Part shown: positions 1 through 64,000 of the stretch, piece by piece
Layout: every line of letters begins with the position of its first letter
How positions within the stretch are numbered: the stretch's first letter is position 1
Assembly (NCBI GenBank): GCA_902777855.1
Contig: CACYVN010000004.1
Coordinates: 62,001 to 126,000, forward strand
Source: an uncultured bacterium
GTDB lineage: Bacteria; Cyanobacteriota; Vampirovibrionia; Gastranaerophilales; Gastranaerophilaceae
Length of the DNA: 64,000 nt
Direction: 5' to 3'
The notes under the pieces: model-generated
The model's database searches: none
Told to the model about the DNA's origin: nothing
What the model saw: the letters and a program-made list of their open reading frames with translations, nothing else
Translations under genes and position numbers: made by a program

Positions 1-465
1 AAAAAGTGCTACCTTTTTTTAGGACATTTGGTCGGAAGGAGTGAATGTTTTGGGACGCAAAAGCTGTCAATTTTAGTAAGTTTTAGCGATTTTAGAAGGT
101 CGGAAGTTGTTTGATTATTACCCCTCAAAATGTCCGGAATGTCCAGTTTAGATAACAAAAATGTCCGCTATATTACACTCTCTTTACAAATATTTGTACT
201 CAAAAGTAGGGTTGACTTTAGTCAACCAAAATATGTCGGTAGACTGAAGTCTACCCTACTGGCTTTTTTGTTATCACACGGAATTTATTTTCTGGGAACA
301 AAAAGTGCCATGCTGAATGTATTTCAGCTTCTATACATTTGATTGAAGCATAGCATATAAGATTAATAACCAAACATGCAGATTCCGCCCGAGAAGAAAC
401 GTTTTGCACGAAATCAAAGATTCCGGAAAAAAGCAGGCAGCTTCGAAATAAAAAGAAAATCGAAT
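1..465. other. Non-coding left margin
   Basis: No convincing gene is visible here. An open frame of 70 codons runs through 130-342, but it crosses the double hairpin at 206-259 and has no ribosome-binding site, so I do not count it as coding. The heptamer AATGTCC recurs at about 128-166 and appears inverted as GGACATT near 22. The right end lies downstream of the SPOR gene and shows no clear terminator. Confidence 0.5.
206..259. repeat. Double-hairpin palindromic element (REP-like)
   Basis: Two perfect short palindromes lie side by side: a GGTTGAC/GTCAACC hairpin at 210-227 and a GGTAGACT/AGTCTACC hairpin at 238-255. The pair is enclosed by the inverted heptamers GTAGGGT and ACCCTAC, so the whole unit can also fold as one structure. 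This is the architecture of REP/BIME-type dispersed palindromes. Only one copy is present in the window, so dispersal is assumed, not seen. Confidence 0.55.
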
Positions 466-1206
466 TTACTCTGCAATTCGTGCAGGGAAATTACTTTTTA
501 AAAGATTATTAACAAACTGCTGGGCTTTTTCATGTGAAGAATAAACCCCGACCTGCAGTGTATAAGACCCGCCTAAATTCTTTACTATCGGATTAACACC
601 GATTCCCGCATCCTGTATAATTGATTTTGCCACTTCTGCCTGCTTTTCGGTTGCATAATAACCTACAACGACCTTATAAGTTTTTGAATCAACAGGAGCA
701 GGAGCCTTTGTTTCTTTTGAAACAACCGGAGCTTTCTGAGTTTTATCTTCTTTATCCTGCTTTTGGTCTGCCGGTTCTTCGGCTTTTTTCTGTTGCAATT
801 TTGCATCCTGCATTTCGGCTTCCATCTCACCGACAGTCTTTTTGACCTGTTTTGGAAGAACAACTTTTTCATCTAACTCCGGTGAGAAAATTCCGTCACC
901 TTTGATGTTACCGTCATCTTCATCCCGCAAATGTTTTAATCTCTCGTCAACAGAACCTTGGACTCCTTCATCCTCAAATTCTGCATACTCCTCATTATCC
1001 GCAATACCAACATCAACATTTGGAGACAAAATTTTGGCAAAACCCAAAAATATCAGTATCCCTATTACAAGAACCGAGATAAAAACAGTCAAATCCTTGT
1101 AAGAACGCTTGTGAACTTTTTGTCTGTATTCATCATAAGAAAAATGCGTTCTGTCACCATTTGGATTTTCTTTATTTGCTTTCGCATTACTTGTATTTTT
1201 TAACAT
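466..1206 (-). CDS. SPOR-domain membrane protein
   Basis: A 246-residue bitopic protein. A single hydrophobic segment at about residues 38-59 follows a basic N-terminal tail, which places the rest outside the membrane. A charged, Lys/Glu/Gln-rich linker covers about 110-172. The last 73 residues form a SPOR domain (start YKVVVGYY, repeat LQVGVYSS), a fold that binds denuded peptidoglycan glycan strands at division sites. It is the last gene of a four-gene minus-strand operon and its ATG overlaps the stop of the DUF366 gene by one base (TAATG), implying translational coupling. A role in septal wall remodelling is inferred from the domain alone. Confidence 0.85.
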   Translation of the reverse strand: MLKNTSNAKANKENPNGDRTHFSYDEYRQKVHKRSYKDLTVFISVLVIGILIFLGFAKILSPNVDVGIADNEEYAEFEDEGVQGSVDERLKHLRDEDDGNIKGDGIFSPELDEKVVLPKQVKKTVGEMEAEMQDAKLQQKKAEEPADQKQDKEDKTQKAPVVSKETKAPAPVDSKTYKVVVGYYATEKQAEVAKSIIQDAGIGVNPIVKNLGGSYTLQVGVYSSHEKAQQFVNNLLKSNFPARIAE

Positions 1207-1760
1207 TACACACCTCTGACCTTTGTGCTTGCAAGTTTTATGTCATCAAGTTCCGCTGAATATTTTTGCATAACTTCAAGCGCAAATACTTTTATATCTT
1301 TTATACCCAAATCACTCTCCAAACCCGAAACTGATATTGGTGCCCCGTCGGAAATTATATTCAATCCTGTGTGAATCAAAACAGATGTGAGTGATTTTGT
1401 GGCAATTGAAACAGATAATTTTTTACCGTTTACAAACAAATCATCCCCGTCTCTTTTTACGCTAAATCCTCTGTTTTCAAGAGCTTCTTTGATTACGGTA
1501 ATTAAAAGTCTTTGTCTTAATACTCCCTCAACAAGTTCAGTATTAAACTGTTCCGTTATAAAACTGAGCATATATCTGCTGTAAATCGGCTCATTATTAA
1601 TCACGTCCTCAATATCTACCATTTCAGATAACTTAACTTCACATTCCCCGCAAAAAGCTACAATAGCATCCCCCTGAATTTTAAAATTTTTATATATCCA
1701 GTGTGGTGCAAGCTGAGAACCAATATATTTAATTTCGTTATCAATAAAAAGTGTTTTCAT
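1206..1760 (-). CDS. DUF366 family protein
   Basis: A 184-residue soluble protein that I recognise as DUF366 from its N-terminal pattern (FIDNEIKYIGSQLAPHWI) and overall length. It has no signal peptide or membrane segment. Its biochemical function is not established to my knowledge. It starts 4 bp after the queC stop and overlaps the SPOR gene start by one base, so it is co-transcribed with queC. That neighbourhood makes a role linked to 7-deazaguanine or another nucleotide-related reaction a reasonable guess, but it is inference from position only. Confidence 0.75.
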   Translation of the reverse strand: MKTLFIDNEIKYIGSQLAPHWIYKNFKIQGDAIVAFCGECEVKLSEMVDIEDVINNEPIYSRYMLSFITEQFNTELVEGVLRQRLLITVIKEALENRGFSVKRDGDDLFVNGKKLSVSIATKSLTSVLIHTGLNIISDGAPISVSGLESDLGIKDIKVFALEVMQKYSAELDDIKLASTKVRGV

Positions 1761-1764
1761 ATCT

Positions 1765-2433
1765 CTAACCGAATATTTTTTTTATATAATCCTGTGCATT
1801 GTTCGCTTCAAGAGCATGCTTCAATCTTACGCAGGATTCACATATTCCGCAATGTCCGCTCCCGCCCATATAACAACTCATTGTCAGCTCAAGCGGAATA
1901 TCGTTAGACAAAGCCAACATGACTATATCATTCTTATCGGAATTTAGCAAGGGTGCAACAACTTTAGCCCTATTCATTGTCGAATACTTAAACTCCTCAT
2001 TTACGGCATCGACAAATTCTTTTGAATTATCACTAAAAGTCTGTGCTTCTTCTTTATTTGCTCCAATAATAATATTATCGAAATTATAAGAATCCGCATA
2101 GCAACCGGCAATATTCAAAAATAAACCGTTACGATTAGGAACCCAAACAGATTTTGCACTTTGAACCTCATCCTTCAAGTCATCCCCAGATGGCAATTTA
2201 TCCTCTGAAACAAGAGCAGTATTTGTAATTTCTTTTAAAAAATCAAGTTTTATGACCTTATGTTCAACATTGTAGTAATCACAAATTTTTGCAGATGCTT
2301 CAATTTCGTCTTTTGCCGATTTTTGACCATAATCAAAAGTTAATGCAAGTGTTACATTTAATTCTTTTTTTGTTAAACCGAGACTCACAAGAGAATCTAA
2401 TCCGCCGGATAATAAAATTATTGATTTAGCCAT
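1765..2433 (-). CDS. queC: 7-cyano-7-deazaguanine (preQ0) synthase
   Basis: An ATP-dependent PP-loop enzyme that converts 7-carboxy-7-deazaguanine and ammonia to preQ0 in queuosine synthesis. The PP-loop SGGLDS lies right after the N terminus, and the C-terminal zinc site reads C-x7-C-x2-C-x2-C (CYMGGSGHCGICESC). I start it at the ATG giving MAKSIILLSGG (2433). This overlaps the stop of the upstream HEAT gene by 8 bp and matches the usual N terminus; an in-frame ATG at 2457 would add eight odd Lys/Met-rich residues. The partner enzyme QueE is encoded 36 kb away at 37943-38620. Confidence 0.93.
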   Translation of the reverse strand: MAKSIILLSGGLDSLVSLGLTKKELNVTLALTFDYGQKSAKDEIEASAKICDYYNVEHKVIKLDFLKEITNTALVSEDKLPSGDDLKDEVQSAKSVWVPNRNGLFLNIAGCYADSYNFDNIIIGANKEEAQTFSDNSKEFVDAVNEEFKYSTMNRAKVVAPLLNSDKNDIVMLALSNDIPLELTMSCYMGGSGHCGICESCVRLKHALEANNAQDYIKKIFG

Positions 2434-3388
2434 CTTCATCTTCACTTTCATATTCATTAATTATATCCACTGCCGCCATTTTCAGCGTTTCGGAATAAAT
2501 TGGCAAAGATATTACTTCATCAAGAATTTCTCTGTCAGACATATTATATAATGCTATAAGTGCATTTTTCTTAACTTCTTCATCATTATCATTTATAAGA
2601 ACATTCTTGATAATCTCAAATGCCTGCGGATGTTCACTATCCATCAAGGCTTCTATCGCCTCGATGCGCACTTGTGGAGATTCATCTGCCAACGAAGATT
2701 TCAATGCCTTGAACACTCTGTCATTTCTGCATAAACCGATTTTATTAAGTGCTTCAATAGCACGTTCTTTTAAAAAAGAAAATTTATCCATTATACCCTG
2801 TTTTGCCTCAATTATTGCGACAAGCGGATCAACAGCCCTGTCATCGCCTAACAAACCAAGAGCAATGGTTGCACTTTCTTTTAAATAAACCGATTTTTCT
2901 TCTTCGTCTTTTACAACTTCTATTAAAGGTGCGACGGCATATTTGTCCCCAATTCGCCCTAAAGCATCGGCACATGCAAGACGCACTCTGTAATTTTCAT
3001 TTTTATTATTAAGACAGTATAACAGAGAGGTCACAACCGTTGTGCTTTTCTGATTTCCGATTGCTTTTGCCGACATAATTCTGACATTTAAAAATTTTTC
3101 TTTTAATTCTTCACTGATACCTGAAACATTTTTTAAAAGAAGAATATCAACAAGATATTCGAGAGAGGACGGTTTTCGGTATTCGTCACAACAGCGTATA
3201 AGATACATCAAAACATCAGGATTTTGAGATTTTGAGAGCAGGTAATTATATATGGCAACAAGTTCTTCTTCATGATAAAAAGATTTGAGCGCATTAATTT
3301 TAGAGATAACATCAATGCTTTGAGCGTTTTCAAAGATATTACAATTTTTTGCAATTTCTTCTAAATTAAGATTGAGATTCTCTGCCAA
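2426..3388 (-). CDS. HEAT-repeat protein
   Basis: A 320-residue all-helical protein made of HEAT/PBS-lyase-like repeats. Recurring units such as RVRLACADALGRIGD, KESATIALGLLGD and QVRIEAIEALMDS are spaced about 30-37 residues apart between residues 100 and 290. Such proteins act as binding scaffolds; cyanobacterial relatives include phycobilin lyases, but the surroundings give no reason to assign that activity here. It is the first gene of the operon with queC, DUF366 and SPOR. A second, more divergent HEAT-like protein is encoded at 21019-21729. Confidence 0.8.
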   Translation of the reverse strand: MAENLNLNLEEIAKNCNIFENAQSIDVISKINALKSFYHEEELVAIYNYLLSKSQNPDVLMYLIRCCDEYRKPSSLEYLVDILLLKNVSGISEELKEKFLNVRIMSAKAIGNQKSTTVVTSLLYCLNNKNENYRVRLACADALGRIGDKYAVAPLIEVVKDEEEKSVYLKESATIALGLLGDDRAVDPLVAIIEAKQGIMDKFSFLKERAIEALNKIGLCRNDRVFKALKSSLADESPQVRIEAIEALMDSEHPQAFEIIKNVLINDNDEEVKKNALIALYNMSDREILDEVISLPIYSETLKMAAVDIINEYESEDEDG

Positions 3389-3552
3389 TTTTTTGCCCTC
3401 TCAAGCAAAAGACTACATTAAATACGGTTGTTTTGCAAGAAAATAAGTTAAATAAATATATTTAAATAAATGTAACAAATTTTTAATAATCTAACAATTT
3501 AATTTATCTTTTGTATTAATATAAGTGTATCAATTACTAATTAAGGTGAAGC

Positions 3553-4548
3553 ATGAAAGTAGATTACATAAATTATCCCGTGTTAACCGGTCAGCACAGG
3601 CTCAAGTCTGTTCCCGACGAGCGTGGTGCGAGACATTACGGGGAGTTGTGTAAGAATAATAGTGAAAATGTGAATAGAGGATATTATAGCGGCAGTTCGG
3701 TGAGTTTCGGAGCTGCCGCTAAATTTTCCTCAAGAATGTTAGATAATCTGCTGGACGCATGCAATAACCACACCACAATTGTACAAAACTTGGTTGCCCT
3801 TGTTCTTGCCCTTGGTCCGAGACCTTTAGCAATTATGTCTTTACCGGGTAAAAAGAATAAAGAAGATAAAATATACGCATCCGGTCATTCGATGGCATCA
3901 GGAATAATCGGGTTTGGTTTTGCAAGTGTAATTATGTATCCGCTCGGTATTGCAGCAGAAAAAGTTAAAAAGAATGATGTTAAACTTGTTCTCGACAGAA
4001 TTGACAAAAGCAACGATGTAAAACTTGTAACAAGACGACTTAAAGAATTAGCTAAGATGCCTGAAATACCTCAGGAAAGACTCACTGCAGAAAGCATTTT
4101 AGAAGGGACTAAACATTTAGAACCTGAATTTTTAAAACAATTCGGTCTTTATGAAGAAAAAGACGGTAAACTGGTAAGACTTACAACCCTCAATAAAAAT
4201 ACGGATTTTGAAAGTATATACAAAAATTACAACATTAAAAACCTTACAAGAGAAAAACTTAAAGAGGGTACTAAATACGTAGGCAAAAAGTTTTTTGATA
4301 ACTTTATTGATTACGATAAAGACGGTAAATTCTTAAAATTTAATAAATCTGCAGATTTTGATAAAGTTTATAAATGTCTTAATATGGCACCTGACGTACT
4401 GATATTCGGTATCTTAAAAGCAATGCTGACAGTTGCACTTATTCCGCCGATTTTGAAACACGTATTCGGTATTGAAAAGAGTAAATCGCAACAGACAGCT
4501 CAGAATAATCCGGCAACGCCGGCAAAACAGGAAGGGGGTAACAAGTAA
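3553..4548 (+). CDS. Lineage-specific membrane protein, first of a pair
   Basis: A 331-residue protein with no family that I recognise. The N terminus is polar and carries SVSFGAAAKF near residue 50, a form of the F-x-G motif seen in several proteins here. Two hydrophobic stretches (about residues 75-98 and 115-140) flank a short charged loop (KKNKEDK). A soluble Lys-rich middle follows, then a C-terminal hydrophobic segment near 290-310. A ribosome-binding site (AAGGTG) lies 5-6 bases before the ATG. Its stop overlaps the start of the next gene, whose layout is the same, suggesting distant paralogues acting together. Confidence 0.75.
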   Translation: MKVDYINYPVLTGQHRLKSVPDERGARHYGELCKNNSENVNRGYYSGSSVSFGAAAKFSSRMLDNLLDACNNHTTIVQNLVALVLALGPRPLAIMSLPGKKNKEDKIYASGHSMASGIIGFGFASVIMYPLGIAAEKVKKNDVKLVLDRIDKSNDVKLVTRRLKELAKMPEIPQERLTAESILEGTKHLEPEFLKQFGLYEEKDGKLVRLTTLNKNTDFESIYKNYNIKNLTREKLKEGTKYVGKKFFDNFIDYDKDGKFLKFNKSADFDKVYKCLNMAPDVLIFGILKAMLTVALIPPILKHVFGIEKSKSQQTAQNNPATPAKQEGGNK

Positions 4549-5420
4549 TGATTACTTTAAATACCTCCATCTCAAATACAAATTACAGATATCAAAGAAA
4601 TTCTAATTCGTCATTTCAGGGTGCAATGCCGACAAAATCAGCTTTTCTTAATCCTTTTAAAAAAGGTTTTGATAAATTAACAAATACAATAGCAACTTAC
4701 TATTACGGACCACTGATGTCATCCAAAATAACAAACTGGTTATTCCACAGAAATGATATCGGAAGAATTGTTGACCACATGCAGGCAATCGGTTCTTATG
4801 TAATTTCAGGTATGTATATGCTGCAAACAATAAGAAACAAAGATATGGACGAAGACAGAAGAAGAACTCTTGCCATTAACCAAGGCTTGACTCTTGTAGC
4901 TTCGACCGCAATTGCATATTTTGTAAGTGAAAAGCTTGTAGAACCCTGGAACAAACATGTATCAATGAAATATGCCGCAAATAAAAGAGGTATAACGGTT
5001 GAACAATTAGGGAAAGAACTGGAAAAACACAGAGCAAAAATTAAGAAAATATATACAGAAAAACATCCGGAAGATGCAGAACTGAAAAAATTTAAAAAAC
5101 CAAATCTTATTCATTTTGTAGAAGAAGGATTAAAAAATGAAAATCTTGCAGGGAAACTAAAAGGTTTGGATGTATTAAAATCGTTAATTATCTTTGGCTC
5201 TGTATACAGATTCTTCGGTCCTGTCGCAGTTACCCCTGTTGCAACATGGATTGGCAACCAATTGACCGGAGCAACTAAAAAAGCACAGGAACAAAAGCAA
5301 GATACAAAATCTGAGCTTACCGTAGTTGAACAACAACCCAAAGAAGAAAAGTTTATGGCATACAATATCTTTAAACGCCCTGATATGGCAAAATTTATGG
5401 GTAGCGAAACTGATAAATAA
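4548..5420 (+). CDS. Lineage-specific membrane protein, second of a pair
   Basis: A 290-residue protein starting one base inside the stop of the upstream gene (TAATG). It carries SSFQG near residue 22, two hydrophobic segments at about 80-100 and 108-130 split by a charged loop (KDMDEDRRR), a Lys-rich soluble middle, and a C-terminal hydrophobic stretch around 218-245. This order matches the gene before it. The stop codon sits about 10 bp from the core of the repeat element at 5431. No enzymatic motif is visible and the function is unknown. Confidence 0.75.
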   Translation: MITLNTSISNTNYRYQRNSNSSFQGAMPTKSAFLNPFKKGFDKLTNTIATYYYGPLMSSKITNWLFHRNDIGRIVDHMQAIGSYVISGMYMLQTIRNKDMDEDRRRTLAINQGLTLVASTAIAYFVSEKLVEPWNKHVSMKYAANKRGITVEQLGKELEKHRAKIKKIYTEKHPEDAELKKFKKPNLIHFVEEGLKNENLAGKLKGLDVLKSLIIFGSVYRFFGPVAVTPVATWIGNQLTGATKKAQEQKQDTKSELTVVEQQPKEEKFMAYNIFKRPDMAKFMGSETDK

Positions 5421-5430
5421 TATTACCATT

Positions 5431-5781
5431 AAGAAAACTTCGCTGATTATAATACCGCCTTCGGCGGTATAAGACCGCTACGCGGTAATATGTGTTTTTG
5501 CCTTTCAGACAAAAATCTCTTAGTGCTCTTGTTCGCTCACGCTAAGGACAACGGCGCGCGCCTGAAAGATTATTATCAAAGGCGCCGTTTTTTAGGCGCC
5601 TGATTGATTTTTGTCCTGACGGACAAAAACGTATGAACGCTTTAGACGTATAATTGGCGGGCGGAGCAATGCCGTCAGGCATTGCAGTAATTCAGCGTAT
5701 TTTCTCTTTCTTGGTTCGTTCTTTCTCTTTTCATCGCAAGAAAAGAGAAAGAATGAACAAATACATATAACATATATTATG
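5431..5781 (+). repeat. Hairpin-rich dispersed element, copy A (internally deleted)
   Basis: A chain of inverted repeats with no coding sense. It contains ACCGCC/GGCGGT around 5455, GGCGCC repeated at 5581 and 5595, TTTTTGTCC/GGACAAAAA around 5608-5629, GCAATGCC/GGCATTGC at 5666-5685, and a terminal hairpin at 5714-5758 (GTTCGTTCTTTC/GAAAGAATGAAC). The same series, in reverse orientation, makes up 24186-24694. Compared with that copy, this one lacks the first terminal hairpin and roughly 90 bp in the middle (between GTTCG and the GCGCGC run). It sits between two convergent genes. Confidence 0.8.
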
Positions 5782-5802
5782 TTCAATATTTCCCAAATAT
5801 TG

Positions 5803-5832
5803 CTTGTATTGAGTTTGTTTACTCAATACAAG
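5803..5832 (-). terminator. Hairpin after the DciA-like gene
   Basis: A perfect 11-bp stem (CTTGTATTGAG with CTCAATACAAG) begins immediately after the stop codon of the minus-strand gene at 5833. It lacks a long T run, so it is either a weak terminator or an mRNA 3'-end stabiliser. A second small hairpin (AATATTT/AAATATT) follows at 5784-5802. Confidence 0.5.
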
Positions 5833-6162
5833 TTAATCCTCATGCCACTTCTTTGAGTCAAATTTCAAATCTGTAACGGTCATTTTTAATGATTCAACGT
5901 AGGGTTTGAGTTTTGTTAAAAGGTCAGTTTTCCTGAGCATAAGTTCCTGTGCAACGGTAGGAGTTTTGCAGGCGATAACCATTATATTTCCTTTTAACAT
6001 TGAGTAAGGTTTTGAATATTCTGAAAACTTTTCTCCCGCAACTTTTGTCCAGAATTTATACAGATTACTGCGTCGGATTGCACGTTTAAATTCTTTTTCT
6101 TCTCCCAGTTTAGTAATAAGTTCATCAATATATTGAAATTTTGTATAAAGTATTTTCTTCAT
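5833..6162 (-). CDS. DUF721/DciA-like protein
   Basis: A 109-residue protein with the DUF721 pattern: a conserved FWTKVAGEKFSEYSKP segment, then GNIMVIACKTPTVAQELMLRK, then a short beta-rich end (VTDLKFDSKKW). DUF721 includes DciA, the ancestral loader/operator of the replicative helicase DnaB, in which this KH-like domain interacts with the helicase. It is transcribed divergently from the nrnA-like gene, 38 bp away. The helicase-loading role is inferred from the family; helicase interaction residues cannot be checked by eye. Confidence 0.72.
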   Translation of the reverse strand: MKKILYTKFQYIDELITKLGEEKEFKRAIRRSNLYKFWTKVAGEKFSEYSKPYSMLKGNIMVIACKTPTVAQELMLRKTDLLTKLKPYVESLKMTVTDLKFDSKKWHED

Positions 6163-6200
6163 AATTTTGGTTGGTATAATTTTTGTGCTAAAATTTTTAA

Positions 6201-7160
6201 ATGACCATTGAACAATTAGATATTAGCATAAAAAATTCCAAAAATATATTGCTTGTATCTCACATCAATCCTGATGGAGATACTCTTGGTTCAATGTGTG
6301 CGATATATCATTTGATTAAGGATAATTACAAAAAAAAGTCAAATATGCTGATTGTTTCGAAATTACCTTCAGTTTATGAATTTTTGCCTGAAATAGAAAA
6401 GGCAAAATTTATTGATGATATTGATTTGTCAAGAGAATATGATTTGGTAATTAATCTTGATGTTGCTTCAATAGACAGATGTGATAAGGCTAAAATTCTT
6501 TTTGAAAAAGCCAAAATAACTTTTAATATTGATCATCACGAAACAAATAATCAGTATGCGGATATAAATATCATTAATCCTGATGCTTCTGCAACAGGCG
6601 AAGTTTTGTATGAAATTGCAAAAAAACTTGAATGGAGAATTTCAAAAGAATGTGCCCTTTGTTTATACACTGCAATTTTAACTGACACAGGCGGATTTCG
6701 GTTTTCAAACACAACTCAAAAAACAATGGCTTATGCGGGAGAGCTTTTATCTTATGGCGTTGAACCGTCTGATGTTTTTCAAAAATGTTATGAATCTCAA
6801 TCAAAAGATATGGTTTTGTTTCAAAGTTATTGCGTAAATAAGGCAAAATTTCTTGATAATGATACAATTGCTTACACCATTGTTTATAAAAAAGATTTGG
6901 AAAAATTTAATTATAACGGTGATGATTTTACAGAGGGACTAACCGAAAAACTCAGAGCCATAAAGACTACTGAAGTAGCATTTGTAGTAAAAGAATTAAA
7001 CTCAAACACCTCAAAAGTTTCAATGAGAAGCAGAGAAAAAGATATTGCAAAAATCTGTTCCGCTTTTGGTGGAGGCGGGCATAAACATGCAGCAGGAGCG
7101 GTTATTAAGGCAGATATTGAAACATCCGTAAAAATGATTCTGGATGAATTAAGAAAATAG
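6201..7160 (+). CDS. nrnA: DHH/DHHA1 phosphoesterase (NrnA-like)
   Basis: A 319-residue DHH-family phosphoesterase that degrades nano-oligoribonucleotides (2-5 nt) or pAp. The metal-binding motifs are clear: SHINPDGDTLGS near residue 20, NLDVAS near 90, the signature IDHHETN near 113, and the C-terminal DHHA1 substrate loop GGGGHKHAAGA near 292. The length is normal for NrnA. It is followed 4 bp later by the YihY gene, so the two form a small operon. No start-codon conflict is seen. Confidence 0.92.
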   Translation: MTIEQLDISIKNSKNILLVSHINPDGDTLGSMCAIYHLIKDNYKKKSNMLIVSKLPSVYEFLPEIEKAKFIDDIDLSREYDLVINLDVASIDRCDKAKILFEKAKITFNIDHHETNNQYADINIINPDASATGEVLYEIAKKLEWRISKECALCLYTAILTDTGGFRFSNTTQKTMAYAGELLSYGVEPSDVFQKCYESQSKDMVLFQSYCVNKAKFLDNDTIAYTIVYKKDLEKFNYNGDDFTEGLTEKLRAIKTTEVAFVVKELNSNTSKVSMRSREKDIAKICSAFGGGGHKHAAGAVIKADIETSVKMILDELRK

Positions 7161-7164
7161 GATT

Positions 7165-8091
7165 ATGTTAAAAAATATCATTAAAAACTTAATGAAAAAC
7201 AAATATACCCATTGGCTGATAGCACTTGTCAGGTCGATAATAAAAAATGATTTTTTCGGTATGGCTGCAGAGATGGGATTTATGCTTGTTGTAGGAATTT
7301 TTCCGTTTATGTTATTTTTGATGGCAATATTTGGCTGGATGGGCAACCGCTCTTATATGGATCCTATTTTAAAAGTTTTATCAACTATTATGCCTCATCA
7401 AACAATGGAGCTTTTAAAAAGCGTATTAAATCAGACCATGATTTTCGGACACGGGAAGTTAATTGCAATAATCGGGATATGTACCGCTTTGTTTTTATCT
7501 TTAAACGGGGTCGCAGTTATCTTAAAAGGCTTGAACAGAGCATATAAAGTTGAAGAAACGAGAAGTTTTCTATATACAAGAGTTTTGTCACTTTTAATGG
7601 TTTTTGTAAATGTATTGATTTTGTTTTTAACAATAAACGTAATCATTTTCGGTAAAGTCATTGTAATGTTTTTTGTAAACAACTTTGGATTTTCAAAAAC
7701 CACTGCATATACAATTTTAACGTTGCGCTGGCCTGTGTCGTTTTTGGCATTATACGTGTTAGCTTTTTTAAGTTATTACATTCTGCCTGATTTGCGTGGT
7801 AATGATAAATTCAAACGCAAAAGTGCACTTCCGGGAACAATATTTTTTACAACATTCTGGTTAATCGGTTCGTGGGGATTTTCGTTGTATGTAAATAATT
7901 TATCAACATACAATATTGTATTCGGTACAATAGGTGCGTTCTTTATCCTTATGATTTGGCTCTACTACACTTCAATCCTTCTTTTGATAGGCGGGGAAAT
8001 GAATTCAAAAGTGTATAACCGCCTTGAAAATAAATCAAAAGAAATTCAGGAAGAACTTGAACAGTTAAGAAAAGAGACTTTTAATCGTTAA
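7165..8091 (+). CDS. YihY/BrkB family inner-membrane protein
   Basis: A 308-residue polytopic protein of the YihY/UPF0761 (formerly BrkB, wrongly called ribonuclease BN) family. About six transmembrane segments are visible, and the family pattern is present (AEMGFMLVVGIFPFMLFLMA near the N terminus; GTIGAFFILMIWLYY near residue 250). A charged tail closes the protein. The physiological role is poorly defined and is likely a transporter or envelope protein. The 3' end overlaps the convergent deoC gene by 11 bp. Confidence 0.88.
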   Translation: MLKNIIKNLMKNKYTHWLIALVRSIIKNDFFGMAAEMGFMLVVGIFPFMLFLMAIFGWMGNRSYMDPILKVLSTIMPHQTMELLKSVLNQTMIFGHGKLIAIIGICTALFLSLNGVAVILKGLNRAYKVEETRSFLYTRVLSLLMVFVNVLILFLTINVIIFGKVIVMFFVNNFGFSKTTAYTILTLRWPVSFLALYVLAFLSYYILPDLRGNDKFKRKSALPGTIFFTTFWLIGSWGFSLYVNNLSTYNIVFGTIGAFFILMIWLYYTSILLLIGGEMNSKVYNRLENKSKEIQEELEQLRKETFNR

Positions 8092-8734
8092 TTATTTTTA
8101 CTCCGGAACTTGTTCCGAGTCTTACGGCTCCCGCTTCTATCATATCGAGTGCAGTCTGTCTGTCACGGATTCCGCCCGAAGCTTTAACCTGCAATCCTGC
8201 ATTTCTTACTGTTTCATGCATAAGTTTCACATCTTCAACCTTAGCGCCGACTCCGCCTTTTACAAAACCTGTCGATGTTTTTACAAAATCTGCCCCGCCC
8301 AAAACAGAATACTCACAAGCCCTTACGATTTCTTCTTTGTTTAACAAATCTGTTTCAATAATGACTTTTAGATTATGCCTGTCACAGGCTTGTTTTATCG
8401 CTTTAATCTCACTTACGATAAAATCTTTATCATTGTCTTTGAGTTTTGTTCCGTTTATGACCATATCTATTTCATCAGCTCCGTCGGAGATTGCTTTTTG
8501 AGTTTCAAATACTTTGACTTCCGTGGTATTTGCACCTAAAGGGAAACCTATTACAGTCACAATTTTTACATTGCTGTCTTTTAAATGCTCCTTTGCAAGT
8601 TTGACATAGCAGGGATTTACACAAACCCCGAGAAATTCATTTTCTTTTGCTTCCTCAAAAAGTTTTATTAAATCTTTTTCTGAAGCATCTTGTTTTAAAA
8701 GCGTATGTTCAATGTATTTGTTCAGTTTTTCCAT
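8081..8734 (-). CDS. deoC: Deoxyribose-phosphate aldolase
   Basis: A class I aldolase that splits 2-deoxyribose-5-phosphate into acetaldehyde and glyceraldehyde-3-phosphate in deoxynucleoside salvage. Visible family sequences are EIDMVINGTKLK (Asp of the proton relay), FVKTSTGF (Schiff-base Lys) and KASGGIR (second Lys). I place the start at 8734 (MEKLNKYIEHTLL, 217 aa) because AGGAG lies 7 bases before it; a frame open to 8773 lacks a ribosome-binding site. It overlaps the convergent YihY gene by 11 bp. Confidence 0.94.
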   Translation of the reverse strand: MEKLNKYIEHTLLKQDASEKDLIKLFEEAKENEFLGVCVNPCYVKLAKEHLKDSNVKIVTVIGFPLGANTTEVKVFETQKAISDGADEIDMVINGTKLKDNDKDFIVSEIKAIKQACDRHNLKVIIETDLLNKEEIVRACEYSVLGGADFVKTSTGFVKGGVGAKVEDVKLMHETVRNAGLQVKASGGIRDRQTALDMIEAGAVRLGTSSGVKIIND

Positions 8735-8763
8735 AATTTTCTCCTGTGTATCTGTTGTGAGCT

Positions 8764-8780
8764 CCTGAAGCAAGTTCAGG
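8764..8780. repeat. Short CCTGAA/TTCAGG hairpin
   Basis: A 17-bp palindrome (CCTGAA, 5-base loop, TTCAGG) between deoC and metF. It belongs to a small family in this window with the form CCTGAAACAAGTTCAGG or CCGAACTTGTTTCGG, also found at 27398, 27470, 27542, 46991, 47036 and 50657. Confidence 0.6.
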
Positions 8781-8792
8781 GGATATTGTTGT

Positions 8793-9653
8793 TTATATAA
8801 TATTATCTAAAATTTCACTTGTTTGGTCACTATGGTTTAGCGTAAAAAAGTGAAGTGATGTTACACCGTTTTCTATTAAGTTTTGACATTGTTCAATTGC
8901 AAATTCCGTTCCGATTTGTTTTGAGTCTTTTGGAAATTTTTCGAGTTTTTCCACAAATTTTTTCGGGACAGTAATCCTTGCCATTGATGTCATTTTTTCT
9001 ATTTGCTTTAAGTTTCTTACAGGCATAATTCCCGCAATAATCGGGCAATTTATCTCCGCATTTTTGACTGTTTCAATGTAGCGATAAAGTTTATCATTTT
9101 CGAAAAATAATTGGGTAAAAATTGCACTTGCACCTGCTTCAACTTTTTTCTTTAAATATTTAATTTCATCTTTTAGTGTTTTGCTTTCAATATGACCTTC
9201 CGGATATCCTGCAACCCCGATAGAAAGAGTCGTTTTTGACTGTATAAATTCCACAAGCTCGTTTGCATGAGAAAAATCAAGCTCTGCCGGATTGATATAA
9301 TCCGGGATATCGCCTCTTAGTGCCAGAATATTTTCTATTCCCAAATGTTCAACAGAAATAATATGTTTTTCTATTTCATCTTTTAGCATTGATACACAGG
9401 TAAAATGTGGCATAAGATTAAATTCCAAATCCCTTATGCTTTTTAAATCTTCATAAGAAAACCTGTTTAAACCTCCACTTGCGCCATAAGTCAGCGAAAC
9501 CAAAACGGGATTATATTTTTTTAACATCCGCAATTCTTCAAAGAGTTCGGAAATATCCCCGTTTTTAGGCGGAAAAATTTCAAATGAAATTTTGGGTGAA
9601 AAATCACCAATAACTCTGCATCTCTCTTTTTGGTATATTTCGGAAAGTTCCAT
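8793..9653 (-). CDS. metF: 5,10-methylenetetrahydrofolate reductase
   Basis: A 286-residue FAD-dependent reductase that makes 5-methyl-tetrahydrofolate for methionine synthesis. Family landmarks are SFEIFPPK near residue 24 (catalytic Glu), VSLTYGASGG near 52, ILALRGDIP near 110, GVAGYPEGH near 147 and FTQLFFEND near 184. It has the length of the single-domain bacterial enzyme. It functionally pairs with adenosylhomocysteinase at 13971 in the methyl cycle, though the two genes are not adjacent and lie on opposite strands. Confidence 0.94.
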   Translation of the reverse strand: MELSEIYQKERCRVIGDFSPKISFEIFPPKNGDISELFEELRMLKKYNPVLVSLTYGASGGLNRFSYEDLKSIRDLEFNLMPHFTCVSMLKDEIEKHIISVEHLGIENILALRGDIPDYINPAELDFSHANELVEFIQSKTTLSIGVAGYPEGHIESKTLKDEIKYLKKKVEAGASAIFTQLFFENDKLYRYIETVKNAEINCPIIAGIMPVRNLKQIEKMTSMARITVPKKFVEKLEKFPKDSKQIGTEFAIEQCQNLIENGVTSLHFFTLNHSDQTSEILDNII

Positions 9654-9689
9654 AAAATGATTATACCATTTTTTCTATGAAATCAAAAC

Positions 9690-12600
9690 TTATTTACACA
9701 AGCAAAGCTGTTTGCCACATTCTTCTTTTTGTAAAGTGTATGCTTTATTGATTTTATTTAATCCCTGCTTAATGTGGTATTGACCTGTAAAAGTCACGGG
9801 GGCATCATCAGGATTGCTGTATAAAACAAGCGTAGGATCATTGATGGTTATTGTGCCGTTATCGGTTCCTCTTTTGATAATGTAACGGTCACCGACTTTA
9901 TTTACATAATAAACATCATTCGGATCATTTGCGTTATAAAATTTTATGTTATTTCTTAGCCCTTTAATACCAACTCCCATAGTGCCGTTCATCTCGGTAT
10001 CACCTTCGTGATTGAGTTCTATCTGGTTTAATTTAATACATTTTGTATCGAGAGCCTGCTGATTATCATAGTGCGGACGTTCAGGATCTACATTTCTGTG
10101 TAAATTGAACAATGAAATTGTCATTCTTCCGTCAGTGCTTTGTTGCAATACTGCAGGAATATTATAGCTGTTTTCATCGCCTCCGAAAGGATTATAACCA
10201 TGTTGCATAGGAAGAACAAACGGAGCACCGTTATTTAGGGGATTACATTGCGGGATTTTTCTTATCCCCATAATTTTATCCATTTTCTTTTTATATGTAT
10301 CTATAAATTCTTTGTATCTCGGACTTTCTTTATCCGCCCATTCATTGTGAACTCTTTGACGCCCTTGCAAATAGACATTTTTCTTTTCGGTATCGTAACC
10401 TGTTGCACCCAAATCATCGCCGTCATATAGCGTCGGCATACCTGGAAGTGCGGTAAGAATTTCCATCATGGCAAGTACTTTTGTCATTGCAGGAGTCATT
10501 ACTTTCTCAAATACATTATTTTCAAAATTCTTTTCGTGCTCAGGACTTGAAAATTTGAAATTGTATTCATTTTTCGCCTGTTCTACAACTTTCTTGATAT
10601 TAAAATCAATTGGTTTAACTCCGAATGAATCTCCATCAAATCGAATATTTCCAAATTTGCCGGAACTTAAATCCGCAACTGCTTTGGAAATTGCTTTAAA
10701 GTTTCTGTCAAATTCTTCCTGAGTCATATTCTTTTTATATTCGTTTAAAACATCCATAAAGCCTTTGCGCAGAGTCATACCCATTGCAACTGCTTTTGGG
10801 GAAATATTGTCAAAATTATAATGCAAAACTTCTTCATCTGTTACATAATCTAAGGATTTGTCTTTTATAAGTCTGTATGCATCCATTCTGTGTTTTTTAT
10901 CTTCGACATATGTCAAATCACAGTAGAACATATCCATATCCAATGCCGCACAATGCAGTGCTCTCGGTTTATCGTGATTGCCGATAAATGTGTATGCGTA
11001 ATTGATTGCAGGAAGTGAAAATGCCTTTAATAATGAACCGCTTGGAGCTATAAGAGTTGATTTTAGATGATCTGCAAGTTTGAAAGTATTTTCATCAGGT
11101 ATATCGTCCATAGTTTTTGCATCTTCAAATGATCGACAATATAATTTTACAATATCATAGAAAAATTTTGAATATTGTGCGTTTGCAGTGATTCCGGTGT
11201 TACGTAAGAATTTTGGCAATATGTTTTCTTTTGACGGATAAGTCGGAGATTTATCCCCAAAAGCATTTTTATGCAGGTCATCTTCATCCGTTATTTCTGC
11301 AACAATATAAGAGTTTGGATTTTCGGAGTATATTCCTTGAGCAAACTTTTTCCAGAAAGCATTTACATCATTCCATATATCTTCAAAAGGTTGTTTGTGT
11401 GTCCTCAAAGCATCAATATCAGCGATATCTTTTGTTGCGTCAATTCTCCAATCCAAACCTGATTGAGTTTTGTCAATAATCAGATCTGCCAATTTAAATG
11501 AATTAACATCGGTGTTTTTTAATGTTGCCAATATACTTTTTGTAATTAAGTCCTGAGATTGAGATGAAATATTTTCTATCCCTTTTTCCATCTTGTCTAA
11601 AACAAGCATCGCTTCATCTTCCGGAGAACCCGCTTTGGGCAGATTCAACGTTTGAAGATGTGTATTTAAAAGAGCATTGTAGTCATAAGTGATTTCGCCT
11701 GTCTTTTTATCATAATCAACACCTGCATTCGGAGCAAAAGCCTTTACAAGTGCGAATTTAGCAATTTGAGGAACTATTATAGGAAGAACATACTGCCCGT
11801 ACTGGGTAACCTGATCTTCATCAAATAATTTGTCTGCTTTTGGCAACTTATCATTTACATCATCCAAAACTTTTAAGGCAAAATAAGACATTTCATTTTT
11901 GTAAATGTTATCCATTGTATTATATGTTTTTGAATATTCTGCAGGGAGATTAGGATTTCCTTTCTTATAAAGTTCATATCTTGAGACACCGACTTCGTCT
12001 GGTGTAGTTGCTCGTTTTGTAATCAACGGAGAACCTAAAACACCGACAAGATTTGTCCCGAATTCAACAGATTCTAACGGCATATTCATCAATTGCTCAA
12101 GAATCTGCTCTTTTTTATCTCCGTTTGATAATTTTCTTGAGATTTTATAAAATCCGTTTAAGACATTGCGTACTTCATCATTACTTATAAGAGCTTTAAG
12201 TGTTTTTGGTAATTTTTTCTCGTCGGACAAACCGATAATTTTCTGATAAACGGCATTAGGGTTCTGAGGATCAATATTTTTTAAGGTTTGGGCAACATAC
12301 AGCCTTAAAATATCATTTGTTGTTCTTGTCCAATATTTCCCGCCTTCAATAGTATAATCCTGAACCTGACAATTTGCCTGCCTTATTTTTTCTTCTTCAA
12401 GCAGCGCTTCCTGATTAGGCATATTTTTTAATGTTTTTAAATCATTATTTGAAAATACAAAATTTAATTTAGCGATATCCGGATTAGCATCCCATGTTTC
12501 AAAACCGCTTTCAAACTTCCCGTCAACGACAAAATTTTCATTTTTTGACATAATTCTTGCTGCTTCGTAACCGTCAAATTTTAATTTTTCATTCTTATCA

Positions 12601-13838
12601 AGATAGGAATTATGCTGATTAAATCGGTTTATATTTGCTGCAACTGTTTTAGGGTTAACTTCAAAATAATAAGGAAATACCGAATCGTCATGAGTATGTA
12701 AATCATAAACATCTGTTGTGTTGAGTTTTGAATAAGATTTTATTAAAAATTGGGGATTCTTTCTTTCATTATCCGAAACAAGTCTTTTGTCAAAAAATTG
12801 TATATATGTTGGTTTATCAGGATCATATTTGCTGTTTTCAAGTTCTTCAACTTTACCTGAATTATTCTGAACGTAAAGTTTAGGGGAATTTACAAGTTTC
12901 CAGGAAATGTTTTCCGTACGCTTAGGAAATACTCCTAAAGACAAAGGGGCATCTTTAAGGTTATTTGCTCTGAACCATCTGAAATACGGAGATTCTGTTC
13001 CCCATTTTAAAATGTTGGTAAAGTGAGTACCCATTAAACCTTCATTTACAAATGCACCATCTGAAACAAAATTAAGATTATTTGTAAACATTTTTTGCTG
13101 CAAAGATCTGTAATTGTTCATATTCATAAGGCTGTTGCAAGGCTGAAAAATGTTTTCTATCCAGTACTTGTGCGCCGTAAAATCTTCTCTTGTAAATACA
13201 GGCAGAGAAATTATTCTTGAATATTTATCGTATTTCCCGTCCTCAATATCTTTTTCAAGTCCTGCTGCAGTTCCTCCATAAACATTAGCTAAGGTTTTAA
13301 CCGCATCAAGAGATTTTTCCTGAAGTTGTTTATCCAATTTCCATTTGCCATACTCATCATAAACAATTCCGACATTCTGAGAATCAATGTTGACAAGTTT
13401 CATTGAGCCGCCTTTCGACATCAATGAACCATTCGGTGTGACGATATTATATGATTTCCCGTCTTCATTGATACTGTCACCGGCATCAATCAGGATAAAT
13501 TCTTCTCCTCCGTCATGATTTTTTACGACATAGTGATATGCGAAAGCGCTGTCAGGCAAAATGCCAAATGTTTTTGTAAGATTAATTCTGTTTGCCCCCG
13601 GATTCATTTTAATTCTGTATCCGCCATTACGCGCTTTTGCCGGGGAACTTATAAAATAATTATTATATTTGTCATGGTCTAAGGTATAAACTTCCAAATA
13701 ACAATCTTGATTTTCATCATCAAAAACATATGAGGTCTCAAAATTTCTAAAGCCATGTTCATCTTTTACCCATTTGTATCCGGTAAAGTTAATCGGCTTA
13801 TTATTTTCGGCTGGATTTAGACTTAAACTAACTTTCAC
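9690..13838 (-). CDS. Very large GH13 alpha-amylase-family enzyme
   Basis: A glycoside hydrolase family 13 protein of about 1,382 residues, acting on alpha-glucans. The catalytic regions are widely spaced (numbering from the frame start at 13859): region I-like FVSDGAFVNEG near 264, nucleophile Asp807 in DWRIDATKD, acid/base Glu855 in YIVAEITD, transition-state Asp963 in FIGNHDKPR, and PGMPTLYDGDD near 1139. There is no signal peptide, so it is probably cytoplasmic. I prefer a GTG start at 13838: AAGGAG lies 7 bases before it, inside the longer frame, giving (M)KVSLSLNP followed by INFTGY. Long insertions (residues 300-790) separate regions I and II. Glycogen breakdown or branching is possible; exact specificity is not readable. 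Confidence 0.85.
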   Translation of the reverse strand: MKVSLSLNPAENNKPINFTGYKWVKDEHGFRNFETSYVFDDENQDCYLEVYTLDHDKYNNYFISSPAKARNGGYRIKMNPGANRINLTKTFGILPDSAFAYHYVVKNHDGGEEFILIDAGDSINEDGKSYNIVTPNGSLMSKGGSMKLVNIDSQNVGIVYDEYGKWKLDKQLQEKSLDAVKTLANVYGGTAAGLEKDIEDGKYDKYSRIISLPVFTREDFTAHKYWIENIFQPCNSLMNMNNYRSLQQKMFTNNLNFVSDGAFVNEGLMGTHFTNILKWGTESPYFRWFRANNLKDAPLSLGVFPKRTENISWKLVNSPKLYVQNNSGKVEELENSKYDPDKPTYIQFFDKRLVSDNERKNPQFLIKSYSKLNTTDVYDLHTHDDSVFPYYFEVNPKTVAANINRFNQHNSYLDKNEKLKFDGYEAARIMSKNENFVVDGKFESGFETWDANPDIAKLNFVFSNNDLKTLKNMPNQEALLEEEKIRQANCQVQDYTIEGGKYWTRTTNDILRLYVAQTLKNIDPQNPNAVYQKIIGLSDEKKLPKTLKALISNDEVRNVLNGFYKISRKLSNGDKKEQILEQLMNMPLESVEFGTNLVGVLGSPLITKRATTPDEVGVSRYELYKKGNPNLPAEYSKTYNTMDNIYKNEMSYFALKVLDDVNDKLPKADKLFDEDQVTQYGQYVLPIIVPQIAKFALVKAFAPNAGVDYDKKTGEITYDYNALLNTHLQTLNLPKAGSPEDEAMLVLDKMEKGIENISSQSQDLITKSILATLKNTDVNSFKLADLIIDKTQSGLDWRIDATKDIADIDALRTHKQPFEDIWNDVNAFWKKFAQGIYSENPNSYIVAEITDEDDLHKNAFGDKSPTYPSKENILPKFLRNTGITANAQYSKFFYDIVKLYCRSFEDAKTMDDIPDENTFKLADHLKSTLIAPSGSLLKAFSLPAINYAYTFIGNHDKPRALHCAALDMDMFYCDLTYVEDKKHRMDAYRLIKDKSLDYVTDEEVLHYNFDNISPKAVAMGMTLRKGFMDVLNEYKKNMTQEEFDRNFKAISKAVADLSSGKFGNIRFDGDSFGVKPIDFNIKKVVEQAKNEYNFKFSSPEHEKNFENNVFEKVMTPAMTKVLAMMEILTALPGMPTLYDGDDLGATGYDTEKKNVYLQGRQRVHNEWADKESPRYKEFIDTYKKKMDKIMGIRKIPQCNPLNNGAPFVLPMQHGYNPFGGDENSYNIPAVLQQSTDGRMTISLFNLHRNVDPERPHYDNQQALDTKCIKLNQIELNHEGDTEMNGTMGVGIKGLRNNIKFYNANDPNDVYYVNKVGDRYIIKRGTDNGTITINDPTLVLYSNPDDAPVTFTGQYHIKQGLNKINKAYTLQKEECGKQLCLCK

Positions 13839-13949
13839 ACAAGGACTCCTTAACATCAATTATAAAAATTGTGAATATTTTTTTTTGACATAATTTCGCT
13901 GTTTATTACAAAAATTTTACATAATTTATGGTAGAATATCGTTATGTAA

Positions 13950-15236
<1,287 letters not shown>

Positions 15237-15240
15237 TTAT

Positions 15241-17244
15241 TTATTTCTCCAAATCAATTCTCAGGACCTCGTAGATATCCATTTTCTTAGATTTTCCTCT
15301 AATTTGGACTTCTTTGATTTTTATAACATCTGCACAGTCTGAGATATAGTTATAAGTCGTTGAGCTGACAAGAAGATTTGTCTTGTAAACTTTATTATAT
15401 CCCTCAATTCTGCTTGCAAGATTAACACTGTCGCCGATGACTGTGTATTCCATCCTGTTCTCCGTACCGATATTACCGATAAACACTTCCCCTGTGTTTA
15501 TGCCGACACCTATTTCAAAACGAGGGCGACCCTGTTCAAGCCATTTTTCTCTCAGATAATTTACTTTTTTTAGCATTTCATAGGCGCATTTCACAGCATT
15601 TTTAGGATGATTAATGTCCTGAATAGGTTCCCCAAAAATAACCATGATTGCATCTCCGATGAACTTGTTTATAACACCGTTATATTTGCGAATTATAGGC
15701 TCCATTTGAGAAAAATATTCATTTAAGATAGTTGAAACTTCATCTGCCGGCATTTTTTCACTCATACTTGTAAAGCCTCTTATGTCAGAGAACAAAACGG
15801 TTACGACAGCTCTTTTACCGCCAAGCCCGAGATTTTCAATATCTTTTACAACATTTTGCATGATATCTTGCGACAAATATTTACCCATAGCATTTTTAAT
15901 TTGCTCTTTGTTTCTGCTTTCATTAAGAAATTTAAACGTATATGCAAAAACAGCCGTTACAAACTGGCAGACAAGCGGAGAAGAATAAGCTGTTACATAT
16001 CCGTTCAAGGCTAAAATCGAGACTGTAAGTAAATATAATATATCCATAATAATGAGGGCAATAATTCCTTTGATAAATTTTGCTCTCAGGATTATTATAA
16101 AAGCAGGGATACACAGCATTATAAATAATAGTACGTTAACAGGCGCAGGAGCGCTATTTATAAGTAACTGAGAATCAAGATTATCATAAACCGTAGCCTG
16201 AATATCAACCCCCGGATGTCTTGTATCCATAGGGGAACGTAATACATCCGCACTCGGTCCGGAAATATTTTCGCCAATGAAAATAATTTTGTTATCAAAC
16301 AATGCAGGGTCTATAAGTGCATCTTCTCTTGCAGGATCATATAACTCGGGTGCGGTTTTTGGGGTCAACCCTTTTTTTAGGGCCTGATATGTATCCAAAA
16401 GTCTGAATGCCGAAACTGAATTGTGAGAATAATCCAATTTTCTGTTTTCATACCAGAGAAAATTATAATATCTTATAGGCGTTGAAAATAAGCCGTCTTT
16501 ATATGTGTATGGGATTTTTAAACCTGTTTTCGGAACAGAAATATAATCATTATCAATAACAATATCGTTTGTTTCGTTCGCCATAAGATACATTCTGAAT
16601 GACAATGACGGATAATATGAATCTTTAATTTTAACAATATTTATAGTGTCAAATACAAAATCAGAAGTTTTATCTTTCTGAATTTTGACTGAACCAAAGT
16701 GTTTTGTGTTTTTTCTCAGATTTTCAGAATAACTTAAAATTCCATTCAGCGGAGTTTTTGCTTTACTTTGAACATCTTTTGATATGGATAGAGAATGATT
16801 ATTTTTAAAATCATTAATGAAATATTCATCTAAATGATCATTATCTTCCTCCGGTACAAAACTTGAAACAAGCTTATCCATCTTAGAAACCTGCTTTATG
16901 AAATTCGGCGCTCCGTTATGACCATCATCCCTTATAGAAATATATGTTATATCAAGACCTATAACTTTTGGCTTTGCATAGGTATAAAAATAATCAAGCA
17001 AATCTGTAATAATAATCTTTTGAGGGTCATTTCGCCAATTATATTTTTGATTTGTATTATCATCAAATACAACTTCTATAATATCACCATTTGCATAAGC
17101 ACTCTTTGAAATTACCTTTGACATTAAAAAACTGTCTGCAAAAGGTTTTATAAATCTGTTTGCAATAAATATGAATAAAATAATAAGCAACAGGTAAAAT
17201 AAAAATGAATATAAATAGAATAGTTTATTTTTTAACTTTTTCAT
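15241..17244 (-). CDS. CHASE2-domain class III nucleotide cyclase
   Basis: A 667-residue membrane sensor enzyme. A transmembrane helix at about residues 9-29 is followed by an extracytoplasmic CHASE2 region (30-355; the segment IIFIGENISGPSADVLRSPMD is characteristic), then two or three transmembrane helices (360-435), then a class III adenylate/guanylate cyclase domain (470-660). Metal-binding Asp lies in SDIRGF near 486 and the second in GDAIMVIFGEP. It makes cAMP or cGMP in response to an unknown signal. The residues that choose ATP or GTP cannot be assigned reliably by eye. Confidence 0.9.
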   Translation of the reverse strand: MKKLKNKLFYLYSFLFYLLLIILFIFIANRFIKPFADSFLMSKVISKSAYANGDIIEVVFDDNTNQKYNWRNDPQKIIITDLLDYFYTYAKPKVIGLDITYISIRDDGHNGAPNFIKQVSKMDKLVSSFVPEEDNDHLDEYFINDFKNNHSLSISKDVQSKAKTPLNGILSYSENLRKNTKHFGSVKIQKDKTSDFVFDTINIVKIKDSYYPSLSFRMYLMANETNDIVIDNDYISVPKTGLKIPYTYKDGLFSTPIRYYNFLWYENRKLDYSHNSVSAFRLLDTYQALKKGLTPKTAPELYDPAREDALIDPALFDNKIIFIGENISGPSADVLRSPMDTRHPGVDIQATVYDNLDSQLLINSAPAPVNVLLFIMLCIPAFIIILRAKFIKGIIALIIMDILYLLTVSILALNGYVTAYSSPLVCQFVTAVFAYTFKFLNESRNKEQIKNAMGKYLSQDIMQNVVKDIENLGLGGKRAVVTVLFSDIRGFTSMSEKMPADEVSTILNEYFSQMEPIIRKYNGVINKFIGDAIMVIFGEPIQDINHPKNAVKCAYEMLKKVNYLREKWLEQGRPRFEIGVGINTGEVFIGNIGTENRMEYTVIGDSVNLASRIEGYNKVYKTNLLVSSTTYNYISDCADVIKIKEVQIRGKSKKMDIYEVLRIDLEK

Positions 17245-17302
17245 AAATAAAGCCCCTTATCCTAATTTTATGATATAATAAATTCCAAAAAAAGGACAAA
17301 TT

Positions 17303-17908
17303 ATGAACATAAATTTACTCGATAAATTAAAAGAGAATAAAGTTTTTCCTATCATAAGAAATAAAAATCCTGAAGATATCTTAAATACCGCAAAGGCAAT
17401 CATTAATGGCGGGATAGATATTATTGAAGTAAATGTTGGAGATTCAAAAGTTTATAATGCAATAGAACAATTATCGAAAGATGCCACAATTTGTGCAGGT
17501 GGAATAATTACCTCCGTTCAGGCTCAAATTGCCATTGATTGCGGGGCAAAAATAATTTCTTCTCCGATATTCTCAACAAGTCTTGTTAAAATATCAAAAG
17601 ACAGACATATTCCTTTCATCGCAGGAACTTCAACCGCAAACGAGGCTTACAAAGCATGGCAGGCAAGAATACCTGTTGTAAAAGTATTTCCGGCAGCAGC
17701 TTTAGGGGGAGTTGAATATATTGAAAATATGTTAAGACCAATGCCGTTTTTGAATGTAATTGCTCAGGGTGACGTAAAATTAAATGAAGTTAAAGCATAT
17801 ATCAATGCCGGAGCGTTGGCAGTCGGTATTGGCAGAAACCTTACTGCAGGATTTAGTTACGAAACAATTACTCAAAGAACAAAACAATTATTGGAAAGTT
17901 TGAAATGA
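17303..17908 (+). CDS. eda: KHG/KDPG aldolase
   Basis: A 201-residue class I aldolase that cleaves 2-keto-3-deoxy-6-phosphogluconate (or 4-hydroxy-2-oxoglutarate) to pyruvate and an aldehyde. Landmarks are FPIIRNKNPED near the N terminus, IEVNVGD (catalytic Glu), CAGGIIT and VKVFPAAALGG with the Schiff-base Lys. AAAGGAC precedes the ATG, and a TATAAT box lies about 30 bp upstream. No kdgK or edd is adjacent, so the pathway it serves is not shown. The stop overlaps the csaB start by 4 bp (ATGA). Confidence 0.9.
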   Translation: MNINLLDKLKENKVFPIIRNKNPEDILNTAKAIINGGIDIIEVNVGDSKVYNAIEQLSKDATICAGGIITSVQAQIAIDCGAKIISSPIFSTSLVKISKDRHIPFIAGTSTANEAYKAWQARIPVVKVFPAAALGGVEYIENMLRPMPFLNVIAQGDVKLNEVKAYINAGALAVGIGRNLTAGFSYETITQRTKQLLESLK

Positions 17909-18921
17909 TGAAAAAAAAGTTTGTAATATCTGGCTATTATGGATTTAAAAACTTCGGGGATGAAGCAATTTTATCAGTGCTATATGATAAACTACGGATA
18001 TTAGGTTCCAAAATTACTGTAATTTCTTCTGATCCGGCTTATACTAAATCTTTGCACAGTCAGGTGAAAGCAATTAAGACATTTGATTTTAAAAATATAA
18101 TCTGGGCAATTTACAGTTCGCATATTCTGGTTTCAGGCGGCGGGAGCCTTTTGCAGGATGTAACAAGTTCAAAAAGTTTGTTTTATTACCTTTGCATAAT
18201 TCTAATTGCACTTATTTTAAAAAAGAAAGTTATAATTTTTGCTCAGGGTATAGGACCTATAAATAATCCTGTGGATATATTTTTTACGAAATTAATACTT
18301 AAACACTGTCATTATCTCAGTGTCAGAGATATAAAAAGTCAGGAACTTTTGCGCAGTTGGGAAATAGATTCTGAATTGGTGTGCGATCCGATTTTTTCGC
18401 TTAAAATACCCCAAACCTACAAATTGAGAACTGTCGCCGTTCAATTAAGACATTTCCCGGGTATAAGTAACGACTTTATTTCCAGACTTGCAGATTCGGT
18501 AAGCAGAAATTTCCCTAAATATAACGTTGAAATATATTCTTTTCAGGATTCAATAGATTATGAAGTCTGCAAAAACTTTGAAAGAAATCTAAATATGCTT
18601 AATCCGGATATTGATACTACATTATTTTCGGGTTTGACAAATGAAGAAATTATGGAGAATATTTCCAAATGCGAATATTTAATTTCTATGCGTTTGCACG
18701 CAATCATTATAGGACTTCTTGCAAATGTTAAAACTATGTGTGTCAATTACGATATAAAAATTGAAAAAATTGCAAAGGAATTTAATCTCCCTATAATTGA
18801 TTTTAAAAATAGTTTCGGGAGCAATTTTGAAATGCTCAAAACTCAGGATCTGATAAAAGTAAAAGAGCAGGTCTCACAAACTAATTTTGACTGGTCCGGT
18901 TTTGAAAATGCAATAAAATAA
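17905..18921 (+). CDS. csaB: Polysaccharide pyruvyl transferase, CsaB type
   Basis: A 338-residue enzyme of the polysaccharide pyruvyl transferase superfamily. It has the N-terminal SGYYGFKNFGDEAIL motif, the SGGGSLLQDVTS loop, FAQGIGPI, and C-terminal ISMRLHAIIIG. CsaB adds pyruvate ketals to cell-wall polymers so that SLH-domain proteins can bind. SLH-domain porins anchor the outer membrane in cyanobacteria, which would suit the proposed lineage, but no SLH protein is encoded here. It overlaps the eda-like gene by 4 bp although the functions look unrelated. Confidence 0.88.
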   Translation: MMKKKFVISGYYGFKNFGDEAILSVLYDKLRILGSKITVISSDPAYTKSLHSQVKAIKTFDFKNIIWAIYSSHILVSGGGSLLQDVTSSKSLFYYLCIILIALILKKKVIIFAQGIGPINNPVDIFFTKLILKHCHYLSVRDIKSQELLRSWEIDSELVCDPIFSLKIPQTYKLRTVAVQLRHFPGISNDFISRLADSVSRNFPKYNVEIYSFQDSIDYEVCKNFERNLNMLNPDIDTTLFSGLTNEEIMENISKCEYLISMRLHAIIIGLLANVKTMCVNYDIKIEKIAKEFNLPIIDFKNSFGSNFEMLKTQDLIKVKEQVSQTNFDWSGFENAIK

Positions 18922-18930
18922 TTATTATAA

Positions 18931-18966
18931 AAAGAGTCCTGTAAAAATATTTTTACAGGACTCTTT
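18931..18966. terminator. Bidirectional intrinsic terminator
   Basis: A perfect 18-bp inverted repeat (AAAGAGTCCTGTAAAAAT and its complement) ends in T runs on both strands. It lies between convergent csaB and dnaK and can stop transcription from both sides. Confidence 0.9.
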
Positions 18967-18987
18967 GTTATTACAATAGTATTTCAA

Positions 18988-20859
<1,872 letters not shown>

Positions 20860-21018
20860 TTACATTACTATTCTTCTTATATTAAAGTTATAACACTGTT
20901 TTTTCCCATTCCTTAAAAAATAAACAAAAAATTAACATTTCAAATTATATAAATCGTGTAAGCAATTGCTTAGCATACACAGCAATCGCATGTATTATAA
21001 TATTAGACATAGATAATT

Positions 21019-21729
21019 TTAAAATCTTCTTACATAATAATTAGAATCGTTTTTAAGTTTTTCTTTGATTCTGATTAAATCTTTGTCTGTAAAATCATGA
21101 GTAAGAATCTTTGCACATTTCTCTCTGATTGTGTATTCGCCGATATCAGAGCCTCGTTTTATTATTTCTTTTAATAACTGAAAATTAATTTTGTCCCAAA
21201 ATACAAAAATCGTTTCAAGGCACCAGTAAAGTTTAAATGCCTCCTTGTTAACCTTATATTTGCCGTCCTGAAAATCAAATTTTTCAACAACATCAAGAAG
21301 TTCAAGCGTTAAATCCGACAATTTTTCACAGAAAATTGTACAAAATTCTTCGTCAGTTTTAAGGTAAGACAATGCATTTATAACATTTCTGCAAATGTTT
21401 CCGTTAATATCAATAACTGCATCAAGAAAAATTTGTGTATTTTTCGCAGGTTCAAAATATTTTATATAATTTCCATCTGCCATAAATTCAGATAGTCTTA
21501 GCGAAACAGCTTCTCTGATTTTTCCGTCTTGACCTGTAAGATTTGATAAAAGGACCTGCGCATCTTCAGTCGAATTTATTGATTCAAGTTTTAGTGCAGA
21601 AATCTGTTTTTGCACTATATTGCCATTTTTTAGCATATCAATAAGTTGTTCGTGCGAATAGTTTGTTTCATAAAAATTCAACGCATTGATAAAATTTTTG
21701 TCTAAATTTTCATAGTAAGTGTTATTCAA
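21019..21729 (-). CDS. Divergent HEAT-like repeat protein
   Basis: A 236-residue, probably all-helical soluble protein. Weak HEAT-like units are visible (NIVQKQISALKLESI, KIREAVSLRLSEFM, NICRNVINALSYLK, YTIREKCAKILTHD), spaced about 30-45 residues apart. It is a monocistronic gene between dnaK and a small gene on the other strand. There are no catalytic motifs. It probably acts as a protein-binding scaffold, and the partner is unknown. Confidence 0.7.
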   Translation of the reverse strand: MNNTYYENLDKNFINALNFYETNYSHEQLIDMLKNGNIVQKQISALKLESINSTEDAQVLLSNLTGQDGKIREAVSLRLSEFMADGNYIKYFEPAKNTQIFLDAVIDINGNICRNVINALSYLKTDEEFCTIFCEKLSDLTLELLDVVEKFDFQDGKYKVNKEAFKLYWCLETIFVFWDKINFQLLKEIIKRGSDIGEYTIREKCAKILTHDFTDKDLIRIKEKLKNDSNYYVRRF

Positions 21730-21855
21730 ATTTTTATGCTCCGTATTTTCTTAATCAAATATAACATAAAGTTCAATGTTTTTTGATTTTCTTATCGTTT
21801 AAATGCATGATGTATAACGACAGACAAATATTATAATGATATCAGGAGATACACT

Positions 21856-22047
21856 ATGGGAAATTTTATAGAATTTTTGCAATCAATATTTTTAGGTAAA
21901 GAAACAGACACAACAAGTGTCGGTTTGAGCGAATTTAAGAAAAAACAAACATCAACAATTCCTGTAATTAAGCGTAAATCAATATTTACCAAGCAACCTG
22001 CTCAGGAATTAAGATTATCTGAACTAATGAGAAAAGGCTCATACTAA
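21856..22047 (+). CDS. Small lineage-specific protein (63 aa)
   Basis: A 63-residue basic protein with a hydrophobic start (MGNFIEFLQSIFLG) that could form an amphipathic helix, then a Lys/Thr/Ser-rich stretch. The case for a real gene is an AGGAG 7 bases before the ATG and a compact frame ending 1 bp short of the convergent gene at 22049. I recognise no family. Its size and amphipathic N terminus would fit a peripheral membrane or regulatory peptide, but that is a guess. Confidence 0.6.
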   Translation: MGNFIEFLQSIFLGKETDTTSVGLSEFKKKQTSTIPVIKRKSIFTKQPAQELRLSELMRKGSY

Positions 22048-22048
22048 A

Positions 22049-22549
22049 TTAATCATTAAATTTGTTTAAAATAGATAATCTTGCATCATTGTATCTGTCT
22101 GCAACATTTTTAAGATACATCTTAAAATCTTCCCATTTTGATGGTTTTGTTTTCGGTGCAAATTTTGTTTCTTCTGCAGGATGAGTCGCATTGTGAATTT
22201 TAGTGTACAATTCTTTGAAAAAGTCCCTTGCACCCTCTTTTGTTTCGCTTACATTCATCGGAAAATAAACATCCTCATGACCTTTTTTAAAGACTGCAAC
22301 CTTTATATCATTAAACATGTCATTTTCAATCGGTGTTATATAAATATTCATATTTTCATGCTTTGCGTAATTATCAAGCGCACCCATAGTTTCGTTATTG
22401 ATAAACTGATTTAAACGGGGAGTTTTTCTAAGTATCCCGTTTGTGTGTATTCTTCCGTTTCTGCCAAGTACAACATTATATAATCTGTCTGCCTCATAAG
22501 AAGTAAGACAATCCAGATATTTTTGTCCACATTTTACTATTCTCGTCAT
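22049..22549 (-). CDS. Lineage-specific protein (166 aa)
   Basis: A 166-residue soluble protein without a recognised domain. It begins MTRIVKCGQKYLDCLTSYEA, has two Cys near the N terminus, an alpha/beta-looking middle (MNIYITPIENDMFNDIKVAVFKK, split here by my reading only) and a helical C-terminal part. There is no signal peptide. It ends 2 bp from the stop of the convergent small gene and is preceded by AGGAG-like sequence (AAAGGAGC) 6 bases before the ATG. Function unknown. Confidence 0.7.
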   Translation of the reverse strand: MTRIVKCGQKYLDCLTSYEADRLYNVVLGRNGRIHTNGILRKTPRLNQFINNETMGALDNYAKHENMNIYITPIENDMFNDIKVAVFKKGHEDVYFPMNVSETKEGARDFFKELYTKIHNATHPAEETKFAPKTKPSKWEDFKMYLKNVADRYNDARLSILNKFND

Positions 22550-22603
22550 AAGTTTGCTCCTTTGATTTTAGGATATACTGAATATATCCTGTTGTCAAGA
22601 AAT

Positions 22604-23659
22604 TTATGCTCTTGAAAATACTTCAACATCAACATCATCATAGGTATTTGTGTTGAAATAAGCACAAGATGCAACCATTGAAGCATTGTCGGTACAATAT
22701 TTCATAATAGGCGCATATACTTTGTATCCGTCTTTTTCAAAATCAAATATTTTTCGTCGAATTTCAGAATTTGCAGCAACTCCGCCTGCAATCACAACTT
22801 GTTTATAACCCTTTTCCTGCAGTGCTTTTTTGAGTTTTTTTGCAAGAGTTTTGGATACACATTCCTGAAAACTTGCGCATACATCATTAACTTGTTTTTC
22901 AGTCAAAGTACCGTTGCCATTTTCTTCTTTTAATTTTTTTACAAGTCTTAAAACGGCTGTTTTTAATCCGCTGAAACTGAAATTATACCCATCAACTCTT
23001 GAAATCGGAAGCTCATAGGCATTGGGATTCCCGATTTGCGCAAGCTTATCCAATTTCGGTCCTCCGGGGTACGGTAACCCTATCAATCTCGCAACTTTGT
23101 CATAGGCTTCTCCTACCGCATCATCTATTGTTTCACCTAATATTGTCTGCTTTGAATAAGATTCAACATCAATAATCTGGGTATGACCTCCGCTTATCAA
23201 GAGTGCCATAAACGGCGGTTTTAAATCTGTATCAAGATAATTTGCACAAAGGTGTGCATTGAGGTGATTTACTCCGATAAAGGGTTTGTCATGCACAAGA
23301 GCAAGTGTTTTTGCGGCATTTAATCCAACAAGCAGGCACCCGACAAGTCCGGGGCCGACAGTTCCGGCAAAGGCGGCAATATCCCGCGGTTTTAACCCTG
23401 CTTGCTCAAAAGCCTCATCAATGACAATATTTATTGCTTCCATGTGTTCTCTTGCCGCAATTTCAGGGATGACCCCGCCAAATTTTTCATGCGTTTTAAT
23501 CTGTGATGCAACAACATTTGCAATAACTTCTCTGCCGTTTTTTACGATAGCACAAGCTGTCTCGTCACAGCTCGATTCAATTGCCATGATGTAATTGTCA
23601 TAGTTTGAATCAACTCCGACTTGAACTTTTTTCCCGCTGAATAAACATTCTTTTTCCAT
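22604..23659 (-). CDS. tsaD: tRNA N6-adenosine threonylcarbamoyltransferase
   Basis: The catalytic subunit of the complex that makes t6A37 in tRNAs reading ANN codons. Motifs: AIESSCDETACAIV, GPGLVGCLLVGLNAAK, the metal-binding pair in GVNHLNAHLCAN, LISGGHTQI, YNFSFSGLKTA and the C-terminal CTDNASM. I use the ATG at 23659 (MEKECLFSG, 351 aa). A start 18 bp further upstream is open, and one at MAIESS is also conceivable, because none has a clear ribosome-binding site. About 24 extra N-terminal residues precede the usual start. Confidence 0.93.
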   Translation of the reverse strand: MEKECLFSGKKVQVGVDSNYDNYIMAIESSCDETACAIVKNGREVIANVVASQIKTHEKFGGVIPEIAAREHMEAINIVIDEAFEQAGLKPRDIAAFAGTVGPGLVGCLLVGLNAAKTLALVHDKPFIGVNHLNAHLCANYLDTDLKPPFMALLISGGHTQIIDVESYSKQTILGETIDDAVGEAYDKVARLIGLPYPGGPKLDKLAQIGNPNAYELPISRVDGYNFSFSGLKTAVLRLVKKLKEENGNGTLTEKQVNDVCASFQECVSKTLAKKLKKALQEKGYKQVVIAGGVAANSEIRRKIFDFEKDGYKVYAPIMKYCTDNASMVASCAYFNTNTYDDVDVEVFSRA

Positions 23660-23680
23660 AAAATAATTATAACGCAAAAA

Positions 23681-23705
23681 AAAACCCTTTCTTAAAGAAA
23701 GAGTT
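23681..23705 (-). terminator. Intrinsic terminator upstream of tsaD, no obvious client gene
   Basis: Read on the minus strand, a 12-bp stem (AAACTCTTTCTT with AAGAAAGGGTTT) is followed by eight or more T residues. rpsU already has its own terminator at 23885-23919, so this second terminator would end a transcript starting between 23706 and 23884, where no gene is visible. Confidence 0.7.
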
Positions 23706-23884
23706 TGGAATCTTTTTCAATTCCTCGTGTAGAAGGTTAGTGTGTAGTAGGTAGTGTATAATTTATGTCTCGTGTTTATTGTAATTATCTCTTACATGTA
23801 TATAAAGTATTTTTGGAGTATATAATTGCTATATATATTTTGTTTTGTTACAAAACTTCATAATGTCCTTAAAATAAAATCAAT
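23706..23884 (-). other. Possible small RNA segment between rpsU and tsaD
   Basis: There is no open frame of useful length on either strand. On the minus strand the half next to the terminator is AC-rich and predicted unstructured (ACACTACCTACTACACACTA), preceded by AT-rich sequence with several TATATA-like boxes. Flanking terminators on both sides fit an independent short transcript. This is inference from terminator placement. Confidence 0.3.
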
Positions 23885-23919
23885 AAAAAAGGCTGTAAAC
23901 ATAATGTTTACAGCCTTTT
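23885..23919 (-). terminator. rpsU intrinsic terminator
   Basis: AAAAAGGCTGTAAAC, a 5-base loop and GTTTACAGCCTTTTT form a strong hairpin with U tracts on both strands, starting 17 bp after the rpsU stop. Confidence 0.9.
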
Positions 23920-23935
23920 TAGTTATTTTAAAATC

Positions 23936-24109
23936 TTAAACTTTTCTTTTGCGAGCAGCTTCAGATTTGTGTTTTCTTTTTACGCTCGGTTTTTCATATC
24001 TTTCACGTTTTTTTACTTCAGAAAGAATACCGGCCTTTTGAATCTTTTTCTTAAAACGTCTTAATGCGCTTTCAATCGATTCATTTTCGCCTACCTTAAC
24101 TTCTGCCAT
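23936..24109 (-). CDS. rpsU: 30S ribosomal protein S21
   Basis: A 57-residue basic protein: [20 protein letters not shown], then [20 protein letters not shown], then [17 protein letters not shown]. This is the full bS21 pattern. S21 sits near the anti-Shine-Dalgarno end of 16S rRNA and helps initiation. A ribosome-binding site (AGGTGG) lies 11 bases before the ATG. The gene is monocistronic, with its own promoter (24151-24179) and terminator. An inverted repeat overlaps the -10 region. Confidence 0.95.
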
Positions 24110-24150
24110 TTTATATTTTCACCACCTTTAATGACTTGTTGTACTTGACA

Positions 24151-24179
24151 AATATACAACAAAACAAAATAAAATTCAA
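24151..24179 (-). promoter_or_regulatory. rpsU promoter with overlapping inverted repeat
   Basis: On the minus strand TTGAAT and TATATT are separated by 17 bp, about 40 bp before the ATG. An inverted repeat TGTTGTA/TACAACA spans 24138-24162 and covers the -10 box. It could be an operator or, if transcribed, an mRNA hairpin. Confidence 0.6.
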
Positions 24180-24185
24180 CTACAC

Positions 24186-24694
24186 ATAAATAATATTATG
24201 AGTAGTTCATTCTTTCTCTTTTCTTGCGATGGAAAGAGAAAGAACGAACCAAGAAAGAGAAAATACGCTGTCTCACTGCAATGCCTGACGGCATCGCTCC
24301 GCCCCCCAGATATAAGTCTATTACGTTAATACGTTTTTGTCCTAACGGACAAAAATCAATCAGGCGCCTAAAAAACGGCGCCTTTTATAATAATCTTTCA
24401 CGCGCGCGGCGTAGTTCTTAGCGTGAGTGAGCAGAGGCAGGAGCGATAGCGACAGTCGAGCAATTATGGCAGTAATGAATATTCTGCCTAATTGCGAGCG
24501 GTGCCGTTTATTGCGAACGAACAAGAGCGCTAAGAGATTTTTGCCTGAAAGGCAAAAACACATATTACCGCTTTAGCGGTCTTTTGCCGCCGTAGGCGGT
24601 ATTATAATCAGCGAAGTTTTCTTTTTGGTTCATTTCTTTTCTTTTGCCTCGCAAACAAAAGAAAAGAAATGAACTACTGATAACATATATTATG
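24186..24694 (-). repeat. Hairpin-rich dispersed element, copy B (longer, with terminal inverted repeats)
   Basis: The reverse-orientation homologue of 5431-5781, but longer. Each end is itself a hairpin: GTTCATTCTTTC...GAAAGAACGAAC at 24205-24249 and GTTCATTTCTTTTC...GAAAAGAAATGAAC at 24628-24674. These two ends match each other as inverted repeats over roughly 70 bp, including a shared loop core (TTGCGA) and outer AGTAGTTCATT. Internal hairpins include TTTTTGCCT/AGGCAAAAA, GGCGCC pairs and TTTTTGTCC/GGACAAAAA. There is no coding content. It lies between divergent rpsU and the zinc-ribbon gene. This resembles a MITE. Confidence 0.8.
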
Positions 24695-24734
24695 CAAATT
24701 TTGACTTTCTTAAAAATATTCTTATACAAAGAAT

Positions 24735-25106
24735 ATGAGATGGAGTCAGATTTTAGGTTTCAGTAAAGAATGTGAACACCCGAAGGTACCTTTGGATGTT
24801 GATTATTACTATTGCCCCGATTGTGGAGAGCTTATTGAAAACCAATGGTATCTTGTCAGGTGTGCGTCATGCGGACTTAAAGAAATTGCAACCATCAAGA
24901 ACGGAGAGATTATACCTGTTGAAAATTTCTGTCACAACTGCGGAGGCAGGGAATACAAAATTGAACGGCTTGAAAAGATTGACTGCATAAATATTAATTA
25001 TGCAGTTTTAATTAAAGCCGTAGTAAAAAATGAGTATGATGAATACTCACAAAGCTGGGTAGATGCTATCCAAACATCAAGTTACATACCCAAACTGCTG
25101 AAATAA
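24735..25106 (+). CDS. Zinc-ribbon protein
   Basis: A 123-residue soluble protein with two tandem zinc-binding sites: C-x2-C (YYCPDCGE) with C-x2-C (VRCASCGL), then CHNCGG at about residue 67. It has no recognised family beyond zinc ribbon. The C-terminal third (INYAVLIKAVV...) is unrelated to a ribbon and may be a small beta/helix domain. The 3' end overlaps the convergent spmB-like gene by 41 bp, an unusually long overlap. The start at 24735 lacks a strong ribosome-binding site. Function unknown. Confidence 0.7.
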   Translation: MRWSQILGFSKECEHPKVPLDVDYYYCPDCGELIENQWYLVRCASCGLKEIATIKNGEIIPVENFCHNCGGREYKIERLEKIDCININYAVLIKAVVKNEYDEYSQSWVDAIQTSSYIPKLLK

Positions 25107-25599
25107 TGCCGACCAAATCCGCAAGCAAACCCACAAGCAGGGCATAACGGATTTTTGAAATTTTAACGGCGCCAAAATAAACAGCAAGAACATAAAAGGT
25201 AGTTTCGCTGCTCCCGACCATTACTGCAGCGAGTTTTGTTGCGTAAGAATCCGGACCAAGATGTTCTGCAATGTCGGAAAATACACCCAGCGCAGCAGAA
25301 CCAGACAAAGAACGCACAATGGTTAAAGGCAAAACATCGGCAGGAATGTGCCATGATTTTAATAGCGGTGCAAGAAGGTTTGCAAGCATTTCTATTGCTC
25401 CGCTTGCACGAAGCATAGATATTGCAACAATTATGGCAACAAGATACGGAATAATATTTATGGCAACTTTAAACCCGTCTTTAGCACCCTGTGTAAATTC
25501 TTCATACACCGGAACTTTTTTTATCATTCCGACAAATAAGATAAGTAAAATCAAAAACGGCAAAGCCCAGAGTGATATGAGGTTCAAAATATTACTCAT
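25066..25599 (-). CDS. spmB: SpmB-like nucleoside-recognition membrane protein
   Basis: A 177-residue polytopic protein with the Gate (nucleoside recognition) domain: VAIIVAISMLRASGAIEML and SLSGSAALGVFSDIAEHLGPDS, followed by MVGSSETTFYVLAVYFGAV. In Bacillus, SpmA and SpmB act in spore core dehydration, but homologues occur widely in non-spore-formers, where they are probably transporters. It starts 4 bp inside the end of spmA (ATGA), so the two are translationally coupled. The 3' end overlaps the zinc-ribbon gene by 41 bp. Confidence 0.88.
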   Translation of the reverse strand: MSNILNLISLWALPFLILLILFVGMIKKVPVYEEFTQGAKDGFKVAINIIPYLVAIIVAISMLRASGAIEMLANLLAPLLKSWHIPADVLPLTIVRSLSGSAALGVFSDIAEHLGPDSYATKLAAVMVGSSETTFYVLAVYFGAVKISKIRYALLVGLLADLVGIISAVWVCNLMFG

Positions 25600-26246
25600 T
25601 TTGTCCCTCCATATTCAGTATTATTCCCCTCTCCCTCTGGGAGAGGGGTAGGGTGAGGGTTATATCTCTGCCCCTTCCATACCTTTTGTAAAACCTTTGA
25701 AAACACAACCGCAAAAGTAAACGCAATAATTGTAACTAAAAGAGTCGGAGCAATAATTTCAGTCGGATTTTTGTACCCGATACCGACCAAAACTGCCAAA
25801 ACTGTCGTCGGAATAAGTTGAAATCCTGCGGTATTCATCCCCAAAAACAGGCACATTGAATTTGATGCCGAAGTTTTGTCTTTATTTTCTTTTTGTAATT
25901 CCTCCATAGCCTTTATCCCGAAAGGTGTTGCGGCATTAGAAAGACCGAAAGCGTTTGCAGTAAAATTCATTGCGATATCGCCAACTGCGGGAGATTCCGG
26001 CGGAATTTCGTTAAACAAAACTTTTGTAACAGGTTTTAATATTTTTGATAAGAAGTCTATAATCCCTGATTTCTGTGCAATTTTCATCATACCGAGCCAA
26101 AATGCCATTATCCCGATTAGTGAAAATGCCACCTTGACGGATAACTCCGCACCAGACATAACTGCGTTGCAAACCTCCTGCAATTTGCCGTTTATTGCCC
26201 CGATTGCAATGGAAATTACTATCAGAAAAAAGAATATGTAATTCAT
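25596..26246 (-). CDS. spmA: SpmA-like nucleoside-recognition membrane protein
   Basis: A 216-residue membrane protein with the SpmA pattern (AFWLGMMKIAQKSGI; FTANAFGLSNAATPFGIKAM; MCLFLGMNTAGFQLIPTTV). The natural end appears to be near VLQKVWKGQRY. The last ~20 residues (NPHPTPLPEGEG...) are translated from a common GC-rich palindromic repeat at 25626-25659, so the C terminus has been lengthened by a repeat insertion. The stop then falls inside the spmB start. Confidence 0.88.
   Translation of the reverse strand: MNYIFFFLIVISIAIGAINGKLQEVCNAVMSGAELSVKVAFSLIGIMAFWLGMMKIAQKSGIIDFLSKILKPVTKVLFNEIPPESPAVGDIAMNFTANAFGLSNAATPFGIKAMEELQKENKDKTSASNSMCLFLGMNTAGFQLIPTTVLAVLVGIGYKNPTEIIAPTLLVTIIAFTFAVVFSKVLQKVWKGQRYNPHPTPLPEGEGNNTEYGGTK
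25626..25659. repeat. CCCCTCTCCC palindromic repeat within a coding end
   Basis: A CCCCTCTCCC/GGGAGAGGGG hairpin with a TCT loop, followed by TAGGGTGAGGG. This is a widespread bacterial dispersed palindrome. It lies in frame within the 3' end of the spmA-like gene and is GC-rich against its AT-rich surroundings. Confidence 0.75.
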
Positions 26247-26282
26247 AGTCTGATTATCTCACCAAAGGACAATTCGGTCAAC

Positions 26283-26310
26283 TTGAAAAAGCCAAAATTT
26301 GTAGTATAAT
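26283..26310 (+). promoter_or_regulatory. Promoter of the NfnA-like gene
   Basis: TTGAAA and TATAAT with a 16-bp spacer, 25 bp before the ATG at 26335. A ribosome-binding site (GGAGAGGG) follows. Confidence 0.65.
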
Positions 26311-26334
26311 TTTGTAAGGTACAGGAGAGGGTAA

Positions 26335-27171
26335 ATGGGATATAAGATATTATCTAAAAAAGAAATTTGTCCTAATCAATATGAAATAACAATTGATGCG
26401 CCTTATGTTGTCAGAAACGCGAAGGCAGGACAGTTTATAATTTTCAGAGTGGAAGAAGAAGGCGAAAGAGTACCTTTGACTATAGCCGATGTTGATAAAG
26501 AAAAAGGAATTTTAACTTTAGTGTTTATGGCTGTCGGTTACAGCACAAAAAAACTTGCACAACTTAATGCGGGTGATGAAATTGTTGACATTGTAGGACC
26601 TTTGGGCAAACCGACCGATATAAAAAACTACGGAACGGCGGTTTGTGTTGCCGGAGGATACGGTGCGGCACCATGCTATTTAATTTCAAAAGCACTTAAA
26701 GATGCAGGCAACAAGGTTTATATGATTTCCGGCGCAAGAACAAAAGATTTGCTTTTCTGGGAAGACAAAATGAAAAATGCATGCACGGAATTATATATGA
26801 CAACCGATGACGGTTCTTACGGTATAAAAGGTTTTGGTACAACCGTATTGCAGCAGATTATTGACAGAGAAAAAGTTGATTATGTAATTGCTGTAGGTCC
26901 CATGCCAATGATGAGAGCGGTAGCGGAACTCACAAGGGATAAAGGAATATATACAGAAGCAAGCATGAACCCTATTATGGTTGACGGTACGGGAATGTGC
27001 GGGGCTTGCAGGGTAACGGTCGGCGGGAAAACAAAGTTTGCCTGCGTTGACGGACCTGATTTTAACGCTCACGAGATAGATTTTGACGAAGTTATTAACA
27101 GAACAAAAATTTATAAAGATCAGGAACGTAAAAGAGATGAAAACTGCAATTTATTAAAACAGGGAGTATAA
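26335..27171 (+). CDS. NfnA-like FAD/NAD(P)-binding iron-sulfur oxidoreductase subunit
   Basis: A 278-residue flavoprotein of the ferredoxin-NADP reductase / sulfide dehydrogenase / PyrK group. The FAD-binding part covers residues 1-100 (RVPLTIADVD; VGPLGKP), the nucleotide-binding part 100-215 (VAGGYGAAPCY), and a [2Fe-2S] site comes near 223: Asp in MVDGTG, then C-x2-C in MCGAC and Cys in FACVDG. An Asp plus three Cys ligand set is known for NfnA. NfnA normally pairs with the larger NfnB, which would be expected directly downstream but is not encoded here. Confidence 0.85.
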   Translation: MGYKILSKKEICPNQYEITIDAPYVVRNAKAGQFIIFRVEEEGERVPLTIADVDKEKGILTLVFMAVGYSTKKLAQLNAGDEIVDIVGPLGKPTDIKNYGTAVCVAGGYGAAPCYLISKALKDAGNKVYMISGARTKDLLFWEDKMKNACTELYMTTDDGSYGIKGFGTTVLQQIIDREKVDYVIAVGPMPMMRAVAELTRDKGIYTEASMNPIMVDGTGMCGACRVTVGGKTKFACVDGPDFNAHEIDFDEVINRTKIYKDQERKRDENCNLLKQGV

Positions 27172-27183
27172 GGAGAAAAAATT

Positions 27184-27357
27184 ATGTCAGAAATGAAAAC
27201 TTGTCCTCTTACGAGTATCGGAACAGGGATTGATATGGTATGTTCCGGAGATAAATGTGCTTGGTATGTTCCGAGTGTAAAAAAATGTGCTATGTATCTT
27301 ATGGCTTATGATGCACTATTAAGTGCTAACGCAAAACAAAAAGCCGCAAAAAAGTAA
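27184..27357 (+). CDS. Small four-cysteine protein (57 aa)
   Basis: A 57-residue protein reading MSEMKTCPLTSIGTGIDMVC, then SGDKCAWYVPSVKKC, then a hydrophobic-to-Lys tail (AMYLMAYDALLSANAKQKAAKK). Cys 7, 20, 25 and 35 could bind one metal ion or cluster; the C-x4-CAWY-x-C layout recurs in small uncharacterised bacterial proteins. AAGGAG lies 9 bases before the ATG, and the gene begins 12 bp after the NfnA-like stop, so it is in the same operon. Redox or metal-handling support for that enzyme is inference. Confidence 0.7.
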   Translation: MSEMKTCPLTSIGTGIDMVCSGDKCAWYVPSVKKCAMYLMAYDALLSANAKQKAAKK

Positions 27358-27370
27358 GGTAGTTGTAGGC

Positions 27371-27562
27371 GAGTGCAACGAGCCGTACAAATACCTTATC
27401 CCGAACTTGTTTCGGGATCCCTGCAAAAAACATGGTATAATCGAGTGCAACGAGCCGTACAAATACCTTATCCCGAACTTGTTTCGGGATCCCTGCAAAA
27501 AACATGGTATAATCGAGTGCAACGAGCCGTACAAATATCTTATCCCGAGCCTGTTTCGGGAT
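27371..27562 (+). repeat. 72-bp tandem repeat (2.7 units) with a -10 box per full unit
   Basis: Units start at 27371, 27443 and 27515 with exact 72-bp spacing. Units 1 and 2 are identical; the third is partial and slightly diverged. Each contains an ATCCCGAACTTGTTTCGGGAT hairpin (one base longer than its core) and the first two end with TGGTATAATC, an extended -10 promoter box (TATAAT at 27436-27441 and 27508-27513). It fills the gap between the four-Cys gene and etfB. Confidence 0.85.
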
Positions 27563-27582
27563 TTGAGTGTAAAGGAGTCTAT

Positions 27583-28380
27583 ATGCTGAAAATCGCATTA
27601 TGTGTAAAACAGGTGCCTGATACGACAGATATCAGATGGACCGAGAATAATACCATTCAGAGAGAAGGAGTTGAAAGCGTTATTAATCCTTATGATGTTT
27701 ATGCGGCGGAATTTGCTTTAAAAATAAAAGAAGCTTTAAAAGATGTTGAAATAACTGTCTTTACAATGGGACCAAGTCAGGCAGATGAAATGCTGAGAAA
27801 ACTTCTTGCAATAGGCTGCGACAGAGCTGTTTTAATTTCTGACAGAAAATTTGCCGGAGCAGATACTTATGCAACTGGAAAAACAATTTCTTCCGCAATC
27901 AAAACCGAACTTCCCGATTTTGATTTAATCGTTTGCGGTCAGTTTGCGGTTGATGGTGATACTGCACAGACAGGACCTTGTATTGCAGAATTTTTAAACA
28001 TTCCGCAGGTTACTTATACAAAAAGTTTTGAAAAAGTCGACAAAAAATTCATTGAACTTAAAAGAGTTTTGGATGAAGGAATTGAACGGGTAAAAGTTAC
28101 TTATCCGGCATTAGTTTGCATTTTGGAGGATAAATTTGAACCCAGACGACCGACAATCAACGGGATTAAAATTGCATCGAAACAAGAAATCAGAGTTTGT
28201 GATGCACAAACTATCGGTTTGGAACCGGAACAAGTCGGATTAAAAGGGTCTCCAACATATGTCAGCAAGGCATTTCGCAACATGTCAAACCATAATGCAC
28301 AAAAATTTGAACTCTCAACAGAAGAAAGCGTAAAACTTTTAGACGAAAAAATTAAATCTTTGGAGGTACAAAATGCCTGA
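27583..28380 (+). CDS. etfB: Electron transfer flavoprotein, beta subunit
   Basis: A 265-residue EtfB/FixA subunit that carries electrons between flavin dehydrogenases and a quinone or ferredoxin pool. The N terminus LKIALCVKQVPDTTDIRW is typical, followed by VINPYDVYAAEFALKIKE, the nucleotide-binding VCGQFAVDGDTAQTGP and LEDKFEPRRPTINGI. The start is fixed at 27583 by AAAGGAG; the frame is open for 70 codons upstream only because it reads through the tandem repeat. It overlaps etfA by 8 bp. Confidence 0.93.
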   Translation: MLKIALCVKQVPDTTDIRWTENNTIQREGVESVINPYDVYAAEFALKIKEALKDVEITVFTMGPSQADEMLRKLLAIGCDRAVLISDRKFAGADTYATGKTISSAIKTELPDFDLIVCGQFAVDGDTAQTGPCIAEFLNIPQVTYTKSFEKVDKKFIELKRVLDEGIERVKVTYPALVCILEDKFEPRRPTINGIKIASKQEIRVCDAQTIGLEPEQVGLKGSPTYVSKAFRNMSNHNAQKFELSTEESVKLLDEKIKSLEVQNA

Positions 28381-29371
28381 AAAAGAGAGTAACGGCATAA
28401 TGTTATATGCTCAGTTAACACATGAAAATTATATTCATACCGTATTTTTTGAACTGCTTGAAAAAGCGCACGAACTATCACAAAAGCTCGGCGGGATTGA
28501 GATTAGTGCGGTTTGTTTTACTTCCCCCGATACTATAGAGGGTTTTAAAGATGCATTCAGGAATATGGGTGTTAATAAAGTCTATTATTTTGAAGATACA
28601 CGATTAGCAAATTATTCAACAGAATACTATTCAAAGCTTTTTGTGAATCTTATTCAGGAAGTTAAACCTGAAATTTTGCTTATCGGTGCTACTAATCAGG
28701 GCAGAGATTTGGCTCCGAGAATTTCGAGCTCACTGCATACGGGTTTAACGGCAGACTGTATTGAACTTGATATAAATGAAAAAGGTCAGCTTGCAGCAAC
28801 CAGACCGACTTTTGGGGGAGAACTTATGGCAACCATTCTTTGCAAAAATTACCCTCAGATGGCTACAGTAAGACCGAATGTTTTTAAGGTTCACAATGTT
28901 GATTATCACGTTGATACAGAGTTTATAAAAAAAGATACATCGATTTTAGATGAACTAAAAAATCACGTTGAAATTCTTGAATTTAAAAAGACAATTGAAA
29001 ACGAAATTAATGACCTTGATAATGCAGATATCATTGTTGCCGGCGGAATGGGTTTGAAAAATGAAAAAGGATTTGAACTTTTACAAAAATTTGCAAATAA
29101 AATTGGCGGGACTGTTGCCGCAACAAGACCTGCGGTTGAAAACGGGCTTGCTCCGCACTCTGTTCAAATAGGACAGACAGGGAAAACCGTCAGACCTAAA
29201 CTTTATATCGCCTGCGGAATATCAGGTTCCATTCAGCATACCGTAGGAATGGACAAATCAGAGCATATTATTGCAATAAACAATGACCCCGATGCGCAGA
29301 TTTTCAATATCGCAGATACGGGAATTGTCGGGGATTTCTTTGAAATTGTACAAAAATATTTGGAATCATAA
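28373..29371 (+). CDS. etfA: Electron transfer flavoprotein, alpha subunit
   Basis: A 332-residue EtfA/FixB subunit binding FAD in its C-terminal domain. Landmarks: LLIGATNQGRDLAPRISSSL, LTADCIELD, FGGELMATILC, IVAGGMGLKNEKGFEL, RPAVENGLAP, QIGQTGKTVRPKLYIACGIS and the closing IADTGIVGDFFEIV. It begins 8 bp inside etfB. No acyl-CoA or lactate dehydrogenase gene is adjacent, so the electron donor is not shown; the NfnA-like gene upstream might belong to the same electron circuit. Confidence 0.93.
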   Translation: MPEKESNGIMLYAQLTHENYIHTVFFELLEKAHELSQKLGGIEISAVCFTSPDTIEGFKDAFRNMGVNKVYYFEDTRLANYSTEYYSKLFVNLIQEVKPEILLIGATNQGRDLAPRISSSLHTGLTADCIELDINEKGQLAATRPTFGGELMATILCKNYPQMATVRPNVFKVHNVDYHVDTEFIKKDTSILDELKNHVEILEFKKTIENEINDLDNADIIVAGGMGLKNEKGFELLQKFANKIGGTVAATRPAVENGLAPHSVQIGQTGKTVRPKLYIACGISGSIQHTVGMDKSEHIIAINNDPDAQIFNIADTGIVGDFFEIVQKYLES

Positions 29372-29390
29372 GTTAGTACATAAGCCTGTT

Positions 29391-30368
29391 TTACAAAGAA
29401 AATTTATATGTTTTCTTTAAATTCATTATTCTTTCATAAGAGTCTTCAATGTTTTTTTGAAGTTCTCTGTCATTGAGAACAAGATTGTAAACCTCGTTAA
29501 TTACGCTAATTGTTTCAATGTTACTGTCACGATAAATAAACATATTCAAACCCGCTTTTATCCCCATAATGCATGCTTCAGCCTGTCCGAATTTACTCAC
29601 ACCTTTCATTATCATATCATCAGAAATTATTATACCTTCAAAACTAAGCTTTTTACGCAAATAACCGAGTGCATTTTTACTTAATGAAGTCGGAACAGGC
29701 TCTTTTTCAAAACATTTGCAGTGCAGATGTGCAGCCATAATCATTTTTGCGCCGTTTTTTATTGCATACTTAAACGGTTTAATGTGAGTCTGCTCCATTT
29801 GTTCAAGTGTTAAATTTATTTCAGGCAAAGTTAAATGACTATCTGCGTTTGCATCACCATGCCCCGGAAAGTGTTTAACGCATGGAATAATGCCGTTATT
29901 TTTGTATATCTCAGATACGATTTTTTCACATTCTATAACTTCATCCGTGACTGATGAAAACGCTCTTTCACCGATTATCGGGTTATCAGGATTTGTATTA
30001 ACATCAATGCATGGTGAAAAATTAAGGTTTATACCATAGAATTTGAGTTCTTGCGCAATTTTCTGAGTTTGCCTTGCCAAAAACTCTGTTCCTTTTTCAA
30101 AAGCATATTTTGCAGATAAATATTTTTTACCATGATGGATATTTTCGGTACGCTCAACACGCCCACCTTCCTGATCTATTGAAAGAAAAGGCGGAATAAG
30201 ACTCTGTGACTTAATTTCAGATATCAGATTTTTAAATTGTTCTTCACTTTGAATATCTTTAGTAAAAAATATAACCCCGCCCAAGCCTTGATGTAATGCA
30301 GTCTTGTACCCGTTACCATCAAGACCTAAGATAAACATTTGATAAAGTTTTGTTTTTAAATCTGTCAT
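29391..30368 (-). CDS. nagZ: Beta-N-acetylhexosaminidase (GH3)
   Basis: A 325-residue glycoside hydrolase family 3 enzyme that removes N-acetylglucosamine from muropeptides during cell-wall recycling. The NagZ signature KHFPGHGDANADSHLTLP supplies the His-Asp acid/base pair, and the nucleophile Asp lies in GIIISDDMIMKGV. Other family segments are FLSIDQEGGRVER and GINLNFSPCIDVN. No signal peptide is present, which fits the cytoplasmic form. Its start overlaps by one base the stop of the upstream unknown gene, forming a two-gene operon. Confidence 0.93.
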   Translation of the reverse strand: MTDLKTKLYQMFILGLDGNGYKTALHQGLGGVIFFTKDIQSEEQFKNLISEIKSQSLIPPFLSIDQEGGRVERTENIHHGKKYLSAKYAFEKGTEFLARQTQKIAQELKFYGINLNFSPCIDVNTNPDNPIIGERAFSSVTDEVIECEKIVSEIYKNNGIIPCVKHFPGHGDANADSHLTLPEINLTLEQMEQTHIKPFKYAIKNGAKMIMAAHLHCKCFEKEPVPTSLSKNALGYLRKKLSFEGIIISDDMIMKGVSKFGQAEACIMGIKAGLNMFIYRDSNIETISVINEVYNLVLNDRELQKNIEDSYERIMNLKKTYKFSL

Positions 30369-30964
30369 TATTTTTTATAAACCAAATTCAACACTTCAGT
30401 CAAATCAAGCAAATTACCTGTTTTTATTACTTCTTCTATTTTGGTATGAATAGTTTTTAAATCTTTTTCTGTTGGTATTAAAATATCTTTTGGTAAAACA
30501 ATGTCATTTGTTGTTTTTGTTGAAACAAAGTTCCTGTTTTCAAGCAAAAATTCTTTATATAAGTTCAAAATAGTTATATACAAAGGCTTCACTTCATAAT
30601 TTTGCCCGAGATAATATTTTGCATCTTTTTTAAGCTGCTCAAAATATTCTATTGAAAAATCAATTTCTCCGCAGGTTTCGTCTTTGTCAAAAGTGTCGCC
30701 AAGACAAGGATTCCCTTCAATATTCAAATCCCCCAAAGATTTTATATATACTGCCCATAAAAGACTTCCCAGGCAAAAACCAACATTATTATCAACCATT
30801 CGTATTATCTGGTTATAATTAAATTTGAAACTTGTCTTTTTTTGACCAAAATTTTTAAATGAATTAATTTTTGCATATATATATTCAAGATTTATTGATA
30901 AAATCGTTGTATGCTGAGCAAATCCCGGGTCAAATTTTACGCTTTTTACCGCTGTCTGAGTCAT
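30368..30964 (-). CDS. Uncharacterised protein (198 aa) upstream of nagZ
   Basis: A 198-residue soluble protein without a family that I recognise. The middle carries VDNNVGFCLGSLLWAVYIKS, and a Cys-containing acidic stretch follows (GNPCLGDTFDKDETCGEI). The C-terminal 60 residues look helical. AAGGAG lies upstream of the ATG. Coupling to nagZ by a one-base overlap suggests a shared transcript, but no motif links it to wall recycling. Confidence 0.7.
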   Translation of the reverse strand: MTQTAVKSVKFDPGFAQHTTILSINLEYIYAKINSFKNFGQKKTSFKFNYNQIIRMVDNNVGFCLGSLLWAVYIKSLGDLNIEGNPCLGDTFDKDETCGEIDFSIEYFEQLKKDAKYYLGQNYEVKPLYITILNLYKEFLLENRNFVSTKTTNDIVLPKDILIPTEKDLKTIHTKIEEVIKTGNLLDLTEVLNLVYKK

Positions 30965-31089
30965 AATTAAAATCTCCTTACCAATTCTGATAAGAAAATT
31001 TTAGCACAATTAATGTTTTAAATAAAACTTTACTTAAAACAAATTAATAAAACATTTTTTTGAATTTTTGTTCCTGCTACTCTAATAAT

Positions 31090-34000
31090 ATGGCTGATGA
31101 AGTTCAATATGTACCGCTCCATCTGCATACGGAGTATTCGTTATTAGACGGGGCAATCAGAATAGGGGATTTGTGCAAATTCTGCAAAGAACATAACATG
31201 CCCGGAGTTGCGGTAACCGACCACGGGGTTATGTACGGTGCTATGGATTTGTATATTGAAGCGGATAAAATCAATGCCAAAGAAAAAGAAAAAATGTCAC
31301 AGGATCCTGAATATCATCCGCAATTATTTAATCCGATTATAGGGGAAGAATTTTATGTACATGATGGTGATATTTCAGAACGAAATCCGAACAACAATCC
31401 CCGTTATCACTTGGTTTTGCTTGCAAAAAATAATACAGGATACAAAAATCTTGTAAAATTATCTTCAATTGCTCATATTGACGGTTTTTACGTTAAGCCT
31501 CGAATCAATTTTGAACTTCTTGAAAAATATCACGAAGGTTTAATTTGCTGTAGTGCCTGTCTTGCAGGAGAAGTTATACAAAATCTCTTGCGAACGGATT
31601 ATGAAGGGGCAAAAGCAGTTGCAAAAAAATATCAGGATTTATTTGGTGAAGATTACTATATTGAACTGCAAGATCACGGTTTGGATGATCAGAAACGTAC
31701 CAATCCAGAATTAATAAAACTTGCAAAAGAGCTCGGGATAAAGATGGTCATCACAAACGATTCACATTATCTGAAAAAAGAAGATGCAGATTGGCACGAC
31801 ACACTGTTATGTATGCAGACAAAATCTTCAAAATCCGAAACGAATCGTTTTCACTTCCCTAATAACGAGTTTTATGTAAAAACTGTTGACGAACTCAGAG
31901 AAGCATTCCGCTGGATGGATGGAGAGACCTTCAGTGAATGTATAAAAAATACGGTAGATATTTGTAAAAAATGTTCTATTACTGTGGAATGGAAAGCCCC
32001 ATTGCCTGATTTCCCCGTTCCTGACGGCTATACAACCGATACTTACCTTGAAGCACTTGTTACTCAGGGTATGAAGCGTAAATATCCTAAAGAAAAAATA
32101 ACAAAAGAACTGCAGGACAGAGCGAAATATGAACTCGGCATTATTCAGAAAATGGGATTCAGTGCATATTTCCTAATTACATGGGATTTTATTCACTATG
32201 CCAAAACTCACGATATTCCTGTCGGCCCGGGCAGAGGTTCCGCTGCAGGTTCTTTGGTTGCATATTGCCTTGATATAACGGACTTAGACCCGATTGAGCA
32301 CCACCTGTTGTTTGAAAGATTTTTGAACCCTGAAAGATTTTCAATGCCTGATATTGATACGGACTTTTGTATTGAGAAACGTGGGGATGTTATTGATTAT
32401 GTTGTTCAAAAATACGGCGAAGATAAGGTTTGCCAGATTATAACCTTTAACACACTTGCAGCCCGTAACGCAATGAAAAGTGTTGCAAGGGTTTTTGATA
32501 TTCCTTATGCACGAAGTAAAGAATTGTCTGACTTAATTTCCGGCGATCCGGGGGCAAAAATTTCGGATGCCCTGCAGGAGGGAATGGAATTAAAAAGACT
32601 TTATGACAGTGATGAAGAAGTAAAACGTCTTGTTGACACTGCATTGCATGTTGAAGGTTTGAAAAACGCAACAGGGATGCATGCTGCAGGGGTAATCATT
32701 TCTTATAAACCTCTTGACGAAATAGTTCCTGTTCAGCACGGAAAAGACGGGGTTGTAGTAACCCAATATCATCGGGAAATTTTAGAAAAAATGAAGCTTC
32801 TGAAGATGGACTTTTTGGGACTGCGCAACCTTACAATGATTTCCAAAACAGTTAAACTTGTCAAAAAATGTCAAAATATTGATATCGATATTAACCATAT
32901 TCCGCTTGATGATAAGCCAACTTACGATATGTTAATCAGAGGAGAAACCGTCGGGGTATTTCAGTTAGAATCTCAGGGAATGACAAATTTGGTTAAGAAG
33001 CTGCAGCCTGACGTATTTGAAGATTTAGGTGCATTGGTTGCTTTGTTCCGTCCGGGGCCTTTGGGTTCAGGCATGGTGGATGAATTTGTTGACCGTAAAC
33101 ATGGCAGAAAGGCGATAACATACCCGCACCCGAGATTAGAGCCTGTGTTGAAAGACACATACGGAACAATGGTTTACCAAGAACAAATTATGCAAATCTT
33201 CCAGGTTATGGCTGATTATTCTCTCGGACAAGCAGACCAGGTTCGCCGTATGATGGGTCATAAAGACCCTGCAGCAATGGCTGCACAGGAAGGTAAACTC
33301 ATTGAAGGGTCAGCAAAATACGGTATGAAAGCCGAAGATGCAAAAGTTTTGTTTGAACAAATACAAAACTTTGCGGCATACTGTTTTAACCGTGCACACT
33401 CATCCGCTTACGCTTTTGTTGCATATCAAACAGCATATTTAAAATGCCATTACCCTGTTGAATATTTATCTGAACTTTTGACAAGTGTGGCAGGCGATCA
33501 GGAAAAAACTCAGGCATATATTGAAGAAGCACAAAAATACGGCATAAAAGTACTTCCGCCGGATATTAACAAATCATTCTCCGAATATGCACCTGACGGG
33601 CATAACATTCGTTTCGGACTTGCATCAATTAAACAAGTCGGCGAAGGAGTCGTTGATGAAATCATTAAAGAAAGAGAAGCAAACGGTGAGTTTACTTCAA
33701 TTTATGATTTTATAAAACGAGTTGATGTAAAATGTTCAAATAAAAGAACATTAGAGGGCCTAATTAAATCAGGCGCGTTCTCGCAAATTGAAAAAAGCCG
33801 TAAACAGCTTATCGAAAATTTAGATTATATTGTTTCAACCGCATCAAAAGAAGCTAAAGAAAAAGAATCCGGGCAGGGAAGTTTATTTGACATGCTTGGT
33901 GACAGTGCATCTGTCAACAGTGCAAAGTTCACTCTTGGCGGAAGTGATGAAGAATACGATGCAAGGCAAATTCAAATTTTTGAAAAAGAATTTTTAGGTT

Positions 34001-34605
34001 TCTATGTCACAAGTCACCCTCTGTCAACCATAAGAGAAAAATTACCGTTTTTAATGACACATAAAATTTCTCAAATCCCTGATATACCAAATGACAAACC
34101 TGTTACAATCTGCGGACTTGTTACCGCGACAAGACAAATTCCGCAAAAATCCGATCCGACAAAGTTTATAAAATTTACAACAATAGAAGATTTAACAGGA
34201 AAAATTGATACACTTGCGTTTAATTCAAAAATAGCAGAGTATGGGGATTTATTGCAAAATGAACAGAGAATAATTGTTTCCGGTAAGGTCAGCAGGAGAA
34301 GTGATGATGAACCGCCTATTATTCTTGTTGACACCGTGAAACCTGTAGACAATACAAATATTGTTACCGTTGAACTTAAAGATGAATTTAAATATGAAGA
34401 AATTATTTTGTTAAAGCAAATGCTTTGCAAATACAAAGGATCTGACCCTGTTATGCTAAAATTACCTGATTTAACAGGGGATTCAAAAATTCTGACTTCG
34501 TCAATGTTTTGGGTAAACACATCAAATGACCTTGTAAATACTCTTAATAAAGGTTTTGGGGACAGAGTTGAAGTCAGTATAAAATCAATGGATAAAAAGT
34601 GGTAA
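31090..34605 (+). CDS. dnaE: DNA polymerase III alpha subunit
   Basis: The 1,171-residue replicative polymerase. An N-terminal PHP domain (VPLHLHTEYSLLDGA) is followed by the palm with catalytic Asp421 and Asp423 in MPDIDTDF, the fingers (GPGRGSAAGS, KDPAAMAAQEG), helix-hairpin-helix and a C-terminal OB fold (VTICGLVTATRQIPQK). I start at the ATG giving MADEVQYVPLHLH; a TTG at 31060 would add ten unusual residues. It is read divergently from the nagZ operon. The gene is intact, with no intein or split as found in the DnaE of some photosynthetic cyanobacteria. Confidence 0.96.
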   Translation: MADEVQYVPLHLHTEYSLLDGAIRIGDLCKFCKEHNMPGVAVTDHGVMYGAMDLYIEADKINAKEKEKMSQDPEYHPQLFNPIIGEEFYVHDGDISERNPNNNPRYHLVLLAKNNTGYKNLVKLSSIAHIDGFYVKPRINFELLEKYHEGLICCSACLAGEVIQNLLRTDYEGAKAVAKKYQDLFGEDYYIELQDHGLDDQKRTNPELIKLAKELGIKMVITNDSHYLKKEDADWHDTLLCMQTKSSKSETNRFHFPNNEFYVKTVDELREAFRWMDGETFSECIKNTVDICKKCSITVEWKAPLPDFPVPDGYTTDTYLEALVTQGMKRKYPKEKITKELQDRAKYELGIIQKMGFSAYFLITWDFIHYAKTHDIPVGPGRGSAAGSLVAYCLDITDLDPIEHHLLFERFLNPERFSMPDIDTDFCIEKRGDVIDYVVQKYGEDKVCQIITFNTLAARNAMKSVARVFDIPYARSKELSDLISGDPGAKISDALQEGMELKRLYDSDEEVKRLVDTALHVEGLKNATGMHAAGVIISYKPLDEIVPVQHGKDGVVVTQYHREILEKMKLLKMDFLGLRNLTMISKTVKLVKKCQNIDIDINHIPLDDKPTYDMLIRGETVGVFQLESQGMTNLVKKLQPDVFEDLGALVALFRPGPLGSGMVDEFVDRKHGRKAITYPHPRLEPVLKDTYGTMVYQEQIMQIFQVMADYSLGQADQVRRMMGHKDPAAMAAQEGKLIEGSAKYGMKAEDAKVLFEQIQNFAAYCFNRAHSSAYAFVAYQTAYLKCHYPVEYLSELLTSVAGDQEKTQAYIEEAQKYGIKVLPPDINKSFSEYAPDGHNIRFGLASIKQVGEGVVDEIIKEREANGEFTSIYDFIKRVDVKCSNKRTLEGLIKSGAFSQIEKSRKQLIENLDYIVSTASKEAKEKESGQGSLFDMLGDSASVNSAKFTLGGSDEEYDARQIQIFEKEFLGFYVTSHPLSTIREKLPFLMTHKISQIPDIPNDKPVTICGLVTATRQIPQKSDPTKFIKFTTIEDLTGKIDTLAFNSKIAEYGDLLQNEQRIIVSGKVSRRSDDEPPIILVDTVKPVDNTNIVTVELKDEFKYEEIILLKQMLCKYKGSDPVMLKLPDLTGDSKILTSSMFWVNTSNDLVNTLNKGFGDRVEVSIKSMDKKW

Positions 34606-34792
34606 TAAAAAAATCCCATACAAGCGGATTTTGTTACCTGCCGAGCTCGCAGGTGGGTGAGAACCCTGAGTAATCCGTTTCCCGCTGGCGATAATTAAAT
34701 CGGCGGGTATACTTCAACCTCATTCGGAGTTAACTCTCCCTATTTATGTAAATGTAGGAACAAAATTAACACCTGTATGGAACTGAGTACAG
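34606..34792 (-). ncRNA. ssrS: Probable 6S RNA
   Basis: A structured non-coding region of about 185 nt, the size of 6S RNA, which sequesters sigma-70 RNA polymerase. On the minus strand a closing stem pairs TTCCATACAG near the 5' end (34773-34782) with CTTGTATGGGA at the 3' end (34614-34624), followed by a T7 run. Between them lie an internal CCCGCCGAT/AGCGGG hairpin, a CGGATT/AATCCG stem and an ACCTGC/GCAGGT apical hairpin next to GGGTTCTCACCCACC. TATGAT at about 34796-34801 could be its -10 box. The 6S assignment rests on length, closing stem and terminator; I could not run a covariance search. Confidence 0.6.
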
Positions 34793-34827
34793 TCTATCAT
34801 ATATTCAAATCATTGGCAATAAAAAAA

Positions 34828-35247
34828 TCAATTCAAAAATTTTTTACCAAAATTTTCGTAATAATATTTGATTTTATCATTTACGGCAAGTTGTAAATCT
34901 TTTATCGAAAATTTTTCTATATCCGAAATTTTTGTTTTAAATACCGGGGTTTTAATTCCGTTACGAAATCTCTGCGCTCGTTCCATATTGTGTATAAAAT
35001 TTAATGTTGTGACGTTTTCAAATGTTTTTGCAATCTCATCACTGAAAAACAGTTGTTTTGCAGTTGTTGAATGTACAATATCAAGTGTAAGATCCCCTTT
35101 TATGTTTGAACCTACAAATATATCGACAGGATAAAATTCCCCAAGACCAAAAATATACGGCATTTTATCCATATTCTCTTTTTTCATATATTTTATTAAT
35201 GAGGGCTTTACATAAGTTTGTCCGAATGATATTTTATCAGTTTTCAT
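34828..35247 (-). CDS. Lineage-specific protein with N-terminal ISFG motif
   Basis: A protein of about 139 residues that I cannot assign. From the preferred start it reads MKTDKISFGQTYVKPSLIKY, the ISFGQTY form of the F-x-G motif shared by several genes in this window. The frame is open to an ATG at 35349, which would add a hydrophobic 34-residue leader; I prefer the internal ATG because related genes start just before this motif, though no clear ribosome-binding site supports either. There are no catalytic motifs. Confidence 0.6.
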   Translation of the reverse strand: MKTDKISFGQTYVKPSLIKYMKKENMDKMPYIFGLGEFYPVDIFVGSNIKGDLTLDIVHSTTAKQLFFSDEIAKTFENVTTLNFIHNMERAQRFRNGIKTPVFKTKISDIEKFSIKDLQLAVNDKIKYYYENFGKKFLN

Positions 35248-35365
35248 ATTATCTATAAAACCACAGAAAAATAAATTTGCGAATAAGTAAAAATTTGTAA
35301 ATATTATTGTTGTAATTAATTGTTTATGGTACACTAAAAAAGTAAGCAAATTGGGGTAAGAAAGA

Positions 35366-35557
35366 ATGCTGGTTGATTCTATCGGATATTTGAAAAAGAG
35401 TAACGGGGCTGCTAATGCTGATATTAAAAAGGCTCAGATTGTGCCTTATGTAAATCATTATTTGAATGACTTTAACGGTCAGTCTTTTGCAAAGAACATG
35501 GATGTTAAAAAGGATTCAACTTCCTTAGTTGGCAGATTTTTAAATTTATTTGCTTAA
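35366..35557 (+). CDS. Small lineage-specific protein (63 aa)
   Basis: A 63-residue protein: MLVDSIGYLKKSNGAANADI at the start, then a polar middle, ending in a hydrophobic VGRFLNLFA. GGGGTAAGAAAG precedes the ATG. The last codons overlap the convergent MFS gene by 4 bp. I recognise no family. It has the same size and a similarly small, basic make-up as the gene at 21856, but no clear sequence identity. Confidence 0.6.
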   Translation: MLVDSIGYLKKSNGAANADIKKAQIVPYVNHYLNDFNGQSFAKNMDVKKDSTSLVGRFLNLFA

Positions 35558-36729
35558 TTATTTGTTTTTGGGAACAGAAATCTTACCATATATGAACATA
35601 TTGCCGGAATAAGTGATATGCCGACGAGAACAGCTACAATGTTTGTTTGCTGTGCAATAAAGCCGACAGCGGACATTATTATTGCAACCACCCCCCACGA
35701 AAATCCGTTTATAAATCCGCCTATTATGCTTTTGTACTGTGGCAGAACATTCTGCGCAAGATTCATAGTGACAGGCGTTGCAAACATTGTGACAAAACCC
35801 ATCAAAGCAAAAATAATGAATGATAATACAGGCATGCTTTTATAAGTGAGCATGAACAAAATTGTTAAAGGTAAAGTTGTAATCATTGAAAAATAAAATA
35901 CATTAGCCGTTCCGATTTTATGCTCAAATTTCGGACTCAAAAGTGATGCTAATCCGCCCAAAAATATAAAAAAGAAAAGCGCAAGCCCGATTTGAAATTT
36001 TGAATATCCCTGAGCTTTCCACAAAAAAGGTAATAAAATTGAACATGATGTAGTCATTAAAGATTTGAGCATTGCTATTATATTTAAAATGTTGAGTTTT
36101 CTGCTTGAAATAATATCTTTCAATGCATCAAAAAATTTAATGTCAGGCTTTTTTGTATTTTCATTTGAAAATTTAGGTACAAATTTAAACATCAACACTG
36201 CCCAGCAAACACCCAGCAACGCAAGGTATGGCATTTTATTCAAACCGAAATACTGAGCAATAAATGATGAAAACAATGGTCCCATTGAATAACCAAGAGT
36301 TCCAAATGCAATAAAAATTCCCATGTTTCTTACAACATCTGATTTCGAAAACCTTGAAATCAGCCCCAATGACTGCGGATGAAAAAGGCTTGAACCAAGA
36401 CTCCCAAGCATAATAAACAAAATCATATTAAAAAGATTTTGACTTGCAGGAGCGAATGATATAAATACAGATGTAAATATTAATCCCCAGAAAATCAGCG
36501 CCCGTTTTCTCATATTATCGGCAAAAAATCCAAAAAAAGGCTGCAAAAGAGATGAAAAAATATGAGAGCAGCTTAATATTATTGTTGCAATCGGCATTGA
36601 AATCTTCACCTGCTCTGCTATAAACGGCATAATCGGGTTTAAAAAACCCGTATAAACATCATTTATGAAATGTCCACCGCAAAACCATATCTGTGGTTTG
36701 CGTTCTTCCTTAGCGTAAATCATAAACAT
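35554..36729 (-). CDS. MFS exporter, fosmidomycin-resistance-like
   Basis: A 391-residue major facilitator with about 12 transmembrane helices. The first helix region HFINDVYTGFLNPIMPF and the following SCSHIFSSLLQPFFGFFADN match the Fsr (fosmidomycin resistance) group, and GSSLFHPQSLGLISR is also typical. It is probably a drug or metabolite exporter driven by proton exchange; the substrate cannot be inferred. A second start (third codon) is equally possible. The 3' end overlaps the small convergent gene at 35366-35557. Confidence 0.85.
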   Translation of the reverse strand: MFMIYAKEERKPQIWFCGGHFINDVYTGFLNPIMPFIAEQVKISMPIATIILSCSHIFSSLLQPFFGFFADNMRKRALIFWGLIFTSVFISFAPASQNLFNMILFIMLGSLGSSLFHPQSLGLISRFSKSDVVRNMGIFIAFGTLGYSMGPLFSSFIAQYFGLNKMPYLALLGVCWAVLMFKFVPKFSNENTKKPDIKFFDALKDIISSRKLNILNIIAMLKSLMTTSCSILLPFLWKAQGYSKFQIGLALFFFIFLGGLASLLSPKFEHKIGTANVFYFSMITTLPLTILFMLTYKSMPVLSFIIFALMGFVTMFATPVTMNLAQNVLPQYKSIIGGFINGFSWGVVAIIMSAVGFIAQQTNIVAVLVGISLIPAICSYMVRFLFPKTNN

Positions 36730-36864
36730 ATTTTCACATTAACAAAAATGTTTTGCAATTATGCTAATTTTAAAAGCCGGATTAGACTTATTATATGAAT
36801 ACATAAAACTTCCTAATCCTATCAGATATGTTGATTTTTTCAAAATTATCATTAAATATTTTGT

Positions 36865-37959
36865 ATGGTGTTTAATGGTGTAAAAAATTATTATGAAATT
36901 TTAGAGGTTAGTACGGATGCAACAATATCCGAAATTAAGTCAGCGTACAGAAAACTTGCCAGGATATATCATCCGGATGTTAATAAGGATGCCAAAGCTA
37001 TCGATATGTTTAAAGAAATTACATCCGCCTATGAGACATTATGTAATGATCTGGAACGCAGGAAATATGATACGCTGCACCAAATTTTCAATAACAAATT
37101 TTCAAATAAAACCAACACTGAAACAAACAATGAAAATACTAAAACTCAAGAAGAAAAAATACAGGAAGAAGTTAAAGAAACAATAAAGCAAAGTACCCCA
37201 AAAGAAGCTCCGAAACAGAAGCAAAAAACACAAAAGAATCAAACTCAAAAGCGTAATTCTTTTATCAATTCTCTGAAATATTGGTGTGCAAAATTGAAGA
37301 AAAATAAAAAGGAAAAAGATAACAAAAAGCCTAAAAAAGGCGAAAATATTTCAACGGAAGTTGTTATAACTCCTGACGAAGTTATGACAGGTTCAAAACG
37401 AATTATAAATATCCGAACGACAAAAACCTGTCCTCAATGTTCCGGACACAAATTCACGAATGGCGATAAATGCTCTAAATGCAGCGGCAAGGGAGTGGTA
37501 ACCGAAACTAAAAAAATTACACTGACTATCCCAAAAGGGATAAAAGACGGAGCAAAACTCCGTCTCAAAGGAGAGGGAGCAACAGGCAAAAACGGCGGTC
37601 CAAACGGGGATGTATATGTTCAAATCCGTATTGAAACAAAAACACAGGTGCATTTTGACAAACTAAATATTTATTACAATGTACCTATTACTCCGTTTGA
37701 AGCTGCTCTGGGTGAAGAAATTTCCATTCCCGCCTTCGACGGAACAATTAAATTGAAACTTCCGAAAAATACCTGCTCGGGACAAAAATTCCGTATTGCA
37801 AAGCAGGGGCTAAAGAAAAACGGAAAAATCGGTGATTTAATTGTAACAGTCAGTATTGAATTTTCTCATAATTTGTCGGATGATGAAATAAAACTGTATG
37901 AGCAGTTGAAAAATTTATCATCGGATAACGTGAGGAAAAATTTTGGCTACGGAAGTTAA
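36865..37959 (+). CDS. DnaJ-like co-chaperone with a half zinc finger
   Basis: A 364-residue Hsp40. The J domain (residues 7-70; HPD in IYHPDVNKD) activates DnaK. A Lys/Gln/Glu-rich low-complexity linker spans about 75-155 in place of the Gly/Phe region. The substrate-binding part follows: a single pair of zinc motifs, CPQCSG and CSKCSG, instead of the four CxxCxG of standard DnaJ, then LRLKGEGATGKNGGPNGDVYV and the C-terminal domain II. It overlaps the queE start by 17 bp. This is a variant DnaJ, not the canonical dnaKJ partner gene. Confidence 0.85.
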   Translation: MVFNGVKNYYEILEVSTDATISEIKSAYRKLARIYHPDVNKDAKAIDMFKEITSAYETLCNDLERRKYDTLHQIFNNKFSNKTNTETNNENTKTQEEKIQEEVKETIKQSTPKEAPKQKQKTQKNQTQKRNSFINSLKYWCAKLKKNKKEKDNKKPKKGENISTEVVITPDEVMTGSKRIINIRTTKTCPQCSGHKFTNGDKCSKCSGKGVVTETKKITLTIPKGIKDGAKLRLKGEGATGKNGGPNGDVYVQIRIETKTQVHFDKLNIYYNVPITPFEAALGEEISIPAFDGTIKLKLPKNTCSGQKFRIAKQGLKKNGKIGDLIVTVSIEFSHNLSDDEIKLYEQLKNLSSDNVRKNFGYGS

Positions 37960-38620
37960 AATTAAGGAAATATTTGAATCAATTCAAGGTGAAGGTCCTT
38001 TTGTCGGAGTCAATCAGCTCTTTATCCGTTTTTGCGGGTGTAATTTGAATTGCAAATACTGCGACACTGATTTTGGCACAGACAATACCAAATCATACAA
38101 TGCACAAAATTTAGCACAAGAAATTATGAAAGAATATGATTTAGATAAAATTCATTCAATTTCTTTAACCGGTGGGGAACCTCTTTTACATACCGATTTT
38201 ATAAATGAACTGGCATCACTATTGACTGATACCAGAATTTATCTTGAAACAAACGCAACATTGCCAAAAGAATTATTAAAAGTTAAAAACAAGATTGATA
38301 TTATTTCAGCAGATATAAAACTGCCCAGTTCGGCAGGAAAATACACATTTAATCTGCATGATGAATTTTTAAGTAATTGTGATGGAATTTATACCTTTGC
38401 AAAAATTGTATTTGATCAAAATATAACAAATGAAGAAATCAAAACCTGTGCTGATTTAGGGGAAAAACATAATATAGAACTAATACTTCAGCCCCAAATG
38501 AACGGTAACACAATGAGTATAGATAATAATTTTTGCCAAGCCATTTTTAACAAATTTCTCAATTTATATCCCAACACCCGCATTATTCCGCAAGTGCATA
38601 AGTTTTTGAATGTAAGATAA
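37943..38620 (+). CDS. queE: 7-carboxy-7-deazaguanine synthase
   Basis: A 225-residue radical SAM enzyme that makes 7-carboxy-7-deazaguanine (CDG) from 6-carboxytetrahydropterin, the step before QueC. The N-terminal IFESIQGEGPFVG is typical, the cluster motif is C-x3-C-x2-C (CNLNCKYC), and SLTGGEPLL follows. The start is a TTG at 37943 with AGGAAAAA 5-6 bases upstream, inside the end of the dnaJ-like gene. It shares a transcript with that gene but is far from queC at 1765. queD and queF are not in the window. Confidence 0.92.
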   Translation: MATEVKIKEIFESIQGEGPFVGVNQLFIRFCGCNLNCKYCDTDFGTDNTKSYNAQNLAQEIMKEYDLDKIHSISLTGGEPLLHTDFINELASLLTDTRIYLETNATLPKELLKVKNKIDIISADIKLPSSAGKYTFNLHDEFLSNCDGIYTFAKIVFDQNITNEEIKTCADLGEKHNIELILQPQMNGNTMSIDNNFCQAIFNKFLNLYPNTRIIPQVHKFLNVR

Positions 38621-40003
38621 CTATCCCAAATACTTTTGCAGGCTGTCCTGGTCAAAGACTTCTATACTGTTTTTGGAGTGAATGAATATCATTGATGTAA
38701 TAATTGCTTTTAGGGTATCAAAGTCCGAAAATGCCATTTTTGAGCGCAAATCATCCATGTTATTTGCTAAAAATTCCATAATAATTGTTTTGCCCTCATA
38801 AACAAGACTTGAGAAATAATCAAATGATGCTTTTGACTTTATCCCTTCAAGATATATAATATCAGGGTTCTGGAAGGTTATAAATCTTGCGGCTTTATCC
38901 ATATTAAACCCGACATTTTCATTGAATTCACACTGATTTACACCGGGAAGTTCATATTTTGCGATACTTTCAAGGGTCATAATATTTTTTGAGCCAGTTT
39001 TTGCAGCTTCCTGCAAAAGCGAATAAATAACATGAGTTTTTCCGCTCAATGCAGAACCGCAAACAAGGATTATGCCCGGTTTTTCAAGAGATTGGCGTAT
39101 TTCAGATAATTCGAATTTAGATGACACCATTTGATCTAATGCCTTAGGCGGTTTATAGATTTTTAGAAAAATTCTCTCGCCCATAATCGTCGGGAAAGTT
39201 GAAACACTTGCCATTATAACAACATCATCCACTTTGAAACAAAGTTTCCCAAGCTGTGGAACCTCAGAAACCGAAGGGTCAAGTTCTGACAGACTTTTTA
39301 ATTTTGAAACAAATGATGAAATTAAAACCGTCGGAATATGACCTTTGTTGAGCATTTCTCCCTGTTTTTTAAAGTTTACGCCCAAACCTTCGTCTTCACC
39401 TTGAAAAACGACTTCATGAATATCCTCCAAAATAGCCTGTTTTAAAATAGCACGGACAATTTTTTGGATATGATTATCACTCAAATCCTCCTTGTGAAGT
39501 TCTTCCTGCCAGTCATAACCCGATTCATAACCTGTTAAAATATTGCCGACAGTCACATCTGTTTTGTAATATTCATCAATTTTTTTTAGGATTGTTTCCT
39601 CATTTGCAAGAACAGGATCAATCTCACATTCGGCACTTTCCATAATCTTGTCTATTGCAAAAAGATTACGGGGGTCTGACATTGCAACAGTTAAAGTATC
39701 CTCAATCTTAAAAAGCGGAATAATTTTATATCTTCTTGCATCGGAATAATTTATATATTTCAGACATTTTTTATCGGGTTCATAATCATCGAGATTAACA
39801 AACGGAGTATGAAGCTTTGTTTCAAGAAATTTAATTAATTGTTCCTCTGTTAAAAAACCTGAATCAATAAGAGCCTGACCGATATTGATATTCCTTGAAT
39901 CCGCAATTTCCTGTGCCTGTTCAACAATTTCATACTGAACAAGTCCCTCTCTGACAAGGTCATATTTCAAAGTTTCAAGAGTTTTGTTAGTGATTGCAGT
40001 CAT
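38621..40003 (-). CDS. Degenerate PilB/GspE-type ATPase
   Basis: A 460-residue protein with a secretion-ATPase layout: an N-terminal MshEN/GspE-N domain (residues 1-150; IGQALIDSGFLTEEQLIKFL) and an ATPase core (170-455). The Walker A is GSALSGKT near residue 316. The Asp box (normally EDP) reads LESIAKYELPG, the Walker B region (normally DPDIIMVGEIRD) reads NPDIIYLEGIKS, and the tetracysteine zinc site of PilB is absent. It may be a regulatory paralogue or c-di-GMP sensor rather than a motor. Its start shares one base with the stop of the response regulator upstream. Confidence 0.8.
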   Translation of the reverse strand: MTAITNKTLETLKYDLVREGLVQYEIVEQAQEIADSRNINIGQALIDSGFLTEEQLIKFLETKLHTPFVNLDDYEPDKKCLKYINYSDARRYKIIPLFKIEDTLTVAMSDPRNLFAIDKIMESAECEIDPVLANEETILKKIDEYYKTDVTVGNILTGYESGYDWQEELHKEDLSDNHIQKIVRAILKQAILEDIHEVVFQGEDEGLGVNFKKQGEMLNKGHIPTVLISSFVSKLKSLSELDPSVSEVPQLGKLCFKVDDVVIMASVSTFPTIMGERIFLKIYKPPKALDQMVSSKFELSEIRQSLEKPGIILVCGSALSGKTHVIYSLLQEAAKTGSKNIMTLESIAKYELPGVNQCEFNENVGFNMDKAARFITFQNPDIIYLEGIKSKASFDYFSSLVYEGKTIIMEFLANNMDDLRSKMAFSDFDTLKAIITSMIFIHSKNSIEVFDQDSLQKYLG

Positions 40004-40380
40004 TAATTTTCATCTTCCGTTTCTAAATATTTTTGTACTGTTTTCAAAACCTCATCTAAATCAAAAGGCTTTGTAATATACTCATTTGCGCCGGTTTCCT
40101 CGCCGATAAGTTTATCTTCTTCCTGAGAACGTGCAGTTATCATTAAAATCGGAATATTTTGATATTTTTTGTCAAATTTAAGCAAACGACTGATTTTGTA
40201 GCCATTTATTCTCGGCATCATTACATCGAGAATGATTAAATCCGGAATAATTTCTCTTGCAAGATTTAATCCGTCTTCACCGTTATATGCACAGTAACAG
40301 GAATAATTACAACCCTCAAGGACAAATTTCAGACTCTCGACAATATCCTGCTCATCATCAACTATAAGAATTTTTTTCAT
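40003..40380 (-). CDS. Single-domain response regulator
   Basis: A 125-residue CheY-like receiver: KKILIVDDEQDIVES at the start, phospho-acceptor Asp in DLIILDVMMPRING near residue 52, Thr in ILMITARS and Lys in YITKPFDLDE. I use the ATG at 40380, which has AAGGG 8 bases upstream; the frame is open for 15 more codons without a ribosome-binding site. There is no output domain. Overlap with the PilB-like gene suggests it controls that ATPase, and through it a pilus or secretion machine. Confidence 0.9.
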   Translation of the reverse strand: MKKILIVDDEQDIVESLKFVLEGCNYSCYCAYNGEDGLNLAREIIPDLIILDVMMPRINGYKISRLLKFDKKYQNIPILMITARSQEEDKLIGEETGANEYITKPFDLDEVLKTVQKYLETEDEN

Positions 40381-40465
40381 ACTTCTACCCTTAAAACAAT
40401 GCCAATTTACTACAATATAACACATTTTTCATTTTAGGGAAATTTGTAACAAATGTATAAAATAA

Positions 40466-40501
40466 AAGGCGATAGGGCGTTAAGTCTATAAGGCGATAGG
40501 G
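40466..40501. repeat. Short direct repeat in intergenic DNA
   Basis: AAGGCGATAGGG occurs twice (40466-40477 and 40490-40501) in the 188 bp between the response regulator and the DUF378 gene. The rest of this gap shows no feature that I can name. Confidence 0.5.
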
Positions 40502-40568
40502 TATATAAGATTATTAATATTAGTAACTGTCTTATTACCCTCACGCATTATAGCCTTATCTGTTTGAA

Positions 40569-40778
40569 TTAATAATTTTCACGATAAAAAATATCTTTAT
40601 ATGTTGTAAGTAGAAGAATAATCCCCGAAATACCGACTATTGAATATACAATTCTTGACATAAGTGTCATTTCGCCAAAAATCAGAGCAACCAAATCAAA
40701 ATCCATTACCCCGACAAGCCCCCAGTTTATTGCACCGATTAGTACAAGTACATATGCAATTGTTCTCAAAATATTCAT
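40569..40778 (-). CDS. DUF378 membrane protein
   Basis: A 69-residue protein with two transmembrane helices (residues 5-25 and 40-60) and the DUF378 pattern IGAINWGLVGVMDFDLVALIFG. AAAGGAG lies 8 bases before the ATG. The family is widespread and uncharacterised. It is monocistronic and divergent from the yjbQ gene. Confidence 0.85.
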   Translation of the reverse strand: MNILRTIAYVLVLIGAINWGLVGVMDFDLVALIFGEMTLMSRIVYSIVGISGIILLLTTYKDIFYRENY

Positions 40779-40909
40779 TATAAAACTCCTTTCTTTTTCA
40801 TAATATTCTTTTGATAAATTAAATATTTCATCAGTCTGTTTACTTAGGTAAAATTTGCAAAAAAACTTTGTCCTTTGTAAAATAATAGAAAAGTTTTTGG
40901 GGATAAATT

Positions 40910-41326
40910 ATGACGGTTATTAATGAAAATTTTACGGTTCACACAAAAGGGAATACGGATATAATTGATATAACGCCACAGATAAGAAATGTGGTTTATA
41001 ATCATGGTTTACAGAATGCGGTAATTTATGTTTATGCGCAGGGCAGTACGGTTTCGATTACTAATATTGAGTTTGAGCCGGGACTATTGGTTGATTTCCC
41101 TGAAATTATGGATAAAATTGTACCGACAAACAGAGAATATCATCACGATGAAATGTGGCATGATGGCAACGGGTATGCTCATATCAGAGCATCCATCGTC
41201 GGTAATTCAACTTATGTGCCTTTAATTGACGGAGTTTTGCAACTTGGACAATGGCAGCAGGTTGTTTTGATTGATTTTGATAACAAAGCCAGAGCAAGAA
41301 AAGTAAATGTGCAGATAGTTTATTAA
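40910..41326 (+). CDS. yjbQ: YjbQ/UPF0047 family protein
   Basis: A 138-residue beta-rich protein of the UPF0047 family, which has weak thiamine-phosphate synthase activity in some bacteria. Family residues: the His cluster in YHHDEMWHDGNGYAHIRAS, then GNSTYVPLIDGVLQLG and WQQVVLIDFD. The length is standard. It is followed by the CorC/TlyC gene, which has its own promoter. Confidence 0.9.
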   Translation: MTVINENFTVHTKGNTDIIDITPQIRNVVYNHGLQNAVIYVYAQGSTVSITNIEFEPGLLVDFPEIMDKIVPTNREYHHDEMWHDGNGYAHIRASIVGNSTYVPLIDGVLQLGQWQQVVLIDFDNKARARKVNVQIVY

Positions 41327-41340
41327 AGAGTCTTTACCCC

Positions 41341-41369
41341 TTGCATTTTTGGATTGCGGATATTATAAT
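41341..41369 (+). promoter_or_regulatory. Promoter of the CorC/TlyC-type gene
   Basis: TTGCAT and TATAAT separated by exactly 17 bp, ending 27 bp before the ATG. This is among the best sigma-70-type matches in the window. Confidence 0.7.
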
Positions 41370-41396
41370 TAAATCTCAGAGGATTAAAGAAAAGTA

Positions 41397-42743
41397 ATGG
41401 ATGAATCAGGCATAAATACCATAGTTTTTAACTGGGTTATAGTATTTTTGTTATTGCTTGTAAATGCATTTTTTGTCGGCGCGGAATTTGCTATTGTGCG
41501 TGCCAGAAAAAACAGAATTGAACAGATGGAAAAAGACGGCAATATCGATGCAAAACTTGCCCTGAAAGCACTTGGCGATGTCAATTTCTTTATTGCAGCC
41601 GTTCAGGTTGGAGTCACAATCGCAAGTATCGGTATAGGTTGGTTTGGTTCTCCTACAATAGAAAAAATGCTGGCACCGATTTTGGAATCAATACCTGAGG
41701 TTCATGGTTATATTGCGCATATTGTTGTTGCCGTAGTAGCATTTATCTTAATTACTTTCCTGCACGTTTTAATTGGGGAACAGGTGCCAAAGTGTATTGC
41801 ACTTCAGTATCCTGAAAAGATTTCACTTTTCGTCGCAAAACCGATGGATGTGTTTATGACTATGTCAAAACCATTTGTCTGGTTACTCAATAAAACCTGT
41901 AACGGAATTTTGAGAATGTTAAGGATACCTGTTAATCCATCATTAAAAACTGTTCACACCATTGACGATTTGGATATGTACGTTGAAAACAGTTATGACG
42001 AGGGCGTTTTAAACGAAACCGAAAAAGATATGTTCCACAACGTGTTACAGTTTTCCGATTTAACGGCACATGAAGTTATGACTCCGAGAACAGATATGGT
42101 TTGTGTTTCAATAGATACTCCGCTTGATGAGTTAAACAGTATAGCAACCGAAAATCAGTACACAAGATACCCCGTTTACAGCGAGGATATTGACCATATT
42201 ACAGGTTTTGTACATGTAAAAGATTTATTTATGCTTTCTTTGAAAAGTGAAACTTGCCCTATAGAAAAAATTCAGCGTAAAATTCCGCTTGTACCTGAAA
42301 CAATAACGCTTGACAAACTGGTTATTCTGTTTAAAAAGCAGCGTGCACAGATGGCAATTGTTGTTGATGAATTTGGCGGAACTTCAGGGCTTATCACCTT
42401 AGAAGATGTTTTGGAAGAAATTTTTGGGGATGTACAAGACGAATTTGATATTGATGAAGAAAAAGATATAAAAGAAATCAGACCGCAGGTATTTGAAGTT
42501 ACAGGTACAATGCGCCTTGATGAACTTGCCAAATTCTTTGATATTCCGGAAGAAGATCTGGAAGTCGAAGATGTTGATACCGTCGCAGGACTTGTTGTAA
42601 AAGAGCTTGAGCGAATTGCAAAAGTCGGCGACAGAGTGAATTACGGCAATTTCACATTTACCGTTTCAGAAATTGACGGGGCAAGAATTATCAAAATTTT
42701 GCTTGTAAAAAATAAGGAAACAAAAGAAAATTCAGAAAATTAA
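41397..42743 (+). CDS. CorC/TlyC (HlyC) family CNNM-CBS transport protein
   Basis: A 448-residue membrane protein. Residues 1-190 form the CNNM/DUF21 transmembrane domain (AFFVGAEFAIVRARKNRIEQM; GEQVPKCIALQYPEKIS), about 205-330 a CBS-domain pair (VMTPRTDMVCVSIDTPLDEL; VVDEFGGTSGLITLEDVLEE), and 350-435 the CorC_HlyC domain. The family exports magnesium or other divalent ions, with CBS domains sensing nucleotides; the old hemolysin label is misleading. It is monocistronic with its own promoter. Confidence 0.92.
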   Translation: MDESGINTIVFNWVIVFLLLLVNAFFVGAEFAIVRARKNRIEQMEKDGNIDAKLALKALGDVNFFIAAVQVGVTIASIGIGWFGSPTIEKMLAPILESIPEVHGYIAHIVVAVVAFILITFLHVLIGEQVPKCIALQYPEKISLFVAKPMDVFMTMSKPFVWLLNKTCNGILRMLRIPVNPSLKTVHTIDDLDMYVENSYDEGVLNETEKDMFHNVLQFSDLTAHEVMTPRTDMVCVSIDTPLDELNSIATENQYTRYPVYSEDIDHITGFVHVKDLFMLSLKSETCPIEKIQRKIPLVPETITLDKLVILFKKQRAQMAIVVDEFGGTSGLITLEDVLEEIFGDVQDEFDIDEEKDIKEIRPQVFEVTGTMRLDELAKFFDIPEEDLEVEDVDTVAGLVVKELERIAKVGDRVNYGNFTFTVSEIDGARIIKILLVKNKETKENSEN

Positions 42744-42794
42744 ACTACGTCATTTTGAGGACAAAGCCCGAAGAATTTCCTTCTACTTCTATTT

Positions 42795-44294
42795 CTATTT
42801 CTTTTTCTTCTTCTTATTCTTATGACCAACATCATTTTCATCACACTCAAGTGATTTAACCAAATGTTCAACAAGATCAGCATCGTGATAGTGAATTGCG
42901 TGGTCTGATTTGTGATGAATATCAACCAAATGATAATGCATAGCCATTTCAACCTGAATCAACGCAATATTGTAATTATAAACACTCGCAATATAACTGT
43001 CTAAAGCCCTTATATAATCTTTTCTCGCATCCTGCAAAGCAACATAATTTAAAATATCTGAACGGTATTTTTTCTCTACTATCTCAAGATTCTTTAAGGA
43101 TTGTTCAACTTCTGTTTTTGCAGTCGGAACCTGCTTTTTAGCTCTTTCGACATTATTAAATGCCCTTAAAAGTTCATATTGCAAATCTTTTTTAAATAAA
43201 TTAATTTCATTATCTGCAATATGTAACTGCGCATCTGCACCTTTTATTGAATGTTTTAATTCCATAAGATTAACATTTGTCATAAGATTTACACCGACAG
43301 TCAAACTGTTGTTATTGGTAAAATTCGTATGATTTAAACCATAGCCGACATCGGCAGTCAAATCAGGCAAATATGTACGTCTGACATATTTTAATGATTC
43401 TTCCATCGCATTTTTTGTATTTATCAAAACCTGCAAATCCGGACTGGCTTTATAAGCAATATCGAGTGCATCACTCATTTTGAACGGATAAACATACGGT
43501 TCAAAGGGTTTATCTTCAACATGTTGTTTTGTTCCGTATGCAAAATCATCATTATATGTAAATGTCAGAGTGTTTTCTATTTCATATTGTGGTTGAAAAT
43601 CAATATACATAGCATTGCTCAAGTCATATTTTGCATTATTATATGTGTTTTCCGCCTCAATATATTTGATTTTTGCTTCACTTAAATTAAGTTCCGCCGT
43701 TGCAATATCCGGTTCTGTCTTGGTTTTTGCGACTTCAAGAAATTTTCCATTAATGTCCACATTGTTTTTTGCCACATTTAAAAGTGCTTTCGCCCTCAAA
43801 AGATTATAATATTTTGCCTTTATGTCAAACAAAGTGTAACAAAGACTGTCCATAAACTCATACTCAGCGGCAATTTTATTAAATTCTTCCATTTTAATAA
43901 ATGCGGTTGTCTTGCCAAAATTGTATATCAACTGACTCAAACCCACACTAACCTGAGGTAAATCTCTGTATCTTTTATCGTAATAAATCCCATCAGAATT
44001 GCGCTGATAATTAAATCCGACACCCGCACCTATGGTCGGAAAATATTGAGATTTTGCAATGCCTAAATTACTCTTTGCAATATCTAATTCGTATTTCTTG
44101 CGTTTAATTTTCGGACTGTTTTTAAAAGCCAAAGAAACACAGTCTATTATACTCAAAACCGTACCGTTTTTAATTTCTACTGCAGGTTTTAAAAATAATT
44201 CTTCCTCGTCGTGCTCATGTATTGCATTAACGCTGTTTCCGGCTAATAAACATGCTATTACCAGTGCCGAACATAATACCTTCTTTATGTTCAT
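42795..44294 (-). CDS. TolC-family outer-membrane channel with His-rich ends
   Basis: A 499-residue outer-membrane efflux protein. A signal peptide (residues 1-24, ending NSVNA) is followed by the two OEP repeats (about 45-250 and 275-455; LGIAKSQYFPTIGAGVGFNY and SLKYVRRTYLPDLTADVGYG). The mature N terminus starts HEHDEEE, and the last ~50 residues carry nine His (MHYH, DIHH, IHYH) and end in a Lys run. Such His clusters suggest metal binding, so metal efflux is plausible. No RND pump or membrane-fusion gene is adjacent, so partner pumps must lie elsewhere. Confidence 0.88.
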   Translation of the reverse strand: MNIKKVLCSALVIACLLAGNSVNAIHEHDEEELFLKPAVEIKNGTVLSIIDCVSLAFKNSPKIKRKKYELDIAKSNLGIAKSQYFPTIGAGVGFNYQRNSDGIYYDKRYRDLPQVSVGLSQLIYNFGKTTAFIKMEEFNKIAAEYEFMDSLCYTLFDIKAKYYNLLRAKALLNVAKNNVDINGKFLEVAKTKTEPDIATAELNLSEAKIKYIEAENTYNNAKYDLSNAMYIDFQPQYEIENTLTFTYNDDFAYGTKQHVEDKPFEPYVYPFKMSDALDIAYKASPDLQVLINTKNAMEESLKYVRRTYLPDLTADVGYGLNHTNFTNNNSLTVGVNLMTNVNLMELKHSIKGADAQLHIADNEINLFKKDLQYELLRAFNNVERAKKQVPTAKTEVEQSLKNLEIVEKKYRSDILNYVALQDARKDYIRALDSYIASVYNYNIALIQVEMAMHYHLVDIHHKSDHAIHYHDADLVEHLVKSLECDENDVGHKNKKKKKK

Positions 44295-44366
44295 ATATTA
44301 ATTATATCATGACTGTCAAGTGGTATGGTTAATGTTAATGCCAATGCTCGAACATTATGTTCTTAT

Positions 44367-46964
44367 TTAATGATTAAATACTATTTCGTCTTTATCTAAA
44401 TCAATTTTGATATTATCACCTTTGACAAATTCCTGGGCAAGAATCTTTTTAGAAAGCGGATTTTCAACAAGCTGGCGAATTACTCTTTTTAACGGTCTTG
44501 CACCATAAACAGGATTGAATCCCTGAGTGGCCAAAAATTCTTTTGCTTCTTCAGTAATTTCAAATGATAATTCCTGATCTTTTAATAGCTTTCTTAAATA
44601 ATCCATCTGGATATCAACAATTGCACTCAATTGCTGCAAGTTCAGCGCTTTAAAGAATATAGTTTCGTCAATTCTGTTCAAAAATTCAGGTTTAAATCTC
44701 TGGCGCAAAACTTCCAAAACCTGCTCTTTTGTATCGTTAAATTTTTCAGGCGAAACCATTGAGTTAAGAGTATTCTCAAGAATAATATCACTCCCGATAT
44801 TACTTGTCATAATAATCAGTGTATTTTTAAAATCAATCGTTCTGCCTTTTGAATCCGTCAAACGTCCGTCATCAAAGATTTGGAGCATAATATTAAACAC
44901 ATCCGGGTGAGCTTTTTCAATTTCATCAAAAAGTACGACCGAATATGGTTTGCGTCTTACTGCTTCGGTTAATTGCCCGCCTTCTTCGTAGCCTACATAT
45001 CCCGGAGGCGCACCTACCAATCGAGCAACATTATGTTTTTCCATATATTCAGACATATCAATACGAATCAGAGCATCTTCATCGTTGAACATAAATTCTG
45101 CCAAAGATTTTGCAAGTTCTGTTTTGCCAACACCTGTCGGCCCTAAGAATAAAAATGTTCCTATCGGACGTTTCGGGTCTTTCAAACCGGAGCGGGCACG
45201 ACGGATGGCATCAGATACCGTATCAACCGCTTCATCTTGCCCTACAAGGCGTTTGTGCAAAACATCTTCCATATGCAGAAGTTTTTCCATTTCTGATTCA
45301 ACAAGTTTTGTAACGGGGATTCCTGTCCATTTTGAAACGACTTCATCAATGTCTGATGCTTCTACTTCTTCTTTAAGGAGTTTATTTTCAACTCTTTCCT
45401 TGTTTTCGTAAGCATTCAATTGCTTTTGTAATTCAAGCAGCTTACCGTATTTTAGTTCTGCTGCTTTTTGTAAATCCATATTACGTTCTGCTTCTTCGAT
45501 TTGATTATTAACCTGATTTATTTGGTCTTTAATATCTGTTTCGGAGGTTATAGAAGATTTTTCTTTTTCCCACTGAGATTGCAGAACATCTATTTTGCTT
45601 TGCAAATCAGCGACTTTTTTATTTATATCTTCAATTTTTGCCCTTGATTCATCACTGTCTTCTTTTTTTAGTGCTTCACGTTCGATTACCAGTTGCATTT
45701 TTTGACGGGTCATAGCATCAATTTCTTCCGGCATAGAATCAATTTGAATACGCAAAGAACTTGCGGCTTCATCTATTAAATCGATTGCTTTATCAGGCAA
45801 AAATCTGTCTGTAATGTATCGGTCAGAAAGTTTTGCGGCTTCAACAATTGCACTGTCTAAAATTCTGATGCCGTGGTGAACTTCATATTTTTCTTTTAAG
45901 CCTCTTAAAATACTTATGGTATCTTCAACAGACGGTTCATCAACCATCACGGGCTGAAAACGTCTTTCAAGAGCAGGGTCTTTTTCAATATATTTACGGT
46001 ACTCGTTGATGGTTGTTGCACCGATAGTTCTTAATACCCCACGAGCAAGCATTGGTTTTAAAAGATTTCCTGCGTCCATTGAACCTTCCGTTGCGCCTGC
46101 GCCAACAACGGTGTGAAGTTCGTCTATAAACATGACAATCTCACCGTTTGAATCTTCAACTTCTTTTAAAACTGCTTTTAATCGTTCTTCAAATTCTCCT
46201 CTGTATTTTGCACCTGCAACCAGTGCACCTAAATCCAAGGAAATCAGTTTGACATCTTTAAGGCTTTCAGGAACATCCCCGCGAACAATTCTTTGTGCTA
46301 AACCTTCAATTATAGCGGTTTTACCAACCCCAGGTTCGCCTATTAATACAGGGTTATTTTTTGTTCTTCGGTTTAAAACCTGCATAATTCTGCGCACTTC
46401 TTCATCTCTGCCGATAACGGGATCTAACTTGCCTTTGCGTGCCATTTCCGTTAAATCGGTTGAATATTTTTCAAGTGCTTTCATATTTTCTTCTGCATTT
46501 TTACTGTCCACTTTTTTATTACCTCTTATTTTTTTCATCGCATTTAATATTTTTGATGAGTTTACTCCAAAATTTTCAAGTAAAGTTTTGATATTTGAGT
46601 TTTCAAGATTCGCCATTGCAAGTAAAATTGCTTCAATTCCGACAAACTTATCTTTAATTTTTTCGCTTTCAGCTATGGCAAGCTCTAACAGTCTGCCTGT
46701 GTCGGTTGACATATAAATTCCCTGCGGATTTACGGGACTTGAAAGTTTGGGCAGACTCTCAACCTTTTCGACAACTTTATTTATAAAATTCTGATTCAGC
46801 AATTTTAATTCAGTAAGATAATCTTTTATTATTCCGTTATCTTTAATCATTGCAAGCATAATGTGCTCCGGTTCAATTTGAGAGTTTTTATGCGCACTCA
46901 TCAGGTTGCTTGCCGAAGATAAAATTTCCTGCGAATAATTCGTAAACTTGTCAAAATCTAACAT
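44367..46964 (-). CDS. clpB: ClpB disaggregase
   Basis: An 865-residue Hsp100 that resolubilises aggregates with DnaK/DnaJ. It has an N-terminal repeat domain (residues 1-145), NBD1 with Walker [10 protein letters not shown] near 210, a coiled-coil middle domain (about 400-525), NBD2 with Walker [10 protein letters not shown] near 610, and Walker [16 protein letters not shown] start at the ATG at 46964 ([12 protein letters not shown]) because GGAG lies 9 bases before it. The frame is also open five codons further. Confidence 0.95.
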
Positions 46965-46990
46965 ATTACTAAACTCCATTTATTGTTCCG

Positions 46991-47056
46991 TTCCGAATTT
47001 ATTTCGGAATCTCCTTTCTATATGAATTATTGGAGATCCTGAAACAAGTTCAGGAT
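46991..47056. repeat. Two dispersed short palindromes upstream of clpB
   Basis: TTCCGAATTTATTTCGGAA (46991-47009) and ATCCTGAAACAAGTTCAGGAT, a 21-bp unit at 47036-47056, followed by GACAACTT. Both belong to the short hairpin family seen at 8764, 27398 and 50657. They lie in the clpB leader or promoter region. Confidence 0.65.
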
Positions 47057-47139
47057 GACAACTTACATTATCAGTTTAATGCTATTTTTTGAAAAGTCAT
47101 AGAAAATTAACTTTTATTTAATAATTTTACACACAAAAA

Positions 47140-47160
47140 GCGGTCTGAATTTCAGACCGC
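47140..47160 (-). terminator. Intrinsic terminator of the 70-aa gene
   Basis: GCGGTCTGAA and TTCAGACCGC form a 10-bp stem followed on the minus strand by CTTTTTGTGTG-type T-rich sequence, 28 bp after the stop of the gene at 47188. Confidence 0.8.
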
Positions 47161-47187
47161 CTTAAATCTTTTTCATAACATTTTCTC

Positions 47188-47400
47188 TTACAGTATAAAT
47201 CCTTCTAAACCGTGTGTGTCAAAGATTTCAATAAACTTATCTACCGTGCAGTTTACTTCATTACCTGATTCATCAATAATTTGGATGACATTATCAAATG
47301 CACTTTGTTCAACATCTGAAGCCTTTGATACGAACATTACTTCGCCACATTCCGTTAATTCATCTTTTAATAATCCGTCTTGAGTAAATTTTAAATCCAT
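47188..47400 (-). CDS. Small acidic protein (70 aa)
   Basis: A 70-residue acidic protein (MDLKFTQDGLLKDELTECGE ... HGLEGFIL). It looks like a small alpha/beta domain with no membrane segment. A ribosome-binding site (GAGGTG) lies 6 bases before the ATG and it has its own terminator, which supports a real monocistronic gene. No family recognised. Confidence 0.65.
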   Translation of the reverse strand: MDLKFTQDGLLKDELTECGEVMFVSKASDVEQSAFDNVIQIIDESGNEVNCTVDKFIEIFDTHGLEGFIL

Positions 47401-47493
47401 TAGAGCACCTCATAAATTGTCGTATTATATTTGACGGAATTTTTATACAAAAACTTTAGGAATTTTAAAACTTTAGTTACAATTATTTACAAA

Positions 47494-47521
47494 AAAAGAC
47501 AGGTTGTTAAACCTGTCTTTT
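47494..47521 (-). terminator. gltX intrinsic terminator
   Basis: AAAAGACAGGTT, a GTTA loop and AACCTGTCTTTT give a 12-bp stem with A/T runs on both sides, 18 bp after the gltX stop. Confidence 0.88.
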
Positions 47522-47538
47522 TATTTATTTTTTATTTT

Positions 47539-49017
47539 TTAGGCAACCGTTTGTTTTACAGCTTTTTGGGCTCTGTATAAACTTGTTTCTTTACCTAAAA
47601 TATCAAGAATACCGACCATATCAGCACCACAGGTTCTGCCTGTAATTGCGGCTCTTATTGCCCACATTGTAACCTTTGGTTTCATACCTGTTGTTTCTTT
47701 CCAGTATGCTCTGAAATCAGCTAATTTTTCATGCAGATTTTCCTCAGTCCATTCCCAGCCTTGCGCTTTTTCGATAAAATCTTTCAAAACATTTTGACAT
47801 TCATCACTTGCTAATGCTTTATCCCATGCTTCAGGTTCAATTGTTACATCTTTACCGAAGAAATAAGGAACGGCAGCTGTTATATCAGATAATAATGTCA
47901 AAGGTTCTCTTGTAAGTTCAACCATCTTTGTATACTGAGCATCAGAGAGTTCGTCAAGCGGATACATTGTCAGATAAGGTTTTAGCCTTTCTTTCAATTC
48001 TTCCATCGGAAGCATTTTGATATAATGACTGTTCATCCATTTCAATTTGTCGTACTCAAAAATTGAATTGGAAGAAGAAACCTCATTAATCCTGAAATCT
48101 TTAGCAATTTCATCTACTGTTTTGATTTCTTCGCCGTCAGATGGTGACCACCCCAAAAGTGCAACAAAGTTTATGAGTGCATTCGTCAGATAACCCTCTT
48201 TAACAAAGTCAGAAACTGCTGTAGCACCATGTCTTTTTGAAAGTTTACTTCTGTCAGGTGCAAGAATCATACCCAAATGTCCGAAACGAGGAACATCAAA
48301 CCCTAAAGCTTCAAAAATCAAAATCTGTTTATATGTATTTGAAATGTGATCCTCTCCTCTGATAACGTGACTAATCTTCATTAACGCATCATCAATTACA
48401 ACCGCATAATTGTATGTTGGCGCACCGTTTGATTTCATAATTACAAAATCGCCGATTAAATTTGTATCAACGTGAAGTTTGCCTTTAACCAAATCGTCAA
48501 ATTCAAGGATTGAAGAATCATGAAAAGCCGCCTGAGCCTTAGCAACATTAAATCTTATAGCAGGTTTTCTGCCTTCAGCTCTTAATTTTGCTTTTTCTTC
48601 TTCAGTTAAATTTTCGCATTTTTTTGAATATACATAGGCTCTTTTTTGTGCAGTAGCTTCTTCTTTTTCCGCTTCAAGTTCTTCGGGTGTACAGAAACAT
48701 TCGTAAGCAAAACCTTTGTCTAAAAGTTCCTGAATATATTTCGGATAAATATCAAATCTCTGTGACTGGGTATAAGGACCATAATCCCCGCCGACATCAG
48801 GACCTTCATCCCAATTTAATCCCAACGCTTTCAAACTGTCAAAAATATTATCGACATATTCCTGCTCTGTTCTCAAAGCATCAGTATCTTCAATTCTTAA
48901 AATAAATTTTCCGTTATTTTTCTTTGCAAATAAATAGTTAAATAAAGCCGTTCTTGCAGTTCCGATATGTAAATTTCCGCTCGGTGACGGTGCAATTCTT
49001 ACTCTTACGTCTGACAT
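47539..49017 (-). CDS. gltX: Glutamyl-tRNA synthetase
   Basis: A 492-residue class I aminoacyl-tRNA synthetase. The HIGH-type motif reads PSGNLHIGTART at residue 11 onward, the KMSKS-type motif KLSKRHGA lies near 255, and the zinc-like Cys segment YECFCTPEEL near 105. It charges tRNA-Glu; whether it also mischarges tRNA-Gln for GatCAB amidation cannot be told here, but a tRNA-Gln gene lies 10 kb downstream and no glutaminyl-tRNA synthetase is in the window. Monocistronic. Confidence 0.95.
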   Translation of the reverse strand: MSDVRVRIAPSPSGNLHIGTARTALFNYLFAKKNNGKFILRIEDTDALRTEQEYVDNIFDSLKALGLNWDEGPDVGGDYGPYTQSQRFDIYPKYIQELLDKGFAYECFCTPEELEAEKEEATAQKRAYVYSKKCENLTEEEKAKLRAEGRKPAIRFNVAKAQAAFHDSSILEFDDLVKGKLHVDTNLIGDFVIMKSNGAPTYNYAVVIDDALMKISHVIRGEDHISNTYKQILIFEALGFDVPRFGHLGMILAPDRSKLSKRHGATAVSDFVKEGYLTNALINFVALLGWSPSDGEEIKTVDEIAKDFRINEVSSSNSIFEYDKLKWMNSHYIKMLPMEELKERLKPYLTMYPLDELSDAQYTKMVELTREPLTLLSDITAAVPYFFGKDVTIEPEAWDKALASDECQNVLKDFIEKAQGWEWTEENLHEKLADFRAYWKETTGMKPKVTMWAIRAAITGRTCGADMVGILDILGKETSLYRAQKAVKQTVA

Positions 49018-49160
49018 TTTTGCCTTCTTTCTAAATTATTTTCACGTTGGCGTAGCAACACCAACCTACTTTATTTCGGTAAAACAATCGTATCACAACG
49101 GAAATGTCATTTCAAGAGAATGTATACAAGATTTTTAGCTATCGCTCAGAATGACGTATT

Positions 49161-50624
49161 TTAATCCTGCGGGAATTCAATCTGTGATTCAATACCATCA
49201 TCCGAATTTTTTTCATCTTCTAACATTAAATCTATAATTCCCTGCGTTTTATCTTCATATTTCTGAATTTTTTGTTCTCTTTTATCAATACTTTTTTGAG
49301 TTTTTTCAATTTTCTTTTCTAACTTTTTGATATCTTTTTGCGTCTGTTCGACCTGATAATTATGATACATTTCTTCAAGCTCGGTACCTTCTGTTGAACC
49401 TGCGAATTTCTGTAATGCCTTATTATCTCTATATTTATCTTTATAATCAGCCGTAAGGTCTTTTAATTCGTATTTATAATCCTCGTTAATTTTTTTGAGT
49501 TCCGCCCTGTTTGCTGCTTTTTTCTGTTTTTCAATAACCTTATCCTGCTTTTCAAGAAATTTTTCTTCTTTAATAACAACCTGGTACTCCTGGGCACCGT
49601 CTTTTTGAAGTTTAAAACCGTTCATACTGATTTTGGGAACAAAATCTTTATTAAACGTGATAAGTTTTGTTTGTTCTCCATAGCAATCAACACTCCAAGT
49701 TCCTAAAAAAACCGGTTTTTCTCCTGTATAAGCATATGCCTGAACTACAACTCTGTCAGGGTATCCCGCATCAAAACCAAGCGGTCTTATATCCCATCTT
49801 TTTTCAATTAAATTAAGGTTTGCATACTCTTTCCAGTAGTATTTTATAGCATCCCGAACAGCAGACAAATCATAACTTTTTTTACTTGTAAAATCATAAA
49901 TATAAATTCTTGTTTCCCAAATACCATCTTCCCCGCTTCCGATTTTCTCTTTCGCTAAAAGCTTCGTTCCGTCAGCACTGAAATCCACAGGGGTTAATGT
50001 CCTGAATGCCGCATAATTATCAATAGCCTTATCCGTTGAAAGAATAGGATTTTCCCATCTGTGCGAAACATTTGCCTTGAGAATTTTATTCATATTGTTT
50101 TCATTTTGATCAAGCGGAATAACAAACAAATCCGCACCAACAGAACCTGAATCATTGTAATAATAAATTGCGGGGTAAACCATTTTTGTATAATCAGGCG
50201 AGGTCACCCCGAGCCCGTTTACCTGTCTTGCAAAATATAATTTTCTGCCAAGTTTTAGTTCAACACCCCCGGGAGGATCATTGTATTTTACAACTTTAAA
50301 TAACGGTTGCGGAACATATTTAAAATCAGACGGGCGCTCAATTTTAGGCGTTTGGACCTCAAAAGTTGAAGGTTCTTTATACTCGGAACGCTTTTGATAT
50401 TCTTCTTCAGTCATATAAGGTGATATTTCTCTGCCTAAGACACGCTTGTCACGTTTATATTGCAAATCTTCTTTCTGAACTTTATAAACATATTGAATTT
50501 CTTTAGAACGGTAATCTTTTTTCCCAAACGGATTGCGGAATTTTGACACTTTAGTTTTTGGGGTAGCAGCAAATGCACATACTCCGAACAACAATATTAA
50601 TAATGTTATTAAAATCTTTTTCAT
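49161..50624 (-). CDS. Secreted beta-propeller-like protein with a coiled-coil end
   Basis: An exported protein of about 487 residues and unknown family. The preferred ATG at 50624 has AGGA 8-9 bases upstream and gives a signal peptide (MKKILITLLILLFGVCAFA). Residues 90-340 have alternating beta strands with TolB/WD-like phrases (LTPVDFSADGTKLLAKEKIG; WETRIYIYDFTSKKSYDL). The last 130 residues form a Lys/Glu/Gln coiled coil (KKLEKKIEKTQKSIDKREQK). It may act in the periplasm as an envelope scaffold, but no partner is evident. Confidence 0.75.
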   Translation of the reverse strand: MKKILITLLILLFGVCAFAATPKTKVSKFRNPFGKKDYRSKEIQYVYKVQKEDLQYKRDKRVLGREISPYMTEEEYQKRSEYKEPSTFEVQTPKIERPSDFKYVPQPLFKVVKYNDPPGGVELKLGRKLYFARQVNGLGVTSPDYTKMVYPAIYYYNDSGSVGADLFVIPLDQNENNMNKILKANVSHRWENPILSTDKAIDNYAAFRTLTPVDFSADGTKLLAKEKIGSGEDGIWETRIYIYDFTSKKSYDLSAVRDAIKYYWKEYANLNLIEKRWDIRPLGFDAGYPDRVVVQAYAYTGEKPVFLGTWSVDCYGEQTKLITFNKDFVPKISMNGFKLQKDGAQEYQVVIKEEKFLEKQDKVIEKQKKAANRAELKKINEDYKYELKDLTADYKDKYRDNKALQKFAGSTEGTELEEMYHNYQVEQTQKDIKKLEKKIEKTQKSIDKREQKIQKYEDKTQGIIDLMLEDEKNSDDGIESQIEFPQD

Positions 50625-50656
50625 TTTTATCATCCTAACTGACAGTTTTACTGCTA

Positions 50657-50675
50657 TCCTGAACTTGTTTCAGGA
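50657..50675. repeat. Short CCTGAACTTGTTTCAGG hairpin
   Basis: A 19-bp palindrome (TCCTGAACTTGTTTCAGGA) in the 130-bp gap between the exported protein and the response regulator. It is another member of the dispersed family at 8764, 27398 and 47036. Confidence 0.65.
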
Positions 50676-50766
50676 CCTCACCCGAATCAGATTTAAAAAT
50701 ATCGATTACGGAGTACATCAAAATCTCCTTGTTTACAGGTTTTAATTAAACAATTTATCAAGTCAA

Positions 50767-51441
50767 CTATACAAGTCCGTCCTTCATAGCCGTTGCAACA
50801 GCTTTTGCCCTTGTCTTGACATAAAGTTTCTGCAAAATATTATGAACATGAGTTTTTGTTGTGGCGATAGTTATAACCAGCTTCTTTGAGATTTGAGGAT
50901 TATTCAAACCCTCTACAAGCAGAGCTAAAACTTCCATCTCTCTTTCGGTTAAACCGTAAAGATTTTTGCCTTTTTTATAATTAATTTCACCGTTAGGTTC
51001 TTCAACCACCGAAGTTTTGCGAATATTTGAAAGCACCACTCTTGCAATTGCAGGGTCAAGCCAGCCGACTCCTTCACTTACAGCTTTGATCGCCGTTATT
51101 GTCTGCTCTGAAGTTGCTCCCTTTGTAATGTAACCGTCTGCACCTGCCGCAAACGAATCCAAAATATCACTTTCATCATCCCTTGAAGTATTCATAAGAA
51201 CTTTGATTTCAGGAACGGCATTCTTTATTTTTCTCGTTGCTTCAATTCCGTCAATTGTCGGTATCCCTATATCCATTACAACCAAATCCGGTCTTAATTC
51301 AAGTGCCTGTTCGACACCTTCCTGCCCGTCAGCACTTGTCCCAACGACATCAATAATACCACTGTTTGAAAGTGCAAATGACAGACCCATTCTTGTCATA
51401 TCATGGTCTTCTATAATGGTTACTTTTATCTTTTTATCCAT
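50767..51441 (-). CDS. NarL/LuxR-type response regulator
   Basis: A 224-residue DNA-binding regulator. The receiver (residues 4-125) has acidic EDHD near 12, phospho-acceptor Asp in LVVMDIGIPTIDG and a Lys in GYITKGA. The output domain (155-224) is a LuxR helix-turn-helix (LTEREMEVLALLVEGLNNPQ; TTKTHVHNILQKLYVKTRAK). It begins 2 bp after the stop of the histidine kinase gene, so the two form a two-component system. Target genes are unknown. Confidence 0.93.
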   Translation of the reverse strand: MDKKIKVTIIEDHDMTRMGLSFALSNSGIIDVVGTSADGQEGVEQALELRPDLVVMDIGIPTIDGIEATRKIKNAVPEIKVLMNTSRDDESDILDSFAAGADGYITKGATSEQTITAIKAVSEGVGWLDPAIARVVLSNIRKTSVVEEPNGEINYKKGKNLYGLTEREMEVLALLVEGLNNPQISKKLVITIATTKTHVHNILQKLYVKTRAKAVATAMKDGLV

Positions 51442-51443
51442 AA

Positions 51444-53015
51444 CTAAACCGCCCTTGCTTTTGCAGCGACATCTGTCAGTAAGAACGAAAACTCGCTGCC
51501 TTTATTTACTTTACTCTCTACCCAAATCTTTCCGCCATGTGCTTCAACAATTTGCCTTGAAAGATATAATCCCAAACCTGTTCCGGTTGAACGCTTTTTG
51601 GTTGTGCCCTGTGAAAATCTTTTGAACAAATTCGGAACATCTTCTTTTGGTATTCCGTTTCCGTTATCTGCAACTGAAAAAATTAAATCTCCGTTCTGTA
51701 ATTTCATATAGATATCTATTGTTCCGTCTTTGTTTGTATAATTCAGTGCATTCCCGCACAAGTTCATAATTACACGCTTAATCTCAGCTCTGTCAGCATC
51801 AATTAACATTTCTTCCTTAAAATCGGAATGAACATCGAAATGTATATTTTTACTCTTTGCAAGCGGAGAAAGTTCTTCATAACACTGCCTCAAAAGCGAA
51901 TTTACATCAAAAACAGTTTTACAAAGATTGAGTTTCCCGCTCTCAAATCTGTAAACTTCCAATAAAGCATTAACTAAACCAAGCAAATCTTCGTTGCTTT
52001 TAGCCATAACCGTCAGCATTTCTTTCTGCTGATCGGATATTTGCCCCAAAGAACCATCAAGAAAGAAATTCAGAGTTTTGATAGCTGCAGTTAGCGGAGT
52101 TCTTAAATCATGAGTTAAGGTTGCAATAAAATCATCTCTTAATCTTTCTGTTTCTTTCTGGGCGGTAAAGTTTCTTATAACACCGACATATCTTTCTCCG
52201 TCAGACAATGATGCAAAATTTATTTCGGCAGGAATATATTCCCCGCTCAGACTATTTCTGATATACAAATCTCTCAGCAAAAATTCTGACTGTTCTTCTG
52301 CCAAACCGAGAATAGAGGATTGAACTTCGGACTTTGGAGCTTTGTTCAGCGCAGGATTATCAGTATATGCAATTTGCTGTATTGACATATCGCACAATGT
52401 TTCCTGTGATAGACCGGTCAAATTTTCACAAGCAGGATTTACCTGTTCAATTTGTCCCTTTTTATTTATTATTATGATACCGTCTGCGCAGTAATTTATA
52501 ATTCCCGACAGTTTATCATTTGCTACAACAAGCTCTTTTGTACGTTCTTCTACAAGTTCTTCCAGCTTTTCGGAATATTTTTTCAATTCTTTTTGCGCAA
52601 TTTCAAGCTCGTTTATTTTATTTCTTAAATCTTCAAGCAAATGACTTCTTTCAATCCCGTTTTTGATATTAATCTTTAAATCATCATCATCCCAAGGTTT
52701 TTCAATATATTTATACACACCGATTTCATTAATGGTTTTAATAGCATTTTCTTTATCCGCATAACCTGTAAGCAAAATCATACTTGTTTCCGGATAAAGT
52801 TTTTTTGCTTCTCTTAAAAACTCCAATCCGTTCATTTCGGGCATCATAAAATCAGAAATTATCAAATCAGGTTTTTCAATTTTTAAATATTCAAGAGCTT
52901 CTGCAGGATTATTATAAATGACAACGTCAGCGAATCCTTCAACCCTCATCAAAATAGAAAAAGTCGAAGTTGCCAATTTATCATCGTCAACAAACAATAT
53001 CTTCCCTAAACTCAT
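51444..53015 (-). CDS. REC-PAS histidine kinase
   Basis: A 523-residue cytoplasmic sensor kinase with an N-terminal receiver (residues 4-120; Asp in LIISDFMMPEMNG), a coiled-coil linker (128-165), a PAS domain (168-290; NPACENLTGLSQETL), the phospho-His in LTHDLRTPLTAAI near 300, and the ATPase domain (395-515; NLCGNALNYTNKDG, VADNGNGIPKED, GTGLGLYLSRQIVEAHGG). It lacks membrane segments, so it senses a cytoplasmic cue or is itself phosphorylated by another kinase. The NarL-type regulator follows in the same transcript. Confidence 0.92.
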   Translation of the reverse strand: MSLGKILFVDDDKLATSTFSILMRVEGFADVVIYNNPAEALEYLKIEKPDLIISDFMMPEMNGLEFLREAKKLYPETSMILLTGYADKENAIKTINEIGVYKYIEKPWDDDDLKINIKNGIERSHLLEDLRNKINELEIAQKELKKYSEKLEELVEERTKELVVANDKLSGIINYCADGIIIINKKGQIEQVNPACENLTGLSQETLCDMSIQQIAYTDNPALNKAPKSEVQSSILGLAEEQSEFLLRDLYIRNSLSGEYIPAEINFASLSDGERYVGVIRNFTAQKETERLRDDFIATLTHDLRTPLTAAIKTLNFFLDGSLGQISDQQKEMLTVMAKSNEDLLGLVNALLEVYRFESGKLNLCKTVFDVNSLLRQCYEELSPLAKSKNIHFDVHSDFKEEMLIDADRAEIKRVIMNLCGNALNYTNKDGTIDIYMKLQNGDLIFSVADNGNGIPKEDVPNLFKRFSQGTTKKRSTGTGLGLYLSRQIVEAHGGKIWVESKVNKGSEFSFLLTDVAAKARAV

Positions 53016-53081
53016 ATCTATATCATATATTATTAAACTGTTTCGGACAAATTGTTTACAAATTTGAAATATAAAAAAATA

Positions 53082-53577
53082 AAGCAGTCCGTAAGCCGTG
53101 TTCTGTTTTAGATAATCATCTGTCTGGTCTCTGGATTACTCCAAAGCTCAAGCGGTTCTTTCTCGGGTTGGCGAACAACCTTTATAACCCCGAACTCAAC
53201 CTTGCATCCGACATGGGTTTACCTAGCCGGAGCCTTCCGGCTCCGCTGGTGATGCTCTTACCTCACCGTTGCACCATCGCCTGTGATATGAAATCCATCG
53301 GCAGTCTGTTGCTTAAACCTTTTCCGCCTGCGCAATCATAGATTGCTTCGTTCATTCCGCTAACGCTTCATTCACAACGGCGGTCATATAATGTCAGTGC
53401 CCTGCTCGTCTTGCCCTGTGGCAAGCCGACACCTGCACTAACACCGGCTGAAGCATTCATTTCTGTGGCACTATCCGCCGGCTCACGCCGCCCGGAGTTT
53501 CTCCGGATGCCTGTTCTTGGATGCACGGACTTTCCTCATTCGCAAATGCTTGCAAACGCGATTATCCGACTGCTTTA
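53082..53577 (-). ncRNA. rnpB: RNase P RNA, type A
   Basis: The catalytic RNA that trims tRNA 5' ends. On the minus strand all landmark segments occur in order: the 5' GCAGTC strand of P1, GAGGAAAGTCCGTGC, the CACAGAAA segment, the GGTGAGGTAAGAGC segment, AAACCCATGTCGGATGCAAGG-like J11/12-P4 sequence (split here), ACAGAACACGGCTTACGG and the closing strand GGACTGC. At about 496 nt it is longer than most type A RNAs; the extra length seems to be in the P12-like arm around 53330-53390. Open frames crossing this region are spurious. Confidence 0.95.
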
Positions 53578-53590
53578 TTTTTTTTTCAAT

Positions 53591-54280
53591 CTACGGGTTA
53601 TCTTTGTCTGAACCTGTTATATCAAAATCAATACCGACTGCTTTTTGAGCCCAATCTTCTGTTATATCAAGCTTGCCATCAGCGCTGACTTTAACCGTAA
53701 ATCTGTCAAAATCCTTTTTCTTATCACAATTTGTACCGTCAGTATCTTCAGGGCTCTTGCAATTTGGTTTGTCCGGACCGTTAACATCAATCATAAATTC
53801 TATTGACGGATTTGTGTTTGAATGAGCCAACTTCATATTCTGAGCCGTCCAAACCATACTGTCTTTTGTTTTAAATTCGTATGTAGATTCTCCGTCTAAA
53901 TTTACGGAATTATCCGTCTTGTTATTTTTTAAATCAAGTTTATTTATAAACAGTGTAAGGAATTTTGAATTTGCATCTTCCTGCTCAATATAATCTTCAT
54001 TATATCTACCGCCCCACATTACGCAATCGGCATAACCGTATCCGTCATCAAAGCCTTCTCTTATTTCGTCTTCACTTGCCTGAGTTTTATTCGGATAACA
54101 AGCTTCATCATTAATCAGACTGTTTGTTATAGTCTGAACTGCATAGTATGCTCTTTTTGCCATCAATGCATTCTGGTCCGGCATAATATTAAATATAACC
54201 GGAAGTAATATTGCTATAAGCACACCTATTACTGCCAGTGCAATAAGTAATTCTGTTAAAGTGAATGCTTTAATCTTCAT
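53591..54280 (-). CDS. Type IV pilin-like protein
   Basis: A 229-residue prepilin or pseudopilin. The class III leader is very short (MKIKA), followed by FTLTELLIALAVIGVLIAIL with Glu at mature position 5. Position -1 is Ala where prepilin peptidase normally sees Gly. The globular part contains a Cys-rich end (CKSPEDTDGTNC) that may form a disulfide loop. It starts 14 bp after rnpB on the same strand, and no assembly genes are adjacent. It may connect functionally with the PilB-like ATPase at 38621. Confidence 0.85.
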   Translation of the reverse strand: MKIKAFTLTELLIALAVIGVLIAILLPVIFNIMPDQNALMAKRAYYAVQTITNSLINDEACYPNKTQASEDEIREGFDDGYGYADCVMWGGRYNEDYIEQEDANSKFLTLFINKLDLKNNKTDNSVNLDGESTYEFKTKDSMVWTAQNMKLAHSNTNPSIEFMIDVNGPDKPNCKSPEDTDGTNCDKKKDFDRFTVKVSADGKLDITEDWAQKAVGIDFDITGSDKDNP

Positions 54281-54328
54281 ATTTAATTTCCTTTCAAAAA
54301 TAATACTCCGTAATTATACAATGTGACA

Positions 54329-54357
54329 TTGTTTTTTTCAACACAAAATGATATAAT
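54329..54357 (+). promoter_or_regulatory. Promoter upstream of the 54530 gene
   Basis: TTGTTT and a perfect TATAAT box with a 17-bp spacer, 172 bp before the next start codon on this strand. The implied leader contains a 20-bp palindrome at 54445-54464. Confidence 0.5.
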
Positions 54358-54444
54358 GTCCATCGAAAAATACAACAGACAAGATATGTAAACTTTTATT
54401 AACAAAGTAGCAAAATAATATATTCAGACGAGTTAATATCTTGT

Positions 54445-54464
54445 CATGTATTTTAAAATACATG
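54445..54464. promoter_or_regulatory. Perfect 20-bp palindrome in the leader
   Basis: CATGTATTTTAAAATACATG is fully self-complementary. It could be a dimeric repressor operator or an RNA hairpin in the 5' leader of the gene at 54530. Confidence 0.5.
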
Positions 54465-54529
54465 AAGAGAAAGTATAAACACGGATATTCAGAATCTTTA
54501 AAACTAATACAAAGTTAGTTGCAGAGTGC

Positions 54530-54928
54530 ATGAATGACCAAACAAAAGGTAAGTCTATGGTCGATAACAGGTCTGCCGGATTTTTCGGTATAGGTGGAGC
54601 ATTTAATTTTAAAAGCGGTGACATATCAGGCACTGCCGCAAAATTATCTGATGACAAAATGGGGCAGGGCGGAGAATATTTTGCCCAGCAAAAAGCCGAA
54701 GAAGACGAAAATGCCAACGCTCAAGAACCTCGTTATATGGATCAGAGTGCTGTTTTAAGAGCATCCTTAAATTCTCTTGCAATGATGAACGTTGCAAATA
54801 TCATAAATTCGCATAAACGTAAACCCGCACTTGAAGAACAGGAAGAAAAAATCGAGCGTGATTTGGATGAAATGATTCGTGTTCAACGAGTTTCCAATCC
54901 GTTTAAAGATAACAAAAAACAATTTTAG
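54530..54928 (+). CDS. Lineage-specific soluble protein (132 aa)
   Basis: A 132-residue polar protein (123 if it starts at the ATG at 54557, which has the better ribosome-binding site, AAAGG). A Gly-rich segment near the start (AGFFGIGGAFNFKSGDISGT) is followed by Ala/Glu-rich and Lys/Glu-rich helices (EEQEEKIERDLDEMIRVQRV). No known domain, signal peptide or membrane helix. It ends 6 bp from the stop of the convergent phosphatase-like gene. Function unknown. Confidence 0.7.
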   Translation: MNDQTKGKSMVDNRSAGFFGIGGAFNFKSGDISGTAAKLSDDKMGQGGEYFAQQKAEEDENANAQEPRYMDQSAVLRASLNSLAMMNVANIINSHKRKPALEEQEEKIERDLDEMIRVQRVSNPFKDNKKQF

Positions 54929-54933
54929 TATTT

Positions 54934-55710
54934 TTACATTTGTGAGATTTTATCTCTAAAATTTTCTTCAAATTCAGGTGTCCAACCGATAGACTCTTTA
55001 TCTTCAGGTGTCATATTTTGATATATATCTTCGGCAATATCCGGAATATCACTAATCATTTCCGGCGAATAAATTTTACAGGCAATTTTGACTTTCGGAT
55101 TAAAAAGATTATTGAATTTCACAGCCGCATCCGTTTTGTATGTACCACATTCACAACCCATATAAATATACTCTTTCTGCATAGTTTTTATAAACTCTAT
55201 GAGTTTATCTTTTTTTTCTTTTGGATTAAAAAGCCTGTTTCGCATCCTGCGTATATCGAAATCAAAGTATTCAAACCCTGCTCTTTTCATTTTTTCTTCA
55301 TAAGATTCACCGTAATCTCCAAGATTTATTATGGTCTTTATCCCGGCATCTTTAAGTTTTTCGAGCACCCAATCAGGAGCATCATAAAGGGTTGCACCTC
55401 TGTATATATTCGGAGTGTATCTTAAAGACCTTGAAATATTGTGTAAATTTGAGATATTCAATTCCGACATTACATCCCCGTCAATTTTTTTCGGTTTATT
55501 TACAAAGAAATTGAGCAGTTTTTGCATCTCATATTCGTCAAGACGGGGTTCGTTTTCATAGATACTGTAATAGGGCATAGTTTCGTATTCATGAATCTCC
55601 CGGATAAATTTTCGCCTTTCCTGAGATATTTCATCATCATAAGCAATAATATTATCGTCGTTACTCTTAAAACTCGGGATTTTATATAAACTTACAGGCT
55701 GAATCTTCAT
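54934..55710 (-). CDS. Tyrosine/dual-specificity phosphatase-like protein with altered P-loop
   Basis: A 258-residue protein resembling the Y_phosphatase3 group: RGATLYDAPDWVLEKLKDAG near residue 104, then TIINLGDYGE, then a P-loop-like CECGTYKT at residue 186. The catalytic Cys is present, but C-x5-R has become C-x5-K, so phosphatase activity is doubtful or altered. The N terminus (MKIQPVSLYKIPSFKSNDD) fits the lineage motif type found in neighbouring genes. It is followed by a CheR-like gene on the same strand. Phosphoprotein binding is a possible alternative role. Confidence 0.7.
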   Translation of the reverse strand: MKIQPVSLYKIPSFKSNDDNIIAYDDEISQERRKFIREIHEYETMPYYSIYENEPRLDEYEMQKLLNFFVNKPKKIDGDVMSELNISNLHNISRSLRYTPNIYRGATLYDAPDWVLEKLKDAGIKTIINLGDYGESYEEKMKRAGFEYFDFDIRRMRNRLFNPKEKKDKLIEFIKTMQKEYIYMGCECGTYKTDAAVKFNNLFNPKVKIACKIYSPEMISDIPDIAEDIYQNMTPEDKESIGWTPEFEENFRDKISQM

Positions 55711-55746
55711 AGAAAAATTAAAACACGAAAAATTTTTTTTTTGCCT

Positions 55747-56613
55747 TTAGCCCTTTTGATAAATACCGGGAGCAATTTCTTTGAAATTTTTCCAACCTGC
55801 GGTTTTTAAGCTTTCGGTTCTAAATTCATAGGGATCCGTAATAAAATATCCTTTTGGCTTTAAAACTCTGCCGATATGTTTTATTGTTTCTATTTCGTCA
55901 GCCTCAGGCTGAATATAAGGCAAAATATTATTTGCAGAAATTACATCAAATTTGTTATCGGGATAATCTAAAATTGCCTCCTGAATACGGCTGTCCCATT
56001 TGGATTTTGCAGAATTATCGTACGTTCCTTTAAGGAAATCAAATATTTCATCATTTATCCTGTAATGCAATATTTTTTGCAGCAGTTCAGGAAACATTAG
56101 GGAATATAAATATTTATCAACCGGATTCATTTCTGATTCTCTGTCAGGATTGACAAACCATCTGTCATAACTGTCTTTTACAAAACTTTTTTGGGCATAT
56201 TTAGGGAATTTTTCATATTCAAACATATGAGGAAAAGCCTGCTTTTTAAGTTCATACTCTGACGGTTTTGACTGCAAATCTACCGTATATAAATCAACAT
56301 TATCTTTCAAAGTCCTTTCTTTAATTATCCCTTTAATGGATGCCAAATGAGAAAACGGTTCCTGGGAACTGCCTATTCCTGCAATAAGTATTTGCTTTTG
56401 TTTATCCGGCTTTTCAAAAATTCCGGCATAAAGATTTTCTATATCTTTATAACCACCTCCCGATAAAAGTACCGAACCACGTCTGAAATAACACGATACG
56501 GTACTGTTATATTTATAAAAATCAGGATGAGCCATAAAATTCGGCTTAGATTGTTTATAACGATTCCGACTATAAATATCTGAACATGTAACAGGAGAAA
56601 TATACATATTCAA
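55747..56613 (-). CDS. CheR-like SAM-dependent methyltransferase
   Basis: A 288-residue class I methyltransferase with a CheR flavour: motif I reads LIAGIGSSQEPFSHLA near residue 95 (CheR has GCSTGEEPYS), an acidic motif lies in YTVDLQSK near 130, and NKFDVISANNILPYI with LKPKGYFITDPYE form the later motifs near 237-268. The N-terminal alpha domain that grips chemoreceptors is not obvious. The start region contains KPNFMAHPDF. No chemotaxis genes are nearby, so the substrate may not be a chemoreceptor. Confidence 0.75.
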   Translation of the reverse strand: MNMYISPVTCSDIYSRNRYKQSKPNFMAHPDFYKYNSTVSCYFRRGSVLLSGGGYKDIENLYAGIFEKPDKQKQILIAGIGSSQEPFSHLASIKGIIKERTLKDNVDLYTVDLQSKPSEYELKKQAFPHMFEYEKFPKYAQKSFVKDSYDRWFVNPDRESEMNPVDKYLYSLMFPELLQKILHYRINDEIFDFLKGTYDNSAKSKWDSRIQEAILDYPDNKFDVISANNILPYIQPEADEIETIKHIGRVLKPKGYFITDPYEFRTESLKTAGWKNFKEIAPGIYQKG

Positions 56614-56642
56614 CTAAAAACCGCTGAAAATATAATTTGCTT

Positions 56643-58889
56643 TTACTTTAAAACACCATTAATTAGTTCTGCGATTTTGGCAACAGTTCTCGGGAAGTAT
56701 TGTTGCAGATAAGAGGCTCTGTTTGCATACTGTTCTGACGGAAGAGAGTTTAATAGCATATTAGTTTCGGCAACCCTTTCCTGCGCATTTCTTTCATCTG
56801 ATAAACTCACACTATCAATAAAGTATGAAATATATTCCTGTTGCAAACCGTTTGATTCCGATATGAATTTTTCAAATTCATTTTTAAAAATGTTCATTAA
56901 ATCAGGATTTTGCGATATCGTACTGCATAAACCCGAATTAGCGTCAGAATCAATATAATGACCAAATTCGTGCAGGAAAGTAGGTAACATTATATTCAAT
57001 ATAGAATTTGAATGACGTGCCATATTCAGTGTCTTGAGTCTTGCTTCATTACCCATTTCAATAAATTTACCTGTTTCAGACCAACGGGCATTATTATCTG
57101 TTCCTTCTTTACTTATATCATTATAATAAATTGCACTTATTGGGAGCTTTTTCATAACCATAAGTTCATTTGCGGGGACATTTTGCAGAATTTTCATTAT
57201 AATATCGACTCCGCCGTCTATAAAGACCTTACCTAAATAAAACTCCCGTCGTTTTTCATTTGCTTTATCATAAATAATGAGTTTGTTATCCTTAAACTGC
57301 GCTTCATAGATATTTCCGTTTATGGTCGTAACCACCAAACCGTCACCTTTATGTTCTAAGGTCTGATGTCTGTCAAGCAGAATTTCAGGTTTTTGGGTTT
57401 GCTTGTTTAATCCTGTAATTTTATAGTCAATAATTACTTTGTTATCTATAGTTCTTTCATAAGAATACTGAGTTTTTACGCCTTCCGGAGATTTATAATT
57501 TTTTTCTACATATACATTTCCGGCTTTATCTTTAGAGCCAAATTCTACCGCTTTTTGTTTACCTTTGGCATCTGCCTCTGAAACATTATAAACTCCTTCG
57601 ACATCGCTTAATTTTCTGACTGTTTTTTTGATTAGTTTCCCTGTCTCAAAATTCTTTATATCTGTCATATTTAGAGAGTCATATTTTTCAATAACTTCTG
57701 ATTCTGCAATCTTGTTATATCCGGGAATATTTTTATAGACAACGCGGTCGATTGTATTTGTTTTTTTATTAATAACTACTTCTGTATTCTTATCTGATTT
57801 ACGAATTTCATACAAACCATCTTCTTTTGAATAATAGTATTTTTCATTTGAATTTTCACTCGGCGAAAAACCCATTGTCCCGTTTATATTGTTTGAAACA
57901 ACAATAAAATCAGGGAATTCACTTAAAAAGTTTTGGGGCAAATGTTCATAAATCGGTGTAAGTTGCGCAATTTTTGAATAATATTTCGGTAAAATACTTT
58001 TATCTTTTATAATGCTAAAAAATTTATCACGTTCAGAATCTTCCATTTTCATAAGAGATTCTATTGTAGTTGCATTAAGATTAACATTATGCGGTTCAGT
58101 TTTATCAGATACATAACCCAAAAACTTTTTCAAATCAGAAGATTTTGTAATTAATGCAATTTCAGCAACTGAATTCAAATCTAATTTGTCTTCTCTTTGC
58201 TGGGTCAAAAATGCATCTTTTGCAGCCTTATACTTTTCTTCATCTAACATAGATAATACCAAAGCAGTTCCTACATCTTTGACATTCAAATCTTTATCTG
58301 CCAAAGTTTTCTTAAACATCTTCAGAGTATTTTCATTGAAAGTTTTGTCAGGATTATTCTTAACAATCTCAATTATAGAATTACCCATAATGTTATTTTT
58401 TACAGCTTCCAAAATGAAATCTTTTTGTATTGACGACAAATTGTTATACCCCTGAATTTTTGTAATATCAGCTAAATTATTTTTTTGCTCGGGAGTTAAA
58501 TCATCAAAAGACTTTTCACTTTTTTTATCGTCAACAAGAAAAGACAAAAAATCCATGAATTCATTTGCATTCACATCAAGTTCTTTTAAAGTTTTTCCGT
58601 TTGGCAATTTGACCTGATTGATATATTTTTCTGCAGCCTCTTTTGTAAAAACGGATGAACCGTTATTTCTTGCCGTTTCAGCAACAGAAAAAAGCAACAA
58701 TGAAAGTTCTTCTCTGCCTAAAACCTGATCAGAACCGGAAAAACCGTCTGCTTTTTTTGTATCAAAAATATTAAATAATTTAAAAAAGGACGTATTATTC
58801 TGAACATCACTGCTTTTTAGCTCTCTGATGTTGAATAAATTTATGCGTTTATTGTCTCCGGATTGAATCCAATAGTCGCCGAGTCCCAT
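56643..58889 (-). CDS. HExxH zinc-metallopeptidase-like protein
   Basis: A 748-residue protein. Residues 640-644 read HEFGH, with a downstream Glu in AQERVAETNML as likely third zinc ligand, the layout of gluzincin peptidases. The N-terminal 130 residues have EF-hand-like acidic loops (FNIFDTKKADGFSG; DVNANEFMDFL). Residues 360-560 form a beta-rich segment with recurring YD-type strands. There is no signal peptide, so secretion would need a dedicated system. It follows, on the same strand, the pattern of lineage-specific genes down to 54934. Substrate unknown. Confidence 0.75.
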   Translation of the reverse strand: MGLGDYWIQSGDNKRINLFNIRELKSSDVQNNTSFFKLFNIFDTKKADGFSGSDQVLGREELSLLLFSVAETARNNGSSVFTKEAAEKYINQVKLPNGKTLKELDVNANEFMDFLSFLVDDKKSEKSFDDLTPEQKNNLADITKIQGYNNLSSIQKDFILEAVKNNIMGNSIIEIVKNNPDKTFNENTLKMFKKTLADKDLNVKDVGTALVLSMLDEEKYKAAKDAFLTQQREDKLDLNSVAEIALITKSSDLKKFLGYVSDKTEPHNVNLNATTIESLMKMEDSERDKFFSIIKDKSILPKYYSKIAQLTPIYEHLPQNFLSEFPDFIVVSNNINGTMGFSPSENSNEKYYYSKEDGLYEIRKSDKNTEVVINKKTNTIDRVVYKNIPGYNKIAESEVIEKYDSLNMTDIKNFETGKLIKKTVRKLSDVEGVYNVSEADAKGKQKAVEFGSKDKAGNVYVEKNYKSPEGVKTQYSYERTIDNKVIIDYKITGLNKQTQKPEILLDRHQTLEHKGDGLVVTTINGNIYEAQFKDNKLIIYDKANEKRREFYLGKVFIDGGVDIIMKILQNVPANELMVMKKLPISAIYYNDISKEGTDNNARWSETGKFIEMGNEARLKTLNMARHSNSILNIMLPTFLHEFGHYIDSDANSGLCSTISQNPDLMNIFKNEFEKFISESNGLQQEYISYFIDSVSLSDERNAQERVAETNMLLNSLPSEQYANRASYLQQYFPRTVAKIAELINGVLK

Positions 58890-59042
58890 ATTTAGTAAAT
58901 TACCTTCGTCTTTCTGTAATTATTTTCTTATTGCAAAACTTACGAATTAATATAACGGCACATTCATAAAAAAAATTGAGCAAAATTTATAAATTTTTAC
59001 AATTTTTTAAGCAATTTGCATGGTGAAAAGACTTTCCTTATA

Positions 59043-59079
59043 ATAAAGTACCCGACACGAATGTGTCGGGTACTTTATT
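59043..59079 (-). terminator. Intrinsic terminator after the tRNA pair
   Basis: AATAAAGTACCCGACAC, a GAAT loop and GTGTCGGGTACTTTATT make a 17-bp perfect stem immediately downstream of tRNA-Gln on the minus strand. Confidence 0.9.
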
Positions 59080-59150
59080 CTCCCGGAGATGGATTCGAAC
59101 CACCGTTAAAAGAGCCAGAATCTTTCGTCCTGCCGCTAGACGATCCGGGA
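59080..59150 (-). tRNA. tRNA-Gln (CUG)
   Basis: A 71-nt cloverleaf: acceptor TCCCGGA with TCCGGGA, a GTCTAGCGGCAGGAC D arm, anticodon loop TTCTGGC flanked by AAAGA/TCTTT, and a GGTTCGAATCC T arm. The anticodon is CTG. The U1-A72 pair is typical of tRNA-Gln. The 3' CCA is not encoded. Confidence 0.9.
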
Positions 59151-59175
59151 TTATATTCAATTTTATTTAATTCAA

Positions 59176-59250
59176 TGGAGCGGGTGACCGGGCTCGAACC
59201 GGCGATCTTCTGCTTGGGAAGCAGACATTCTACCACTGAACTACACCCGC
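59176..59250 (-). tRNA. tRNA-Gly (CCC)
   Basis: Acceptor GCGGGTG with CACCCGC, D arm GTTCAGTGGTAGAAT, anticodon loop TTCCCAA flanked by TCTGC/GCAGA, and T arm GGTTCGAGCC. The anticodon is CCC. The CCA end is encoded. It is transcribed just before tRNA-Gln, with a shared terminator. Confidence 0.95.
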
Positions 59251-59321
59251 ATGCAATTCGGGTACAAATACATCATAGCACAAAAAAAAATATTACAAAT
59301 TTTTTATTACGAAATTTGTTA

Positions 59322-59597
59322 TTACGGACAAAGACTTTCCCAATCCGGTTCGTCATCTTGCTCCCCCGGTTCAACTATATGTTCGTTGTTTTCAAGCATT
59401 ACCATCAGGGACAGTTTTAACTGGCGTTTATAATTCTCTCTTGCCCTTGCAAGTGTCTTTGCACAAAACGTAAAACTCGGGATTTCTTTAATCTCTATAT
59501 ACCAGTACGGATTTCCCTCAAAATCCAAATCCTGTCCCTCAATTAAAGTCCAATCCAAATTTAAATAGTATTCTAAATCTTTTTTTTGTTCTTCCAT
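59322..59597 (-). CDS. HicB-like small protein
   Basis: A 91-residue protein whose beta-beta-alpha pattern (YWYIEIKEIPSFTFCAKTLA; ARARENYKRQLKLSLM) resembles the HicB antitoxin fold. No HicA toxin gene (about 60-80 codons with a double-stranded-RNA-binding-like fold) is adjacent, so it is either a solitary HicB-fold protein or unrelated. The C terminus is acidic (EPGEQDDEPDWE). It lies 4 bp after the GerMN gene stop and may be co-transcribed with it. Confidence 0.55.
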   Translation of the reverse strand: MEEQKKDLEYYLNLDWTLIEGQDLDFEGNPYWYIEIKEIPSFTFCAKTLARARENYKRQLKLSLMVMLENNEHIVEPGEQDDEPDWESLCP

Positions 59598-59601
59598 TTT
59601 T

Positions 59602-60207
59602 TTAGTTTTCCAGAGAGGAATTGCTCAACGGCTGGGATATCATTATCCCTTCTCCTCCGACCACATCAGCCTTCTGACCGTCAATATAGAGATAGACAGG
59701 CAAATCCGAGTTCAGTTTTGCCGTCTTTATCAACTGATATAATCTTTTATACAAACTGTCTGCCCCTCCGCCGTTTACAAAAGAGGAATTGAGATTGACA
59801 ATAACTCTGTCAGGCTGTTCAGAAATATTAATTACCTGTGCACTGTGAGGAATTTCCGTGTAAACTCCCTTTTGTTTCTCTTCAGGTTTTGGTCCGTTGA
59901 TAAGAGCATAAACCGAAAACTTAATCTTTGAGCCGTCAATATCTTCGCTATACTGACGTTTTACAGCTTTATAAACTTCTTCATTATGTTCGTTTTTACC
60001 AATAAAATAAATATTTACATATTCTTTTGTTTTGATTTCAGGTTTGTCCGACGGGAGCTCCTGTTCCTGGGTGTTACGCTTTGAAACCTCAACATCATCA
60101 GGTTTTATTTCAGGTTTTGGCATAAATACATTGAATGCCACAAGGGCAAGCACCAAAAACATACAAAATCCGATAAATATTAAAAGAATTTTTTGATTTT
60201 TGCTCAT
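59602..60207 (-). CDS. GerMN-domain membrane-anchored protein
   Basis: A 201-residue protein with an N-terminal transmembrane anchor (residues 7-28) and a GerMN domain (about 70-190): YFIGKNEHNEEVYKAVKRQ, ALINGPKPEEKQKGVYTEIP, VNLNSSFVNGGGADSLYKRL. GerMN is known from the spore germination protein GerM but is common in non-spore-formers, cyanobacteria included, often near cell-wall genes. It is probably an envelope protein in this cell. It is part of the minus-strand series rbfA-truB-DUF2993-GerMN-HicB-like. Confidence 0.85.
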   Translation of the reverse strand: MSKNQKILLIFIGFCMFLVLALVAFNVFMPKPEIKPDDVEVSKRNTQEQELPSDKPEIKTKEYVNIYFIGKNEHNEEVYKAVKRQYSEDIDGSKIKFSVYALINGPKPEEKQKGVYTEIPHSAQVINISEQPDRVIVNLNSSFVNGGGADSLYKRLYQLIKTAKLNSDLPVYLYIDGQKADVVGGEGIMISQPLSNSSLEN

Positions 60208-60219
60208 TTTAACACCTTT

Positions 60220-61062
60220 TTAGTCCTTAGGAATAACAATTATGCCATCCGCATTTATTATATTATTTTTTATCGCAATGTTCTTAATGTAAACTTTTGC
60301 ATCTCTATTATCAAAAACATTTACCGAAAAATCAAGCGGATTTAAGTATTTCATAATAAAATCAACTTTTTTTAAATCAAGTTTAAACGAGTTTGATACA
60401 AGCCTTGTATTTTCAAAATCAATCTGTCCGTCTTTAACCTTTAAATCGGCTGTAAACTCTATTTTTCTATCTTTCATAAACGGTATGCTTATGATGAACG
60501 CATAGTAAAATTTGTTGCCTCGTACTGATGCTTCGGTTGAAGATATTTTTATCCCGCCTAAACTTATTCTGTTGAGATCATTTAAAACTTTTTTATATCT
60601 TTCGGATTGCATCGTTTTATTTATATCGTCATTGGACATCTGAATCGCAAATGACATCGGAAAATCTTCTTTAAATGTCAAATTCCCGCTTTTGTCATAT
60701 TCAACATAATTAAAATCACACAATGACTTTACTTCAAGAGAAGACAGATAAATTCCGTCAATGCTTATATTTTTACCTGAAATTTTTATTGATTTAAAAA
60801 TTCCGTTAGACAAATCTTTTGCGCTGTATGAATCAAGGGATACATTTAGCTTATTGCCTTGAACTCCTTTATTTATTGCTTTTTGAATAACAGATTCCGA
60901 AATTTTGCTTTTGGTAAAATTAAGCCCTGTCACACTACTGACAAATGACGAAAATTTATTATTCATATTGTACGGTTCAACACAGGTATATTTAAATTCT
61001 CCGGCAAATGCTACTGCAGAACTTGCTATAAATAACCCTAATAACAAAAATAACTTTTTCAT
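60220..61062 (-). CDS. DUF2993 (LmeA-like) exported lipid-domain protein
   Basis: A 280-residue exported protein. A signal peptide (residues 1-20, ending AVAFA) precedes a DUF2993-like tubular lipid-binding domain (LDSYSAKDLSNGIFKSIKIS; IDGIYLSSLEVKSLC; VNVFDNRDAKVYIKNIAIK). DUF2993 proteins are characteristic of cyanobacteria and actinobacteria; LmeA supports envelope glycolipid assembly in mycobacteria. Its ATG overlaps the truB stop by 4 bp. A role in outer-membrane lipid handling is inferred from the family. Confidence 0.78.
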   Translation of the reverse strand: MKKLFLLLGLFIASSAVAFAGEFKYTCVEPYNMNNKFSSFVSSVTGLNFTKSKISESVIQKAINKGVQGNKLNVSLDSYSAKDLSNGIFKSIKISGKNISIDGIYLSSLEVKSLCDFNYVEYDKSGNLTFKEDFPMSFAIQMSNDDINKTMQSERYKKVLNDLNRISLGGIKISSTEASVRGNKFYYAFIISIPFMKDRKIEFTADLKVKDGQIDFENTRLVSNSFKLDLKKVDFIMKYLNPLDFSVNVFDNRDAKVYIKNIAIKNNIINADGIIVIPKD

Positions 61063-61934
61063 AACACCTCAAACACTTTCTTAACTCTGATTAAATTATG
61101 GTCTTTTACTCCGACCCCAATCATTTTACCACTATAAACAAGAAAAACAATATCAGAAAGTTCTTTATTTGCGAATTCCGGTTCGGGAATAATACTCATA
61201 CCATGGATAACACGTTCTTTTTCATTACCATTAAGAATATATTTATCCTGTGCAAGAACATCGAGCGGGTTAATAAGATTCTTTTCCGCATCCTGAACAT
61301 TTTTCAGATTATCAAGTCTTATTGCATTATCGAGACTAAACATACCTGCTTTTGTACGTTTTAGTGCAATAAGATGTCCTCCGCAATTAAGTTTTTGTCC
61401 GATATCATAAGCAATTGAGCGGATATATGTACCTTTTGAGCACCCGACAAGGATTTTGGCAGTTTGATTTTTCATATCGAACTCAAGAAGCTTCATCCCA
61501 TAAATAAAAACTTTTCGGGGTTTAATTTCAACTTCAAGACCTTTTCTTGCATATTCGTACAGCCTTTTCCCGTTCACTTTTATTGCGGAATATTTTGGAG
61601 GATACTGTTCAATTCCGCCTTTAAAATTTTTCAAAGTTACCAAAAGTTCGTCTTGCGTAATTTTTGTATTGTATGTTTTTACTATTTGCCCCTCTTTATC
61701 ATAGGTATCTGTATCAGCTCCGAATTGTACAGTTGCAATATACTCTTTGTCGTCATCAAGATATTCGATTAATTTCGTTGATTTTCCGATGCAAACGGGT
61801 AAAACACCTGTTGCAAAAGGATCAAGTGTTCCTGTATGCCCAATTTGTTTTATACCCGTAATTCTGCGTAAAACAGCGACGACATCAAATGATGTCAAAC
61901 CTTCAGGCTTATAGATATTAATAAACCCGAACAA
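61059..61934 (-). CDS. truB: tRNA pseudouridine-55 synthase
   Basis: A 291-residue enzyme that makes pseudouridine 55 in the T loop of tRNAs. The catalytic Asp lies in GHTGTLDPFATGVLPVCIG near residue 39; KYSAIKVNGKRLYEYARKG and GCSKGTYIRSIAYDIG are also diagnostic. The C-terminal PUA-like part is present (EKERVIHGMSI). It immediately follows rbfA and overlaps the DUF2993 gene by 4 bp. The rbfA-truB pairing is conserved in many bacteria, usually after infB, which is not here. Confidence 0.95.
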   Translation of the reverse strand: MFGFINIYKPEGLTSFDVVAVLRRITGIKQIGHTGTLDPFATGVLPVCIGKSTKLIEYLDDDKEYIATVQFGADTDTYDKEGQIVKTYNTKITQDELLVTLKNFKGGIEQYPPKYSAIKVNGKRLYEYARKGLEVEIKPRKVFIYGMKLLEFDMKNQTAKILVGCSKGTYIRSIAYDIGQKLNCGGHLIALKRTKAGMFSLDNAIRLDNLKNVQDAEKNLINPLDVLAQDKYILNGNEKERVIHGMSIIPEPEFANKELSDIVFLVYSGKMIGVGVKDHNLIRVKKVFEVL

Positions 61935-62282
61935 TTACTTAATTTCCCCTTTTGAGATTTTATTTAACAAATCAACAACTTTTGAAGATTCTTCAAGTCC
62001 GTTTGTATAAACGAATTTTAGCTCGGGAGTAAGTCTTAAACGAAGCTGTTTTCCTACATTATAGCGAATTTTTGGAGTAGATTTTTCGATAATTTCTTTG
62101 GATGTATTTATATCTTCTTCAGAACCCAAAACACTGTATATTACCCTCGCAAAAGAATTATCATGAGAAACTTCAACATCTACAATAGACACAACACCCT
62201 TTAATCCTCGGATTTCTTTTCTTAAAATCTCAGATATATCACGCATCAATTCTTTTCTTACACGTTCGTTTCTCAATGTCAT
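61935..62282 (-). CDS. rbfA: 30S ribosome-binding factor A
   Basis: A 115-residue KH-fold protein that helps mature the 16S rRNA 5' end. Family sequences: RKELMRDISEILRKEIRG, VSIVDVEVSHDNSFARVIYSV and IRYNVGKQLRLRLTPELKF. AAGGAG lies about 7 bases before the ATG. It is the first gene of the rbfA-truB-DUF2993-GerMN operon. About 60 bp upstream sits an intrinsic terminator on the same strand (62344-62366), which would stop any transcript coming from further upstream. Confidence 0.93.
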   Translation of the reverse strand: MTLRNERVRKELMRDISEILRKEIRGLKGVVSIVDVEVSHDNSFARVIYSVLGSEEDINTSKEIIEKSTPKIRYNVGKQLRLRLTPELKFVYTNGLEESSKVVDLLNKISKGEIK

Positions 62283-62343
62283 AATAATTCTCCTTAGATA
62301 ATTGTATTATAACATAAAATTGTACAATTTTCTTCAATAAAAA

Positions 62344-62366
62344 AGCCTGTACTTTTGGCACAGACT
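62344..62366 (-). terminator. Intrinsic terminator upstream of rbfA
   Basis: On the minus strand a 9-bp stem (AGTCTGTGC with GTACAGGCT, two G-U pairs) around a CAAAA loop is followed by TTTTTTATT. No coding sequence ends here, so it belongs to a non-coding transcript or to a leader attenuator of the rbfA operon. Confidence 0.75.
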
Positions 62367-62847
62367 ATATTGAAGTTTACAACTATCCTATTTTACTCTC
62401 TTCTTAAAGTTTTTACTTTACTCCCTAATAACCAGATATATAAAATGAAACTTTTATTTTTATATCTACATATTTTTTTTATTAAAACTTATCCCTAATC
62501 TCTTTGCTTCCAAAATTATTGTCTTATTATCTCTTTCCCTTTCCAAACTACTTCACCATCACCTCTGTTCTTTCTTTCATACCCATACTACTTACTTTAA
62601 AAGACCTATCCCAAAAAGGTCACTCCCTAAACTATCCGGCAGCCTGTTTTTTATAGTCTGCTTTTCTTGTTCTTTAAATGTAGAACTTATTCCCCATGAT
62701 TACAAGTAAAAAAAAATTATTATTTTTTTACATTTGACCATGCCCTTTGATAGAGTAAAACAAAATTCGTGTTATTAAATCTTAATGAAGAAAATTTAAT
62801 GAAATCATGTAAATATTTTGCGAGATTTTATTTGACAATATAGAATT
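62367..62847 (-). other. Purine-rich non-coding stretch, possible GGA-rich small RNA
   Basis: There is no useful open frame on either strand. Between 62380 and 62700 the plus strand is strongly pyrimidine-rich. Read as minus-strand RNA, the stretch holds about ten GGA triplets (AGGGAG, GGGATA, GGAAAGGGAAAG, AGGGATAAG) and ends at the terminator at 62344. GGA-rich RNAs can act as decoys for CsrA-type proteins. Neither transcription nor a CsrA homologue is shown in this window. Confidence 0.35.
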
Positions 62848-62904
62848 ATGGGAGAATATTTAGCATGCCAAATAGATATATTTATTGATTTACGGGAAAT
62901 AGGA

Positions 62905-63849
62905 ATGAGAAACTTTCTGGAAACAAATACTGTAACCCATAACCTGATGTCATTCAGCGGGTTTAAGGCCATGCTTATTTTTTCAATGCTTGTGCAATCC
63001 CCTAAAACATACGAAGAACTTAAACGTGCCCTCGAAAATAATGAATATCTGAAAGAAACCGTTTCAATCGATACTATCCGAATTTATATGAATTCACTAA
63101 AGAAAATCGGATGCAATATTAAAAAAAATTATGAAGGAAGAACAGTAAAATATTACATTGATTCCCATCCTTTTGAGCTTAAAATTACTGACAAACAGGT
63201 AGACAGTATTATCAAAGTTTATAATGCGATTGCTAAATCAATTGAAATATCAGATTTTCTTGTTCTCAATGACTTCTTTAACAAAATTTTGCCATACATC
63301 TCAAATGAAGATTTAAAACTTAAACTGAAGAATTTATCTCCGATAAATAACATAAATTACAATTTAATTTTAGAGTTAATGGAATACACAGAAAATAACA
63401 CTGAAATTACCATTTTATATAATGCTAAAAATTCAGGTAAAAAGAAACAAATTGATATACTTGCAGACAAAATGAATGTTATTAACGGTAAGCTTTATTT
63501 GATGGGATACAATTCCGAATATCAGAATTATGCAGAATTTCTGGTATCTAATATTATAAAAATTGTCAGTGTAAATTTACAATCTCCAAAGTTGACTTCT
63601 CCGGAGTATACAGTACGTTACGAATATTTTAAAGAGGACAACAGCATTTTTGAACCGATGGAAATTGAAACCATTGAAGAAGAAACCGAATCCCATATTA
63701 TAGTTAAAATTAAGACTCGTAATAAATTTATCATTATGCAGAGAATTTTATCTCATTCAAACAAATGCAAAGTTATTTCTCCTGAGAATTACAAACAGGA
63801 GATTATTTCAATTCTTAAAAGTATGAAAGAAGGTTATATTGAAAAATAA
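62905..63849 (+). CDS. WYL-type transcriptional regulator
   Basis: A protein of about 314 residues with an N-terminal helix-turn-helix-like region (SFSGFKAMLIFSMLVQSPKT; IDTIRIYMNSLKKIG) and a C-terminal half resembling a WYL ligand-sensing domain (ITILYNAKNSGKKKQIDIL; VINGKLYLMGYN). WYL regulators bind nucleic acid or nucleotides and control diverse genes, including DNA-damage and defence functions. I prefer the ATG at 62905 (GGGAA 6 bases upstream) over 62848. Its end overlaps by 11 bp a second gene with a similar start, suggesting a tandem pair. Confidence 0.7.
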   Translation: MRNFLETNTVTHNLMSFSGFKAMLIFSMLVQSPKTYEELKRALENNEYLKETVSIDTIRIYMNSLKKIGCNIKKNYEGRTVKYYIDSHPFELKITDKQVDSIIKVYNAIAKSIEISDFLVLNDFFNKILPYISNEDLKLKLKNLSPINNINYNLILELMEYTENNTEITILYNAKNSGKKKQIDILADKMNVINGKLYLMGYNSEYQNYAEFLVSNIIKIVSVNLQSPKLTSPEYTVRYEYFKEDNSIFEPMEIETIEEETESHIIVKIKTRNKFIIMQRILSHSNKCKVISPENYKQEIISILKSMKEGYIEK

Positions 63850-64000
63850 CAACTTAAAACTTAATAACGGATGTATTAATATCTTCAAGTTTCTCATGCT
63901 TTTATATAACGACGAAGCTGATTATTATAACGTCTATGATATTTTTAAAACGGATATAACTGAAGATGGTAAAGAGTACGATGATAAAAAACTGAATAAT
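63839..64000 (+). CDS. Partial gene, probable second WYL-type regulator (5' end only)
   Basis: A frame opens with TTG at 63839, overlaps the upstream regulator by 11 bp and remains open to the window edge (54 codons). It reads MKNNNLKLNNGCINIFKFLM, then LLYNDEADYYNVYDIFKTDI. The pattern FKFLMLLYNDEADYYNVYDIF (here given only for comparison) parallels the start of the upstream helix-turn-helix region, so a paralogous regulator is likely. AAAGAAGG lies 7 bases before the TTG and could serve as the ribosome-binding site; the call rests on the open frame and the overlap. Confidence 0.5.
   Translation, partial: MKNNNLKLNNGCINIFKFLMLLYNDEADYYNVYDIFKTDITEDGKEYDDKKLNN

Follow-up and report, generated by a model that had tools for sequence, protein, structure and literature searches.

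The element described here is probably a miniature, non-coding "C-type dif module" that is flipped in place by XerC and XerD, a reading drawn from sequence comparison. It was identified within the window, the 64,000-nucleotide stretch of a Gastranaerophilales genome (G000) that was analysed, and its features are listed in Table 1. The family, dispersed in the chromosomes of a rumen-dwelling cyanobacterial relative, seems to be a pared-down mobile element of a type not yet described that exploits Xer recombination. No description of miniature inverted-repeat elements (MITEs) with dif-like ends was found in the literature searched.

Each end of the element is composed of ACATAA, a 6-bp centre, and TTATCGGTA. 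The XerD-type arm is outermost and the XerC-type arm is internal, a polarity set by likeness to E. coli dif. A first-pass annotation had placed the element at 24186-24694 and described inverted ends matching over about 70 bp. The element is present there, with its true boundaries as given in Table 1, and the outer 82-85 bp do match in inverted orientation at about 78% (24189-24270 against 24609-24691). The conserved terminal unit, however, is a dif-like site of 16-21 bp and not a 70-bp terminal inverted repeat. Seventeen copies were aligned with their flanks and give the terminal consensus TTTACATAA-NNNN-TATTATCGGTA. Read outward, this is TACCGATAA-TANNNN-TTATGTAAA, in which a 6-bp centre separates two arms and the core has the Xer-type form ATAA-centre-TTAT; the inner arms are degenerate. 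The layout in the same alignment is an outer site, optional hairpin modules, a terminal hairpin, and a string of short hairpins, and modules are freely lost or exchanged between copies.

Table 1. Positions of the element, its second copy, and the probable dif (window coordinates unless a contig is named).
Feature	Position	Strand	Description
Whole element	24184-24695	+	512 bp, non-coding; bounded by two dif-like sites; extent from copy alignment, with ACATAA at one edge and TTATGC at the other, both included
Left dif-like site	24184-24204	+	ACATAA (XerD-type arm, 24184-24189), ATAATA (centre, 24190-24195), TTATGAGTA (XerC-type arm)
Left terminal hairpin	24205-24249		17-bp arms
Helices 1-2	24281-24294		ATGCC/GGCAT; nearly invariant, so uninformative on covariation
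Helix 3	24334-24355		TTTTTGTCC/GGACAAAAA
Helix 4	24362-24383		AGGCGCC/GGCGCCT; compensatory change at 4 of 7 pairs
Helix 5, 5' arm and loop	24402-24417		GCGCGGC/GCCGCGC; 3' arm replaced here by nested repeat
Nested repeat	24423-24526		about 104 bp; missing from most copies; also alone elsewhere in genome
Helix 6	24538-24558		TTTTTGCCT/AGGCAAAAA
Helix 7	24567-24580		ACCGC/GCGGT; ACTGC/GCAGT in other copies
Helix 8	24584-24602		GCCGCC/GGCGGT
Right terminal hairpin	24628-24674		19-bp arms, perfect
Right dif-like site, inverted	24675-24695	-	GCATAA-TATATG-TTATCAGTA
Second copy	5410-5782	-	
Eroded end of second copy	5412-5425		reduced to GATAAATAATATTA
Intact dif-like site of second copy	5767-5782		
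Inverted segment	5783-24183		about 19 kb
Probable dif	G000:C3:57312-57337		within MnmD-like (methyltransferase-like) conserved coding gene, G000:C3:56788-58065 (L163:974-2254)

The first-pass annotation had proposed a non-autonomous, non-coding, multicopy and mobile element, and this is borne out by copies in the genome and its relatives, by insertions specific to single species, and by compensatory change in the stems. The genome (1.94 Mb in 31 contigs) has 69 BLAST matches to the element and carries at least 20 non-coding, hairpin-filled copies. The terminal motif, allowing up to three mismatches, has 97 matches, against 19 for the reversed control. Matches are present in 21 of 40 relatives, mostly within the same genus; the relatives that bear a name are MAGs from rumen and gut, under the labels Gastranaerophilales, Melainabacteria or Cyanobacteria. 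In the G000 draft assembly, many contigs terminate within an element. No plausible gene or ORF is present in any element among the fetched pairs (the two longest "ORFs" belong to false pairs in coding DNA), and no gene-bearing relative was found among the fetched copies. A minimal element, about 74 bp long (L158:591-663, contig C6 of G016), consists of two inverted dif-like sites, both with the centre AACATA, and one short hairpin between them.

A single unpaired site in the genome has the same arms around the centre TATATA, TTTACATAA-TATATA-TTATCGGTATC. The terminal consensus is identical to TTTACATAA-TATATA-TTAT(C/A)GGTATC at every fixed position. The TATATA-centre site occurs exactly once in G000 and once in each of six relatives. 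It is probably the host dif, because its codon invariance is the highest of 192 windows and because it lies near the GC-skew maximum. The core of the candidate is TTTACATAATATATATTAT, and its codons, TTA CAT AAT ATA TAT TAT, are identical in 26 of 26 orthologues save for one synonymous CTA. The major-codon fraction is 0.994 at these codons, the top window, against a gene mean of 0.71 (197 conserved columns). Protein-coding constraint alone was rejected as an explanation, since codon invariance at the site is unequalled in the gene. In G000 the site is at 57.3 kb of contig C3, whose cumulative GC-skew maximum is at 55.4 kb; in G024 the site is at 82.9 kb and the maximum at 88.7 kb. The distance is thus 2-6 kb in two genomes with a noisy skew signal. 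The probable dif holds no inserted element, and the copies are scattered elsewhere. Besides a further integrase, G000 encodes two XerC/XerD-class recombinases, both of which match the XerC and XerD models with scores slightly below the equivalog cut-offs. The site is proposed for a branch of the phylum without genetics, and its location inside a coding gene is unusual. Throughout the genus it is intragenic, with the six core codons invariant in nucleotide sequence within an otherwise diverging gene. Peptides repeated in frame (TIHTNN, TIYTDN) also occur in this gene and give the impression of small palindromic elements inserted in the coding sequence, which recalls the Rickettsia palindromic elements.

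The centres vary between copies and agree within them. Convergent sites were paired blind to the centre, giving 43 pairs, which include several orthologous pairs and are not fully independent. Both ends have identical centres in 35 of these; across 10,000 shuffles the average was 3.6 and the highest value 12. Position by position, the centres of 33 elements match at 189 of 198 positions, with 130.8 expected (z of 10.9). Coupling outside the centre is absent in the same elements, with z values of 1.2, 0.4, and 0.4 for the variable positions of the inner arm, the inner bases, and the flanks, respectively. The coupling between ends is confined to the centre. This fits the strand-exchange requirement of Xer recombination, whereas a constraint from a long hairpin or palindrome would reach inward. 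The eight pairs with unequal centres comprise two false pairs in coding DNA (L120 and L135), the window element (L001), L068, and four that are unexplained. L068 is located at a break in synteny with G012, G004, and G016; the mismatch of the window element is accounted for by an inversion described below. If the Xer reading is true, the matched centres are a natural record of compatible Xer centres.

Nine loci are occupied in two species with readable orientation. The element is inverted relative to its flanks in five comparisons (L016/L138, L004/L136, L010/L129, L022/L132, and L186/L192) and has the same orientation in four (L009/L051, L033/L239, L029/L137, and L016/L134, the last having its locus in common with the inverted pair L016/L138). 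In the inverted pairs, bases inward of about position 17 swap sides, with the 16-bp site and its flanks unmoved, which places the exchange within that site. An exchange tract of this length is too short for ordinary homologous recombination. The orientations are compared between draft MAG assemblies of different species, and misassembly is an unlikely source of the difference because the repeat of 16-20 bp is shorter than a read. Under the preferred reading, the host XerC/XerD pair would bind both ends, and identical centres would allow it to exchange strands and invert the intervening DNA. Identity of the centres would be kept by a homology requirement, or by centre-to-centre conversion during strand exchange.

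The second copy in the window, reported in the first-pass annotation as lying 19 kb away in opposite orientation, is indeed there and is 87-91% identical to the window element. The window element has the centre ATAATA on the left and TATATG on the right, read from its own end. The intact site of the second copy has the centre TATATG, and its eroded end has ATAATA, the left centre of the window element. The two copies evidently exchanged ends by recombination, inverting the 19 kb between them. Swapped ends explain why the right-end centre of the window element is unlike the left, and they predict such an inversion. The segment is inverted relative to four related species (G002, G004, G016, and G017), in which the old order is kept and the sequence at window position 24182 adjoins that at about 5300 on the opposite strand. 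A chimeric join as the cause of the same configuration is unlikely given that the copies are 87-91% identical. Homologous recombination between copies would thus additionally reshuffle the chromosome.

It is unlikely that these are ordinary MITEs moved by a TA-targeting DDE transposase of the IS630/Tc1-mariner style, with the dif likeness and shared centres as by-products and the inverted copies as independent insertions. The elements are short, non-coding, and multicopy with inverted ends, TA is found just inside or outside most ends, and at L073 a comparison with relatives that lack the element would allow for insertion at TA. Variation in a terminal inverted repeat, however, would not be copy-specific and yet matched between ends in the centre only, nor do independent insertions fit opposite orientations that have exact flanks and centre in common. 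The ends are also identical to a dif-like genomic site at all fixed positions. A classical MITE is not supported; the ends of the element mimic the chromosome dimer resolution site and share a copy-specific centre. The TA dinucleotides that the first-pass annotation saw at the ends occur in most copies but inconsistently, and no clean TA duplication accompanies them; the outermost bases of the window element are C/ACATAA and TTATG/C. Target duplication, which the same annotation suggested checking along with empty sites, is not consistent across copies, and empty sites vary from one locus to another. A general rule of TA duplication at the target was dropped on this basis.

No match to an IS630-type (DDE_3) transposase was found in G000, G002, G004, or G016, and no autonomous IS630-type partner with the same ends was found in a search for DDE_3 in these four genomes and for genes in the fetched copies. 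Y1 transposase genes are present in three of the four carriers, whereas the element-rich G002 yielded none. A Y1 partner was rejected because its presence is not correlated with the elements. An IS200/IS605 or REP identity was also rejected, both for the missing Y1 gene in G002 and because the ends are inverted and not asymmetric hairpins of direct polarity.

Xer inversion by itself cannot yield new copies. The leading guess is that copies reach new loci when Xer recombination now and then integrates one at a weak dif-like target; a trans-acting transposase may instead be behind the spread. Occupancy is species-specific at L073, L016, L004, and L076. The empty L073 loci of four relatives contain no dif-like site. 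G016 lacks the element at L016 and retains GTAAGG, and its empty site at L006 retains TAGTTA-TTATGTA. The empty site of G002 at L004 retains arm-centre-arm CATAA-ATAACA-TTACGA, with the centre of the inverted element of G004 and G016. One locus has three centres and three interiors in three species (L029, ATAATA; L137, AAAATA; L158, AACATA, the minimal element). Arm-centre-arm excision scars or targets show little excess over the control once element ends are discounted, and no general footprint was found.

Movement in the form of a folded single strand, with the two ends paired into one complete Xer site as in CTXphi or integron attC, and with insertion or excision at chance dif-like targets, is quite unlikely. 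The attachment site of CTXphi is such a folded single strand, formed from two inverted dif-like sequences. The target's centre would end up, inverted, at both ends of the element, which would account for centres that are copy-specific yet matched. One empty site, that of G002 at L004, fits this kind of movement. Transposition of this sort, by the chromosome-dimer machinery alone, would be new. With its many loci, host species, and empty sites, the family suits study of how single dif modules move.

Both ends of the element are hairpins, as had been recognised in the first-pass annotation. Its count of at least five perfect interior hairpins is close: at least six further hairpins lie between the terminal two, one of which is broken in this copy by the nested repeat. 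Across seven hairpins in 25 copies, 99.5% of cells are paired. Changes on both sides of a pair occur in 15 of 50 pairs, compared with 4.1 in shuffles, and compensatory cells number 42, compared with 11.3; the rows are related, so the shuffle gives no strict probability, and the slid-structure controls, with just 0-2 pairs changed on both sides, concur. One pair of helix 5 is CG in 11 sequences and GC in 11. The interior stems are maintained, and the compensation that the first-pass annotation had put forward as a check is present. G-U pairs are rare in the stems, with one position excepted. This rarity and the changing orientation of the elements favour a role as DNA over one as RNA, and the hairpins may act as DNA folds.

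Compensatory change on this scale would also suit a spreading structured non-coding RNA or cis-regulatory element, with hairpins conserved as RNA. This is very unlikely, since the elements at one locus can differ in orientation, modules are freely lost or exchanged, and the scarcity of G-U pairs suits DNA folds at least as well. The Rfam search gave only chance matches, all below the gathering score. A fixed RNA with a host function, as considered in the first-pass annotation, is likewise not supported, the element having opposite orientations in different species. Palindrome correction, by template switching as inverted repeats are replicated, is an equally improbable source of the shared centres. 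Such a process may exist, given that complementarity is also kept in concert in the interior hairpins, but it would homogenise the inner arm and terminal hairpins as well as the 6-bp centre, and it leaves the inverted orientations unaccounted for.

The nested repeat is about 100 bp long with ends TTAGCG.../...CGCTAA. It inserts into the element and is also solitary in the genome and in relatives; its sites in G000 are C1:343314, C24:5467, C17:1171, C6:37357, and C9:60988.

The closest likeness is to the C-type dif/pdif modules of Acinetobacter, which also have two inversely oriented XerC/XerD sites, a 6-bp centre, and internal XerC arms. The Acinetobacter site motif is ATAA-centre-TTAT (PMC11705084). 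Inversion between inversely oriented sites of these modules requires identical or nearly identical spacers (PMC13141974), and intramolecular exchange at A. baumannii plasmid Xer sites was inefficient (PMC11705084), which weighs against the Xer reading. Inversion is tied to like centres here as well, at five loci by species comparison, with XerC/XerD as the presumed enzyme. Unlike those modules, the elements here are gene-free, 160-630 bp long, and hairpin-filled, and they are present as dozens of isolated chromosomal copies where Acinetobacter has alternating C/D arrays on plasmids. Chromosomal dif modules (PMC12907356) and an ORF-less D module (PMC13141974) are nonetheless known. Both centres of one copy match here, whereas those of A. 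baumannii pairs often diverge (PMC11705084).

Three other groups were compared. IMEX such as CTXphi integrate at the host dif; they are alike in using the host Xer machinery via dif mimics and unlike in that the copies here occupy many unrelated loci and have centres different from dif. IMEX identity was rejected because the copies are scattered and the probable dif is unoccupied. MITEs, REP/BIME, BOX, and other modular palindromic repeats are similarly short, non-coding, intergenic, modular, hairpin-rich, and multicopy, but the terminal unit here is an Xer site with a locus-specific centre, and a parent transposon was not found. Invertible segments such as those of Mycoplasma and Ureaplasma also turn over between short inverted sites, for which Xer-like tyrosine recombinases have been proposed (PMC3599477); genes or promoters are switched there, whereas a repeated non-coding element is inverted here.

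If the Xer reading is true, Xer exploitation is not confined to phages, islands, and resistance plasmids. Even a repeat that carries no genes could then live off dif recombination, maintain itself in dozens of copies on the chromosome, invert, and give rise to further inversions.

Two other repeats were identified. A high-copy short palindromic repeat around TTGCTGTACATGTCAAG is present in the flanks of L185 (G004:C4:36431-37315) and in many places in G016, and the dif-ended element of L185 sits in the loop of this repeat. A 72-bp tandem repeat (2.7 copies, 97% match) is located at window positions 27370-27562, and one of its frames encodes the repeated peptide ECNEPYKYLIPNLFRDPCKKHGII.
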